A stretch of 42,602 nucleotides of DNA from a virus. The translations under genes and the position numbers were made by a program. The DNA is taken from positions 1 to 42,602 of the IMG/VR virus record IMGVR_UViG_3300049617_000251. The stretch is one strand, 5' to 3'. Numbering within the stretch: position 1 is the first letter of the stretch; every line of letters begins with the position of its first letter. Below the pieces are notes generated by a model. It ran no database searches and was not told where the DNA came from. It saw only the letters and a list, made by a program, of their open reading frames with translations. This document shows, in pieces, positions 1 through 42,602 of the stretch.

Positions 1-117
1 CCTATGGCGGCATTCATCCCACTACCCTAAAGAGGTTTGGTCACAGTCTCGTTCGCTTCGCTCACTCGCTTTGCGACCAAACTTTCCTTTGGAAAGTAGG
101 GGCTTTCTGCCGCAAAA
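1..117 (-). other. TnpB 3'-end / omega-RNA-like relic
   Basis: Read on the minus strand, one frame ends in a short C-terminal-like tail (VSEANETVTKPL, then TAG). It is followed directly by GGTAGTGGGATGAATGCC, close to GGTAGAGGATGAAAGCC at 31457-31473. A long imperfect hairpin lies inside it, with GTTTGGTC pairing with GACCAAAC. TnpB genes of IS200/IS605 elements carry their omega RNA across the 3' end of the gene, and this piece resembles such an end. No tnpB body lies upstream on the minus strand. The assignment is inference from motif similarity to the other relics in the window. Confidence 0.4.
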
Positions 118-215
118 ACAGTAAAGCGGAGCAGAGTTGAATTCTAAAGGGTACTTTCATACCACGATTGGGTTCAAGCCAGTTGGCATCGCCAATTGCC
201 TTGCTGTTCCGTAAG

Positions 216-287
216 CTCTCCAGGTACGAGTTGAACGTACACCAGCACCCTATACGGGCACTTGCCTACCAGTTAGCATACTGGAGA
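216..287 (-). tRNA. Probable tRNA-Ile (anticodon UAU), atypical anticodon loop
   Basis: The minus strand folds as a cloverleaf. The 7-bp acceptor is TCTCCAG/CTGGAGA. The D-arm has A14, G18G19 and A21, and the T-stem GTACG/CGTAC closes the loop TTCAACT. The anticodon stem GTGCC/GGTGC contains two G-U type pairs, and its loop CGTATAG places UAU at 34-36 with A37, as expected for a reader of AUA. Position 33 is G instead of the nearly universal U, and C32/G38 can pair, so it may be degenerate or an unusual functional tRNA. CCA is not encoded. Confidence 0.55.
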
Positions 288-463
288 GTTTTTTACACTT
301 ATCAAGTTGTCAAGGATCTTTTAACGTGCAAGGCACGCTGGACTTTGAATCGATACTGTTACTTAGCGTCTTGGCGTCAATTCGCCTGCCACAACTTTCA
401 CAGGTTTACCGGGGGTTCTGCCGGTAGTCGTATCACGACAATAAGACCCAAAAATCCGATCAA

Positions 464-550
464 CAGAAGGTGTGGGAGTCGAACCCACGGGGCCTTTCGG
501 CCCATCAGTTTAGCGGACTGACGTAGCGAACCGACAGCTACCTACCCTCT
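464..550 (-). tRNA. tRNA-Ser (anticodon GCU)
   Basis: A full class II tRNA fold is visible on the minus strand. The acceptor is AGAGGGT/ACCTTCT with one G-U pair and discriminator G. The D-stem is GTAGC/GCTAC. The anticodon stem TCAGT/ACTGA has loop CCGCTAA, giving GCU, which reads AGC/AGU. The long variable arm GGGCC-GAAA-GGCCC is typical of serine, and the T-arm is GTGGG-TTCGACT-CCCAC. CCA is not encoded. It lies just beyond the terminator at 582-628 when read on the minus strand. Confidence 0.92.
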
Positions 551-581
551 AAATGCGGCACAGGGAAGTTAGCCCCATACC

Positions 582-628
582 AAAAAAAAAAGACCCCGCT
601 GGCTTAGTTTCATAAGCCAGCGGGGTCT
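582..628 (-). terminator. Strong intrinsic terminator
   Basis: A perfect 16-bp stem (AGACCCCGCTGGCTTA with its complement) closes a 6-nt loop. On the minus strand it is followed by an uninterrupted run of about ten U. It ends minus-strand transcription arriving from the non-coding unit at 629-975. Confidence 0.93.
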
Positions 629-963
629 TGGTGTATCTACCGCATAAGCTTACGAAGTCTCTCCTGTGCTGTTAAGATTAAACAGCGAATACTTGGATAA
701 ACTTTTCGTTGAGCTTATGGTTGACCTAATCATCTTCTATTCCTTTGCGGGAGTGACCCCGATTGTTTCCTACCGTTCCTGAAAACCTACGGAAATCTAA
801 ATGACGCAAAAACGCCCCTAAATCCCCTGTTTCATCCTTGCTTCACAGAAGCCGGTTTCACTCAAAACGACAAGTCTTGAGCCAGAGCCTTCCTCTCCAC
901 AAGTGTTTCATGTCTCCGACGAACTGGCGGCGACATTCTCTAAATTCTTGCTCGCATTCCTAT
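582..963 (-). ncRNA. Candidate structured non-coding RNA transcription unit
   Basis: About 380 nt on the minus strand contain no convincing reading frame. They are bounded upstream by a TATATTA promoter-like box at 969-975 and a terminator of the preceding gene at 1019-1040, and downstream by the strong terminator at 582-628. The 3' part shows structure: CATAAGC pairs with GCTTATG around an inner hairpin GCTGTT-TAATCTT-AACAGC, and another hairpin is GGCTTC-TGT-GAAGC. It lies next to tRNA genes, as large phage RNAs such as GOLLD and ROOL often do. I cannot assign it to a known class from sequence alone. Confidence 0.42.
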
Positions 964-968
964 CCCTT

Positions 969-975
969 TAATATA
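969..975 (-). promoter_or_regulatory. TATATTA late-promoter-like box
   Basis: TATATTA on the minus strand resembles the TAnATAA box found before several genes here. No coding sequence follows it, so it would start the non-coding unit. Weak on its own. Confidence 0.3.
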
Positions 976-1018
976 CGCAGGAGCCGAAATTTTTGGAAGA
1001 GGAATTTCGACTTTTTTC

Positions 1019-1040
1019 GAAAAAGTGGCCAGTCGCCACT
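1019..1040 (-). terminator. Intrinsic terminator of the 1084-2124 gene
   Basis: On the minus strand AGTGGC-GACTG-GCCACT is followed by TTTTCG, about 45 nt after the stop codon of the gene above. The stem is short (6 bp) with a modest U-run. Confidence 0.55.
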
Positions 1041-1083
1041 AACATACATTCTACCACAAAAACGGCGATTGTGAACCCCAGTT

Positions 1084-2124
1084 TCAGGATTTTTTCGCCG
1101 CCTCGACCTCATCTTGCTGGCCAAACACGTCCTTCAGGCCCGTGAATTTGTCGCTGCCGCTCACGTCTTCATACTTGTCGTCTTGCAGGCCATACCACGT
1201 CCCGATGTAGTCTTCTGCTGATTTCGGCAATGGCGGCATCGGCATGCCAGTAATTTCCGTGAACTGCACGGCATTCACTAGATAGACAGCCACGGCAGCA
1301 GAAGGTTCGGCCTTCCAGGTTTCGATTCCATAATCAGTAGGATCAGGATAGATCTTCTGGAAAATCTTGCCTCCCTTACCCACGCCCATCTCCGCAGCCT
1401 TGTTGGTATGCTGGCCCCTCCTCCTGACGCTCTTGGTCGTCATTCCACGGGTAAGCCCCTTCAATACTGGCTGGCAGGCGACTGTTTCGTATTCGCAATC
1501 GTAGTCTAATGTTGATTCATCTTCGCAGCACGCAGAAGTAGTAATGGCATCATCATATCCTTCAAATCCCCCAGCAGGTGCCGAAAAGGAACACAAGCCG
1601 TACACGTTTTCCTTTGGCTTCAAGACCTTTTCCAATTCTCTTGGGTTTTTAGCTTCGAACACGGCGATGCCAATCCCGCCCGTTTTGCTTTCCTTACCGA
1701 TCAACTGTTCAGAAACAGTAAGCCCTTCGCCCTTCTTATGTTCAGTGGCCACAAACTGATAGACCGTGCCATCCTCACCTTTCCAGCCATCGAGCCACGG
1801 TTGCGGCGGGGCGACAAGATAATTTTCCTTTTCAAGGGTTAGGCCGAGCTTTTCGCCGGTCAAGGCGTTGATGCCACCTGCACCAACGAGCAGAGCAACT
1901 GGGACGCCTGGGTTGTTGAAGGCAAGCCAGATGGCTTCTCTTTCATGTAGGGGGATAAATATGGCATTGTTGTCCCATGATTCTGGGCAAGTTTTACGGA
2001 ATTCCTTGACGGAATAAAAGCCAATTGAGCCTAAGCTAGGCGGCAAGTCCGAGATTTGACCTTCCTTAACACGCACCGTGCGGTGAAAAATGATGTCAAT
2101 CGGGCCTACTTTCAAAGCATTCAT
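1084..2124 (-). CDS. Conserved protein of unknown function, 346 aa
   Basis: The ATG is preceded by a good ribosome site (AAAGGAG, 6 nt upstream), and TATAAT lies further upstream at about 2155. The protein is soluble-looking, with no signal peptide or membrane segment. It has a compact N-terminal part (residues 1-150) rich in W, P and G with the segments LLVGAGGINALTGEKLG and PPQPWLDGWKGEDGTVYQF, then a Cys-containing middle (CCEDESTLDYDCEYE, about 197-212) and a charged tail. I recall similar proteins in bacterial genomes but no function is known to me, and none is inferable from neighbours. It is followed by a terminator and stands alone on the minus strand. Confidence 0.8.
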   Translation of the reverse strand: MNALKVGPIDIIFHRTVRVKEGQISDLPPSLGSIGFYSVKEFRKTCPESWDNNAIFIPLHEREAIWLAFNNPGVPVALLVGAGGINALTGEKLGLTLEKENYLVAPPQPWLDGWKGEDGTVYQFVATEHKKGEGLTVSEQLIGKESKTGGIGIAVFEAKNPRELEKVLKPKENVYGLCSFSAPAGGFEGYDDAITTSACCEDESTLDYDCEYETVACQPVLKGLTRGMTTKSVRRRGQHTNKAAEMGVGKGGKIFQKIYPDPTDYGIETWKAEPSAAVAVYLVNAVQFTEITGMPMPPLPKSAEDYIGTWYGLQDDKYEDVSGSDKFTGLKDVFGQQDEVEAAKKS

Positions 2125-2191
2125 GCGATTCTCCTTTAATGTTGACGAATCAATTATAGTCTTTGCAAAGTAATTTCGCTATCTCTATTCA

Positions 2192-2198
2192 TAGATAA
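2192..2198 (+). promoter_or_regulatory. TAGATAA late-promoter-like box
   Basis: TAGATAA, then 5 nt, then the ATG at 2204. No ribosome site fits in between. It matches the TAnATAA-N4-5-ATG pattern shared with 2621, 11807, 22509, 38098, 40527 and 42467. Confidence 0.5.
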
Positions 2199-2203
2199 GA
2201 TTG

Positions 2204-2527
2204 ATGAAATTTAGAGAATTTTTAGCCAAGAAGGAAAGACAACTTCTTAATGAAGCTCCAGGCGGTCCTATGGGCGGCCCTTCTCCTGGAGGCCCGTCAG
2301 GTGGTCCGTCAGGTGGTCCACCAGGTGGTCCACCAGGAGGCATAGGTGGACCTCCTGGTGGTCTCCCTCCTATGCCTGGCGGGGGTGGTGGACCACCGCC
2401 CCTGCCAGGTGGACCTCCTATGGGTGGAGATCCCTCCAATATGCCGAGTCCCGTCATGAAATTGAAATCTCAGGATGTTTGGCATGTACTTGAAAAGATT
2501 CTAGGAGTCGAAGACGACAAAAAGTAA
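2204..2527 (+). CDS. Gly/Pro-rich protein with T4-type capsid-targeting N-terminus
   Basis: 107 aa. The N-terminus MKFREFLAKKERQLLNE resembles the capsid-targeting sequence of T4 internal head proteins (IPIII begins MKTYQEFIAE). QLLNE followed by A fits the T4 gp21 protease rule (L/I-x-E before a small residue). Residues 18-80 are a low-complexity GGP/GGPP tract with repeats of GGPSGGPPGG type, followed by a short charged helix-like tail ending GVEDDKK. The ATG at 2204 is preferred over the in-frame TTG three bases earlier because of the promoter spacing. Likely an internal or head-associated virion protein made late; the function of the Gly/Pro tract is unknown. The same N-terminal style recurs at 11807 and 40527. 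Confidence 0.72.
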   Translation: MKFREFLAKKERQLLNEAPGGPMGGPSPGGPSGGPSGGPPGGPPGGIGGPPGGLPPMPGGGGGPPPLPGGPPMGGDPSNMPSPVMKLKSQDVWHVLEKILGVEDDKK

Positions 2528-2609
2528 TATTCCCTTATCTGCCGGGCGATGGTAAGGTTCTGTCATCCTTGATGGGATTTTTTTATGTCAGAATCATTTT
2601 ATGATATAC

Positions 2610-2616
2610 TACATAA
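2610..2616 (+). promoter_or_regulatory. TACATAA late-promoter-like box
   Basis: TACATAA-CAGT-ATG, where the ATG is the start chosen at 2621. The spacing equals that at 11807, 22509 and 38098. Confidence 0.45.
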
Positions 2617-2620
2617 CAGT

Positions 2621-3502
2621 ATGAAGATTTGTAAAAAATGTAACAAAGAACTTGATTTATGTTATTTCAATAAGTTTAGCAAAGCAAAGGACGGACTGCA
2701 ATCTTATTGTCGCAAATGCCAATCAATAGTGTTGCAAGAATATAAGCTTAAAGTTGGCATCAAATATTTAACAGAAAAAAGACTAAGATGGAGCAAGAAC
2801 AATAAAGATAAGGACAAGGCTGCTCGTAAAAAATGGAGACAATTACATCCAGAGAGCGTTAAGAAATATCATAACAAACTAAGATTGCGAGCAATGAAAA
2901 TGGTTTCCAAAGAATTAGTTTGTGCATGTTGTAAGTGTAATGAGTGTGAACTACTTGAAATAAATCATAAAAATTGCGGCGGCAGGAAAGAATTAAAGGA
3001 AGTTTACGGCAATAATTCATGCTTTTATTTGTCCATAGCCAACAATAAAAGATCAGTCGAAGATTTGGAACTATTGTGCAAACTCTGTAATAGTTTACAT
3101 TATTCGGAACATGAACATGGTCGTCTTCCTTATGAAATTAAATGGAAAGGTAGGAATAACAAACAATATCAAAGGGCGGAAGCGACTAAGCTTGAAACTA
3201 TTCATGAGGATCGTTATTGGCATAGGCATAATCGTAAATTACGTAGTAAAGCGTTAGATGTAGTTGGACGTGGCAAGGTAGAATGTGTCAGATGTGGATG
3301 TAACAAAAAAGAGATTTTAGAAATCAATCATAAGAATTGTGATGGGAAAAAAAAAGATAGACATAGCCAGAGAATGTTCAGAAAAATTATACACGGCGAA
3401 AGAGAAATTGATGATTTGGAGATACTGTGTCGTATATGCAACATATTGCATTATGTGGAATTCAAAAACGGGCCGCAACCATTTAAGGTAAATTGGAGTT
3501 AA
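2621..3502 (+). CDS. HNH-type homing endonuclease with duplicated core
   Basis: 293 aa. It opens with a zinc-binding motif (CKKC...CRKC, residues 4-32) and then repeats an HNH-like unit. The first copy is CACC...LEINHKNCGG...LELLCKLCN and the second CVRCGC...LEINHKNCDG...LEILCRICN. In both, the INHKN histidine and the CxxCN finger are present, so both copies look intact. It is probably a selfish endonuclease that cuts alleles lacking the gene. The start at 2621 is favoured over ATG 2585 because TACATAA lies 4 nt before it and MKICKKC is the usual opening of such proteins. The gene sits just before gp47 and ends 2 nt before its start, a typical homing position. Confidence 0.8.
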   Translation: MKICKKCNKELDLCYFNKFSKAKDGLQSYCRKCQSIVLQEYKLKVGIKYLTEKRLRWSKNNKDKDKAARKKWRQLHPESVKKYHNKLRLRAMKMVSKELVCACCKCNECELLEINHKNCGGRKELKEVYGNNSCFYLSIANNKRSVEDLELLCKLCNSLHYSEHEHGRLPYEIKWKGRNNKQYQRAEATKLETIHEDRYWHRHNRKLRSKALDVVGRGKVECVRCGCNKKEILEINHKNCDGKKKDRHSQRMFRKIIHGEREIDDLEILCRICNILHYVEFKNGPQPFKVNWS

Positions 3503-3504
3503 TT

Positions 3505-4596
3505 ATGTCTAAGGTTTTGTTGTTTAGCGATCTGCACTGCCACAAACACAAGGGAAGAGAAGATCGACTCCGTGATTGTCTGAGGGTACTTGAATGGGTA
3601 TTTCAAAAAGCCATTGAACATAAAATTAGTGATGTTATCTTCGGCGGCGACCTTCTTCATACTCGTCAACACATAGATCCAGAAGCTAACCACCATACTT
3701 TCGAGATTCTTGAAAAATACTGTAGTGAACGAATAAATTTTTGGTTACTACTTGGCAATCATGATATGTTTTTCCGAGATAAAGGGAGTGTTAGTAGTGT
3801 TGTGACTTACAGGGGTCTTAAAGGCGTTACTTTCATTGACAAGCCTTGCACGCTCGAAATAGCTGGGCACAAAGTAGACTTTCTGCCTTATACTCATGAT
3901 GAGCCGCTTATTCATTTGGAACAACTTCAAAAAGAGTCAAAGAAACGCAAAGGACGCAAAACGCTTGTGGCTCATATGGCAATAGACGGGGCACAGTTGA
4001 ACACTTGCAATACACGTTCTTATGTGTCTATCGAACATGATGGAGAAATGGTCAAAGTTAATGTTGACAGATTTGGCGGGTGGGACAAAGTATGGCTTGG
4101 TCATTACCATAAAGAACAGAAGATTGGGCACGTTGAATACATTGGATCTCCACTCCAATTAGATTTTGGAGAAGCACTACAAACCAAACACATCATAGTT
4201 TATGATCTCACAGATGGTTCAACCAAATATATCACCAATGATTTCAGCCCACAACATTTAGAGATTACAAAAGATGATAGAGACGAACTTGATAACTTCG
4301 AAATTAAAGATAATTTTGTTGGTTACGACACCAATGGGTTATCCTCTATTGAGGTTATTGAACTTAGGAAAAAGATTGAAGAAAAGTCTCCTCGGCACGC
4401 CGAGTCGTTCATGACCATTGACAAGGACGACAAGACAACGGAACATTTACTCGATGCTAAAGCAATTTTGCAAGATGATGATAAAATGGTAGAGGAATGG
4501 GTCGCCAAGCATGACATTGGTAATTTAGACAAAGCATATCATATTGCTTGGGGCAAAAGGATATGCAAGGAAGCCGCCGAAAAATTTTTGGGATGA
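3505..4596 (+). CDS. 47: gp47-like recombination nuclease subunit (Mre11/SbcD family)
   Basis: 363 aa calcineurin-like phosphoesterase. All metal-binding motifs of the Mre11/SbcD family are visible: DLHCH (D9, H11), GGDLLH (D49), GNHD (85-87), the His of VAHMAI and GHYH. With the next gene it should form the gp46/gp47 complex, which resects DNA ends for recombination and degrades host DNA in T4. The ATG at 3505 is chosen because GGAG lies 8 nt upstream and the motif spacing from the N-terminus matches the family. Its stop overlaps the start of gp46 (ATGA), as expected for a coupled pair. Confidence 0.93.
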   Translation: MSKVLLFSDLHCHKHKGREDRLRDCLRVLEWVFQKAIEHKISDVIFGGDLLHTRQHIDPEANHHTFEILEKYCSERINFWLLLGNHDMFFRDKGSVSSVVTYRGLKGVTFIDKPCTLEIAGHKVDFLPYTHDEPLIHLEQLQKESKKRKGRKTLVAHMAIDGAQLNTCNTRSYVSIEHDGEMVKVNVDRFGGWDKVWLGHYHKEQKIGHVEYIGSPLQLDFGEALQTKHIIVYDLTDGSTKYITNDFSPQHLEITKDDRDELDNFEIKDNFVGYDTNGLSSIEVIELRKKIEEKSPRHAESFMTIDKDDKTTEHLLDAKAILQDDDKMVEEWVAKHDIGNLDKAYHIAWGKRICKEAAEKFLG

Positions 4597-6599
4597 AGGA
4601 ACGACTTATGAAAAAAAGGCAAATCAAGTATATCTTTGCACAGAACTTTCTTTGTTTCGGTGATGAGCCAGTTGAAATAGACTTTATGAAATTAGGAAAG
4701 ATCGTGCATGTACGAGGTATCAATCAGGATACCGGAGGCGATAATGGTGCTGGGAAAAGCTCATTGCAAGAAATCCCAGTTTATGCCTTTTTTGGCAAGA
4801 CAATTAAGCGGCAAAGAAAACGTGGGCATTCAAACATAGTACATAATAAGGCGACTAACAAGGAGTTGCGAGTCGAGGTAAGAATAGACGATTATCGTGT
4901 TGTTAGGACAAGAAAAGGTGGCGGCGGAACAGGCACCCTGCAAGTATGGAAAAGTTCAGATGGCATTTGGAACAAAGATACTGAAGTGACTAGAGGTGGT
5001 ATGCCTGCCACTGAGGTATATATTGAAAAGGAGGTTTTGGGCCTCAATTATGAAACCTTTTTGAGTGTGTATATTTTTCAAGACGATAATGTTGGTTCAT
5101 TTCTTGAATGTGACAAAGATGACAGGCAAAAAATTGTAGAAAATCTATTGTCCTTGGAAAGATATAATACCTATCATAAGGTTGCCAACGACCACCTAAA
5201 AGAGGCCAAAAATTTAGCTAAAGAAGCCCTTAAGGAATACGAGGCTCAACAACAAGAGATTGATGCTAACAAAATACGCATAAAGCGGCTAGAGGAAAAA
5301 GAAGAGCGATGGAAAGCAGATAAACAAAAAGAATGCACGGGACTTCTTGCCAAGATAAATACCTTGAATTCCAGACTGACAAACTCAGGCATTGGCAAGG
5401 CATTGATTGAATATCAAGAAGCACAAGTCGAAATAGCCGAACTGAATGCCAAGGTTCCAGGCTTACAAAAAACATCCGAAGAATTCAATAAGCTTCTTGC
5501 TGGCATGATGCCGAAATACGAGGAGATTAACAAAAAGATCTCCGAGTTACACACAGGGATTTCCACCTTAGATAGCAAACTGGCGTTCTTTGATGCTCAA
5601 ATTAAAGGTAAAACAGACGAGATCGATGCAATTCTTGGTAATGTCGGGCAACTGTGTCCGTTTTGCAAGCGTGGCATTGATGAATCTCATAGCGATAGCG
5701 TGATCGAAGGAATGCGTAAAAAGATAGAAGGAATCAAAAGTGAACGAAAAATACATAGCGATGAACGAACTGCACTTCAATTGAAGTTGGATGAACAATC
5801 TGTTCTTTACAAGAATTACGAATCTAATTTAACTCTTGGCAGGAAAAAGGTTCAGGGTATTGAGGCTCAGATATCAAGCATTACAGCCGGTATTTCCCGG
5901 CTGGGAAAAATCGAAAACCCACAGGCTGATGCTGATCAATTGGGGATTCAGAAAGAGCTAGAATCCGAGAAGGAGCGGCTTAAAAACAAAGAAAAAGAGG
6001 TATCCCCTCATCAATCTACCATGATAGAATATATGGAAGAATTGGTTGTCCGTGAAGCAGCACATCAAGAAAAATGTCGTCAATATAAAGAGAAAGAGAA
6101 AGATATACCTCATCTTGATTATTGGGAAAAAGCCTTTGGCGACAAAGGAATTAGAAAATGTGTTATAGATGGAATTGTTCCAGACTTAAACAAAAGAATT
6201 GTCTATTGGCTTCAACTCCTTGGTGATAATAAGATTAAACTGGAGCTTGACAATGAACTTAGTCCTTCCGTAGATATTTATCCATTTGATGGTAGTGAGT
6301 TTATTTATGACATTTTATCTAAGGGACAGCGTAGAAGACTTATACTTGCTCTCACCCATAGTTTCGCTCATGTTATGACCCATAATTGTGGCTCCTGCCC
6401 TTCCACCTTATTTCTTGACGAAGTATCAACAAATATGGATGAGCCAGGGGTTGAAGATATCTATAAAGTCATCCATGAGCTTGCTAAAGAAAGACAGGTT
6501 TTCGTGATTGATCATAACAAAGTGCTTTTGCAAAAACTTGCCGGGTGTGATACTATCACCCTGGAAATGAAGAACGGCATTACCAGAATGCTGAAATAA
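4593..6599 (+). CDS. 46: gp46-like recombination ATPase (Rad50/SbcC family)
   Basis: 668 aa. Walker A GDNGAGKSS is near residues 49-57, then two long coiled-coil arms are separated by a zinc hook CPFC (C355, C358). The ABC signature LSKGQ is near 575 and Walker B TLFLDE near 605, followed by a D-loop-like MDEPG. It is the ATPase partner of the Mre11-like nuclease encoded immediately upstream. The first in-frame ATG (4593) overlaps the gp47 stop; ATG 4608 is also possible. No defect is visible. Confidence 0.93.
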   Translation: MKERLMKKRQIKYIFAQNFLCFGDEPVEIDFMKLGKIVHVRGINQDTGGDNGAGKSSLQEIPVYAFFGKTIKRQRKRGHSNIVHNKATNKELRVEVRIDDYRVVRTRKGGGGTGTLQVWKSSDGIWNKDTEVTRGGMPATEVYIEKEVLGLNYETFLSVYIFQDDNVGSFLECDKDDRQKIVENLLSLERYNTYHKVANDHLKEAKNLAKEALKEYEAQQQEIDANKIRIKRLEEKEERWKADKQKECTGLLAKINTLNSRLTNSGIGKALIEYQEAQVEIAELNAKVPGLQKTSEEFNKLLAGMMPKYEEINKKISELHTGISTLDSKLAFFDAQIKGKTDEIDAILGNVGQLCPFCKRGIDESHSDSVIEGMRKKIEGIKSERKIHSDERTALQLKLDEQSVLYKNYESNLTLGRKKVQGIEAQISSITAGISRLGKIENPQADADQLGIQKELESEKERLKNKEKEVSPHQSTMIEYMEELVVREAAHQEKCRQYKEKEKDIPHLDYWEKAFGDKGIRKCVIDGIVPDLNKRIVYWLQLLGDNKIKLELDNELSPSVDIYPFDGSEFIYDILSKGQRRRLILALTHSFAHVMTHNCGSCPSTLFLDEVSTNMDEPGVEDIYKVIHELAKERQVFVIDHNKVLLQKLAGCDTITLEMKNGITRMLK

Positions 6600-6623
6600 A
6601 GTTCAAGGCTGAGATAATTTCTG

Positions 6624-6650
6624 GCCTCGGAGTTAATACCGGGGCTATTT
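6624..6650 (+). terminator. Intrinsic terminator after gp46
   Basis: GCCTCGG and CCGGGGC form a 7-bp stem with one G-U pair around an 8-nt loop, followed by TATTTTCGTCTT. It lies 25 nt after the gp46 stop. The gap that follows, to 6765, carries no other recognised element except the ribosome site AGAGGAAG before nrdJ. Confidence 0.7.
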
Positions 6651-6765
6651 TCGTCTTGCCCCCAAAGGACTTACATAATCATCAAATTAATATTTGAAAA
6701 AAACGGTTATGAACTATTAGATAAGTCCCCCAAGATGAAAAAACTTAATTGAAAAGAGGAAGAAT

Positions 6766-9021
6766 ATGAATATTGGCCGAACGTTTTATAATGGTATGGG
6801 TCAAGCAGTCGCAGAACGTACAATTCTCAGGAAAAAAGAAAACAAAGAATGGGAAACATGGGAGGATGTCGCACAAAGAGTTGCATTTGGTAATTCTCTA
6901 TTATGCAAGGACAGCCAAGAGCAAGAGCAAGAGTATGCCTTGTTACATAAGCATTTGTTAAAAGCAACAACATTGATGAGCGGAAGGCACCTTCAACATG
7001 GAGACAAAACACAGCCAGGAAGAAACATGGAGGTTTTTACAAATTGTGCCACCTCTCCTGTTAGTTTTGCTCTTTTTTATTTGTTAATGAATGGTTCAGG
7101 TGTAGGTCGTTGTTACGATGATGATATGATGTTAGTAAATTGGGACAACGCTCCAACCTTGCGATGTGTACTAGAACAAACACACTTAGATTTTGATTTT
7201 TCTGCTCACGAATCATCCCGTGACGCTAGGCATAAATACAGGGCTGGCAAGGATATACTTTGGCATTCAGTTGAGGACACCAGGGAGGGTTGGGCCAAGG
7301 CTCTGGAAATTTGGGAGAATGCTGCCTTTGAAAAAATACACAAAGACAAGTTGTTAATTTTGGATTTTTCTAAGGTTAGAGCAAAAGGCACTCCAATTGG
7401 CGGGATGCAAAATAGACCGGCAAGCGGCCCGGTGCCACTTATGAACGCATTCCACAAAGCACTGACAATTAAAGGTGCCGGACTACCTAGGTGGATGCAG
7501 GCAATGTATATCGATCATTATTTCGCTGAGTGTGTATTAGTAGGAGGAGCAAGAAGGGCAGCGAGGATGTCAACAAAAACTTGGCGGGATGAAACAGTAT
7601 TTGACTTCATAACTTTGAAAAGACCTATCGAATTTCATCAAAAGAGTGTTGATGAAATTGCCAACATGAGGAAGGATCGCAAATGTGAAGGATTTTTGTG
7701 GTCTTCCAATAATAGTGTTACTGTAGATAAAGAATTTTGGGATATGTTAGATCTAAAAAAATATAAGTCTGATTACAACTCTAAATTGGCCAGACACGCC
7801 AGAAAAGTATTTAGACAGGTCACGCAGGCGGCATATGCCGATGGCACAGGCGAGCCTGGGATTATAAATGTCGATAAGCTTAATCAAAGCGAAAAAGGAT
7901 TAGACGCTTTTGATAGCGGTTCATTCATCGGCAGCAAAAAATATAAAGTCGAAGAGGATACCGCACTGTATCTCAATAGGCTTTTCAAAAAGGCATCAAA
8001 GAAGAAAAACTACATGATTTGCAATCCGTGTGGTGAAATTTCGATTGCCATTTGGGGAGCATTTTGCACCATAGCTGATGCTGTGCCGTTTCACGCAGAC
8101 ACTTTAGACGAAGCAGAAGAATGTTTTAGAGTAATAACGAGAGCATTGATTCGTGTGAATACAATGGACAGCATTTACAAAAAAGAGGTCATTAGGACTA
8201 ATCGTATAGGTGTTGGCATTACCGGAGTTCATGAGTTTGCTTGGAAATTCTTTGGATTTGGTTTTAAAGACCTATTGGATGAAGAAAAATCTAAAAATTT
8301 CTGGATGACACTTTCCAGATTTAAGAGGGCCGTTCAAGAAGAAGCTAGAAGTTATTCCGAGAAGTATGGCTTGGTGACTCCGCATACTGATACTACCATA
8401 AAACCATCTGGGACTGTTAGTAAACTTTTTGGATTGACCGAAGGATGGCATTTGCCAACCATGCGTTGGTATTTAAGATGGGTTCAATTTTCTATAAGTG
8501 ATCCTTTGATAGAAAAGTACCAAAAGGCAGGCTATCCTTGTCGCAAACTTGAAAAATATCAAAATACAGTCATAGTTGGCTTTCCCACAATTCCTATCAT
8601 TATGGAATTAGGAATGAAAGAAAATTTGACTACTGCTGGCGAAGCTACGCCAGAGGAACAATACAGATGGTTAATGCTTGGAGAAAAGTATTGGCTCAGG
8701 GGGGTTTCTGATGATGGACAAATGCTGAAAGACAATTCGGGGAATCAAATTTCCTATACGCTAAAATACGATCCATCAAAAGTGGACTACAAACTTTTTA
8801 CTAAAACAATAAAGACCTACCAAAGTAAGGTCAAATGTTGTTCTGTAATGCCTCAAGAGGAACAAGGCAGTTATGAATACTTGCCGGAAGAGCAGGTCAC
8901 CAAGGCACAATATGAGGATGTTGTTAGACAAATTGTAAATTCCTTGCAAGAGGATGTGGATTTGGCCCACGTTGATTGTGCCAACGGTGCATGCCCGATA
9001 GACTTTAAAAAAGCAAGTTAA
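6766..9021 (+). CDS. nrdJ: Adenosylcobalamin-dependent ribonucleoside-triphosphate reductase (class II, monomeric type)
   Basis: 751 aa, close to the 739 aa of the Lactobacillus leichmannii enzyme. It reduces ribonucleotides to deoxynucleotides using a cobalamin radical. Visible catalytic features are C94 in TNCATSP, the finger-loop pair C422/E424 in NPCGE, C434 in AFCTIAD, the PSGTVSKL motif, and the C-terminal redox pair C738-x4-C743. It needs no separate radical-generating subunit but depends on vitamin B12 from the host. The start has the ribosome site AGAGGAAG. It stands between terminators, so it is probably a single-gene unit supplying dNTPs for phage replication. Confidence 0.93.
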   Translation: MNIGRTFYNGMGQAVAERTILRKKENKEWETWEDVAQRVAFGNSLLCKDSQEQEQEYALLHKHLLKATTLMSGRHLQHGDKTQPGRNMEVFTNCATSPVSFALFYLLMNGSGVGRCYDDDMMLVNWDNAPTLRCVLEQTHLDFDFSAHESSRDARHKYRAGKDILWHSVEDTREGWAKALEIWENAAFEKIHKDKLLILDFSKVRAKGTPIGGMQNRPASGPVPLMNAFHKALTIKGAGLPRWMQAMYIDHYFAECVLVGGARRAARMSTKTWRDETVFDFITLKRPIEFHQKSVDEIANMRKDRKCEGFLWSSNNSVTVDKEFWDMLDLKKYKSDYNSKLARHARKVFRQVTQAAYADGTGEPGIINVDKLNQSEKGLDAFDSGSFIGSKKYKVEEDTALYLNRLFKKASKKKNYMICNPCGEISIAIWGAFCTIADAVPFHADTLDEAEECFRVITRALIRVNTMDSIYKKEVIRTNRIGVGITGVHEFAWKFFGFGFKDLLDEEKSKNFWMTLSRFKRAVQEEARSYSEKYGLVTPHTDTTIKPSGTVSKLFGLTEGWHLPTMRWYLRWVQFSISDPLIEKYQKAGYPCRKLEKYQNTVIVGFPTIPIIMELGMKENLTTAGEATPEEQYRWLMLGEKYWLRGVSDDGQMLKDNSGNQISYTLKYDPSKVDYKLFTKTIKTYQSKVKCCSVMPQEEQGSYEYLPEEQVTKAQYEDVVRQIVNSLQEDVDLAHVDCANGACPIDFKKAS

Positions 9022-9110
9022 AGGTTGTTATAACGGCGGCGTAAAACCACAACCCGAAGGTGCTGCCTGTCGGTACTCCGACAGGCAACAGAAACATACG
9101 ACGTAAAATG
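9022..9110 (+). other. TnpB 3'-end / omega-RNA-like relic
   Basis: Immediately after nrdJ, one frame reads a TnpB-like C-terminal tail (NGGVKPQPEGAACRYSDRQ, ending TTstop). It contains a perfect 10-bp hairpin TGCCTGTCGG-TACT-CCGACAGGCA at 9064-9087. The same CGG-TACT-CCG hairpin top occurs at 31432-31441. No tnpB body is present. Interpreted as the remaining 3' end of a lost or trimmed IS200/IS605-type tnpB. Confidence 0.4.
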
Positions 9111-9129
9111 GTATTTGTGCATTTTCAAG

Positions 9130-9194
9130 AAGGCCGATCAAGCTGCTTGTCCGGTATCATCGTCTCCATAAAATAGCATTGCTGATGGCCTTTT
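9130..9194 (+). terminator. Possible terminator-like stem before the 9209 gene
   Basis: AAGGCC-GATCA-AGC pairs with GC-TGAT-GGCCTT across a long loop, with small bulges, followed by TTTTG. It could terminate nrdJ transcription or act as a leader structure, since the ribosome site GAGGAG begins 5 nt later. Confidence 0.35.
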
Positions 9195-9208
9195 GTGAGG
9201 AGACGACC

Positions 9209-9784
9209 ATGACACCGTTCGAGAAATTGCAGGAAGCCGCCGCCGCAGGCCACGCAAATCTGGGAGACAGTAGTCTCAATTCTTCCCCACAGATTGCCGC
9301 TGCCAAGGAAATTGATCAATTCCTACAGGACTTGGTTCGTTACTTTCAAGTGGAGAACGGCAATACGAAGTCGTGCGGATGTTTCAGGGCATCAGTTCCT
9401 AGGAATAAATGGTGGAAAGGTTTCGGTGAGTTAAGCGGCAGGTATTGGGGTCAAATTAAAAGGGGAGCGTTCAAAAGAAAACTTGATTTTTTAATTGATA
9501 TAGAGTATGCTTGGAATTTGTTCTTGCAACAAGAAAGAGAATGTGCCATGACGGAAATCCCAATTTATTTTGCTGAAACAGGTAGAAAAAAAGGCACGGC
9601 ATCCTTGGATCGCATTGATAGTTCTAAAGGTTATATTAAAGGAAATGTTTGGTGGGTGCATAAAGATGTTAATTTGGCCAAAAGTTTTTTTGAGTTAAAA
9701 CACTTTGTTTCTTTGTGTGAATGTGTGGCAAAATGCAGAAATAAAATACTAAACAATGCTCTATCAATTCTACAATCAACTTAA
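9209..9784 (+). CDS. HNH-like homing endonuclease with a foreign N-terminal segment
   Basis: 191 aa, start set by GAGGAG 5 nt upstream. Residues from about 51 on match a phage endonuclease type with the order NTKSCGC, KGFGELSGRYWGQI, YAWNLFLQQ, CAMTEIPI, ASLDRIDSSKGYIKGNV and WVHKDVN. The DRIDSSKGY and GNVWWVHKDVN segments form the catalytic HNH-like core. Residues 1-49 (MTPFEKLQEAAAAGHANL...) are Ala-rich, GC-rich and unlike that family. The base composition drops sharply near 9400. The gene therefore looks like the 5' end of another gene joined to the body of an endonuclease. Confidence 0.75.
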   Translation: MTPFEKLQEAAAAGHANLGDSSLNSSPQIAAAKEIDQFLQDLVRYFQVENGNTKSCGCFRASVPRNKWWKGFGELSGRYWGQIKRGAFKRKLDFLIDIEYAWNLFLQQERECAMTEIPIYFAETGRKKGTASLDRIDSSKGYIKGNVWWVHKDVNLAKSFFELKHFVSLCECVAKCRNKILNNALSILQST

Positions 9785-9794
9785 GGAGTCACAA

Positions 9795-10097
9795 ATGGTT
9801 AAGCCAATTACGCCACATGAGGTTGTTGGCAAAAAGAAAGAGATGCTTCCAGATTGCGTACTGGAAGCATTCAATGAGCTTATTGCTAAATACTTTAGTA
9901 ATGGTACAGCTACATTCGAACAAAATGAGGCGGTTGATCTTATCAGTAGAAAACTAGCAAAAACACGGCAATATGTTTTTGACAACAATTACTTGGATGT
10001 GGAAGAAATCTACGAAAAAGCCGGATGGAAAGTGGAATATGACAATTCTGGTCACAACGAAAATTATCCTGCAACATTTACATTCAGGGACATCTAA
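9795..10097 (+). CDS. Conserved phage protein of unknown function, 100 aa
   Basis: The start at 9795 has a good ribosome site (AAGGAG, 7 nt upstream), so it replaces upstream in-frame starts. The protein reads MVKPITPHEVV...LPDCVLEAFNELIAKYF...LDVEEIYEKAGWKVEYD...YPATFTF. I recall this arrangement (an ITPxEV start and a GWKVEYD segment) as a widespread small phage protein without a known role. It is soluble and mixed alpha/beta by composition, and lies between a homing endonuclease and pyrG. Confidence 0.8.
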   Translation: MVKPITPHEVVGKKKEMLPDCVLEAFNELIAKYFSNGTATFEQNEAVDLISRKLAKTRQYVFDNNYLDVEEIYEKAGWKVEYDNSGHNENYPATFTFRDI

Positions 10098-10129
10098 AAC
10101 GGTCGCTGCTTATCAAAAGAGATTGAATA

Positions 10130-11761
10130 ATGTGTAAATATATTGTTGTGGTAGGTGGTGTTATAAGTGGGGCCGGTAAGGGCATCTCGGCTGCAAGCAT
10201 TGGCTTGCTTCTTAATTTGCGTGGACTTAAAGTCCAGCCAATTAAGTTTGATCCGTATTACAACTCCAATGCAGGCGTATTAGCTCCCCGTGAACACGGT
10301 GAGGTTTTTCTGTGTGATGACGGCAGCGAAACCGATCTTGATCTTGGTCACTATGAACGTATCATCAATATCAACGTCTCCCGTCGCAACATTTTGACAA
10401 CCGGCACGTTGTTCAAAGAGATATTTCATGACGAAGAAGATGGTAAGTTTTTAGGCCAAACCATTCAAGTTATTCCTCATGTGACAGACAAGATTCAGCA
10501 AAAGTTGCTAGATCTTGGCAAAGATGCAGACATTGTAATTGTAGAGATCGGCGGCACTGTAGGCGATATTGAGAGCCAGCCCTACTTGGCAGCGGTTCGT
10601 CAATTCAAACAAAAGAACTGGGATGATGTATTGGTCGTTATGGTGGCACCTATCTTATGGGTTCCGACGATCAAGGAGTTCAAAACCAAACCGCTTCAAC
10701 AAAGCATTCAAACTCTACAAGGGTTCGGTTTACAGCCAGAGATATTGTTTTGCCGTATTGATCGGCCAATGCCAACGAAGATTCTTGATAAAATCAGCAG
10801 CCTAACCAACGTGCCCCGTGAAGCTATTTTTGATGCACCAGACGTGCAGACCATATATCAAGTGCCTATCTCGTTTTATGATCGGCATGTAGACGATCTG
10901 ATTGCAGACAAGTTTCACCTGAAAAGGAACGGATGTCGTATCTATAAGTATAGGGATTTAGTAGAAAAATACGTCAGCACGGAAATGCCTAGTGTTGAAA
11001 TTGCTGTAGTTGGCAAGTATGACAATTGTGACGAGGCTTATCTTTCACTAAAAGAAGCCATCTATCATGCTGCCGTCAGCCTTAATGTAAAGGCCAATAT
11101 TCATTGGATTTCTGCCGAAGAAATAGACCAGGCCAAAGATATGCGTGGTGTCTGGCCACGTTTTGAGGGCATTCACGGAGTGATTGTGCCTGGCGGCTTC
11201 GATGTGCGTGGAGTTGAAGGGAAAATCAAGGCTATCAAATACGTCAGGGAAAAAAAGATTCCTTTCCTGGGCATTTGTTTGGGGCTTCAATGTGCAGTTA
11301 TTGAATACATGAGAAGCCGTGGTATAACTCAGGCTAACAGCGAGGAATTTGATCCGCAAGGACCGCACAAGGTCATTCACCTTGTCAAAGGTCACCAGGG
11401 GTCAACCGGGAAGCTTAGCACGATGAGGCTAGGGGCCTACGATTGTGAATTAGTAAAAGACAGTTTGGCAATGGATCTGTACAAAAAGAAATTGATCGGT
11501 GAGCGGCATCGTCATCATTTTGAGGTCAATCCTTTTTATGCGGATAATCCAGAGTTTTCCACAAAAGGCTTTAAGGTATCAGGCCGAGAGCCAATTAGCG
11601 GCCTAATTGAAGTTATGGAAATGGATCGAAGCGTCCATCCATTCTTTATTGCTTTTCAAGGACACGTTGAGTTTAAGTCAAGATTAACAAATCCATCACC
11701 CCCCTTTGTTGGATTAATGTCAGCAGCAATTAATAGAAAAAATATTGAAAAAGAAGAATAA
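10130..11761 (+). CDS. pyrG: CTP synthase
   Basis: 543 aa, a usual full length. The N-terminal synthetase domain has GGVISGAGKG, KFDPYYN, EHGEVF, DDGSETDLDLGHYER and EIGGTVGDIES. The C-terminal class I glutamine amidotransferase domain has GICLGLQ with nucleophile C383, HHFEVNP and the H-x-E pair in GHVEF. It converts UTP to CTP with glutamine nitrogen. The P-loop variant GAGKG and YYNSNAG differ from the common bacterial forms (SLGKG, YLNVDPG), so it belongs to a divergent branch. With nrdJ it indicates phage control of nucleotide supply. Confidence 0.95.
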   Translation: MCKYIVVVGGVISGAGKGISAASIGLLLNLRGLKVQPIKFDPYYNSNAGVLAPREHGEVFLCDDGSETDLDLGHYERIININVSRRNILTTGTLFKEIFHDEEDGKFLGQTIQVIPHVTDKIQQKLLDLGKDADIVIVEIGGTVGDIESQPYLAAVRQFKQKNWDDVLVVMVAPILWVPTIKEFKTKPLQQSIQTLQGFGLQPEILFCRIDRPMPTKILDKISSLTNVPREAIFDAPDVQTIYQVPISFYDRHVDDLIADKFHLKRNGCRIYKYRDLVEKYVSTEMPSVEIAVVGKYDNCDEAYLSLKEAIYHAAVSLNVKANIHWISAEEIDQAKDMRGVWPRFEGIHGVIVPGGFDVRGVEGKIKAIKYVREKKIPFLGICLGLQCAVIEYMRSRGITQANSEEFDPQGPHKVIHLVKGHQGSTGKLSTMRLGAYDCELVKDSLAMDLYKKKLIGERHRHHFEVNPFYADNPEFSTKGFKVSGREPISGLIEVMEMDRSVHPFFIAFQGHVEFKSRLTNPSPPFVGLMSAAINRKNIEKEE

Positions 11762-11777
11762 AATTCCTCCTCACGCA

Positions 11778-11806
11778 ACTATTGTATAGGCAGGATACAT
11801 AATGGT
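11778..11806 (+). promoter_or_regulatory. Imperfect hairpin with TACATAA box before start codon
   Basis: ACTATTGTAT (11778-11787) pairs with 11797-11806 at nine of ten positions including two G-U pairs, ending directly before the ATG at 11807. TACATAA (11796-11802) lies 4 nt before the ATG, matching the shared late-promoter pattern. Confidence 0.4.
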
Positions 11807-12256
11807 ATGAAAATCAAGTTTAAGGAATACCTTCTAAATGAAGGCAAACAATTCTTGGCAGATCGAGTCAAGGATGTTTTAGATGCAGTTGAAGACTTGA
11901 TCTCGGCAGGAAAGCAAGTGGGAGCAAGGCAACTTCTTCGCAATTCTGAAGGCATCGTCAATCAAATCAGAAATATTCTTCATCAAAGCTGGACTCGAAC
12001 CGACTACAAGTCGCTGCGAATGCTGCAAAAGTGCGGCGTTGCCATCATGAAAACCATCGATGAGAAAGGTGATCTTCGTGAAACCCTACAAAGTGTGCGG
12101 CTAGAAATGAAGAAGCTCATGAAGAAACTCGGACAGCCTGTCAAGACAGAACCAGAAGAAGAGCCAGAGCCGACACAACCGCCACCGCCACAACAACCTC
12201 AACCTCAGCAGCAACCACAGCCCCAAGGTGATGAGCAGCCTCAAATGTCACAATAG
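11807..12256 (+). CDS. Internal head protein candidate with capsid-targeting N-terminus
   Basis: 149 aa. MKIKFKEYLLNEGKQF resembles the T4 capsid-targeting sequence, and LLNE followed by G fits the gp21 cleavage rule. Residues 20-105 are predicted helical (KDVLDAVEDLISAGKQVGARQLLRN...). The C-terminal 40 residues are a Pro/Gln/Glu low-complexity tail. It has its own late-promoter-like box. Probably packaged in the head and trimmed during maturation; what it does after injection is unknown. Same start style as the genes at 2204 and 40527. Confidence 0.7.
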   Translation: MKIKFKEYLLNEGKQFLADRVKDVLDAVEDLISAGKQVGARQLLRNSEGIVNQIRNILHQSWTRTDYKSLRMLQKCGVAIMKTIDEKGDLRETLQSVRLEMKKLMKKLGQPVKTEPEEEPEPTQPPPPQQPQPQQQPQPQGDEQPQMSQ

Positions 12257-12271
12257 TTACTCTTTTAAGAC

Positions 12272-12793
12272 ATGGAAATAGAAGATATTACAGCTAATCT
12301 AAATAAGAAGAAAAAGAAAAATTCTGGAACTAAGGGAAAACGCACAGAAAGAAGTCTCTGCAAGATACTTTCTGAAAGATTCGGACCAGGGTTCAGCCGT
12401 ACTATTGGTTCTGGAAATCGTGTGTGGCAAGTTGGTAATATGCCTAAATGTGCCCAAGACACCTTTACAGGTGATATTGTAACACCTGAAGGATTTCTAT
12501 GGACATTTGAGAGTAAGGGTGGGTACGATATTGATTTCAACTCTATCTTTGGCGGCGGCAGTGCTGAACTTGATTCTTTTATCAAACAAGTAGAACTAGA
12601 AGGCAATCGCACTGGCAGGAAACCAGTCATTGCCTGGAAGAAAGACAGACGCCCCTGGCTAGTGATATTGAAGACAGCAGATCTCAACAAAACGGATTGG
12701 CCGTTCCGATTCATTTATCGGGATTGGTCCGTGATAGCTCTGAATGACTTCTTGACAGCCGAGGATTCATATTTTCTCAAAAGGTCCGGGTAA
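12272..12793 (+). CDS. PD-(D/E)XK nuclease, Holliday-junction-resolvase-like
   Basis: 173 aa. A basic N-terminus (KKKKKNSGTKGKRTER) precedes a helix with E26. D68 in FTGDIV and E80-x-K82 in TFESKGG follow, the order and spacing of the PD-(D/E)XK fold seen in archaeal Hjc-like resolvases and related phage nucleases. It also has a conserved-looking GRKPVIAWKKDRRPWLVIL strand pair. A role in resolving recombination or replication branches would suit the neighbouring recombination genes. The fold is fairly sure, the exact substrate is not. Its 3' end overlaps the convergent gene on the other strand by 27 nt. Confidence 0.65.
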   Translation: MEIEDITANLNKKKKKNSGTKGKRTERSLCKILSERFGPGFSRTIGSGNRVWQVGNMPKCAQDTFTGDIVTPEGFLWTFESKGGYDIDFNSIFGGGSAELDSFIKQVELEGNRTGRKPVIAWKKDRRPWLVILKTADLNKTDWPFRFIYRDWSVIALNDFLTAEDSYFLKRSG

Positions 12794-13069
12794 GCCAGCA
12801 AGATGTTTTTTGGTCGTATTTCTTACAAACTCATGATGTTCAGCATTGGTTTTTTTGTAATCTTCGACCTTTTCAGGGTGTCTCCAGATGTCTTCGATTT
12901 GTGCTGCCATGTGCAGCACGGCACCATAGCCAAACTTCTTGCACAGCATATTCAGTGCCTTGATAAGTCCAGCATCTCTTTGCCAGCTAACCATTTCAGG
13001 GGGCCAGGCATTCAGAGATTCGAGCAGGGTTTTATCTTCAACACCGTCAAACGCATGAGACTTATGCAT
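12767..13069 (-). CDS. Unknown protein, 100 aa, coupled to the ART/HD gene
   Basis: MHKSHAFDGVEDKTLLESL... is a soluble, mostly helical protein with segments ALNMLCKKFGYGAVLHMAAQIEDIW and TNAEHHEFVRN. I do not recognise a family. Its ATG shares one base with the TGA of the upstream ART/HD gene (TGATG), with TTGGAGAG upstream, so translation is probably coupled. A functional partner of the fusion protein is a reasonable inference from this coupling only. Confidence 0.7.
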   Translation of the reverse strand: MHKSHAFDGVEDKTLLESLNAWPPEMVSWQRDAGLIKALNMLCKKFGYGAVLHMAAQIEDIWRHPEKVEDYKKTNAEHHEFVRNTTKKHLAGLPGPFEKI

Positions 13070-14316
13070 CACACTCTCCAAATAAGTTGCTTTGCCGTCT
13101 TGGTGGAAAAAAACTTGGGATCGGGAGTAATTCCAACCATTGGCAGATCAAGCCGGTCTGCATCCCAACACGTTCCAATGGTAGGATCTTCAGAAACCTT
13201 CCCATCATTGTGAAAGCGACAGGCATACAGTAGCTTTTCGAGTCGGTCGCCGTCAAGAGGAATCAGATTCATGTTCTTCTTGATCCAATCAGCGGCCCGG
13301 TGGCCATGCCCAGGGTCTTCATTCTCGTTTTCACGCTTGCAATCATGGCAAACGGCGAAGAGTCGGCAAACTTCCTCGTCGGCGTTATTAATTCTGCAAA
13401 TCGTGATGGTATTGCTTTCGACACGTTCCCAGTGTTCTGGACCATGATGGGTAGTTCTCAATGGCAACACGAATTGTTTCTTGGTTTCGTTCAGGATATT
13501 TTCGAGCCAGTCGGGCCGTTGCAAAGAAGTGACAATCACTTGTTTTTTGACACTTCTTGGGAATGTGACGACCTCATATTCACCTCTCCTGAGAAAGACA
13601 GCGGTAATATCTTCCTTTTTGATGACGCCTCTGACAACATTCCACTTTGGATGGTTGAATCTCCTGGCAAACCAACGGGCTTTGGCTGGTGACAAGCTCC
13701 AAGCGTAGCCTTGACGGTTACGGGTCTGATAGCCACGGTAGACGACAACCTCATTGGGAAGGTTTTTGAAGAAGGCTTTTTCATCCTTGTTCATCATCTG
13801 GCGTGGACCATTACTTGCGGGACGCCCCAGCAGAAGATAATGGATGATTTTCTTGTATTGCCACATGTTTTCCGTATCGGTCCAGAGGTCAGCCAGAGTT
13901 GACCAATAATCTGCATCGGACAAATGGCACATGTGTTGCATGAAGATATCAAATCGGTAAGGTCGCTCGTATAGCCAGATGGCTCCGCTGAAATTTCCGT
14001 CTTTGATTCTCTGATCAATGTATTCTTGTTTGACTTTCAGCTGCTCATTGTACATGGCGTGCAACTGTTCTGAATAAGAGATGTCAAAGACGAGGGGGTG
14101 TTTCAGCATGGGGCCAAGGGGGCCTGCCTTCATGATGTATCGCTTCAGGTCGGGATGGAGATCTTCTTTACGCTTCAGGACTTCATCAATTGAAAGCATG
14201 GTTCGCTCGTAGCATACTAGGTTGTACCGTTTGCTTTCCTTGGGCATGTGAGAAAGGTCACGGCGTTTTGTCAAAAGCCAGCCTTGTTGGCGACCTCTTT
14301 CAGCATTATACCACAA
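13069..14316 (-). CDS. ADP-ribosyltransferase-like / HD-phosphohydrolase fusion protein
   Basis: 415 aa from the first ATG; starts at 14247 (MPKESK) or 14199 (MLSIDE) are possible as no clear ribosome site decides. Residues 190-250 carry the R-S-E signature of arginine-type ADP-ribosyltransferases: R194 in VVVYRG, S207 in YAWSLSPAKARWFA and E246-x-E248 in RRGEYEVV. Residues 288-400 form an HD domain: H295 in HGPEHWERV, H324-D325 in AVCHDCKREN, GHGHRAA and D386 in CWDADRLDL. T4 phages use ADP-ribosyltransferases (Alt, ModA, ModB) to modify host RNA polymerase and other proteins. A fusion to an HD hydrolase is not something I know from them. Function is inferred from domains only. Confidence 0.68.
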   Translation of the reverse strand: MWYNAERGRQQGWLLTKRRDLSHMPKESKRYNLVCYERTMLSIDEVLKRKEDLHPDLKRYIMKAGPLGPMLKHPLVFDISYSEQLHAMYNEQLKVKQEYIDQRIKDGNFSGAIWLYERPYRFDIFMQHMCHLSDADYWSTLADLWTDTENMWQYKKIIHYLLLGRPASNGPRQMMNKDEKAFFKNLPNEVVVYRGYQTRNRQGYAWSLSPAKARWFARRFNHPKWNVVRGVIKKEDITAVFLRRGEYEVVTFPRSVKKQVIVTSLQRPDWLENILNETKKQFVLPLRTTHHGPEHWERVESNTITICRINNADEEVCRLFAVCHDCKRENENEDPGHGHRAADWIKKNMNLIPLDGDRLEKLLYACRFHNDGKVSEDPTIGTCWDADRLDLPMVGITPDPKFFSTKTAKQLIWRV

Positions 14317-14416
14317 AAATCTGTTGTGTGAAGTGGCTACTCGTCTATTTTCAAGAGTTGCGTGGCTGCCATGTGACTTCTGTGCCTCGTTCTAAGGTGA
14401 ATCTAACAACAGCACA

Positions 14417-14453
14417 CACACACAAAAGCAGTCACTGACTGCCTTTGTGTGTG
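14417..14453. terminator. Long palindrome, possible terminator
   Basis: CACACACAAA and GCAGTCA pair with TGACTGC and TTTGTGTG with a single mismatch, giving about 17 bp, 14 nt past the stop of the 14467-15306 gene. It lacks a clear U-run on either strand. Termination or RNA stabilisation are both possible. Confidence 0.45.
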
Positions 14454-14466
14454 AGAAATTAGTTTC

Positions 14467-15306
14467 TTACAACTTATTACCGCAGGCACCACAGAAGCGG
14501 TCAGCTTTTCTTGCTCGTCTTGCACCGCAACGAGTGCAGTATTCCTCACTTGAAGATGATACTACAACTGGGCATGCATTGTCAATTCCTTTAAGCACCA
14601 ATCGTATCGTAACAAAATCACTTTCTGAGTCAAACCATTCTTCTCTGAAAGTTTGTCCAGTTGATCCACCTTCTATGGTGCAACCTTCATTGAAAGACAT
14701 GTTGCTCGCCGTGCCAACAGGGTTGCTTAGATTTGGCCACACGTCACTGGCGGCTTTGTTGCTCCAGCTTCCTGATGCTTCTGGTGAATTGCTGCAAGTT
14801 CTAAGTAAAGACCCTGGATTGCTATTACCACACCATGTTGTGTATGGATGAGGCCAAGGAGTCGGATGTGGCAATATGACAGGTGACGATGGTGGATAAT
14901 AGTGATGATGATGGTGATGCTCTTCGGTAGGCCACTTGCAAGGAGGCGTGTAGTGGGCCTTTTCCAAATAGAATCTAGCCTGGATAACACCTTTTGATCC
15001 ATCGCTGTTATCGTTTTTGCCATGATCGATAGCTTCTGGACTGTCAATAGACACGAATTTGAAACATCTATCCTTGTCAAAATGACGATGGATGTCAATG
15101 GCACTATGGGCAGGAATAATGTAACCTGGCCCGCTTACGTCTTCCCCGTCGATTGAAAATTTGACGAGGGATCTTCGGGAATTTTTATTGCGTAGACGTA
15201 AACTATATTCAGATCCTAATGGGATCGGAATTATACCGTCTTTTCTTTCTGATTGTGGTTTGCCGTTTACGAGGATGCAAAGTACGAAGTGATTGCTGTA
15301 CACCAT
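14467..15306 (-). CDS. Unknown protein with C-terminal zinc ribbon, 279 aa
   Basis: The ribosome site AAGGAGAG precedes the ATG. Residues 1-115 look like a beta-sandwich domain (LCILVNGKPQSE, GSEYSLRLRNKNSRRSLVKFSIDGEDV, PGYIIPAHSAIDI). A His/Pro/Tyr linker (EEHHHHHHYYPP) follows at about 129-140. A second region rich in Ser and Gly comes next, and the C-terminus has a zinc ribbon CTRCG...CGACG (about 257-276). I recall similar N-terminal domains in bacterial proteins but no function. The histidine run might bind metal. It is followed by the palindrome at 14417-14453. Confidence 0.75.
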   Translation of the reverse strand: MVYSNHFVLCILVNGKPQSERKDGIIPIPLGSEYSLRLRNKNSRRSLVKFSIDGEDVSGPGYIIPAHSAIDIHRHFDKDRCFKFVSIDSPEAIDHGKNDNSDGSKGVIQARFYLEKAHYTPPCKWPTEEHHHHHHYYPPSSPVILPHPTPWPHPYTTWCGNSNPGSLLRTCSNSPEASGSWSNKAASDVWPNLSNPVGTASNMSFNEGCTIEGGSTGQTFREEWFDSESDFVTIRLVLKGIDNACPVVVSSSSEEYCTRCGARRARKADRFCGACGNKL

Positions 15307-15331
15307 AACTCTCCTTTTCGTTAAAACCCTA

Positions 15332-15380
15332 GTCCTCAGTTGGGCAGTTAAGTTTGGCGGTGAGTCAACCCGCCGAGGAC
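15332..15380 (-). other. Leader RNA stem-loop
   Basis: On the minus strand GTCCTC at the 5' side pairs with GAGGAC at the 3' side, enclosing GCGG/CCGC. It lies 26-74 nt upstream of the start at 15306, in the leader of the zinc-ribbon gene, so it may affect its expression. No known riboswitch class is recognised. Confidence 0.3.
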
Positions 15381-15400
15381 AACTGTTTTACAACAGCAAA

Positions 15401-15820
15401 TTATGTAGCCTTTTCGGCTATTTTTCTTTCAATTTTTTTGTATTCAAGCAAAATACGATGGGTCAGGACGCTGCTGCTGCTGCCATAATCATATTTTGCG
15501 GAGTGCTTAGCTAATGTCAGGCCAGCAAAGCACATCGTAAATATAACTTCCTTTTTCTTGTTCAGATGATCCAGATGTAATTTCTCTTTGTTTTTGTTGC
15601 TCTGCAAGGATTCCAGAAAAGCGTTGGTTTGCCCTTGAGTATCTTCGTATATTTCGATGTAGATTTGTTTTTTGACATAATCTGTCTTGAGTCGCTTTAT
15701 CCACTTGTGAATATCACGATGATTTTCTGTATAGAGAAGAAAAAGAAAGCTTCGTGCATAAAGAGATTCTAACTCATCCATAGAGTCAGCAATTACGTCT
15801 TTAATTGTTACCTGTTTCAT
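15401..15820 (-). CDS. Unknown protein, 139 aa
   Basis: MKQVTIKDVIADSMDELESLYARSFLFLLYTENHRDIHKWIKRLKTDYV... is a mostly helical, soluble protein with high Lys content. No motif is recognised. It lies in a run of minus-strand genes; its start is 4 nt after the stop of the upstream small membrane-protein gene, and no ribosome site stands out, so it is probably translated from the same message. Confidence 0.68.
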   Translation of the reverse strand: MKQVTIKDVIADSMDELESLYARSFLFLLYTENHRDIHKWIKRLKTDYVKKQIYIEIYEDTQGQTNAFLESLQSNKNKEKLHLDHLNKKKEVIFTMCFAGLTLAKHSAKYDYGSSSSVLTHRILLEYKKIERKIAEKAT

Positions 15821-15824
15821 ATGA

Positions 15825-16022
15825 TTATTTTATGGTTAGCATAGACATAAAAACTATGAACTGAATGAGTTGGAATACAGCAATAATCACTATGTCTCTT
15901 TGAATTTTTTTTAACTGTTCTTCCTTTTTATCATCCCAACGAGGGCCAATTAGTTTTGATACTCCAATGCTAATATGTTCGCTTCTGCCATCACCAACTC
16001 CAGTAACACTTGTCGCTCCCAT
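15825..16022 (-). CDS. Small single-pass membrane protein, 65 aa
   Basis: The ribosome site AAGGAGAG precedes the ATG by 7 nt. Residues 1-27 are polar (MGATSVTGVGDGRSEHISIGVSK), 28-44 charged, and 46-64 a hydrophobic helix (IIAVFQLIQFIVFMSMLTI). It thus resembles a C-tail-anchored protein. Role unknown; small membrane proteins next to late genes can be lysis or superinfection factors, but nothing shows that here. Confidence 0.7.
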   Translation of the reverse strand: MGATSVTGVGDGRSEHISIGVSKLIGPRWDDKKEEQLKKIQRDIVIIAVFQLIQFIVFMSMLTIK

Positions 16023-16062
16023 AGATTCTCTCCTTGTTTAACCTACACCACGAAATGCTCAA

Positions 16063-16803
16063 TTATTGAAAAATAAGCAACTGGTTTTTCTCACTTACAT
16101 AAGTATTGCCTCCGAAACACAACTTAAACCACACATCAAAAACACCGCAGCCAAGTTCTTCAGTGTCTATGAAATAAAATGCCCGGTTGTTTTCTCTAAA
16201 TTGTGTCGGGTCATCTTCTACTATTATTCTAAGGTCTTCCTCACATGGCAAACAATCTCCGCAATGTCTCGAAATACTCACGCTGACATCAGCGGCAGTA
16301 CACAGATTTTGATAATAGGCATCAAGATCGGTAGCTCTGGGGACATTAGGAATGACCTCAATCTCAATGAATTTCTTGCACCCATGACGCATTTTGTTAG
16401 GCTGGAAGTAGAAGCTGAAATCATAGACTATGGGAATAGGCGTCGTATACCATAAATCCTGATAGATAACAAACAAGTGATCAATAGTGGTTGATGGATC
16501 TCCTGGCTGGAACACAACGTCCCATTCATCAATGTAACGGCCCGTGTTTGTGTAAATTGCCGGATCGACAAAAAGGTTAAGAATGTATTGTCCCGTTTCC
16601 GGGTTGGTTACGCTAGACCCAGGAATTGTTTGAATTAAGGTTCTACCATCTGGATTGGCAGGAGATATGCCTGTAGGGTCCAAGTAATAGATGCTGACTG
16701 CGTTAACCGCCAATAGCGATGCACTGTTGTTGGAATTCAAAACGAACATTTGCAGGACAACCGTGTCGCCGATGACTGGATTTTGATAACGTTGTTTGAT
16801 CAT
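16063..16803 (-). CDS. Probable virion structural protein, 246 aa
   Basis: Beta-rich protein. The N-terminal half (IGDTVVLQMFVLNSNN, VSIYYLDPTGISP, GQYILNLFVDPAIYTNTGRYIDEWDVVF) has the look of an Ig-like or baseplate-associated beta-sandwich. The second half holds a Cys pair region (HCGDCLPCEEDL, about 180-191). It is translationally coupled to the upstream HNH gene by an ATGA overlap. Assignment to the virion rests on composition and position near the gp26-like baseplate genes, not on a recognised family. Confidence 0.6.
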   Translation of the reverse strand: MIKQRYQNPVIGDTVVLQMFVLNSNNSASLLAVNAVSIYYLDPTGISPANPDGRTLIQTIPGSSVTNPETGQYILNLFVDPAIYTNTGRYIDEWDVVFQPGDPSTTIDHLFVIYQDLWYTTPIPIVYDFSFYFQPNKMRHGCKKFIEIEVIPNVPRATDLDAYYQNLCTAADVSVSISRHCGDCLPCEEDLRIIVEDDPTQFRENNRAFYFIDTEELGCGVFDVWFKLCFGGNTYVSEKNQLLIFQ

Positions 16804-17153
16804 AAATTTTCTTCTTTGATTATGAATTTACATATGTTAACAAATAACTCTTGGTCGCTGTCTGATTGATTGCTGCATTCAATATACGCATTAGTTATTT
16901 TTTTCTCTGGCACACCAAACCCTTTGGATAAAAGAGGGAAATATCTCATGTTCCATATATTAGGAAGCAGCATCAGATTATCTATATGATCGTCTTCAAT
17001 TTTAGAGCATTGTCCGCTTTTATGATGCACCACAAATTCATTTGGAACTTCACCTTTGAAATATTGATAAACTGCTTTGGCATGTGGAACGTGATTCTTA
17101 TTTTCCTTATCGTCTCCGTTCATCATCGGCTGTAGTAGCTGTTCTGGCGTCAT
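16800..17153 (-). CDS. HNH-type endonuclease, shortened paralogue
   Basis: 117 aa. Residues 24-95 align with the C-terminal half of the 17853-18566 protein: HAKAVYQYFKGEVP, FVVHHKSGQ, DDHIDNLMLLP, IWNMRYFPLLSKGFGVPE. The catalytic HH and the D..NL part of the HNH core are kept. It lacks the two N-terminal CxCGCG zinc units of the longer copy, so it may be eroded. Both ends overlap neighbours by ATGA, so it is embedded in the operon. Confidence 0.72.
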   Translation of the reverse strand: MTPEQLLQPMMNGDDKENKNHVPHAKAVYQYFKGEVPNEFVVHHKSGQCSKIEDDHIDNLMLLPNIWNMRYFPLLSKGFGVPEKKITNAYIECSNQSDSDQELFVNICKFIIKEENL

Positions 17154-17494
17154 ATCTTCTCCAGTGGGAATTCTTTTACTGTTATTCTAAACTCAGACCT
17201 TCCGTCAGGAAAGTCGAGCCATTTTTCTGCCTTCAAATTCTTTACATTGATGATTGGCCATTCCTTTTTGATTTCCCCTGTGCTGCTTATTGAAAAGAGT
17301 TTGATTGCATCAATATCTGGAAATTGGTATTCGGATGGCCTTTTAATGAAGATTGCACGATCTATGTTGGGAGTTAAGGTCAACTTGGCCAATGATTCTT
17401 TTTCGACCTGTATTTCTTTTTTGTACATTTTAATGGCAAATAAGGTCATAGGTCTATTTTCAAACTTTGTGAGGTCTAAATCTAGTGTTTCCAT
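17150..17494 (-). CDS. Unknown protein, 114 aa
   Basis: METLDLDLTKFENRPMTLFAIKMYKKEIQVE... has alternating charged and hydrophobic residues that suggest a beta-rich domain. No motif is recognised. It overlaps the upstream gene by 13 nt and the downstream HNH gene by ATGA. It may belong with the structural protein at 16063-16803, between which the HNH genes appear to have inserted. Confidence 0.65.
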   Translation of the reverse strand: METLDLDLTKFENRPMTLFAIKMYKKEIQVEKESLAKLTLTPNIDRAIFIKRPSEYQFPDIDAIKLFSISSTGEIKKEWPIINVKNLKAEKWLDFPDGRSEFRITVKEFPLEKI

Positions 17495-17856
17495 ATGTAC
17501 TCCTGATTAACTTCGCCTGCCGTGATAGAGATTTTTTCGTCGGAATTTTCTTTGAAGTTTACCTTTTTAAGTTCTATTCGTTCCATAAGGACACCTAGGC
17601 CATCATAAAGATAGCAGACGGCACTTACATCTTCAGGGAGCGACATAAGAATATCATTGTCTACGCCGCTAATTGAGCCACACCAGGCTACTTTGGGAAG
17701 ATTTTTCAAGTTCTCTGAATAATTACCACAGCCTTCCCAAAGATACGATTCATCACATGGCCTGTTGCTAAGTTTAACGAACATCCTGTCAGTCAAAGTT
17801 CTTCTGCTAATAGGATCGTAGAAACCTATAACCCATTCAAACTTACTTTTATTCAT
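17482..17856 (-). CDS. Unknown protein, 124 aa
   Basis: MNKSKFEWVIGFYDPISRRTLTDRMFVKLSNRPC... is a soluble, beta-rich looking protein with four scattered cysteines. No family is recognised. Its ATG overlaps the TGA of the upstream HNH gene, so translation is probably coupled. Confidence 0.65.
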   Translation of the reverse strand: MNKSKFEWVIGFYDPISRRTLTDRMFVKLSNRPCDESYLWEGCGNYSENLKNLPKVAWCGSISGVDNDILMSLPEDVSAVCYLYDGLGVLMERIELKKVNFKENSDEKISITAGEVNQEYIWKH

Positions 17857-18566
17857 ACCGCCTCCAATAAAAAAGGAATGCCTTCCGTGGCATTCCCTGT
17901 TATTTCAATCAATGCACTGCAAAGTTTAGCGAATAAGGCTTCCTTAGTTAAAGTTTTGTCGAAGATTGATAAGTAAGTTTCAGTTACTGTTTCTTCTGGT
18001 ATTCCAAAACCTTTTGCCAATACAGGAAAGAACCTTAAATTCCATTCGTCTGGAAGTGGCATCAAGTTTTCAGGACGGTCATCGGTTATTTCGCTGTGTT
18101 TGCCATCCTTATGATGAACCACATATCCTTCTGGAATGTCTCCAAAATAATGCTCGTATACAGCCCGTGCGTGTAAGACACTTGTACTTTTGTTATTTTC
18201 TCTTACACAAGCGAACCATCTTTTGTCTTTACCTTTTTTACCTTTACAACTTATGAATGTATCTGGAATGTACGGACTAAATATTGGATCACGTCTCCAG
18301 CGATCTTTTACTCGTTTAATCCTTTTTTCCATTGTGAACACAACACCTTTGGTGTGATGGTTCCAGATATAATCTCTGATATGTCCGCTTGGCAATGGAT
18401 TTATTTCACGTCCACAGCCACATTTGCAATAATGTTTTTCCGATGGTGGGATTTGATACTCACGATTACGCATGTGGTGTCCACGCAAGAACGAGCTTGT
18501 TCTGTTGTTCTTCCATACCCTAACCTCACCGCCGCATCCACAAGCACAATATCTTTTTTCTTCCAT
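17853..18566 (-). CDS. HNH-type homing endonuclease
   Basis: 237 aa; the start at 18566 is set by AAGGAG 6 nt upstream. Two Cys-rich units, CACGCGGEVR and CKCGCGREI, lie in the first 60 residues and are each followed by an RGHH or NHH histidine pair. The HNH core is HARAVYEHYFGDIPEGYVVHHKDGK...DDRPENLMPLP (about 133-185). The paralogue at 16800-17153 shares this core. It is the first gene of an overlapping operon of five. Confidence 0.8.
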   Translation of the reverse strand: MEEKRYCACGCGGEVRVWKNNRTSSFLRGHHMRNREYQIPPSEKHYCKCGCGREINPLPSGHIRDYIWNHHTKGVVFTMEKRIKRVKDRWRRDPIFSPYIPDTFISCKGKKGKDKRWFACVRENNKSTSVLHARAVYEHYFGDIPEGYVVHHKDGKHSEITDDRPENLMPLPDEWNLRFFPVLAKGFGIPEETVTETYLSIFDKTLTKEALFAKLCSALIEITGNATEGIPFLLEAV

Positions 18567-18640
18567 TTCTTGCTCCTTATAAAAATAAGCCATTTCTTAT
18601 CTATTATAGGAGCAAGAAAAAATCAAGTCAAACCTTCAAA

Positions 18641-18664
18641 AACACTGGAAGTTTAGTGTTTTTT
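18641..18664. terminator. Bidirectional intrinsic terminator
   Basis: AACACT-GGAAGTTT-AGTGTT is followed by TTTT on the plus strand; the minus strand shows the same hairpin followed by TTTTG. It overlaps the stop codon of the 55-aa gene at 18653, which reads on the minus strand. Confidence 0.65.
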
Positions 18665-18820
18665 CTTCCTTGCCTTCTCAATAGCTTCATGCTCTTTCTC
18701 CTTCTGGGCTATAAACCTTTCAATTAGCCATTTGCGTTCCATGATAGGATACTGCAAAAATTCTGTGCGATTTCTTCGTAAGTGATAGAGGAAGAAGAAC
18801 TGTTCCTCCATCAACTGCAT
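18653..18820 (-). CDS. Small baseplate-associated protein, 55 aa
   Basis: A short gene reading MQLMEEQFFFLYHLRRNRTEF...YPIMERKWLIERF, then a charged helix ending KKKH. Its ATG shares a base with the TAA of the gp26-like gene (TAATG). I recall small proteins of this type (EEQxFFLYHLRR...RKWLIERF) directly after gp26-like genes in other T4-like phages. Its role is probably in assembly of the baseplate hub or its chaperoning, an inference from the pairing. Confidence 0.78.
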   Translation of the reverse strand: MQLMEEQFFFLYHLRRNRTEFLQYPIMERKWLIERFIAQKEKEHEAIEKARKKKH

Positions 18821-19866
18821 TAAGAGACTTCGTTTGTCGGGGTCGGGCTCGGTTCCAATTCGTCCTTCTTCTTCTTCCGCAGCCGTGGGAAGAAAAAATT
18901 TGCTTCGAGCGGAAGATCAATCGTAAACTCGTTCGTAGTATACGGCGAAAAGATATTGACCTTGGTATCGACACCAAATGGTGGCTCAGAAATGATATTA
19001 CGTAGGTAATTGACATCCTGAATAGGAAGTTTCCTGAGCAATACTTGCAATTCAAGCTTAGCCTTGAGCCCATCAATGTTATTCAAAAGAAGGGCCGTGC
19101 GATAAGTCAAAGTGTCATCGCTGCCCTGATCGCCATAAGCCTTGATATGCTTTTCACGATAATCTTGAACTTGTCGTTCGTCAATGCCACGGGATAGACG
19201 GTATTCGAAACGCAATCCGCTTCTTGGAAGAACTCCTTGAAGGTTTTCTGGTCCAAAATCTTCAGGACAATAATTGACTTCGATTTCTCTCAAGTCAAGT
19301 TCTGTCTGGAATTTGTTGTCTGTATCTGGACAACGAACCTCAACTTCATACTTAGGAGTATAAGAAATACCCCGAAGCCAAATTAGCAGGTAGGTACGGT
19401 CAATGGAAAGAAGTTCATGAGGTGGGTAGCTTTCTTTTAAGCATCGTTGATAGATCATATCAATAGCATGACCTTTACGAACATATTTCGGCGTAGCTAG
19501 GATTTGCTCTTCTTCGCCGGTCATTGGTCTAATGTGTATGGTGCCATCAGTTGGACCATCCTTCCCATTATAGAACTTGCCAAGAGAAGGCAAAACAACT
19601 TCATCATAAACGGCACAAACGCCAGCCATTTTTTCGACAATCCTTTCAAGGTCTGGACTGCCAGTTGCACGGACTTGACTGGCTCCTCCCTTCGGCGTGG
19701 CAAACTTCATACCGGATTTCGAGTTACCCTCGCCATCGGCATCTTTAACGCCACGGTCCTGACGTACAGCTCTTAAGGCAGCTTTCATAGCTGCTGGGAT
19801 TGGTCCCTTCATTTCAGGGCCACCATCGGGACGATTTTTTATAGAATCAGGCAGTTCATCAGACAT
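18820..19866 (-). CDS. 26: T4 gp26-like baseplate hub protein
   Basis: 348 aa; a ribosome site (AAGGAG, 7 nt upstream) precedes the ATG. Residues 1-75 are a polar, flexible N-terminal extension. The core begins with VVLPSLGKFYNGKDG and IHIRPMTGEEEQIL, the signature of the T4 baseplate protein family to which gp26 belongs. It continues with LLSIDRTYLLIWLRGISYTP and a Cys-containing strand region (EVEVRCPDTDNKF, VNYCPEDFG). T4 gp26 is a hub component or hub-assembly factor of the baseplate. The C-terminal tail is basic, then Pro-rich. The downstream 55-aa gene is coupled. Confidence 0.85.
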   Translation of the reverse strand: MSDELPDSIKNRPDGGPEMKGPIPAAMKAALRAVRQDRGVKDADGEGNSKSGMKFATPKGGASQVRATGSPDLERIVEKMAGVCAVYDEVVLPSLGKFYNGKDGPTDGTIHIRPMTGEEEQILATPKYVRKGHAIDMIYQRCLKESYPPHELLSIDRTYLLIWLRGISYTPKYEVEVRCPDTDNKFQTELDLREIEVNYCPEDFGPENLQGVLPRSGLRFEYRLSRGIDERQVQDYREKHIKAYGDQGSDDTLTYRTALLLNNIDGLKAKLELQVLLRKLPIQDVNYLRNIISEPPFGVDTKVNIFSPYTTNEFTIDLPLEANFFFPRLRKKKKDELEPSPTPTNEVS

Positions 19867-19933
19867 AATTTTCTCCTTATTTCAAATTTGCTTGTATCAC
19901 TGCTTATGCATTACAATACTTGTGTCTATTCAC

Positions 19934-19960
19934 TAGAGTAACGAACTCTATTTTTTTTTT
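19934..19960 (+). terminator. Terminator-like hairpin 11 nt before a start codon
   Basis: TAGAGT-AACGA-ACTCTA is followed by ten T on the plus strand, then 10 nt to the ATG at 19971. No plus-strand gene lies upstream; the divergent gp26-like gene starts at 19866. A promoter-like TACAAT lies at about 19912. The element would therefore act as an attenuator on the following operon. Confidence 0.6.
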
Positions 19961-19970
19961 GGCAAAAATA

Positions 19971-20342
19971 ATGATAGTCATCAATCTCAAAAACGTTGAA
20001 GAGTTAATCTTCCAGAAAGCAGAACTAAGAAAGTTGCTCCCTGACCTCCAACATCTGTTTGATCAATGGCATTTAAGTTACCGACTTCCAGCCCTTGGTT
20101 CATTAAGAACCAAGTCTAAACTTGACCTGATCAACTTAATGAGCGACGAACACATTCGTGTTCTCGAAGAGTATTTCCAAGATAGTGTAGTAATTGATAA
20201 ACTGAACTACAACATTGTCAAGAATATATTATTTCCACTTGACCTTGAAAGACTTGGCGGCTTATTATCAGATGTAGAGGGGTTTGCTAATTTCACAATT
20301 AGCCGAGATGTTGACAAGGTGTATATAAGCATGTGGAGATAA
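19971..20342 (+). CDS. Conserved phage protein of unknown function, 123 aa
   Basis: MIVINLKNVEELIFQKAELRKLLPDLQHLFDQWHLSYRLPALGS... Internal segments LFDQWHLSYRLPAL and DKLNYNIVKNILFPL look like a conserved small phage protein with no known function. ATG 19971 is used because the in-frame start at 19920 would put the T-tract inside the gene. It heads a plus-strand operon of seven genes ending with the sedolisin. It is followed with 2 nt spacing by the next gene. Confidence 0.72.
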   Translation: MIVINLKNVEELIFQKAELRKLLPDLQHLFDQWHLSYRLPALGSLRTKSKLDLINLMSDEHIRVLEEYFQDSVVIDKLNYNIVKNILFPLDLERLGGLLSDVEGFANFTISRDVDKVYISMWR

Positions 20343-20344
20343 TT

Positions 20345-20632
20345 ATGGAAAACAAATTAGAAGAAATTCTTGGTAAATTGGTCAGCGAAGACATGATCAA
20401 ATCATTAGCTGAAACTATCACAAAGTCAGATGATGATGAGCCTATAGATGATAGTTGGGTTTGGGTTGATCTCAACAAACCAGTGAACAGTTGGATGGTA
20501 ATTAGAGTAGATACCTGTGATTCAATTGCAACCTGCAAGAAAAAACTGATGCCTTTCTTGAAAGCTCAGCCTGAAGGACGAGGGGTAGTTTTTTTGCCTG
20601 CAAATTGCGTAATAGATACATGGCAAAATTAA
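20345..20632 (+). CDS. Unknown protein, 95 aa
   Basis: MENKLEEILGKLVSEDMIKSLAETI... An acidic N-terminal helical part is followed by WVWVDLNKPVNSWMVIRVDT and a C-terminal strand-like VVFLPANCVIDTW. No family is recognised. ATG 20345 follows GGAGATAATT. The gene ends where the ribosome site (AAGGAGG) of the LAGLIDADG gene begins. Confidence 0.68.
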   Translation: MENKLEEILGKLVSEDMIKSLAETITKSDDDEPIDDSWVWVDLNKPVNSWMVIRVDTCDSIATCKKKLMPFLKAQPEGRGVVFLPANCVIDTWQN

Positions 20633-20648
20633 GGAGGCCAGCAGATCA

Positions 20649-21536
20649 ATGCTTAACGAAGCCCAAATCAGACAAATGGTGGTCATGGCAAGTAATCCTA
20701 ACTTAAAACGCAAAGATATTAGGCAAATTTTTGGATTATCCAAGGCATCTTTTAATGACATCCTCACAGGAAAAAGTTACAAATATATTGCTAGACCCTT
20801 ATGCCTGCCTAAAGCTAGGATACGTGAGAATCTGCCTGGACTATCGTGGAGACAATTAGAGATCATTAACGGGTCAATGTTAGGAGATGGATCTATAAAG
20901 ACACAAAAGAATTCTTACTTTAGAAAATCTCAAAGTAATGATAATCTTGAATATTTGCAATGGATGTTTGATGAATTACATCCATATTCATGTTCAATTA
21001 ATCCAAAATTTAGCTGCAAGCCAATTCATGAGGGCCGAGAAATTGTTGGTTGTTCTCAAGAGCGAACTCTGCATCAGGAATTTTCTTCTATCCACCATCG
21101 TGTTTTTTGTTCTCTTGATAAGAAGTGGTATCTGTTAGACCATCAAGGACAATTTGTTTTGGATGAACATGGATGGAAAATAAAAGTTGTGCCAACTGAT
21201 TTAGAAATTACTCCATTAATGTTGGCTATTTGGTATTGCGACGATGGGAGCAACGACCAAAAACATGGACGGATAAGGTTATGCACGCATGGATTTGATA
21301 AGCAATATGTTGATTATCTATCGTATCAGTTATCGAAAGGATTCAAGCTAGAAACAAATGTATGGTTCGATCAAACTGGCCATGTCATCGAAATTCGCAG
21401 GAGAAACTATCTTGATTTCATTGATATAGTTAAACCGTACATCCATTTTGATTGTTTAAACTATAAAACAGTAACGAAAAATTATGTCGCTCCCAAGTAT
21501 TTCAAGAGACCTTATCATCATAAGAGGAGAATTTAA
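20649..21536 (+). CDS. LAGLIDADG homing endonuclease
   Basis: 295 aa; AAGGAGG lies 10 nt upstream of the ATG. Residues 1-45 look like a helix-turn-helix (RKDIRQIFGLSKASFNDILTG). The first LAGLIDADG helix is IINGSMLGDGSI (about 73-82) and the second LMLAIWYCDDGS (about 189-200), each with its acidic catalytic residue. Two motifs in one chain means it acts as a monomer. Not inside an intron as far as visible; it is free-standing, with TAATG overlap to the next gene. Confidence 0.85.
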   Translation: MLNEAQIRQMVVMASNPNLKRKDIRQIFGLSKASFNDILTGKSYKYIARPLCLPKARIRENLPGLSWRQLEIINGSMLGDGSIKTQKNSYFRKSQSNDNLEYLQWMFDELHPYSCSINPKFSCKPIHEGREIVGCSQERTLHQEFSSIHHRVFCSLDKKWYLLDHQGQFVLDEHGWKIKVVPTDLEITPLMLAIWYCDDGSNDQKHGRIRLCTHGFDKQYVDYLSYQLSKGFKLETNVWFDQTGHVIEIRRRNYLDFIDIVKPYIHFDCLNYKTVTKNYVAPKYFKRPYHHKRRI

Positions 21537-21859
21537 TGGCAGAGTTAGTTTTGGTCATGTTGGCATCAGTTGGGTTCGCACACATCCTTGTTGACGGCAA
21601 AATAGCCGCACCAATTCGTGATTGGTTTAGAGATAAGTCCAATTTCATTACTGATGTATTAAGTTGCCATCAATGCTCAGCATTCTACACAGGGTTGCTT
21701 TGTGGCAGCATCGTTTATTATCCTAATTGGAAATATATGTTACTGAGCGGTCCTGCGGGCAGCCTCTTGTCAATGGGCGTGGCAATTTTATTTAATTATC
21801 TTGAAGCTCAGACAATTATCCGTTTGCCACCTGAATCTCCAGACGAATCTCCTAAATAG
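21536..21859 (+). CDS. Small membrane protein, 107 aa
   Basis: A hydrophobic N-terminal segment (ELVLVMLASVGFAHILVDG) is followed by IAAPIRDWF, a CHQC motif (LSCHQCSAFYTGLLCG), and further hydrophobic stretches near 60 and 75-90. The pattern GFxHxLVDGKIxxPIRxWF...LxCxQCxxFxxG resembles a DUF1360-like phage membrane family. Start is fixed by TAATG overlap with the endonuclease gene. Function unknown. Confidence 0.72.
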   Translation: MAELVLVMLASVGFAHILVDGKIAAPIRDWFRDKSNFITDVLSCHQCSAFYTGLLCGSIVYYPNWKYMLLSGPAGSLLSMGVAILFNYLEAQTIIRLPPESPDESPK

Positions 21860-21871
21860 CTTGGAGGTAAT

Positions 21872-22225
21872 ATGGCAGATAATACTATTGCATTTTACAG
21901 GTTATATTGTGACTATTGTGGTTACAACAAGGTAACAGACGGTTCGGATTGTGGAGGCTTGAGGGAATACAAAAGGTCGCCAATTCAGCGTGGCATACCT
22001 CAATACGATCCTGCTAAAAAGAAGATCGTAGCTCCAGAAATGATTCACTTGCCCAAACAATTCAAATGTCCAGGCTGTGGACGTTTGATTCGTCCCAAGA
22101 GTATAACTGAGGTGATAAAGAAAAATGACGCAAGTAAGTCTGAGAGAGATCAAGATGGCATTCTCGGACCCGAAGTTCCGAGCCAGCCTCCCACCGATAC
22201 TCAAAGCGGATATCCAAAAATATGA
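21872..22225 (+). CDS. Zinc-ribbon protein, 117 aa
   Basis: A ribosome site GGAGG precedes the ATG. Two CxxC pairs, CDYCGY (14-19) and CPGCGRL (about 67-73), would bind one zinc ion. The segment between is basic (EYKRSPIQRGIPQYDPAKKKI). The last 34 residues are read from the same DNA as the start of the next gene in another frame. It may bind nucleic acid or protein; no further clue. Confidence 0.72.
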   Translation: MADNTIAFYRLYCDYCGYNKVTDGSDCGGLREYKRSPIQRGIPQYDPAKKKIVAPEMIHLPKQFKCPGCGRLIRPKSITEVIKKNDASKSERDQDGILGPEVPSQPPTDTQSGYPKI

Positions 22226-22487
22226 ACAAAATCCTTCTTGTTCTTGCAACCTGGATGTGTATCGTAACACATTAAAACATGCACGCAAGGAGCTTCAAGC
22301 TTACTATCCAGATCGTCAGATTGTTGATGAAATTGGCAAGCTTGTAGAAAATAATTGGTCAGTATTTTCGTGCCACATTGATGAATTGGAAAAGTTTCTC
22401 AAAAAACTCTCTGCTGGAAGAAAGCAAATAGCGTTAGCACGCTATCAAGATCAGGTGACAGTTATTGTTAATGAATTAGATTTTTAA
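22125..22487 (+). CDS. Conserved phage protein of unknown function, 120 aa
   Basis: MTQVSLREIKMAFSDPKFRASLPPILKADIQKYEQNPSCSCNLDVYRNTLKHARKEL... Segments LREIKMAFSDPKFRASLP, NPSCSCN and GRKQIALARYQDQVTVIVN look strongly constrained, so the frame is real although 101 nt overlap the previous gene. No function known. Its stop lies within the 5' arm of the inverted repeat that precedes the sedolisin. Confidence 0.72.
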   Translation: MTQVSLREIKMAFSDPKFRASLPPILKADIQKYEQNPSCSCNLDVYRNTLKHARKELQAYYPDRQIVDEIGKLVENNWSVFSCHIDELEKFLKKLSAGRKQIALARYQDQVTVIVNELDF

Positions 22488-22517
22488 TCATACAGCATAA
22501 ATAACTGTATGATTAAA
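22483..22517 (+). promoter_or_regulatory. 13-bp inverted repeat enclosing a late promoter and start codon
   Basis: TTTAATCATACAG (22483-22495) and CTGTATGATTAAA (22505-22517) are perfect complements. The 9-nt spacer is CATAAATAA, a T4-like late promoter box. The ATG of the sedolisin (22509) lies in the 3' arm and the stop codon of the upstream gene in the 5' arm. In a read-through transcript the start would be buried in a hairpin; a transcript starting at the late promoter would lack the 5' arm. Confidence 0.75.
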
Positions 22518-23591
22518 TCCTATATTCGTTTTCCAAAGATCAAATTTTCAGCGGCTCAGTCCCTTTCCTACTATCCAACTCAAGTAGCAGAGTTGTACAA
22601 GTTCCCAAAACGTACTGGGAAAGGATGCAAAATTGGATTTATTGAGCTTGGCGGCGGTTACGCAAAAAGTGACCTTAATACTTTCTTTCATACGTTGAAC
22701 TTACCTGTCCCTATAGTAAAAGACCGTCTTATCGATGGGGCTACCAATTCTCCAGACGGCATCAATGGGGCACAAGGGGAAGTTACTTTAGACATAGAGG
22801 TTGGACTAGCAGTAGCCCCGCAAGCAGAGGGTATTGTTTATTTTGCTCCTAACTCCAATGATGGCTTCTTAAATGCAATCAAAGCAGCAATTGCTGACAA
22901 AGTAGATGCAATCAGCATTAGCTGGGGAGGTCCAGAAAACCAATGGTCCCCTTCAGACATGCATGCTTACGATGCTGTTTTTCATGCAACGAATATCCCA
23001 ATATTTGTCGCCGCTGGCGATAACGGCAGTGGTGATGGAGAATCTGGCCAACATGTGGACTTTCCTGGATCGAGTCCCCATGTCATTTGCTGCGGCGGCA
23101 CAACACTTATCGGGAACGTAAGTAGTAGCGGCATTCAGTCTGAAACTGTTTGGAACGATGGCTCTCAGGGCGGTGCGACAGGTGGAGGATTCTCTGCAAT
23201 ATTTGGCCGTCCAAGCTATCAATCACACATAGGATTCACTTCTAATAAACAAAGAGGAGTTCCAGATATCGCAGGCAATGCAGATCCTAACACGGGCTAC
23301 AATTGCTACATTGCCGGACAATGGCTACCAATCGGCGGAACAAGTGCTTGTGCCCCTTTATTTGCTGGATTATACTGTTTGCTAAAAGAAGCACTCGGTA
23401 ATGCGAACTTTTTTCTTGGATTTTTATATCAATATCATCAACATTGCATTCGTGATATCACAGAAGGCAACAATGGAGCTTATAAATCTGCTAAGGGGTG
23501 GGATGCTTGCACTGGCTGGGGAGTCCCTGTTGGCGAAGAGATGTTGCAAGAATTAGCTCAAGCTATTGGACCGCCAGTGGTTGTGCCTTAA
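22509..23591 (+). CDS. Sedolisin-family serine-carboxyl peptidase (S53), no pro-domain
   Basis: 360 aa, matching only the mature catalytic part of kumamolisin-like enzymes. Catalytic residues are complete: E91 and D95 in GEVTLDIEV, D171 in AAGDNG (oxyanion hole) and S279 in GGTSACAP. The calcium site DITEGNNGAY...GWDACTGWG is present near 316-338. There is no signal peptide and no pro-peptide of about 190 residues, which such enzymes normally need for folding and latency. Sedolisins usually act at acid pH on unfolded proteins. Expression is probably late, from the box at 22496. A role in lysis, head maturation or particle entry is possible; none is shown. Confidence 0.9.
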   Translation: MIKSYIRFPKIKFSAAQSLSYYPTQVAELYKFPKRTGKGCKIGFIELGGGYAKSDLNTFFHTLNLPVPIVKDRLIDGATNSPDGINGAQGEVTLDIEVGLAVAPQAEGIVYFAPNSNDGFLNAIKAAIADKVDAISISWGGPENQWSPSDMHAYDAVFHATNIPIFVAAGDNGSGDGESGQHVDFPGSSPHVICCGGTTLIGNVSSSGIQSETVWNDGSQGGATGGGFSAIFGRPSYQSHIGFTSNKQRGVPDIAGNADPNTGYNCYIAGQWLPIGGTSACAPLFAGLYCLLKEALGNANFFLGFLYQYHQHCIRDITEGNNGAYKSAKGWDACTGWGVPVGEEMLQELAQAIGPPVVVP

Positions 23592-24186
23592 GTCTATTTT
23601 CTCTTAACTTTTTGAATAGATTGCCAATTTCAATGGCTTCTTCAAAAGTCCAAACATTACTTTTGGCTTGATTGCAGTTTTTGCAACAAGGGACAACATT
23701 GTCAGGCACATACCCTTTTAAACTATTTTTTCTATCTAAGCCAATACCACTTTCTTCAAGTGGCCCATCACAATAGAAACATAGCTGTTTGGTTAAATTG
23801 ACATATGACTGTTCGGTTATTTCCCAAGAAAGATTCTTTTGCTGGGCACGAATTTTTGAATTACGCCACCTATTATGTGGTTCTCTCTTCGCAATTTTTC
23901 TTCTCGCAAGATAGTCAGGAGTTCTTTGATGTGTTCTATCATATTCATTTTTACAAACTTTACATGTTGATGTAAGTTTATTGTCTTTGTAAAGATAGAA
24001 ACATGACTCATGCTTGTTTTGCTTACATTTCAAACAAACTCTATGGCGGTCTCCGTTCATAGTGGTTATTCTCTTGCTGATGTGCAAAGTATAACAGGTT
24101 TTTGAGCAAAAATGATGTGTATACCTAGAGATTCTGCTTGGCCTTTTGTTGAAACGTTTGCTGCATTCTGTGCATGTTACTTTCAT
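23563..24186 (-). CDS. HNH-type homing endonuclease
   Basis: 207 aa; MKVTCTECSKRF at 24186 is taken as the start since the zinc motif begins there. CTEC...CSKTC and CLKCKQ...CKVCKNEY are two N-terminal zinc-binding units. The HNH core is CFYCDGPLEESGIGLDRKNSLKGYVPDNVVPCCKNCNQAKSN. It converges with the sedolisin gene and overlaps its 3' end by 29 nt. Confidence 0.8.
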   Translation of the reverse strand: MKVTCTECSKRFNKRPSRISRYTHHFCSKTCYTLHISKRITTMNGDRHRVCLKCKQNKHESCFYLYKDNKLTSTCKVCKNEYDRTHQRTPDYLARRKIAKREPHNRWRNSKIRAQQKNLSWEITEQSYVNLTKQLCFYCDGPLEESGIGLDRKNSLKGYVPDNVVPCCKNCNQAKSNVWTFEEAIEIGNLFKKLRENRLKAQPLAVQ

Positions 24187-24225
24187 TGTTAGGAATGTAT
24201 CAAATATGCCGAATATTGTCAATAG

Positions 24226-25089
24226 CTACTCAGCAGGCATAATCTTGCATTTTTGAATCATCAAAGAAGGATACTCTTCGTATTTAGGGATATGCATGGG
24301 CCAGGCGTCATCATTAAGACGCCTGGCTCCTAGTATTTTGGCGTTGTTGTAAAAGCATTCAGCCCTGGTTAAATCATTAGCCTTGAAGAATATATCTCCA
24401 AGCAAACACCAAAACTCGGCCATAAGAGGATTCGCCGCAATGCACATTGCAGCCTGTTGAATGGCTTCATTGAAATTCAACTCAAGACAGCTTATTACTC
24501 CTAGGTAGTATCTCAACATGGAACAGGCTATGACCTTTTTTTGTTGTAAAAGGCATTGCTTGGCAAGACCGACGAACTCTTTATAACTGCCAGCAGTCAA
24601 AGATTGCAACGCTTTGAAATATTTCATGTCTTGCGAGAAAGGTTGACTTTTTTCCCAACAACCAAGCAATTCTTTAAGCTCGTCTTGCCTATCAATTTTG
24701 TTCTCCCATATGACTGAACAAGAAAACTCCTCAATACTTGTCTTCAATGTTTCAAAAATTGGGTTCACAAAACTGCAATTCAAGCCTTTGTGCCACAAAC
24801 GAACCTCTTTTCTGATTGATTCTCCAGACAATATGGTCATGCGATAGGCGTGCGGACGCCCATTGATAAGGGATTCTATGTCATCATCGGGCATTAGTAT
24901 TTCCCAAGGTTCTATATACAGGTTCCAGTCTGTTTTGCTTTCTTGAAGCATTTGGTTACGAACGACAGCTAAGTCTTTACTGGTTCCAAGATCGACAGTT
25001 AGGATATTATTCTTTAACCGAGCCAGAGATGTCAAGGTCTGTTTTGGATTGATTTGTGGACGAAGAACTATGTGAGTCGTAAGATTCAT
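24226..25089 (-). CDS. Glycosyltransferase-like / TPR-like protein
   Basis: 287 aa. The N-terminal half resembles a reduced family 2 glycosyltransferase fold: ILTVDLGTSKDLAVVRNQMLQESKTDWNLYIEPWE (about 29-63). It lacks a clear DxD. The C-terminal part (about 190-265) has helical repeats like TPRs (YYLGVISCLELNFNEAIQQAAMCIAANPLMAEFWCLLGDIFFKANDLTRAECFY, in pieces). Enzymatic activity is doubtful without the metal motif. It overlaps the upstream small gene by 83 nt. Possibly linked to surface-glycan recognition or modification. Confidence 0.6.
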   Translation of the reverse strand: MNLTTHIVLRPQINPKQTLTSLARLKNNILTVDLGTSKDLAVVRNQMLQESKTDWNLYIEPWEILMPDDDIESLINGRPHAYRMTILSGESIRKEVRLWHKGLNCSFVNPIFETLKTSIEEFSCSVIWENKIDRQDELKELLGCWEKSQPFSQDMKYFKALQSLTAGSYKEFVGLAKQCLLQQKKVIACSMLRYYLGVISCLELNFNEAIQQAAMCIAANPLMAEFWCLLGDIFFKANDLTRAECFYNNAKILGARRLNDDAWPMHIPKYEEYPSLMIQKCKIMPAE

Positions 25090-25234
25090 TGTTTCCCTCT
25101 TGAAATCTCAACTTAAGCAAATGCGTCAAAGCCTCAGACTCGTTGATCATGTGTTGCGAGGCGTAATAATCCCTTAATTGTCTGTAAAACCTTGGCACTG
25201 TTGGATTTTTAATCAGGTCGCTTAGTATTTTCAT
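25007..25234 (-). CDS. Unknown protein, 75 aa
   Basis: MKILSDLIKNPTVPRFYRQLRDYYASQHMINESEALTHLLK... A helix-rich N-terminal part with the look of a TPR-type unit is followed by a Ser/Asn-rich tail that is read over the start of the next gene. The overlap of 83 nt and the TPR-like character suggest it was once continuous with, or works with, the downstream protein. TATAAT lies 12 nt before the ATG. Confidence 0.6.
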   Translation of the reverse strand: MKILSDLIKNPTVPRFYRQLRDYYASQHMINESEALTHLLKLRFQEGNNESYDSHSSSSTNQSKTDLDISGSVKE

Positions 25235-25278
25235 TAAGTCCACATTATAATAGTAGCAAGAAAATAATGAAGAAAGGT

Positions 25279-25340
25279 AAAAAAAGATATCTAAAAAAAC
25301 ATAGTGACGACTAGATACCTAGCCCAATATCTTTTTTTTT
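25279..25340 (+). terminator. Terminator-like inverted repeat before the sigma-factor gene
   Basis: AAAAAAAGATAT (25279-25290) pairs with ATATCTTTTTTT (25327-25338) across a 36-nt loop; a T-tract follows and the ribosome site AGGAG begins at 25341. It could attenuate transcription into the gp55-like gene. The A/T-only stem is weak. Confidence 0.4.
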
Positions 25341-25349
25341 AGGAGTATT

Positions 25350-25883
25350 TTGAAGACAGAGTACCTAAACAACAAAATCCTGGAAGGCAACATTGCCAAT
25401 TTCAAAAAAGCCAAGAAAGACAAGTTCAAATATGAACTCATTTTAGGCGATTTGACCAAATCTGTAGCGATCAGAGAACCGTCAATAGAAAGAGAACAAC
25501 TACTTACGTTGAAACGTTTGGAATATAATAAGGTGGTTACTGATTTTAATATGTTACATGCTCAATTGGCGGCACAATTTCTTACCCTTGCTCAAAACAT
25601 AATCCGTTATCGCAAATTTCATTTCGTTGATACAGATGATGCGACACAAGAATTTGCTATGATTTGCCTAGAAAAATTAGACTATTTTGACCCCAAGAAG
25701 GGAAAATGTTTTAATTATCTCACAACTTGTGTTTTAAACCACTATAGACAGCTATACAGGTCAGCCCGCAACTACAATGAACTGAAGAAGAAATTTCATG
25801 ATCATCTCGAAAATAAGTCAAAAATTTCAGGAAAAAACAGGAAAAAGATGAAAACTTGTAATGACGCAAGATATCGTGATTGA
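25350..25883 (+). CDS. 55: gp55-like late-transcription sigma factor
   Basis: 177 aa with a TTG start, set by AGGAG 4 nt upstream. The middle carries the short sigma region 2 as in T4 gp55-like factors: VDTDDATQEFAMICLEKLDYFDPKKGKCFNYLTTCVLNHYRQLYRSARNY (about 92-141, given in parts: DDATQEFAMICLEKL, FNYLTTCVLNHYRQ). T4 gp55 replaces sigma-70 on host RNA polymerase and recognises TATAAATA at -10 with no -35. The basic C-terminus (KSKISGKNRKKMK) may hold the clamp-binding tail. The TAnATAA boxes in this window are its likely targets. Confidence 0.78.
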   Translation: MKTEYLNNKILEGNIANFKKAKKDKFKYELILGDLTKSVAIREPSIEREQLLTLKRLEYNKVVTDFNMLHAQLAAQFLTLAQNIIRYRKFHFVDTDDATQEFAMICLEKLDYFDPKKGKCFNYLTTCVLNHYRQLYRSARNYNELKKKFHDHLENKSKISGKNRKKMKTCNDARYRD

Positions 25884-26040
25884 AAAAGAATACAAATTCA
25901 AAGATTGCAAGCACAAAAGACCACTGCCTTTTGATTTTGCGGTCTTTGATGACTATAATAAAATTATAGGATTAATTGAGTTTCAATGTCGTTTTAATAC
26001 CTTATTGGAAATTGAGCGAGACAAACAACATTATAATTAA
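25861..26040 (+). pseudogene. Remnant of a Vsr-like PD-(D/E)XK endonuclease
   Basis: 59 codons overlapping the sigma-factor gene by 23 nt. CKHKRPLPFDFAVFDD and LIEFQ match the core of Vsr-like homing endonucleases (RPLPFDF...LIEYQGxQHY). The GxQHY part that should follow is replaced at once by a segment like the distal helix (LLEIERDKQHYN). It looks like an internal deletion. It could still be translated. Confidence 0.5.
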
Positions 26041-26057
26041 TTTTTTAGAGGAGAATT

Positions 26058-26291
26058 ATGGCAAAAAGCACCCTTGATATTCTTGAACAACAAGAACAGA
26101 TCCAATTACTAATTGATCATGGCTATGGCGATTTTGTAGACACCATGCTTAGTAATGAAAGTCAATGCTATACCAAGAAGGGTAGGGTCAACAAGAGCGG
26201 AATATGTAGAGTTAAAGGTTGTAACAACAAACAACTTGAAGATACTCTTAAGGCATGTCGAAAAATACTAAGTAATGACGACGAAGAATAA
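26058..26291 (+). CDS. Unknown protein, 77 aa
   Basis: A good ribosome site (GAGGAG, 7 nt upstream) precedes the ATG. MAKSTLDILEQQEQIQLLIDHGYGDFVDTML... is acidic and helical with three cysteines (CYTKKGRVNKSGICRVKGC) that might bind metal. No family is recognised. It converges with the next gene with a 1-nt gap. Confidence 0.68.
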   Translation: MAKSTLDILEQQEQIQLLIDHGYGDFVDTMLSNESQCYTKKGRVNKSGICRVKGCNNKQLEDTLKACRKILSNDDEE

Positions 26292-26292
26292 C

Positions 26293-26745
26293 TTAAGACC
26301 CATAACACTGACTATCATCAAAGAATGTAAATTGCGGCACAACTGTAATTGGTAAGCCTGGAGCAATAGTCAGAGGTCCGTTTGTAAATTGGGTAGCATA
26401 TATCAAACCGTCCGAATCATCAAAGACGCAATAACCATAAATATTTGGAACAGTAGTTGTTGCTGAAGTGAAGGTTATAGCGGCATGTACCATTGTTGCC
26501 GCATTACTTCCATCAAGAACAACAGTTCCCCAATCGTCTAAACTCTCAGTGCCAACACTACCACCAGATAAGGCGTAAGTTATTGCTGACGAATAAACAG
26601 CATAATCATCAGATAATTGCGGTGTTATATTAGTTCCACCATATAACGCTGCTGTCCAAGCCCAAGATCCAAAAGATCCGCCATTTAAGACAGTTTTGAT
26701 TTTACCCAAGAACAATTCTTGAGCCCCTGAAGGTATAAGTCCCAT
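26293..26745 (-). CDS. Probable virion protein (tail fibre or tail-associated), 150 aa
   Basis: Rich in Ser, Thr, Gly and Ala, with alternating strands (WTAALYGGTNITPQLSD, AITYALSGGSVGTESL, TTTVPNIYGYCVFDDSDGLIYATQF), typical of small tail or fibre-associated phage proteins. The late-promoter-like box TATATAT lies 4 nt before the ATG. It follows three tail-tube paralogues on the same strand. Family not recognised. Confidence 0.62.
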   Translation of the reverse strand: MGLIPSGAQELFLGKIKTVLNGGSFGSWAWTAALYGGTNITPQLSDDYAVYSSAITYALSGGSVGTESLDDWGTVVLDGSNAATMVHAAITFTSATTTVPNIYGYCVFDDSDGLIYATQFTNGPLTIAPGLPITVVPQFTFFDDSQCYGS

Positions 26746-26749
26746 GCTA

Positions 26750-26756
26750 ATATATA
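26750..26756 (-). promoter_or_regulatory. TATATAT late-promoter-like box
   Basis: On the minus strand CTTATATATTAGC precedes the ATG at 26745, 4 nt from the box end. A variant of the shared box. Confidence 0.4.
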
Positions 26757-26786
26757 AGCAGGATTGGTCGTTTTTTCAATAATTAC

Positions 26787-27701
26787 TCATGGTCTTGGTA
26801 TTATGTTATCTAATGGAGGCTCAAATATATTACTACCGTTATATTTGATGATATCACTTTCAAATGCACCAATATCAGTTTTGTCATTTATGCCATTATC
26901 ACTCTCAAACGCTCCAAGATTAGTCTCGTCGGTTATACCAACATCTTCCTCAGACGCACCAATATAAGTTTCGTCAGTTACACCAACATCTTCCTCAGAC
27001 GCACCAATATAAGTTTCGTCAGTTACACCAGCACCATCAACGTCAGCTGCTCCCAATGAAGTGCTATCATTTATACTCGGGTAATTTTGTACGCTACCAC
27101 CCAAGTTAGTAATGTCTGTAAGTGGTGCAGCACAACACGAAGATAGGCTGAGGTATTGTGTGCAATTGAGTGGATTTGACACTTGTAGTTCCGCAAGATT
27201 GTATCTTATTGTTAGATTTATCATACATGGCTCGCTGCCTTGCATGTCAAGATCTCCAAAATCTACACTACTGGGCCATACATCGCTTAATGTCCAGGTT
27301 TCTATTGTATTGCCACAACCATCAAGCATGTTTAATACAATTGTGCCAAAAGCTGTTGGCGTGAGGCCGCTTGAAGGAAGTGCAAGCCTCATATAGGATG
27401 CAATCCAGTAGTATAATTTTTCTGGTCCAGATACACCAGTAATGTCATATACGCTTAATTCAATTGGTTCGTAGGTAACAATGGTTCCTGGAATATGGTA
27501 CTTCATTCCAAGATAGTTTATCTCGGTTTCATCCCGACTAATTTTTGGCCTGCTAGAGCTATAGGCATTGTCAGATTGATAGGTATACTGTGTGTTCGTG
27601 CCTATGCAGTTGAAAGTCAAGCTTAAGTGCCATCTAAACTTTCTCTTGAATATCACTGTGGGATTTTGCAATAAGCAAGCTCCCATTGCCATAGCTACCA
27701 T
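26787..27701 (-). CDS. gp19-like tail tube paralogue with C-terminal repeats
   Basis: 304 aa. The tube core (about 15-190) has VIFKRKFRWHLSLTF, ETEINYLGMKYHIPG, LYYWIASYM, DGCGNTIETWTLSDVWPSSVDFGDLDM and INLTIRYNLAEL in the same order as the two upstream paralogues. After residue 200 a tail of about five 15-residue degenerate repeats ([VI]-[TN]-D-x-T-x-[IL]-G-A) replaces the usual end. This tail could decorate the outside of the tube or cap it. It begins 3 nt after the stop of the previous paralogue. Confidence 0.75.
   Translation of the reverse strand: MVAMAMGACLLQNPTVIFKRKFRWHLSLTFNCIGTNTQYTYQSDNAYSSSRPKISRDETEINYLGMKYHIPGTIVTYEPIELSVYDITGVSGPEKLYYWIASYMRLALPSSGLTPTAFGTIVLNMLDGCGNTIETWTLSDVWPSSVDFGDLDMQGSEPCMINLTIRYNLAELQVSNPLNCTQYLSLSSCCAAPLTDITNLGGSVQNYPSINDSTSLGAADVDGAGVTDETYIGASEEDVGVTDETYIGASEEDVGITDETNLGAFESDNGINDKTDIGAFESDIIKYNGSNIFEPPLDNIIPRP
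26941..27030. repeat. Tandem 45-bp repeat in tail tube paralogue
   Basis: Two exact 45-bp copies (26941-26985, 26986-27030), flanked on both sides by diverged copies over about 26850-27070. They encode the 15-residue repeats of the 26787-27701 protein. In frame, so the length can vary without breaking the gene. Confidence 0.9.
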
Positions 27702-27704
27702 ATA

Positions 27705-28427
27705 TCACCACCTATTTATCTTAAATTCTGCCAATCTAACAGGAGTGTGCATACCAACAGGCTCAGTCATTCCTCTTTGTATTGGATTCTGATTAAAATC
27801 AGGTATATTTTCTGGATTTGGGCCGGTCGGCTCTGGAGGAACCCCACAGACAAACTGTGGCATAGGAGGGAAATTGATATTTGCTGGCACGTTAGGTAGG
27901 TTTATGTACGCCCTATGATACTTTAGGGTCAAATCTACCATACAAACATCGGTTCCGTTGTTCATATCCAAATCACCAAATTCAATATTTTGTGGCCAAA
28001 CATGTTCCAAAATCCACGTCTCAATAATATTTCCACAATAGTCATACATGTTCAAATAAGCTTGCGGAATAACAAATGTGGGGTCTGACAAACACGGCTT
28101 CCAGGCAGAACAGTTATTTTGACGAACATCATACAGTCGTCTAATCCATGTAAATACTGGATTTTCAATTCCTTTGTTTAGGTCATACAAAGTCAGAGCA
28201 ATCGGTTTCCATTCGGGTTTGCCTGGATAAGATATAGTTTCATTAAGGTGTTCGACAGTGATGTCTTTGAATGAAAGACTTGGCCGAGCAGATTTCAATG
28301 GTGGCAAACTATTAATGCCACTTGCAGAAATCGACGGCAGCACAAATCGCCACAAATTCTTTTTCTTAAAGTTAACATTGGCAACACCGTCATTCCATTC
28401 AGGTTGTATAAATCCAAGCGTAGGCAT
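27705..28427 (-). CDS. gp19-like tail tube paralogue
   Basis: 240 aa from ATG 28427, set by AGGAGG 6 nt upstream. It shares the family segments FKKKNLWRFVLP, the SFKDITVEHLNETISYPGKPEWKPIALTLYD strand pair (in parts), DYCGNIIETWILEHVWPQNIEFGDLDM and VDLTLKYHRAYI. The most diverged of the three. Ends in a Pro-rich tail. It lacks the usual N-terminal GYIGNPSLVFKRKFRW form of the others, so it may be a specialised tube or tube-end component. Confidence 0.72.
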   Translation of the reverse strand: MPTLGFIQPEWNDGVANVNFKKKNLWRFVLPSISASGINSLPPLKSARPSLSFKDITVEHLNETISYPGKPEWKPIALTLYDLNKGIENPVFTWIRRLYDVRQNNCSAWKPCLSDPTFVIPQAYLNMYDYCGNIIETWILEHVWPQNIEFGDLDMNNGTDVCMVDLTLKYHRAYINLPNVPANINFPPMPQFVCGVPPEPTGPNPENIPDFNQNPIQRGMTEPVGMHTPVRLAEFKINRW

Positions 28428-28462
28428 GAATCCTCCTGATTTATGTAGTGATATAAAAGAAG

Positions 28463-28491
28463 AAAGGGCAGTGAAAATTTCACCGCCCTTT
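28463..28491 (-). terminator. Intrinsic terminator after the main tail tube gene
   Basis: On the minus strand AAAGGGCGGTGAAA pairs with TTTCACTGCCCTTT, followed by CTTCTTTT. It lies about 30 nt after the tube gene stop and would reduce transcription into the two downstream paralogues, matching a need for many tube subunits. Confidence 0.75.
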
Positions 28492-28518
28492 CGATTACGA
28501 CTGATTTTGAAAACCCAA

Positions 28519-29286
28519 TTAGCAGGTCGGGCAAGCACACTTGTTGATAGATCCTTGTGGGCAGAAGCTGATATATTTAATCTGTGCATAACGCAGAGTT
28601 AATTCAATCGTTACTTCTTCTGAATTTCCCATATCAAGCTCACCAAAGTTAACACTCTTCGGCCACATGCCGCTAAGTACCCAACCTTCAAGTGGGTAAC
28701 CGCAACCATCATACAATACGATACGACCTTGACCAGAGTAGGCGTTAGCCTGAGAGCCCATGCTCAAATTACAAGGGTCAGTGAAGTCATACACGCTAGC
28801 AATCCAACCGAACAAGTTCGTCGGCGTCGGACCATAAGTATTGCTGCCGTCCCCTCCACCGCTGGTTAGATCATAGTCAGAGTTGTTGTTTTTATTGGAG
28901 TGATCGAGATCGCAGTTTGTTGGGGCGTAGTTGTAACCGTCATTACTAGCTCCATTAAGGACGGAACTTGCTACGTCATAGTAAGTTACCTGCATCTCGT
29001 TGAAGGTAACCTTACCAGGAATCCAGAACTTGCCATGCAAGTAGTTGATTTCCGTTTCCTCAATATCTAGCTGTGGACGAGCAGCTACCTTTACGAACGC
29101 TTCATCAACGATGAAGTTGTATCCACTGCCATCGAAGCAGTATTGAATTTCCATTGTCCATCTAAACTTACGTTTGAAGACAAGGGACGGGTTACCGATA
29201 TAGCCAAGACCCATCTGACGTTGGGAAACAATATCTCCGGCAGCGGTTCCTATATCCAAATTAAAAGGGGCATATGATGCGGACAT
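28519..29286 (-). CDS. 19: Tail tube protein, T4 gp19-like
   Basis: 255 aa; ribosome site TAGGAG upstream. It shows the family features clearly: DIVSQRQMGLGYIGNP, LVFKRKFRWTMEIQYC, LDIEETEINYLHGKFWIPG, VTYYDVAS, DGCGYPLEGWVLSGMWPKSVNFGDLDM and VTIELTLRYAQI, ending in a Cys-rich tail (CACPTC). Stacked hexamers of such proteins form the tail tube through which DNA passes. It is longer than T4 gp19 (163 aa), as in other large phages. Likely the major tube protein, since it has the best conserved core and its own terminator. Confidence 0.82.
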   Translation of the reverse strand: MSASYAPFNLDIGTAAGDIVSQRQMGLGYIGNPSLVFKRKFRWTMEIQYCFDGSGYNFIVDEAFVKVAARPQLDIEETEINYLHGKFWIPGKVTFNEMQVTYYDVASSVLNGASNDGYNYAPTNCDLDHSNKNNNSDYDLTSGGGDGSNTYGPTPTNLFGWIASVYDFTDPCNLSMGSQANAYSGQGRIVLYDGCGYPLEGWVLSGMWPKSVNFGELDMGNSEEVTIELTLRYAQIKYISFCPQGSINKCACPTC

Positions 29287-29300
29287 TATTTTCTCCTATT

Positions 29301-29489
29301 TTAAACAAAGACCTTTTTTAGAAGCAACGCCAATTTCTTTATCTGCTTCAACATATGATCGCAGATATGGATGAAACTTTCTGCGAAGTGATCATCAATC
29401 ACCTCGTAGTCTTTTAGTATGTTATCTATGGCAGCAGCTATATTTTTTCTCAGCAAATAAAAAATATTTAGTATTCTTAAATGAATCAT
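29301..29489 (-). CDS. Possible small protein, 62 aa
   Basis: MIHLRILNIFYLLRKNIAAAIDNILKDYEVIDDHFAESFIHICDHML... is a helical frame between the tube gene and a relic region. There is no ribosome site, but the codon use looks ordinary. Uncertain. Confidence 0.35.
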   Translation of the reverse strand: MIHLRILNIFYLLRKNIAAAIDNILKDYEVIDDHFAESFIHICDHMLKQIKKLALLLKKVFV

Positions 29490-29539
29490 TGTGCAAATTT
29501 GATTTCACTTTATCTTGTAAGGAATTTATAGCATTCACT

Positions 29540-29715
29540 CTTACCAGCCCGAAGCCGCTACATCGCTAGATGCTTGGTCGCAAAGCGAGAGTGGTGCTGC
29601 TGGAACTGTTGGGAGAACGACCAGCGAGATCACAAAAAACTCTCGGAGTGAGAGGGATAGCCGCTTGCCATGATGCAAGACCAGATATGAGTTGGCTATT
29701 GGTTGAAGCGGCAGT
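29540..29715 (+). pseudogene. TnpB C-terminal fragment with 3' end
   Basis: One frame reads LGVRGIAACHDARPDMSWLLVEA, matching the end of the TnpB-like protein at 32407-32479 (TCGIQGLAYCPAVRPAMSGLVVE). The DNA aligns too (GACCAGATATGAGTTGGCTATTGGTTGA against GACCCGCTATGAGTGGGCTAGTGGTTGA). Both are followed by a TTCACAT end. The fragment also has GGTCGCAAAGCGAG, found at the relic at 1-117. No catalytic part remains. It abuts the 3' end of the 29716-30360 gene. Confidence 0.6.
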
Positions 29716-30360
29716 TCACATTAGATTTTTTGAAAATCCATATGCTATAGACTTAAATCCTAATAAGCTTCTTGCGGTGCTTATCGATTTAATGGCAATG
29801 GTTGCATTTATTCCTTTGTGAAGTGTGCTAATTACAACACATTGTTCTTTTATTGAAACCTTGAACCCTCCTGGAAGATTCTTAAGTTGTGAATTAATGC
29901 AATCAACTATATCAACTGTTGTTGCGTTTTTATTTTGTATTGACTTAAAACTAATTACTTGTATAAGATTGTCAATTCCTAAATTGCCGGTGCCATCAAT
30001 AACTGTCAAAAGGTTATGAGCGTCTGTAAAATGAATATTGTCAATAGGATTGCTTATCAATTCAGCTGGTTCTACCCATTGAGTAAATCCTATTGTTTCA
30101 TAAATTGCATCTTGGACACTTGCTAGTTTAAGATTTCCATCATAATTGATTGCAAGTTTGTTGTCATGTTGCGAAAAATAAATTATATTTTTTCTACCAA
30201 GCTGATCATTTAGTTGCTCTGCTAATTTTGATGCCGTAATTGAATTTGACTTAAGTGCTACTAATATTTCGGCAGAAATAATATCATTGTGTATCCATCT
30301 AAAAAAAGAGTTTTTGCTTATTTTATAAGGACCGACAGAGCATAGCGCTTGATATGTCAT
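29716..30360 (-). CDS. Probable tail or neck protein with two related domains, 214 aa
   Basis: Two similar halves: SAEILVALKSNSITASKLAEQLNDQL...GFTQW (28-93) and NLIQVISFKSIQNKNATTVDIVDCINSQL...SLLGF (130-204). The second resembles the flagellar-hook IN repeats (ATTVDIVDCINSQL...TARSLLGF), which sit on rod-like assemblies. Its ATG overlaps the gp15-like gene stop (ATGA), so the two are coupled; a tail-completion or tail-terminator role is plausible. The 3' end is next to a tnpB relic. Confidence 0.6.
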   Translation of the reverse strand: MTYQALCSVGPYKISKNSFFRWIHNDIISAEILVALKSNSITASKLAEQLNDQLGRKNIIYFSQHDNKLAINYDGNLKLASVQDAIYETIGFTQWVEPAELISNPIDNIHFTDAHNLLTVIDGTGNLGIDNLIQVISFKSIQNKNATTVDIVDCINSQLKNLPGGFKVSIKEQCVVISTLHKGINATIAIKSISTARSLLGFKSIAYGFSKNLM

Positions 30361-31367
30361 AATTCGTTCATGGATTTATCAAGGGTTTCAATGACGTTCT
30401 TTATTTCGTTACCTGTCATTGGAAACTTAGTACGAGGGTCATCGTCTTTGTAACGTGTAACTGGTTGTGGAACATAGGTCTTTGCAGTCATCGACACTTG
30501 GTACTTAATAACTCGCAGCTTATCATCCCCCGGCTCAAGTTCTGTACTGTTTGTCATACCATCCATAGTGACAATTATTTCCCACCACACACCTCGCACT
30601 CGTATATAGGCAACTGGTGAAAATTTCAGAATAACTTGCTCTAATATCTGGTCCAAGTCCTCCTGGAACATTGCCCAGATATACAAAGTATAGTTTATGT
30701 CTACGGGGAGTCCACGGGTTACGCCAAAGATGGTATCTCTTGGAAACTTTTCTTGTTTTGTAAATCCATATTTACCAAGAGGATCAACCCCAGGTAAGTA
30801 GTATTGAGCTTTTTGGTATGTGAATCTTTTTAAGTCTATGGCATGGCCAGAAGCATAGATGGCCATTGTTGGCAAACGAATGCGGTCTACAATAGCACTA
30901 TTGTCCTTGCGAACGTTGGTTTGGAGGATTGCCGCCACAGCTTTTTCTTGGCTTGCCCAGCTACATGGTACAATATGTTGTCTGCCGTCATCGTCAGCTA
31001 CTTTAATATTCTTGAAAAGATCCCACATGGCTTCATTAGAACCACGAAGACTACGACTATAACGGTAGACTGTATGACGGTCAGGATTGTCCGTGTCATT
31101 AAATATGTTGCCAGCTTGAATTGGGTCGCATATGCCGCTTTGTCCGACCCCTAATTTACGTCTGCCGCTCTGGCTAGATGGTGGCAGTTTCCCTGGCCCG
31201 CCCATCTTCCAGTCAGCAGCAGGGTTTCTTAAAACTTGTTTCTGTGAAGGCCAACCATCGTAACCGCACTCTTTAGGCACTGGATCAATGTTTACGCTGT
31301 TGCCTTCGCCGGGAGGTTGACAATCATTAAGTCCCTTTTCTGTATTCGAATTATTCATATTCGTCAT
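30357..31367 (-). CDS. 15: gp15-like tail sheath stabiliser / completion protein
   Basis: 336 aa. Residues 100-310 follow the order in T4 gp15: RYSRSLRGSNEAMWDLFKNIKV, VPCSWASQEKAVAAIL, RIRLPTMAIYASGHAID, then VDINYTLYIWAMFQEDLDQILEQVILKFSP (in parts) and a VSMTAKTYVPQP strand. T4 gp15 has VPxTYASKEH and FELSIFTRYEDDMFQIVEQILPYF at matching places. It would form the ring ending the tail tube and sheath before head joining. The N-terminal 95 residues are polar, an extension. Not certain, but the fit is good. Confidence 0.7.
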   Translation of the reverse strand: MTNMNNSNTEKGLNDCQPPGEGNSVNIDPVPKECGYDGWPSQKQVLRNPAADWKMGGPGKLPPSSQSGRRKLGVGQSGICDPIQAGNIFNDTDNPDRHTVYRYSRSLRGSNEAMWDLFKNIKVADDDGRQHIVPCSWASQEKAVAAILQTNVRKDNSAIVDRIRLPTMAIYASGHAIDLKRFTYQKAQYYLPGVDPLGKYGFTKQEKFPRDTIFGVTRGLPVDINYTLYIWAMFQEDLDQILEQVILKFSPVAYIRVRGVWWEIIVTMDGMTNSTELEPGDDKLRVIKYQVSMTAKTYVPQPVTRYKDDDPRTKFPMTGNEIKNVIETLDKSMNEL

Positions 31368-31384
31368 ATTGCACCTCTAATTTC

Positions 31385-31490
31385 TAGGAATTGGCGAGCT
31401 GAAAACATCTACGGCGACAGCCGTTTGCCTTCGGTACTCCGAAGGCAAACCCTTGTGGTAGAGGATGAAAGCCCGCTTTAGGACTAACTC
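31385..31490 (+). other. TnpB 3'-end / omega-RNA-like relic
   Basis: One frame reads ENIYGDSRLPSVLRRQTLVVEDESPL, then stop, like the ends of many TnpB proteins. A perfect 12-bp hairpin GTTTGCCTTCGG-TACT-CCGAAGGCAAAC occupies 31423-31450, followed by GGTAGAGGATGAAAGCCCGC. The gene body is absent. The hairpin top and the following motif recur at 9064-9087 and 1-117 respectively. Beyond it, to 31623, there is only a promoter-like TTGTCT...TATAAT near 31587-31605. Confidence 0.5.
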
Positions 31491-31623
31491 ATATTATAAT
31501 ATAGTCAACGTCTAAACAAATTTTGGAATACAACCGTTCCTTCACCTTCGGCTAAAAATCAGCTAAATTTCTATTGAAAAATTTTTCTTGTCTTACTATA
31601 ATACAATAAGAAAGGAGAATGAT

Positions 31624-31686
31624 ATGACAACAGTAAGTATCAAGTTATCAGAAGACAAGCTGAAACACCTTCGCAAAGTTTCTTGA
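31624..31686 (+). pseudogene. Truncated ribbon-helix-helix-like gene
   Basis: AAGGAG precedes an ATG opening MTTVSIKLSEDKLKHLRKVS, then TGA. The start looks like an RHH DNA-binding protein. The frame breaks where the TnpB-like frame takes over, so a deletion removed the rest of this gene and the start of tnpB. Confidence 0.45.
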
Positions 31687-32482
31687 GGGCATACCGTTAA
31701 TCCTGCATCGTAAGTTGGAAGGTGAAATTCAGTTTGCAACAATCAGCAAGAACAAAGCAGGACAATATCATGTCAGTATCACAGTTGAGAGACACATACA
31801 ACCGTTGCCAGAGAGTGCTGAGGTAATTGGCATTGACTTGAATGTTAAAGATATTGTAGATAGTAATGGCAACAAAATACTTAATCCTCGTCCTAATCAA
31901 CAACACAAAGACCGATGTAAACTTTTAGCACAACGAATATCAAGAAAGAAGTTAGGAAGCAATAATAGAGATAAAGCGAAGTTAGCGTTAAACAAGAAGA
32001 AGCAACATATCCATAATGTCAGAGAGGATTTTCTACATAAAGTAAGCAAACGCATAATCAACGAAAACCAAGTGATATGTGTTGAAGACTTGAGTGTTGA
32101 AAATATGGTTAAGAAAGTGTCTGTTGAGGATATGCCACGCCGGAAGCAAAAGAAACTACATAGAGATGTACTTGATTGTGGGTTCTTTTCCTTTGTAAGC
32201 AAGTTGGCATATAAGGCATTATGGTATGGGCGAGAGTTAATTAAGGTTAGTCGTTGGTTTCCGTCATCTCAATTATGCAACAAGTGTGGTTGGCAATATA
32301 AATATTTGCCGAAGCACTGTAAAGAATGGGGATGTTGGAATTGTTTTGAGATGAATGACCGAGACATAAACTCTGCCGAAAATGTCCTTGAAGAAGGATT
32401 GAGAATAAGAACCTGTGGAATACAGGGGTTAGCTTACTGTCCTGCTGTAAGACCCGCTATGAGTGGGCTAGTGGTTGAGTAA
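31664..32482 (+). pseudogene. tnpB: TnpB (IS200/IS605 RNA-guided nuclease), N-terminally truncated
   Basis: The open frame begins after a stop at 31661 and reads FAKFLEGIPLILHRKLEGEIQFATISK..., entering TnpB near its middle. The RuvC site is complete: GIDLNVKD (first Asp), CVEDLSVENM (Glu) and DRDINSAENVL (last Asp). The zinc finger CNKCG...CWNC is intact. About 130-150 N-terminal residues (the RNA-binding wedge part) are missing. A TTG at 31715 could start a 255-aa product. The nuclease would hardly be guided without its N-terminus, so probably inactive, unless expressed from elsewhere. Confidence 0.85.
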
Positions 32483-32515
32483 GAAGCCCGACCCCTTGTG
32501 GGCGGGTAATTCACA
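32407..32515 (+). ncRNA. Probable omega RNA 3' region and right end of the tnpB element
   Basis: The end of the tnpB frame continues into GAAGCCCGACCCCTTGTGGGCGGG, an imperfect hairpin, then TAATTCACAT. TnpB elements make their guide RNA from this region, with the guide lying just after the element. By analogy the guide would begin near 32512. The exact boundary is unproven. Confidence 0.45.
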
Positions 32516-32569
32516 TAGGAAGATACTCTTAAATAAGATATCTGTCAGTGATTCACGAAAGGAAAAGCG

Positions 32570-33034
32570 ATGTTTAGCGAAAATTACGAAGAAAATGCGA
32601 CATTGTTTGTTGAGGAATTTGTAGTCTGGGCTCATGGCGAGAGGATCAGCTTTATGAAAGATGGCAAGTCAATCGGCCCTCTGTCAATGCTTAATCTTTA
32701 CGCAGTCATTATTAAAGAAAGACAGTTTGAGATGGACCAGCATGTTAATGCTTGTAAGCAAGAGAATATCTGCGCCAGTTGCGGCGAACCTGGCTTTCCT
32801 TATTGTCCTGCTCATCAAGCAATCGATGAAGACGAAATTGCTAAACAATTTCCAATGTCAGAAGATGGCGAAGAAGGAATTGAGTTGCTTGATAAGTTTT
32901 ATCCAGGAGGCGTTCGTAAGGATCTATGTGGCGAGCAAATAGACCCAAACAAGCCCATTTATGGAAAACAAGGGGAATGGGTTACTTATAAACAGATTGA
33001 ACAAAACCCAAACAATCCAAATTCAACTTCCTGA
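32570..33034 (+). CDS. Chimeric protein with Cys motif and a gp13-derived tail
   Basis: 154 aa; AAGGA lies 8 nt before the ATG. Residues 1-95 hold a helical part and CASCGEPGFPYCPAH (68-82), a possible zinc site. Residues 108-145 (FYPGGVRKDLCGEQIDPN, PIYGKQGEWVTYKQIEQ) match residues 146-182 of the neck protein at 38098-38994 (YYPGGAYASMQGGLMDPN, PIYGRAGEWVLYKQYEQ). So a piece of a virion gene was copied onto an unrelated protein. Function unknown. Its stop lies 12 nt inside the end of the convergent neck gene. Confidence 0.7.
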   Translation: MFSENYEENATLFVEEFVVWAHGERISFMKDGKSIGPLSMLNLYAVIIKERQFEMDQHVNACKQENICASCGEPGFPYCPAHQAIDEDEIAKQFPMSEDGEEGIELLDKFYPGGVRKDLCGEQIDPNKPIYGKQGEWVTYKQIEQNPNNPNSTS

Positions 33035-33604
33035 TGTTTCACAATTTCCTGGACGCTTGAACAAGTCCGAGTTCAATTTCCTAATATTTGGTTGTTTTTG
33101 AGTGACTTTGCCTTCGTTAGTCGTAAGACTTTCTTGGAATCGTTCGGCCATTATGATTAACCTAAACTCGCTCCATAGACGAAATTCGGCAATGTTTCTT
33201 TGTCTGACGACCCAATTTTCACGTCTATGCGGAGTGAATATTCGAGACCCAAGTTTGGGAATGTGGCCAATTGCTTTAATGACTGCACGGAGGTTTAATT
33301 CAATCTTGATTTCATCACGGCTATCAATGCCGAACATATCGATGTAGTTTTGCGACGATTGCGGGTCATAAAACCCATACAGCGGCACTTCACAAGTACT
33401 CCAAAGTTTGCTGCGATCTTCTCTGTATAGTTGATCAATTCCTTGCCATTGGACCATGCATTCAAAATAAAAAAGTGGTGTTCCGGCAATATTCATCAAT
33501 TCTTGATCGTAAAGATTGAACAAGCTTATCTCAGGGTTTTCTGGGTCAAACTGTTGCATTGACCCGGCCAATTTGTATGGCGTTCCGTCGCAATTTCTAA
33601 GCAT
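33023..33604 (-). CDS. gp14-like neck protein
   Basis: 193 aa from ATG 33604, set by TATATA 4 nt upstream. MLRNCDGTPYKLAGSMQQFDPENPE begins the protein. The part GFYDPQSSQNYIDMFGIDSRDEIKIEL, PKLGSRIFTP, ENWVVRQRN and FRLIIMAERFQES resembles T4 gp14 (FGLQSNDQLSLSV, PREGDLIYIPF). Gp14 sits in the neck with gp13. The match is from memory and moderate. Neighbouring gp13-like and gp15-like genes support it. Confidence 0.55.
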   Translation of the reverse strand: MLRNCDGTPYKLAGSMQQFDPENPEISLFNLYDQELMNIAGTPLFYFECMVQWQGIDQLYREDRSKLWSTCEVPLYGFYDPQSSQNYIDMFGIDSRDEIKIELNLRAVIKAIGHIPKLGSRIFTPHRRENWVVRQRNIAEFRLWSEFRLIIMAERFQESLTTNEGKVTQKQPNIRKLNSDLFKRPGNCETSGS

Positions 33605-33608
33605 GTAA

Positions 33609-33614
33609 TATATA
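33609..33614. promoter_or_regulatory. Shared bidirectional TATATA late-promoter-like box
   Basis: TATATA lies in the 16-nt gap between two divergent ATGs (33604 minus, 33621 plus), 4 nt from one and 6 nt from the other. It is its own complement, so it can serve both strands. Confidence 0.5.
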
Positions 33615-33620
33615 GTGAGT

Positions 33621-34199
33621 ATGGTACTCAAAAACAAAGATGGAAAGCCATATAAGCTTTCTTCGCCATGTTCTGTGATGTCTGAAATGACTATTTGGGA
33701 TGAAGATGAGAAATTGATTCTTCACAACGTAAAAGGAACATTCGTAAGTAATGAAGACTCTAAAATAGTTCGAAACAAGGAGCCTCAAATTGTTCAAAAG
33801 GTCGAACCTCAAAAAGTTGCACCGACCCCTCCTCCTGCAAACAAGGTGCAGGACAAATTCGATGTAGATCCTATTGAAATTATTGATTCCTTAGATAAAA
33901 ATGAGGAAGAGGAAGATAAGATTGAAAAAATTCAAGTATGGTGTTGGCCTTTTGAAAACCAGGAAGGGTCGAAAGTAAGATATGGAGATCGGTTTATTTT
34001 TGAAGCCGTATTAGAAGACATGGAAGATGTTGGAATTATTCTTTTGGCGACAACGGATATAATCGCAGATTCGGTGATTTTTCCAAAGACAGGCGACAGA
34101 CGATGGTGGCGAGTTTCCAAAGTAGATAAGAGTCAAGATGGTCTTGTTAGAATTGTTGCCACTATTACTGACCTGAATCCTGATTTTTCTTCACGGTAA
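33621..34199 (+). CDS. Unknown virion-type protein, 192 aa
   Basis: MVLKNKDGKPYKLSSPCSVM starts much like the divergent gp14-like protein (MLRNCDGTPYKLAGSM), which suggests a shared N-terminal element. A Pro/Lys/Glu-rich linker follows at about 55-110 (VEPQKVAPTPPPANK, KNEEEEDKIEK), then a compact C-terminal domain (WCWPFENQEGSKVRYGDRFIFEAVLED...WWRVSKVD) with beta character. ATG 33621 is chosen over GTG 33615 because of promoter spacing. Function unknown, perhaps neck or head-tail joining. Confidence 0.65.
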   Translation: MVLKNKDGKPYKLSSPCSVMSEMTIWDEDEKLILHNVKGTFVSNEDSKIVRNKEPQIVQKVEPQKVAPTPPPANKVQDKFDVDPIEIIDSLDKNEEEEDKIEKIQVWCWPFENQEGSKVRYGDRFIFEAVLEDMEDVGIILLATTDIIADSVIFPKTGDRRWWRVSKVDKSQDGLVRIVATITDLNPDFSSR

Positions 34200-34473
34200 C
34201 TTTGATGCCCAAGTTAGTCAATTGCTGCTTGTATACATCGATTGCCCTGGTAAATCCTATTTCGTGAATGTCGTTTACCAATTTATTAAAAGCTATCATG
34301 TCGCCATCTGTTATGATACATGTGGAGATTCTTGAAATGAGATCTTGATATTGAACATACTTTTCATTAAGCAGTTCGGCCATAAACTTCTTGATGGCCA
34401 ATCCTCTTGGATTTTGCAGACTATCCAACCAATTAGTCCCGATGCTTTTTTCGTTTCTTTCTTCTTGGGCCAT
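34165..34473 (-). CDS. Unknown protein, 102 aa
   Basis: MAQEERNEKSIGTNWLDSLQNPRGLAIKKFMAELLNEKYVQYQDLISRI... is mostly helical and polar, with no recognised motif. The start (MAQEER) lies inside the previous gene and overlaps it by 41 nt; the 3' end overlaps the convergent gene by 35 nt. It belongs to the minus-strand group with the 1090-aa protein. Confidence 0.62.
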   Translation of the reverse strand: MAQEERNEKSIGTNWLDSLQNPRGLAIKKFMAELLNEKYVQYQDLISRISTCIITDGDMIAFNKLVNDIHEIGFTRAIDVYKQQLTNLGIKVTVKKNQDSGQ

Positions 34474-34822
34474 GATTTTCCTTGTCACTGCATGCTCCCC
34501 ATACCTGATAATCAGCAGTAGGCTTACAGCTACCTACGATGGCATCGGTTCCGACTTCATTTTTCATGCGGTTGACCAAATCCCAATAAGCTTCAGGCCC
34601 GCCGCACACATGTTCGTTACTGTAATAGAGTATAGCCTGCTCGACAAGTTTAGCAGCTTGATCTAAATTCAGTCCATACGATGTCATGGTCTGAAAAATC
34701 ATAGCTTCGGTCATGATCCTGTACTTGGCACTACCATCTTGTCGAAACCATTTGTCGGCCACTTCTTTGACATTTACAGGGATAATTTGTGCAAACCATT
34801 CCTTAAATTTTAGCTGGTTCAT
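34433..34822 (-). CDS. Unknown protein, 129 aa, with FKEWF-type start
   Basis: MNQLKFKEWFAQIIPVN resembles the capsid-targeting style (FKEYL, FREFL) seen in three other proteins here, but has no matching Glu cleavage site. The middle is helical (YGLNLDQAAKLVEQAILYYSNEH), the C-terminus has two Cys and a very basic end (RRKKRKKHRD) that could bind DNA. It overlaps the 1090-aa gene by 20 nt. A head-associated role is possible. Confidence 0.62.
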   Translation of the reverse strand: MNQLKFKEWFAQIIPVNVKEVADKWFRQDGSAKYRIMTEAMIFQTMTSYGLNLDQAAKLVEQAILYYSNEHVCGGPEAYWDLVNRMKNEVGTDAIVGSCKPTADYQVWGACSDKENHGPRRKKRKKHRD

Positions 34823-37800
34823 CTTCTAAGAAATCTCCTATCAATTGAATCACAAGATGGTCTTTCTCACTTAATTTTGGTTGTTGGTTCATGCGAGCCA
34901 TTAGTTTATCATAATAAGACTTAAGCGATGGTTTGTAAGCGGCATCAATGCCTCCTAGCCAGTTTCTAATTTTGCTAACTATTTGTTGCTTGTTTTCACC
35001 TGGCTGTTCTGGTTCATAAATGTAATCAACCAAGTCACGAACATTCATTGCAGCCGTTCTAGTTTGTTGTGGCTGCTGTTGCTGTTGTTGATTTATTGGT
35101 ATTGGCTGTTGTGCAAGTTCTTTTTGAGTAACTTCGGTCGGTGACAATTGCAATTTTTGAGCAATAGTGATTGCTTGTTGTTGCGTAATAGGGTTCTTTT
35201 GCTCTTCACTTAATGCCATCCAAAGTTTAACAAAATAGTCATTAGCTCCTTTTCTTCCTAATTTCAAATCATTTTCAATAAAAACTTTTAGGGATTCTGG
35301 AGTTGCTATTTCTTTAGATAATTCCTGTATGGTTAAATTCTCAGCGACCATCTGAACGACAAGATCTTTGGTTTCCTTATGTTTTTCAATTCCATACATA
35401 TCTCCACTGCCATATTTCAGCAATTTTTCAACAAAGTCAATGTTGTTATCAAGAAGTTGATTCATTGTCTTGCGTGGAACACCACCTTCGGTAACATCAT
35501 CTTGGTTGGTTGGCCCTTCTTCATCTTTGTCTCCAGGCTTGGCAGCATATTTGCCATAGTGCCTGGCTGCACCTACAGCATCCTTTAAGTCAGAAGGTTT
35601 GATACTTACGTACATGTCTGGGAATCTTTTTTTAAGCTCTTCGGGAGTAAAGTTTTCATCTACATCACGTTCAGCCTGTTCACGCCTTTTTACTGGATCG
35701 GCTATTTTTGAAGCAAGTTCACGTTCCTTTTCTTCAAGCATTGTTTCTTTAATTGATGGCAAACGCTTTAATGCATTTTTTAGATCGTCTGCATATTTTT
35801 TGTATTCAGGAGAAATTTTTTCACCTATTGTATTTCTTAGTGGCTGGAACAATTTGTCGGTGTAATAGCTAATTTTAGGCAAAAGCGAGCCAGGTCTGGC
35901 TACACTTTCATCAGAAGCAGCTTTCCAGGTTCTATTACCAGGAGTGCCAGGAGTGCCATGTGGGGTTCTTGACGGCGTTCCACTTTCTGGCTCGTCTGAG
36001 TCATCACCTCTTTGCCAGGCAGCTTTTTGGTGGGCGAATTCCTTCTCATTACCAAGATTGCCACCACCAGTTTCTTCTTCGTCTCCTCCTATTTTATCAT
36101 AACTCAATTCGTGGCCTTGGCCCATACCCATACTGCCCATTTTATTTCTGATTCGACGAGTCCCATACTTGGTGTCTAAAAGGGAAGCCTGTTCAAGCTC
36201 TCTAGCGAATCTTTTGACCCAACTAATTCTTCTATGTCTGGCAGATTCAGGCTTGTTGATTAAATCTGGACTAAGACCAGTCAGCCCAAGATCAGGATCA
36301 TATATTCCCATTTCAGCATCATTCAGTCTTGCAACCAATTGCGAAGCAGCAAAATCGATAAGTTGTGGCAAAGCTCCTTCCATCATTTGAAGGACGCCTG
36401 CTTTGGGATTGTTTTTGACAAAGCTGCCACCTCTTGACGGATTATATCCAAGATTGTCTTTCATGTAATCTACAATGCCTTCATAAGCTTCCCCTTGTAA
36501 TCCACCACCATTGCAGCCAGGTAAGTGAGTAGTATCGCCTTTTTTAGTCGCACAAGGATACTTTGGCGTATGTTGAAGTTTTTTCGAGTCTTCTGGAAAA
36601 TATTCCTCAGCAACTTTTTGCATTTGCTCACTGGACAAGTTATGAGGGAATAATCCTTTGCTGGCCTTGTTGACGTTCATGCCAATAGTGTAATATTCAG
36701 CGGCACGGTGGTTAGGATACTTTTTATCGAAGTCTTTTTTATGATCCTGACGAGCCAATACCTGAAGTTGAGTTAGTTGATTATCTTTAAGGTCTTTGAT
36801 TTGCTCAGGAGCTAGCAAGTCCCAGTTTTTTAACAAATTGTCCACATCGGTTACAGCACCACTTTTTTGGGCTTTGTTTTCGGTACGATCGGCAAATTGC
36901 TGTCTTTGCTGATCTGTTAACTGGAATTTTGGCAAAATGGTGGTGGTTAGCAATACAGGCATTTGGTAAGTTTTACTTTGAGGTAATTTGTTGCCACTTT
37001 CATCTACTGTGTAATAGTGGATGGTGCGATTGATAACTGGCACATTTAATGGCTTTTCCTGTCCAATAACTTGTTGCCCATTCGGGGTGGTCCACTGACC
37101 TTTGTTTTTGCCTACAGAAGCTGGCCAGCTTTCTAAAATGGATTTTGGGGAAGACGTTTGAGTTATTGTGAGTTCTCCCTTGGTTAACGGGTCTGGAACT
37201 TTGTCACCTGCTTTCAATTCACCTAGCAATCCGAGACCTTGAGCCCTTATCCACGTCTGAATCATTTCAGCAGCTTGCTTGTCTCGCATGACAGGCATAC
37301 CGGCCAAGCTGTGAGGGGGCTCCTCTTTTAGCTTTGCTTTTTTTTCCGCAGCAGTTCCTCCTCCTTTAATTTTAGCCAAAAAAGGATCGTCATCTGGCAG
37401 AGAATCGATAAACTCATTATCAATTATTTGAGGACGAGACAGGTCCATGCCAATTTTGCCATCTTTATAATCGTTGGCATGGTAATGGGTTTCACCGTTA
37501 TGATGCCGAACATCATTTGGAGTTTTGGCAAATACGTCAACATTGCGTAATGGCGGGCCATCTTCGGAAGTGTTTGCTAAAGGCTGGTAGCCATAATCAA
37601 CTCCAGCTTTGTATCCTGTATCTCTTTTCACCGGCTTTTCAAATTCAGTAAACATCTTGTTGTAGCCAGTGTAAATGCCTTTTCCTTCTAGTCCAGTAAA
37701 ATGGATTTCTTTTCCTCTTTTGCCCAAAACGACTTCTGGTGCCCAATCTTTAATGGCATTGACGTGTTTGTTCGGATGCTCTTCTCTTGCCTGGGAAGCC

Positions 37801-38075
37801 TGCAATAGACCCGTATTGTATCTCCAGTGGAGGGCTTGCTTCCAGTAAGTTGGAGGAAACTGAGACAGAAATGCCCAGTCCTGATCAAAGTGAAAAAGCA
37901 AAGGCACCTTAGACACGGCATCAGAGCCTGCGTAATCAGAGCCGTCACCAAATTCTCTGAATAAACTATTGGTTGGACTGAGCCAATCTTTCGATACGTA
38001 GTCAATAAAAGAAAACGGTCTTATCATATTGTAATAACCTCTGTGGTTTATATATCTGGTTTGAGTATTTTTCAT
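34803..38075 (-). CDS. Large unknown protein, 1090 aa, probable virion component
   Basis: From ATG 38075. A second candidate start, ATG 38027 (MIRPFSFIDYVSKDW), has a ribosome site AGAGG and an upstream TATATAAA. There is no signal or membrane segment. Residues 1-120 look compact (WLSPTNSLFREFGDG, FPPTYWKQALHWRYN). The middle is hydrophilic with many Lys, Asp and Gly, a Cys/His cluster (YPCATKKGDTTHLPGCNGGG) and a TPSRTPHGTPGTPG linker near 700. The C-terminal third is helical, with a Gln run. Long, charged, loosely structured proteins in a virion block may be packaged and ejected with the DNA. No family is recognised. Confidence 0.7.
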   Translation of the reverse strand: MKNTQTRYINHRGYYNMIRPFSFIDYVSKDWLSPTNSLFREFGDGSDYAGSDAVSKVPLLFHFDQDWAFLSQFPPTYWKQALHWRYNTGLLQASQAREEHPNKHVNAIKDWAPEVVLGKRGKEIHFTGLEGKGIYTGYNKMFTEFEKPVKRDTGYKAGVDYGYQPLANTSEDGPPLRNVDVFAKTPNDVRHHNGETHYHANDYKDGKIGMDLSRPQIIDNEFIDSLPDDDPFLAKIKGGGTAAEKKAKLKEEPPHSLAGMPVMRDKQAAEMIQTWIRAQGLGLLGELKAGDKVPDPLTKGELTITQTSSPKSILESWPASVGKNKGQWTTPNGQQVIGQEKPLNVPVINRTIHYYTVDESGNKLPQSKTYQMPVLLTTTILPKFQLTDQQRQQFADRTENKAQKSGAVTDVDNLLKNWDLLAPEQIKDLKDNQLTQLQVLARQDHKKDFDKKYPNHRAAEYYTIGMNVNKASKGLFPHNLSSEQMQKVAEEYFPEDSKKLQHTPKYPCATKKGDTTHLPGCNGGGLQGEAYEGIVDYMKDNLGYNPSRGGSFVKNNPKAGVLQMMEGALPQLIDFAASQLVARLNDAEMGIYDPDLGLTGLSPDLINKPESARHRRISWVKRFARELEQASLLDTKYGTRRIRNKMGSMGMGQGHELSYDKIGGDEEETGGGNLGNEKEFAHQKAAWQRGDDSDEPESGTPSRTPHGTPGTPGNRTWKAASDESVARPGSLLPKISYYTDKLFQPLRNTIGEKISPEYKKYADDLKNALKRLPSIKETMLEEKERELASKIADPVKRREQAERDVDENFTPEELKKRFPDMYVSIKPSDLKDAVGAARHYGKYAAKPGDKDEEGPTNQDDVTEGGVPRKTMNQLLDNNIDFVEKLLKYGSGDMYGIEKHKETKDLVVQMVAENLTIQELSKEIATPESLKVFIENDLKLGRKGANDYFVKLWMALSEEQKNPITQQQAITIAQKLQLSPTEVTQKELAQQPIPINQQQQQQPQQTRTAAMNVRDLVDYIYEPEQPGENKQQIVSKIRNWLGGIDAAYKPSLKSYYDKLMARMNQQPKLSEKDHLVIQLIGDFLEDEPAKI

Positions 38076-38086
38076 CAACAATCAGG

Positions 38087-38093
38087 TATATAA
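38087..38093. promoter_or_regulatory. TATATAA late-promoter-like box between divergent starts
   Basis: TATATAA-AGTT-ATG leads to the gene at 38098. On the minus strand the same TATATA is 11 nt before the ATG at 38075. The gap between the two start codons is only 22 nt. Confidence 0.5.
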
Positions 38094-38097
38094 AGTT

Positions 38098-38994
38098 ATG
38101 CCAAATTGCGGATCAAACACGTTGTACATTAAAAGACCTAGCCAAAAGGATTTTAATGCTCTTGCCTCTTGCCCAAACACTTCCTGCGTTGGTCTTACGG
38201 ACCCAGTGGGGTGTGGCAAAATAGGTCCAAGACCAAATCGTGGAATTGTACGTGAACAAATCAAAGATGCAGTGCTTCTTATGCTTGGGGCACCTGTTAT
38301 GAAAATTGAATTAGACGATCAAAACTTGGACGGAGCATGTGATTTGGCCCTAATGGTTCTTGAGCAATATGCTGGTAGAGAGTATTTCACTTATTATGTT
38401 TTTAACACGCTGCCAGGAAAAAGCGTGTATACTATGCCTCCAGATGTTGGCATAGTGAGAAATGTTTTCTACCGAGAACAGCCTGGTCTCTTTTTTAACG
38501 CTTCAGACATTGGTGGTGCGTTACCAATTGAATATTATTACCCAGGTGGAGCTTATGCTTCCATGCAAGGTGGCTTGATGGACCCAAATCAACCAATTTA
38601 TGGTCGTGCTGGAGAATGGGTTCTTTACAAACAGTACGAACAGATGTATGCTCGGCTTTCAAGCCAACTTGGTGGCTGGGAATGGGTTGATGGTTATTGT
38701 AATATCAAATTGTATCCAACTCCGTGTCGCTGCAACGCAGTTATCGTTCATTATCTGCAAAGACAACCAGACTTCAAACAGGTCACTCAGGCAATGATCG
38801 AAGGAGCTTTGATTTACGCCAAGGAGATGCTTGGTCGAATTCGCAGCAAATATGGTGGAACCATTCCAGGTCCAGGCGGGCCAGTTACCTTGGATGGCGA
38901 TAAATTGATTCAAGAAGCCAGAGAAGACAAGGAAAAATGGATGGAACAGCTAATTTACAGATACGGCGATTTGCTTGGACCTACTATGGATTGA
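38098..38994 (+). CDS. 13: gp13-like neck protein
   Basis: 298 aa. Residues 50-100 (IVREQIKDAVLLMLGAPVMKIELDDQ, then ACDLALMVLEQYAGREYFTYYVF) match the N-terminal pattern of T4 gp13-like neck proteins (xxRxLGAPxIxIELTxDQ...A...Y). An N-terminal 45 residues with five Cys is extra. GKSVYTMPPDVGIVRNVFY and the C-terminal helical part (MIEGALIYAKEMLGRIRSKYGG) complete the fold. In T4 gp13 and gp14 complete the head so it can bind a tail. Residues 146-182 are copied in the protein at 32570. Confidence 0.7.
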   Translation: MPNCGSNTLYIKRPSQKDFNALASCPNTSCVGLTDPVGCGKIGPRPNRGIVREQIKDAVLLMLGAPVMKIELDDQNLDGACDLALMVLEQYAGREYFTYYVFNTLPGKSVYTMPPDVGIVRNVFYREQPGLFFNASDIGGALPIEYYYPGGAYASMQGGLMDPNQPIYGRAGEWVLYKQYEQMYARLSSQLGGWEWVDGYCNIKLYPTPCRCNAVIVHYLQRQPDFKQVTQAMIEGALIYAKEMLGRIRSKYGGTIPGPGGPVTLDGDKLIQEAREDKEKWMEQLIYRYGDLLGPTMD

Positions 38995-39005
38995 TGGAGG
39001 ACTGC

Positions 39006-39467
39006 ATGATGGAAGAAAAGAGAACCCTCGCACAACGGGTAGCTGATGACGTTGCAGAGTTTGGCGGCTCTTGGAAATTCATCTTTTCTGGCCTGCTCAT
39101 CATCGTTATTTGGGTTTTACTAAATACTCTGGCCTTCCTGCATTTTATTGCTTTTGACGAGTATCCATTCATTTTTCTCAATCTTTTTCTCAGCTTGGTT
39201 GCCGCTTTCCAGGCACCATTCATCCTTATGGCCCAACACAGGGCCGAAGCCAAGCAGGATCATGCGTATAGGGTGTTGTTCCAAGAAATCAAGGAATTGG
39301 TGCAGAAAGACATCGATTTGACCAATGATCATAAAAATTTGTTGAAAGTAATCGAGACTCACGAAAAAAAATCCGGCAGGCGACTTGTGAATTTAGTAAG
39401 GCTGCTGGCTGAGAAGAAAATTACGCCTGACATGGCTATTGATCTTGACAATCCTCGGGAGCCGTGA
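39006..39467 (+). CDS. DUF1003-like membrane protein
   Basis: 153 aa; GGAGG lies 5 nt before ATG 39006. LAQRVADDVAEFGGSWKFIF is followed by two membrane helices (GLLIIVIWVLLNTLAFLHFI and FIFLNLFLSLVAAFQAPFIL) and MAQHRAEAKQDHAYR, the full signature of DUF1003. The C-terminal part is a charged helix. Function of the family is unknown. The ATG is 12 nt after the gp13-like gene, so probably co-transcribed. Confidence 0.85.
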   Translation: MMEEKRTLAQRVADDVAEFGGSWKFIFSGLLIIVIWVLLNTLAFLHFIAFDEYPFIFLNLFLSLVAAFQAPFILMAQHRAEAKQDHAYRVLFQEIKELVQKDIDLTNDHKNLLKVIETHEKKSGRRLVNLVRLLAEKKITPDMAIDLDNPREP

Positions 39468-39474
39468 ATTGGCA

Positions 39475-39514
39475 TTGACATGTAAATTTTTGTTTGCTCC
39501 AATCCAGGATTGGA
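39475..39514 (+). promoter_or_regulatory. Promoter with palindromic operator upstream of the ANTAR gene
   Basis: TTGACA (39475-39480), 17 nt, then TCCAAT form a sigma-70-like promoter. The -10 is part of a palindrome TCCAATC-CAG-GATTGGA (39498-39514) suited to a dimeric repressor. Downstream lie about 50 nt of leader and a terminator. Confidence 0.45.
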
Positions 39515-39562
39515 AGACTTGATAGAATGTACCTCGCACTGTCGAGAGGCACGCTATACAGT

Positions 39563-39616
39563 AGGCCAACACAAACAGAAACTTCTATTTTGAAGTTCCG
39601 ATGTGTTGGCCTTTTT
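39563..39616 (+). terminator. Intrinsic terminator in the leader of the ANTAR gene
   Basis: AGGCCAACACA pairs with TGTGTTGGCCT, with an inner AACTTC/GAAGTT hairpin having a 6-nt loop, followed by TTTTTG. It ends 20 nt before the GTG start, so the gene can only be expressed by read-through or by a promoter in between (none seen). Confidence 0.75.
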
Positions 39617-39635
39617 GTTTGATAAGGAGTATCCA

Positions 39636-40031
39636 GTGGCCAGGGGAAATAATCCGAATGAAACCTTGGACGAGATCGAATTGCACCTGAAACAGGCCAA
39701 ATTAGCGTTTGACCGAGATGCGTTGATTGCCGCCGAAATCAACAAACAGGCCAAATTAGCGTTTGACCGAGATGCGTTGATTGCCGCCGAAATCAACAAA
39801 GCACTTTCGCAGGTTCCTCGTCTCCGAGAAGAAATTTCTGCCCTCAAACAGACGCTCGAAGATCGAAAGATCATCGAGCAAGCCAAAGGCATTCTCATGA
39901 AGAGAAGCGGCTTAACCGAGAAAGAAGCTCACTCCAGACTCCAAAAACGGTCTATCGATAACGGTAAAAAGATGGTGGATAATGCGTTGCTGCTCATTGC
40001 AGCCGAAATTATTATGGAAGAAGAAATTTAG
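39636..40031 (+). CDS. ANTAR-domain regulator
   Basis: 131 aa with a GTG start set by AAGGAG 6 nt upstream. The C-terminal 55 residues fit the ANTAR RNA-binding antiterminator domain: ALKQTLEDRKIIEQAKGILM, RSGLTEKEAHSRLQ and RSIDNGKKMVDNALLLI. ANTAR proteins bind paired hexaloop hairpins and block terminators. The N-terminal part is a helical coil, with an 18-residue unit repeated twice (QAKLAFDRDALIAAEINK), unlike the usual receiver or sensor domains. The leader has a terminator (39563-39616), so self-regulation by antitermination is an attractive but unproven idea; I could not find the standard A-G hexaloops. Confidence 0.75.
   Translation: MARGNNPNETLDEIELHLKQAKLAFDRDALIAAEINKQAKLAFDRDALIAAEINKALSQVPRLREEISALKQTLEDRKIIEQAKGILMKRSGLTEKEAHSRLQKRSIDNGKKMVDNALLLIAAEIIMEEEI
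39690..39797 (+). repeat. Exact 54-bp tandem duplication
   Basis: Two identical 54-bp copies (39690-39743 and 39744-39797) inside the ANTAR gene. They keep the frame and encode the 18-residue repeat. The identity of the copies points to recent duplication. Confidence 0.95.
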
Positions 40032-40063
40032 ACTTGACGCCTGTTTGATGATTCGGTAAATTG

Positions 40064-40104
40064 CAACGAGCATGATGGTGTGAAATCATCATGTTTTTTC
40101 GTTG
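40064..40104 (+). terminator. Intrinsic terminator after the ANTAR gene
   Basis: CATGATG pairs with CATCATG around GTGTGAAAT, followed by TTTTTTCG. It lies 33 nt after the stop at 40031. Confidence 0.8.
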
Positions 40105-40159
40105 GGCGACTTGATGTTGCCTCTTTTCTGGGTTTGCGACAAACCACCAAAACCAATTC

Positions 40160-40196
40160 GAGTAACCCCGTCACAATGATAGTGACGGGGCTACTC
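40160..40196 (+). other. Strong leader hairpin
   Basis: GAGTA-CCCCGTCAC pairs with GTGACGGGG-TACTC with one A/C mismatch, loop AATGATA. No U-run. It lies 12 nt before the ribosome site of the gene at 40222 and may control its translation or stabilise the mRNA. Confidence 0.5.
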
Positions 40197-40221
40197 ATTG
40201 GACCCAGCAAGGAGAATTTCC

Positions 40222-40449
40222 ATGTTTCTCTCTCGTCGGCTCACGTTCACTTCTGTTCGCCTAAGTTACAATCCATGTAACGACAAATCCCCCACCGGCT
40301 TTAGCAGACCGCCGCCCATCCCAGCATGCGTTCTTGATTACTTCAAGGCAATCTCTGTTGCCGACGAAAAGTTTCAGGTGGCAGAAATGCGTGCCTTGAT
40401 GCAAGATCCTGACTTCTATCCCAGGGTGAAGGTCACGGAGGCAATTTAG
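40222..40449 (+). CDS. Unknown protein, 75 aa
   Basis: AAGGAG lies 7 nt upstream of the ATG. The first 30 residues are basic and Pro-rich (MFLSRRLTFTSVRLSYNP), then a compact acidic helix follows (ACVLDYFKAISVADEKFQVAEMRALMQDPDFYPRV). No family recognised. It has its own leader hairpin and a terminator right behind it, so it is a single-gene unit. Confidence 0.65.
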   Translation: MFLSRRLTFTSVRLSYNPCNDKSPTGFSRPPPIPACVLDYFKAISVADEKFQVAEMRALMQDPDFYPRVKVTEAI

Positions 40450-40471
40450 GCAAATCACTTTGAGTAACACG

Positions 40472-40504
40472 AAAGGACCAGCGGCCATGCTGGTCCTTTT
40501 TTTA
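40472..40504 (+). terminator. Intrinsic terminator
   Basis: AAAGGACCAGC pairs with GCTGGTCCTTT around GGCCAT, followed by seven T. It separates the 40222 gene from the late gene at 40527. Confidence 0.92.
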
Positions 40505-40514
40505 TTCACACAGC

Positions 40515-40521
40515 TATATAA
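40515..40521 (+). promoter_or_regulatory. TATATAA late-promoter-like box
   Basis: TATATAA, 5 nt, ATG at 40527. It follows a strong terminator directly, so this is the only evident promoter of the gene. Confidence 0.55.
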
Positions 40522-40526
40522 TATTG

Positions 40527-41042
40527 ATGGCTAACTTCAAAGAATACTTAGAATCCCGAGAACTCGGTGATGATTGTTTGTTAATGATTTCGAAAGACGA
40601 CTCGCTTGATGAATCTGCCGATAGCACCCGGTACAGTGTAGAAGTAAACTATCGCACCAGGCCCGATGAGGTGCTGGAAGCTTTCGCTAAAATTGCTTTG
40701 GGCTATGTCAGTGCGGGCATCAAGCAACACGATTTTCACGTCAAGCATGTGTACGCAGAAAAGCCAATCAGAATTTTGGTTTCGAGCAGGAACTGGGACG
40801 ACGGCGAATGGGTCGTCACGGTTAGCTGGCACGATAAAGACCGATGCTTTGTTGTATCCAAAGGCTTCTACAACAAAGATCGTCGCACCGTCAGCGTCCA
40901 GCAGAGCGAAAAATGCAAAGGTGAAAACGCTGCCGAATTAGCCAAGCAAGTCTACAACATGATGCACTCTCTCAAAGATGTGCCAGATCGTCACCAGGCA
41001 AAGCTCAAGCCAGTTCCTCTTAAGAGAGGGCCAAAAGGGTAA
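40527..41042 (+). CDS. Internal head protein candidate, 171 aa
   Basis: MANFKEYLESRELGDD resembles the capsid-targeting start of the 2204 and 11807 proteins; the cleavage site is less clear (YLE-S or SRE-L). The rest is a folded-looking alpha/beta domain (YSVEVNYRTRPDEVLEAFAKIALGYVSAG, WVVTVSWHDKDRCFVVSKGFY) and a basic tail (KLKPVPLKRGPKG). Expressed from a late-promoter-like box at leaderless distance. A function after injection is possible. It converges directly with the next gene. Confidence 0.65.
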   Translation: MANFKEYLESRELGDDCLLMISKDDSLDESADSTRYSVEVNYRTRPDEVLEAFAKIALGYVSAGIKQHDFHVKHVYAEKPIRILVSSRNWDDGEWVVTVSWHDKDRCFVVSKGFYNKDRRTVSVQQSEKCKGENAAELAKQVYNMMHSLKDVPDRHQAKLKPVPLKRGPKG

Positions 41043-41333
41043 TCACAGGACTTTGCCTCCAAATCTTGCTACAGCTTGAATAGCACCATCTCCTTGAACC
41101 GAGACGTTCTTAAAAGTAGTTGGTGAACAACTAGAAAGAAGAGTCTTGGCCTCTGCAACATTGTTAGCATCAATCAAACAAAGCTCTCCATATCCTTTTC
41201 TGGCATTGAGGATATATTGATCCATCCATCCCCCAGATCCTACCTTGCCTTTGTATTTTCCGTCCCAGAAGATGAAAGTAGATTCATCCAAATCTTGATG
41301 CCCCCGCCATTCGTCATATGTGATTAGTGCCAT
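41043..41333 (-). CDS. Unknown protein, 96 aa
   Basis: MALITYDEWRGHQDLDESTFIFWDGKYKGKVGSGGWMDQYI... is a small soluble protein. LCLIDANNVAEAKTLL looks like a helix-strand unit. No family is recognised. The TAAATAC in front of the ATG weakly resembles the late box. It ends back to back with the gene at 40527 with no gap. Confidence 0.6.
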   Translation of the reverse strand: MALITYDEWRGHQDLDESTFIFWDGKYKGKVGSGGWMDQYILNARKGYGELCLIDANNVAEAKTLLSSCSPTTFKNVSVQGDGAIQAVARFGGKVL

Positions 41334-41431
41334 GCCGGTATTTACACATTACGAATCAAATCCCTATTGCTATAATTCAATCCGCAAACTACTTTAGGGC
41401 CATAACAACGTTCAAGGAAGGACGGCAATCA

Positions 41432-42409
41432 ATGGAAATTGAAGAAGTTGTTGTTGACCAAAAAGTAATTATGGGGGACAGCAGTATAGTTCTCGATGGT
41501 ATCACGGAAAAAATAGATGTTATCGTAACAAGTCCTCCTTATAACATAGGCATCGATTACAATACTTACAATGACAAAAAGTCTCTGGAAGATTACCTTA
41601 AGTGGATTGGCGATATATCCAAAAAGCTCTTTCATGTTCTTGATGAAAAAGGCTCCTTCTTTCTTAACGTCGGATCTACCAACAAATATCCAAATATTAC
41701 CAACGAGGTTTGCAAGGCAGTTTTGGATCAAAACTTCGTATTGCAAAACAACATCCTTTGGGTTAAGAGCATATCTGTACGGCCAGTCAATAAGGATGCT
41801 GATGTTTTCAAAAAGTATTTGAGCAAGCTTGGACTGAAAACATCTGATATTAAGAAGATCAAGCCAGACGTTGATATTTCTATCCTAAACGACGAGAATA
41901 GATGGAAGACATTTGGACACTTCAAGCCTATCAACAGTGAACGTTATCTTAACAACTGTCACGAATCTATCTTCCATTTCACCAAGGATGGGAATGTGCC
42001 GCTAGATCGTCTAGCAGTAGGAGTTCCATACGATGATAAATCTAACATTGACAGGTGGAGCCACAATCAAGTAGAAGGCAGTGATAAGAATCGTGACAGA
42101 AGATGTCGTGGGAATGTATGGCACATTCCATACAAGACGGTTCAAGAAGGCAAAGAACATCCAGCAGGATATCCTGTCGAACTTGCCGAGAATTGCATTA
42201 AGTTACACGGAATAAAGGAAGGGCTCTTGGTTTTAGATCCCTTTTTAGGAGCGGGAACTACATTAGTGGCCTGCAAGAATCTCAATGTAAGAGGCATCGG
42301 TATTGAAATCGACGAATACTATTGCCATTTAACCAAAGGTCGATTGTCTACAACCTTGTGTCAAAGCACTTTACCAGACCCAACAGATAAATTGACCGAA
42401 CCATTATGA
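41432..42409 (+). CDS. DNA methyltransferase (beta-class, N4-C or N6-A)
   Basis: 325 aa from ATG 41432, with AAGGAAGG upstream and TATAAT at about 41373. Motif IV TSPPYN (about 33-38) comes before the AdoMet motif I DPFLGAGTT (about 269-277), the order of beta-class amino-methyltransferases. TSPPY is commoner in N4-cytosine enzymes. It includes VLDEKGSFFLNVG and GNVWHIPY. No restriction gene is nearby, so it probably protects phage DNA or regulates. The target is not readable. Confidence 0.88.
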   Translation: MEIEEVVVDQKVIMGDSSIVLDGITEKIDVIVTSPPYNIGIDYNTYNDKKSLEDYLKWIGDISKKLFHVLDEKGSFFLNVGSTNKYPNITNEVCKAVLDQNFVLQNNILWVKSISVRPVNKDADVFKKYLSKLGLKTSDIKKIKPDVDISILNDENRWKTFGHFKPINSERYLNNCHESIFHFTKDGNVPLDRLAVGVPYDDKSNIDRWSHNQVEGSDKNRDRRCRGNVWHIPYKTVQEGKEHPAGYPVELAENCIKLHGIKEGLLVLDPFLGAGTTLVACKNLNVRGIGIEIDEYYCHLTKGRLSTTLCQSTLPDPTDKLTEPL

Positions 42410-42444
42410 AAGTTAAGTGTCTACTTTACTTTGCCAGAAATTAT

Positions 42445-42470
42445 CCGTGGATACTATATAAGATACATGG
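42445..42470 (+). promoter_or_regulatory. Late-promoter box within a hairpin over the start codon
   Basis: CCGTGGAT (42445-42452) pairs with ATACATGG (42463-42470) at seven of eight positions, one of them G-U. TATATAA (42455-42461) lies in the loop, the ATG of the next gene in the 3' arm. Same plan as at 22483-22517 but weaker. Confidence 0.45.
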
Positions 42471-42602
42471 ATAAGAAGCCGCAAGAGAAATTGACGAAGG
42501 AAATCGTGGTGATGATACAACCATCACTGTACCAACAGTTCAAGGACAAGTGTGCCGAGAACTACGTCAGTGTGTCAGAAGTTGTCCGCACCTTCATCCG
42601 TG
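42467..42602 (+). CDS. Ribbon-helix-helix protein (partial)
   Basis: Runs off the window. MDKKPQEKLTKEIVVMIQP, then LYQQFKDKCAENYVSVSEVVRTFIR gives the strand-helix-helix order of an RHH DNA-binding domain (strand KEIVVMI, helix LYQQFKDKC, second helix SVSEVVRTFI). Probably a small regulator. The start is set by TATATAA 5 nt before the ATG. Confidence 0.7.
   Translation, partial: MDKKPQEKLTKEIVVMIQPSLYQQFKDKCAENYVSVSEVVRTFIR

What the first reader, a model, noticed from the sequence alone, without database searches (positions are those of the whole stretch)
12767..14316. ADP-ribosyltransferase-like domain fused to an HD hydrolase, coupled to a small unknown gene
R194, S207 and E246-x-E248 mark an R-S-E type transferase; H295, H324-D325 and D386 mark an HD domain. 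I know of no such fusion among T4-like ADP-ribosyltransferases. The two activities could be writer and eraser, or the HD part may act on a nucleotide signal. A 100-aa protein follows with TGATG coupling and could be a regulator or immunity partner, so a new phage takeover or toxin-antitoxin-like system is possible.
Basis: partly seen in the sequence, partly recalled or inferred. Interest (0 to 1): 0.72.

Follow-up and report, generated by a model that had tools for sequence, protein, structure and literature searches.

The report
Phage ADP-ribosyltransferase fused to HD hydrolase
A family of large bacterial viruses makes one protein that joins an enzyme predicted to attach ADP-ribose to cell components with a second enzyme predicted to cut phosphate bonds, a pairing that I could not find described in phages before.

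Summary
The fusion is real. One minus-strand gene (13069-14199, ~376 aa; the TTG start at 14316 is probably too far upstream) encodes an ADP-ribosyltransferase (ART)-like core and a C-terminal HD phosphohydrolase. AlphaFold2 gives mean pLDDT 93; 47 of the 50 best structural matches of the N-terminal half are ART chains (each modest, Z up to 6.6), with Arg on core strand 1 and ExE before strand 5. The HD half matches HD hydrolases (Z 16) and has the extended H..HD..H..H..D set. The Ser of R-S-E is shifted (Ala-Trp-Ser instead of Ser-Trp-Thr), and D386 is really D385. The fusion occurs in 17 viral contigs (up to 533 kb), is one clade in both domain trees, and both halves are under purifying selection. 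A distant plasmid protein has the same order. The coupled 100-aa gene looks coding but has no relative anywhere searched, so it is no conserved partner; relatives instead share another unknown neighbour gene (14 of 17 contigs), often with MoxR and vWA genes. Best reading: a bifunctional effector that ADP-ribosylates a target and whose HD domain cuts the ADP-ribose pyrophosphate; a nucleotide-signal role for the HD half is nearly as likely. Activity is untested.

The parts
13069..14199 (-). ART-HD fusion gene, 376 aa plus stop (upstream in-frame alternatives ATG 14247, TTG 14316)
   Evidence: ORF; start by alignment with relatives; conserved fusion
13759..14199 (-). N-terminal helical part, residues 1-147, with family motifs HPLV, ERP[YH]R, W[TS]D[ST]EN
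   Evidence: alignments A5/A10; model
13525..13758 (-). ART-like core, residues 148-225, six strands
   Evidence: models and structural matches
13735..13737 (-).
   Evidence: R in 46 of 49 aligned homologs
13696..13704 (-). A166-W167-S168, the S-W-T motif of relatives, with Ala at the usual Ser
13573..13581 (-). E207-Y208-E209, ExE motif before core strand 5
13072..13524 (-). linker and HD domain, residues 226-376
   Evidence: structural match 2pq7 Z 16.2; A3/A10
13432..13434 (-).
13342..13347 (-).
13306..13308 (-). H298, extra His of the extended (dinuclear) motif
   Evidence: motif rule in PMC8177086
13210..13212 (-). H330, second extra His of the extended motif
   Evidence: PMC8177086
13162..13164 (-).
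12767..13069 (-). 100-aa orphan gene coupled by TGATG; coding-like, no known relative; not a conserved partner

Best explanation
A bifunctional phage effector. The N-terminal ART domain transfers ADP-ribose from NAD+ to a host (or phage) macromolecule, and the fused HD domain, a metal-dependent (probably two-metal) phosphohydrolase, cuts the pyrophosphate of the ADP-ribose that the first domain makes, releasing AMP and leaving a phosphoribosyl mark or clearing free ADP-ribose. Shown by computation: the fusion, both folds, conserved catalytic sets, purifying selection on both halves, one old origin in large phages. Inferred: catalytic activity, the substrate of each half, and that the two steps are coupled. 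The gene lies beside tail/baseplate genes, so packaging in the virion and delivery at infection is plausible but not shown.
For: ART: 47 of the top 50 structural matches of the N-terminal model are ART-superfamily chains; R on core strand 1 and ExE before strand 5 of the model, near-invariant in 49 homologs. HD: Z 16.2 to HD hydrolase 2pq7 and 12.6 to the nucleotide pyrophosphohydrolase YpgQ; all residues of H..HD..H..H..D conserved in 54 homologs (for L099 see the alignment); this set is called diagnostic of a dinuclear site, as in the Ap4A hydrolase YqeK (PMC8177086), which cuts a phosphoanhydride in a dinucleotide. Coupling: phage fusions are one clade (N tree 95/100; HD tree 98/93), kept while diverging to ~45% identity; dN/dS in the closest informative pair 0.043 (ART) and 0.081 (HD); the same order with all ligands in a distant Aneurinibacillus plasmid protein placed elsewhere in both trees; SidE proteins independently pair a mART with an HD-like phosphodiesterase that cuts ADP-ribose on the target (PMC6941232), and their PDE domains appear in the HD fold list (Z ~12).
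Against: No activity data. Individual ART matches are weak (Foldseek E >= 0.07; Z <= 6.6). The usual Ser is Ala166 here. Many phages carry either domain alone with no copy of the other in the same record, so each can work without the other. Fold likeness of the HD half to SidE PDEs is likeness to a common fold; HD substrates cannot be read from sequence.
Confidence: 0.42

Rival explanations
1. Two-warhead effector: the ART domain modifies a host macromolecule, as T4 Alt/Mod or AcrIF11 do, while the HD domain independently destroys a nucleotide signal of host immunity or stress (cyclic dinucleotide, alarmone, Ap4A, ADP-ribose derivative). Fusion only ensures joint delivery.
For: Each domain is common alone in phages. 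HD-family phosphodiesterases are proposed counter-signal enzymes in jumbo phages (PMC7824862); phage ARTs that modify host targets are known, incl. AcrIF11 (PMC11383003) and the survey PMC9503650. A dinuclear HD motif suits bulky nucleotides (PMC8177086).
Against: The same ART-then-HD order appears again in a distant plasmid protein, and ART with an HD-like PDE in SidE, which is more than expected of random pairs.
Confidence: 0.33
2. [quoted passage not shown]
For: Tpt1/KptA are the best structural matches (Z 5.8-6.6). A lone HD homolog lies near an RNA ligase gene in Vibrio phage D148.
Against: KptA belongs to the H-H-h clade (PMC9503650), whereas this family has R and ExE; the fusion clusters sit by tail, MoxR and vWA genes, not RNA-repair genes.
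Confidence: 0.12
3. A virion-assembly protein with degenerate or regulatory domains: the fusion acts with the MoxR-vWA chaperone pair and the unknown neighbour in tail assembly.
For: MoxR AAA, vWA-metallopeptidase, unknown gene and fusion are adjacent in many contigs; MoxR-vWA in jumbo phages is proposed to serve virion assembly (PMC7824862); Ala166 in the window.
Against: Catalytic residues of both domains are nearly invariant, and the window, L150 and L159 lack those neighbours.
Confidence: 0.08
4. Toxin-antitoxin-like pair of the fusion and the 100-aa gene.
For: TGATG coupling and coding-like composition.
Against: No relative of the 100-aa protein anywhere searched and none beside 16 other fusions.
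Confidence: 0.05

Closest known systems
phrog_4776 (phage protein family of unknown function; over 100 actinobacterial phage records, e.g. LeBron gp117)
   Same: Whole N-terminal part, E 1.1e-62, ~35% identity; R, S/T and ExE conserved
   Different: Relatives are standalone ~230-250 aa proteins without an HD domain
Standalone HD proteins of the Vibrio phage D148 and Roseobacter phage CRP-901 kind
   Same: HD domain 43-44% identical with identical ligand set
   Different: No ART part in the protein or in the record
Legionella SidE-type mART-PDE proteins (named only; not fetched)
   Same: One polypeptide with an ART and an HD-like phosphodiesterase; PDE chains match the HD half in fold
   Different: No sequence relation detected; PDE catalytic residues are His/Glu/His (PMC6941232) instead of an HD metal set; PDE precedes mART; they act in eukaryotic cells
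T4 Alt/ModA/ModB and AcrIF11
   Same: Phage ARTs acting on host or defence proteins (PMC9503650, PMC11383003)
   Different: No sequence match to any ART family in Pfam, and in PHROGs only unknown families; no HD domain
YqeK and YpgQ HD hydrolases
   Same: HD fold (Z 10-13); extended six-residue motif as in YqeK
   Different: Low identity (16-19%); not fused to an ART; substrate unknown here

Membership tests
ART superfamily | Split six-strand sheet of the ART core | tested here: met
   Six strands in residues 150-223, pLDDT ~92; 47 of 50 best rows are ARTs, though each Z <= 6.6
ART superfamily, R-S-E clade | Arg on the first strand | tested here: met
   R155; R in 46 of 49 homologs
ART superfamily, R-S-E clade | Ser of the second-strand motif | tested here: inconclusive
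   Ala166 in the window, Ser in 44 of 49 homologs; hydroxyl residue at 168
ART superfamily, R-S-E clade | ExE glutamates before strand 5 | tested here: met
   E207-x-E209
ART superfamily | NAD+ binding and ADP-ribosyl transfer | not testable with these tools
   needs an assay
HD superfamily | HD fold | tested here: met
   2pq7 Z 16.2, rmsd 3.3, 148 aligned
HD superfamily | H..HD..D ligands | tested here: met
   H256, H285, D286, D346
HD superfamily, dinuclear type | two further His between HD and D | tested here: met
   H298 and H330 conserved; rule from PMC8177086; metal content itself not testable
SidE family | mART plus HD-like PDE in one chain | tested here: met
   ART plus HD-fold domain
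SidE family | PDE-before-mART order and sequence homology | tested here: not met
   ART first, HD second; no sequence match in phmmer of PDB chains
KptA/Tpt1 | H-H-h active site | tested here: not met
   R and ExE instead
Toxin-antitoxin module | conserved partner gene | tested here: not met
   100-aa gene absent beside 16 other fusions

The most novel reading that the evidence does not exclude
Phages evolved, independently of SidE, a one-protein machine that ADP-ribosylates a target and then converts the mark to phosphoribosyl, possibly joining the target to a second molecule.
Probability: 0.15. Interest if true: 0.88.

Novelty: new variant of a known kind. Interest (0 to 1): 0.6.

Why it matters
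It assigns a likely enzyme fold to phrog_4776, an unknown family in over 100 sequenced phages, and shows a stable ART-HD architecture in very large phages. If the HD part processes the ART product, phages use a two-step modification chemistry so far known from Legionella; a direct mass-spectrometry test (+541 against +212 Da) can decide.

Tried and rejected
100-aa partner idea: searched phages, viral contigs and all fetched loci, nothing. Pfam, NCBIfam and PADLOC gave no family for the fusion except a sub-threshold HD match. PDB sequence search empty. First genome-contig query was too diverse to make patterns; a narrower one gave 7 sporadic bacterial N-domain genes, none fused; 398 Pseudomonadota genomes held no fusion of this kind. 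The full-length fold search was filled by HD matches, so the N-terminal half was modelled alone. No T4 Alt/Mod or AcrIF11 chain appeared in the fold lists; that is not evidence against kinship. Literature searches found no described ART-HD fusion in phages, but supplements and most subscription papers could not be searched.

Full report
OBSERVATION. Homologs begin at the ATG at 14199, so I number from there: R155, A166-W167-S168, E207, E209, H256, H285-D286, H298, H330, D346. The TGATG overlap with a 100-aa ORF is real and that ORF has the codon composition of this phage's genes. Its 3' end overlaps the convergent PDDEXK nuclease gene at 12272-12793.

N-TERMINAL HALF. PHROGs puts residues 43-259 of the long reading in phrog_4776, unknown function, E 1.1e-62. 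tblastn finds it alone in 102 Mycobacterium phage records and a few Gordonia phages. Models of the full protein (46 sequences; mean pLDDT 93.4, pTM 0.76) and of the N-terminal half alone (25 sequences; 92.6, pTM 0.85) agree on a helical first part and a six-stranded core at 148-225. Foldseek against the PDB gives nothing significant for this half (best E 0.07), but when the 1000 best-ranked chains are realigned, 47 of the top 50 are ART-superfamily chains (Tpt1/KptA, TreTu/TreX, Tse6, cholix, LT-II, cholera toxin, ExoS, ParT, tankyrase, PARP13 and others), Z 4.4-6.6, mostly aligned over residues ~145-229 (that these chains are ARTs is from their titles and my own knowledge). Single values are below the level that would convince alone; the near-unanimity, and the placing of R155 on strand 1, the S-W-T motif on strand 2 and ExE just before strand 5, make an ART core the best reading. 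Over 49 homologs R155 is Arg in 46, E207 Glu in 45, E209 Glu in 45. That leaves some doubt on the window's own activity.

C-TERMINAL HALF. Residues 223-376 match HD hydrolase 2pq7 at Z 16.2 (24% identity), YpgQ at 12.6, and further down SidE-type PDE domains at ~12 and YqeK at ~10. HD ligands are invariant or nearly so, including the two extra histidines that a review takes as diagnostic for a dinuclear site (PMC8177086). Lone homologs occur in Vibrio phage D148, Roseobacter phage CRP-901 and dozens of viral contigs.

THE FUSION. Fused proteins (open frames of 381-440 codons) occur in 17 viral contigs including the window and the frameshifted L002; some contigs are very long (436 kb and 533 kb). 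Phage fusions are a single clade in the N-domain tree (95/100) and, with the L002 piece, in the HD tree (98/93): one fusion event, then descent to about 45% identity. dN/dS is 0.043 (ART part) and 0.081 (HD part) between L131 and L134, and 0.05-0.08 in pairs nearer saturation, so both halves are maintained. N-only records hold no HD gene and HD-only records no N gene of these kinds. A 456-aa protein of an Aneurinibacillus plasmid, about 21% identical, has the same order and all ligands and falls elsewhere in both trees, though on long branches: possibly a second, independent fusion. In 398 Pseudomonadota genomes no such fusion was found.

NEIGHBOURS. The 100-aa gene has no relative in annotated phages, viral contigs or any fetched locus. 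Instead, a 376-487-aa protein without any family (alignment A9) lies next to the fusion, in some contigs overlapping it (L013, L015, L046). Searching viral contigs with that protein alone brought 7 contigs not seen before, and 7 of 7 carried the fusion. It is present in 14 of 17 fusion contigs, absent in the window, L150 and L159. In most of those a MoxR-type AAA ATPase and a DUF2201/vWA protein precede it. A MoxR-vWA(-metallopeptidase) pair has been proposed as virion-assembly chaperones of jumbo phages (PMC7824862). Much of this is shared synteny of related phages, so it suggests rather than proves function. In the window the fusion lies at the end of a minus-strand block that includes baseplate, tail-tube and sheath-stabiliser genes, and the contexts of phage ARTs near morphogenesis genes have been read as packaging (PMC9503650).

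MECHANISM. I commit to a bifunctional effector: ADP-ribosylation by the first domain, cleavage of the ADP-ribose pyrophosphate by the second. Reasons: maintained together, same order twice, an HD type that suits phosphoanhydrides in dinucleotides, and the SidE precedent in which a mART product is cut by an HD-like phosphodiesterase (PMC6941232). It is not a SidE member: other order, other catalytic set, no sequence match. Rivals are listed; the two-warhead reading is nearly as likely.

NOVELTY. ART effectors and HD hydrolases are known; their fusion in phages, to my knowledge and in the searches made, is not described. I file it as a new variant of a known kind.

Noticed in passing
A9: L015:6089-7216, L046:2079-3230, L013:3653-5005: Conserved unknown gene next to the ART-HD fusion (motifs GPK[LI]FRP and SPRxHWRRGHW), no Pfam family; finding it predicted the fusion in 7 of 7 new contigs.
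   Followed up: partly
L122:679-2088: Protein of a small (0.9 Mb) genome with an HD domain of this kind behind an N-terminus with YHGT...HFGxxYAA, which looks like an ART of another (H-Y) type; a possible further independent ART-HD fusion. Not tested by structure.
   Followed up: no
L099 record NZ_CP116888.1, 81633-82169 and 90991-91611: Two more N-domain copies on the Aneurinibacillus plasmid, each with one in-frame TAA.
   Followed up: no
L005:2209-4967: In Vibrio phage D148 the lone HD gene lies near an RNA ligase gene and next to a CYTH-domain gene.
   Followed up: no
L004 and L010 (phages LeBron, Aegeus): Standalone N-domain genes of these mycobacteriophages sit at the edge of large tRNA arrays.
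   Followed up: no
window 20649-21536, 16800-18593: LAGLIDADG and HNH endonuclease genes among the structural genes of the window.
   Followed up: no
window 22509-23591: Subtilase-family protease gene near tail genes.
   Followed up: no
BFVD search of the N-terminal model (window 13513-14199): Several RIIB proteins appear as weak structural matches (E 0.03-0.4, low probability); probably chance.
   Followed up: no

Follow-up and report, generated by a model that had tools for sequence, protein, structure and literature searches.

A perfect hairpin around a predicted late promoter at the start codon of an inserted phage sedolisin gene: a possible leaderless variant of the T4 start switch

In bacteriophage T4, the genes e, soc, 49 and I-TevI, and also segB, carry hairpins over their translation start together with an adjoining late promoter (PMC3014915). 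Repression was measured for e and I-TevI, and these hairpins are frequently found guarding inserted genes, of which I-TevI is one (PMC3014915). The T4 late box spans positions -13 to -6, as follows from the wording 'A(-13) in place of T' (PMC2988020), and a spacing of 5 nt between such a box and an ATG therefore puts the +1 on the A of the ATG. Leaderless phage transcripts are not new as a concept, since a paper on phage AR9 mentions in a passing remark that phage transcripts are often leaderless.

The present analysis concerns a 42,602-base IMG/VR record (the whole stretch analysed, hereafter the window), whose genes find their matches in a group of T4-related large phages that includes LR756511.1 (595 kb) and contigs of 533, 343, 341, 246, 225 and 187 kb. 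A search for further clade members by means of the tail sheath stabilizer found none. At the start of a sedolisin gene, the window holds a hairpin (22483-22517) in which 13 of 13 base pairs form perfect arms around a 9-base loop, as the sequence-only reading had described (Table 1). The palindrome is beyond chance. No repeat with arms of at least 13 bp and a loop of at most 20 appeared in 60 first-order Markov simulations of the window, and for arms of at least 11 bp such simulations gave 0.32 expected. In the same way, the RNA fold of 61 nt reached -18.2 kcal/mol (z = -7.0), and 0 of 200 shuffles were equally stable. With as many as 3 mismatches allowed, the window gave no second copy, the same palindrome was not found in IMG/VR, and an Rfam search gave no match. 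Elsewhere in the window, at 590-629, a perfect 17-bp hairpin is located close to two tRNA genes.

Table 1. Features of the sedolisin locus, other window genes referred to in the text, and leaderless-class starts covered by a long stem. Positions are those of the window unless a contig is named.
Feature	Position	Strand	Remarks
TATATA box before upstream operon	20322..20327	+	followed by Shine-Dalgarno leader; G001 leader similar
Conserved 120-aa gene, last of upstream operon	22125..22487	+	end overlaps 5' arm
Hairpin 5' arm TTTAATCATACAG	22483-22495	+	holds stop codon TAA (22485-22487) of upstream gene
Hairpin loop CATAAATAA	22496-22504	+	contains late box
T4-type late promoter box CATAAATA (predicted)	22496..22503	+	in hairpin loop; T4 box -13 to -6 (PMC2988020)
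5-nt spacer, box to start codon	22504..22508	+	predicted +1 = 22509, A of ATG
Hairpin 3' arm CTGTATGATTAAA	22505-22517	+	contains sedolisin start codon (22509-22511)
Sedolisin (S53, kumamolisin-like)	22509..23591	+	no pro-domain, no Shine-Dalgarno
HNH / endonuclease VII-like gene	23563..24222	-	inserted along with sedolisin
Conserved convergent gene	24226..25089	-	directly after 120-aa gene in relatives (empty site)
gp55-type late sigma factor	25350..25883	+	phrog_234 profile match
Head-tail adaptor gene	38098..38994	+	TATATA-N5-ATG, no Shine-Dalgarno; three relatives likewise
Long-stem leaderless-class start	G001 2529-3167		21 bp
Long-stem leaderless-class start	G001 71591-72109		15 bp
Long-stem leaderless-class start	window, sedolisin		13 bp
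Long-stem leaderless-class start	G006 81430		13 bp, AT-rich, box within arm

The encoded protein is an S53 sedolisin by its predicted active site: it aligns with kumamolisin (E about 7e-87) with Glu91, Asp95, Asp171 and Ser279 where they would be expected, and the catalytic Ser/Glu/Asp and the oxyanion Asp are present. The same alignment agrees with the earlier claim of a protease without pro-domain. The choice of the ATG at 22509 as start is supported by a 72%-identical relative, whose own start aligns with it. This ATG is preceded by no Shine-Dalgarno, and most neighbouring genes have one. In the relatives, the convergent gene follows the 120-aa gene, within about 30-50 bp in most of them, and only the window has the sedolisin and HNH genes between the two. 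This empty site indicates that the protease is an insertion with the hairpin at its upstream junction. The inserted HNH gene carries a good sigma-70-like promoter (TTGACA-N17-TACATT; 24222-24186, minus strand) about 7 nt before its ATG and is perhaps another leaderless start, via a host-type promoter. Sedolisins are also present in dozens of phage contigs (L074-L115), many without room for a pro-domain; none was found in the phage record collection. That early sedolisin expression would be harmful is conjecture.

The sequence-only reading had placed a late promoter in the loop. In the whole window, ATAAATA is not over-represented (9 seen versus 10.3 expected) and the loop sequence is seen 2 times versus 0.9 expected; the ATAAATA box is informative by position only. 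A homologue of gp55 was found in the window and in all relatives tested. The window protein matches phrog_234 weakly (9e-4), its orthologues do so at 1e-6 to 3e-9, and all of them align. A profile was needed to find this sigma factor, as T4 gp55 gave no match in tblastn; a search with the phrog_12791 profile gave none either.

In the phage group, both types of box, ATAAATA and TATATA, show enrichment in front of genes. They form two sets, mostly 12-45 nt from the start where a Shine-Dalgarno is present and often 4-6 nt where it is absent, a contrast that is partly built in since a box at 4-6 nt takes the place of the Shine-Dalgarno. With gene starts taken from the analysis's own calls rather than from annotation, a box lies 4-6 nt before 109 of the 1660 group starts that lack a Shine-Dalgarno, with a mode at 5 nt, while the same spacing occurs at 11 of 12,173 internal ATGs without Shine-Dalgarno. 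The count comprises 65/739 in the initial set, from which the idea came and which contained the whole of LR756511, and 44/921 in contigs fetched afterwards. The 5-nt peak and the internal-ATG control are unaffected by displacement of the Shine-Dalgarno. Neither T4 nor the cyanophage S-SCSM1 has a box 4-6 nt before a start codon. The box-N5-ATG layout of the head-tail adaptor gene is kept in the window, in the related contigs G001 and G003 and in LR756511.

Genes are assigned here to a predicted leaderless class when they have no Shine-Dalgarno and a promoter spacing that puts the +1 at the start codon. The sedolisin, with its 5-nt spacer, falls into this class, as do the window genes at 38098, 40527, 33621, 33604 (-) and 26745 (-) and further genes in the sequences L018-L053, L056-L067 and L199-L286; in this group-wide class an ATAAATA or TATATA box stops 4-6 nt short of the start codon. 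Because boxes 4-6 nt before starts occur group-wide with a mode of 5 nt, the T4 +1 spacing, the loop box probably acts as a genuine late promoter that would yield a leaderless mRNA. It is backed as a T4-type late box by the gp55 homologue in the window together with the positional signature in related contigs, and the earlier proposal of a late promoter in the loop is supported. The predicted promoter is likely to be real, and a leaderless start of the sedolisin mRNA at the AUG is almost as likely.

The wider finding would be that the group shares a signature of leaderless late genes, as predicted from sequence. If it is true, a group of uncultivated huge phages couples late transcription directly to leaderless mRNA translation; the absence of a ribosome-binding site in some genes of the group would be explained, and true start codons would be easier to place. 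As a separate observation, proteins encoded at window positions 40527-41042, 11807-12256 and 34433-34822 (-) and by many leaderless-class genes of G001 and LR756511 often begin with MLNFRQW, MKTFxxWL or MANFKEYL. These N-termini presumably resemble the T4 sequence that targets packaged proteins to the capsid.

The 35 bp at the sedolisin may act both as a promoter and as a switch on the start codon of this inserted gene. The gp55-type sigma factor of the phage would, late in infection, bring RNA polymerase to CATAAATA in the loop. The RNA would then have the first base of the AUG (22509) as its 5' end, be without the 5' arm and be translated as leaderless mRNA. Read-through RNA from the upstream operon would have both arms, fold and hide an AUG that lacks a Shine-Dalgarno, and no sedolisin would be made from it. 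In fold predictions, the AUG has an unpaired probability of 0.001 in the read-through RNA and of 0.32-0.87 in RNA beginning at 22509; the view that the hairpin hides the ATG, which lies in the 3' arm, is thus upheld by the model. As in a T4-type switch, the predicted stem buries the AUG in the long RNA, and with the box in the loop the late RNA is predicted to be without the 5' arm.

A lock on early translation is plausible since the predicted hairpin energy (-19.7) equals that of T4 I-TevI and the AUG is modelled as almost always paired in read-through RNA. The hairpin has about an even chance of having been selected as a lock, and the explanation by a promoter and start-codon switch, taken as a whole, is given the same odds. 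The lock may be superfluous because an internal AUG that lacks a Shine-Dalgarno is weak in any case, and the read-through RNA may not be early, given that a TATATA box also precedes the upstream operon. The interpretation as a lock is overall partly supported, for a hairpin that is known on a sedolisin from one genome only.

The leaderless promoter may also be real with an incidental palindrome, that is a neutral or nearly neutral template-switch repeat at the insertion junction; this is possible, though rather unlikely. It would fit with the many long perfect inverted repeats found without a start codon inside genes of G001 (arms of 14-19 bp, for example 124805-124850, 128286-128329 and 242323-242368), and with the sporadic occurrence of the hairpin, which makes a mutational origin conceivable. 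None of 38 phage sedolisin loci inspected combines a box with a long hairpin. The closest relative of the sedolisin (L002/L074, 72% identical) has a Shine-Dalgarno, no hairpin and a TATATATA box further upstream, and the L002 gene adjoins a LAGLIDADG endonuclease gene. The sequence-only reading had named relatives with an intact gene but no complementarity as a refuting result; at the level of the gene such relatives were found, though none of the sedolisin relatives has the promoter arrangement of the window. By that criterion the hairpin does not go with the sedolisin gene, and at most it goes with that arrangement. One further sedolisin (L075, 52% identical, on a 447-kb contig at about 3001) shows a 9-bp stem beside its ATG with AAGGG in the loop, which is not significant after testing 38 loci.

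Against an incidental palindrome, long stems over starts concentrate at the leaderless class. A perfect stem of at least 13 bp covers the start codon at 4 of 138 leaderless-class starts versus 1 of 3336 other starts (p = 1.2e-5), and the enrichment holds without the window (p = 2e-4). In addition, one of the hairpin genes (G001 2529-3167) retains in its LR756511 orthologue a repeat of different sequence, 8 bp long, around the box and ATG. On the other side of the count, no long stem was found at the 63 leaderless-class starts of the added contigs, and the hairpin as a general property of this class was rejected.

Unlike the switch, which would silence read-through RNA, translational coupling would make sedolisin output track the upstream gene: a ribosome ending at 22485-22487 would open the 5' arm and let translation (re)start at the AUG, which lies 21 nt further on. 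The stop codon inside the 5' arm is consistent with this, and blocking 22470-22502, as a ribosome at that stop would, raised the predicted probability that the AUG is unpaired from 0.001 to 0.16-0.66. Nevertheless, there is no Shine-Dalgarno for reinitiation, and coupling does not need the leaderless-type promoter found in the loop, so that it appears improbable. Read as DNA, the perfect dyad centred on the promoter box could be an operator for a dimeric regulator or a tyrosine recombinase site of loxP-like 13-9-13 design. The arms do have the length of those of loxP, but the lack of a second copy in the window or in IMG/VR makes this class of explanation very improbable, and the loxP reading was rejected as the spacer is 9 bp and not 8. 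An intrinsic terminator of the upstream operon, suggested by a stem-loop right at the stop codon, is scarcely credible and was rejected, as the stem is AT-rich rather than GC-rich, no T run follows on either strand and a terminator scan makes no call there.

The switch may be one case among several: in a group of T4-related huge phages, gp55-type promoters may start late mRNAs at the AUG, with a few genes, including the sedolisin, locked by a hairpin in read-through RNA. This combined view is tentative, at slightly less than an even chance. If it is true, the hairpin would carry the timing lock of T4 over to leaderless genes and inserted cargo.

Compared with known systems, the protein shares its catalytic residues with kumamolisin but has no pro-domain; like many other phage copies, it starts directly with the mature domain. 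Like mycobacterial leaderless genes (PMC4633059), the gene has no Shine-Dalgarno and a predicted RNA start at the start codon, whereas that start would here be set by a phage late promoter. The box sequence and the gp55-type sigma factor recall the late promoters of T4 and cyanophages (TATAAATA / NATAAATA; PMC2988020, PMC2984593), yet the group differs from T4 and S-SCSM1 by over a hundred boxes 4-6 nt before starts and by TATATA being common too. As for the T4 hairpins on inserted genes, the sedolisin is also inserted, its start region would lie in a stable stem in the long RNA, and the late box is in or beside the 5' half. The analogy drawn earlier with e, soc and I-TevI holds for the predicted energies (e -17.7, 49 -18.6, I-TevI -19.7 and segB -19.4 versus -19.7 here). 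It does not extend to the late RNA, which in e, 49, I-TevI, segB and soc retains a Shine-Dalgarno between box and AUG, while the sedolisin has none. In addition, the sedolisin box sits in the loop with the AUG as predicted +1. By analogy, the sedolisin hairpin would work like the T4-type start switch, as a leaderless variant of it rather than a member.
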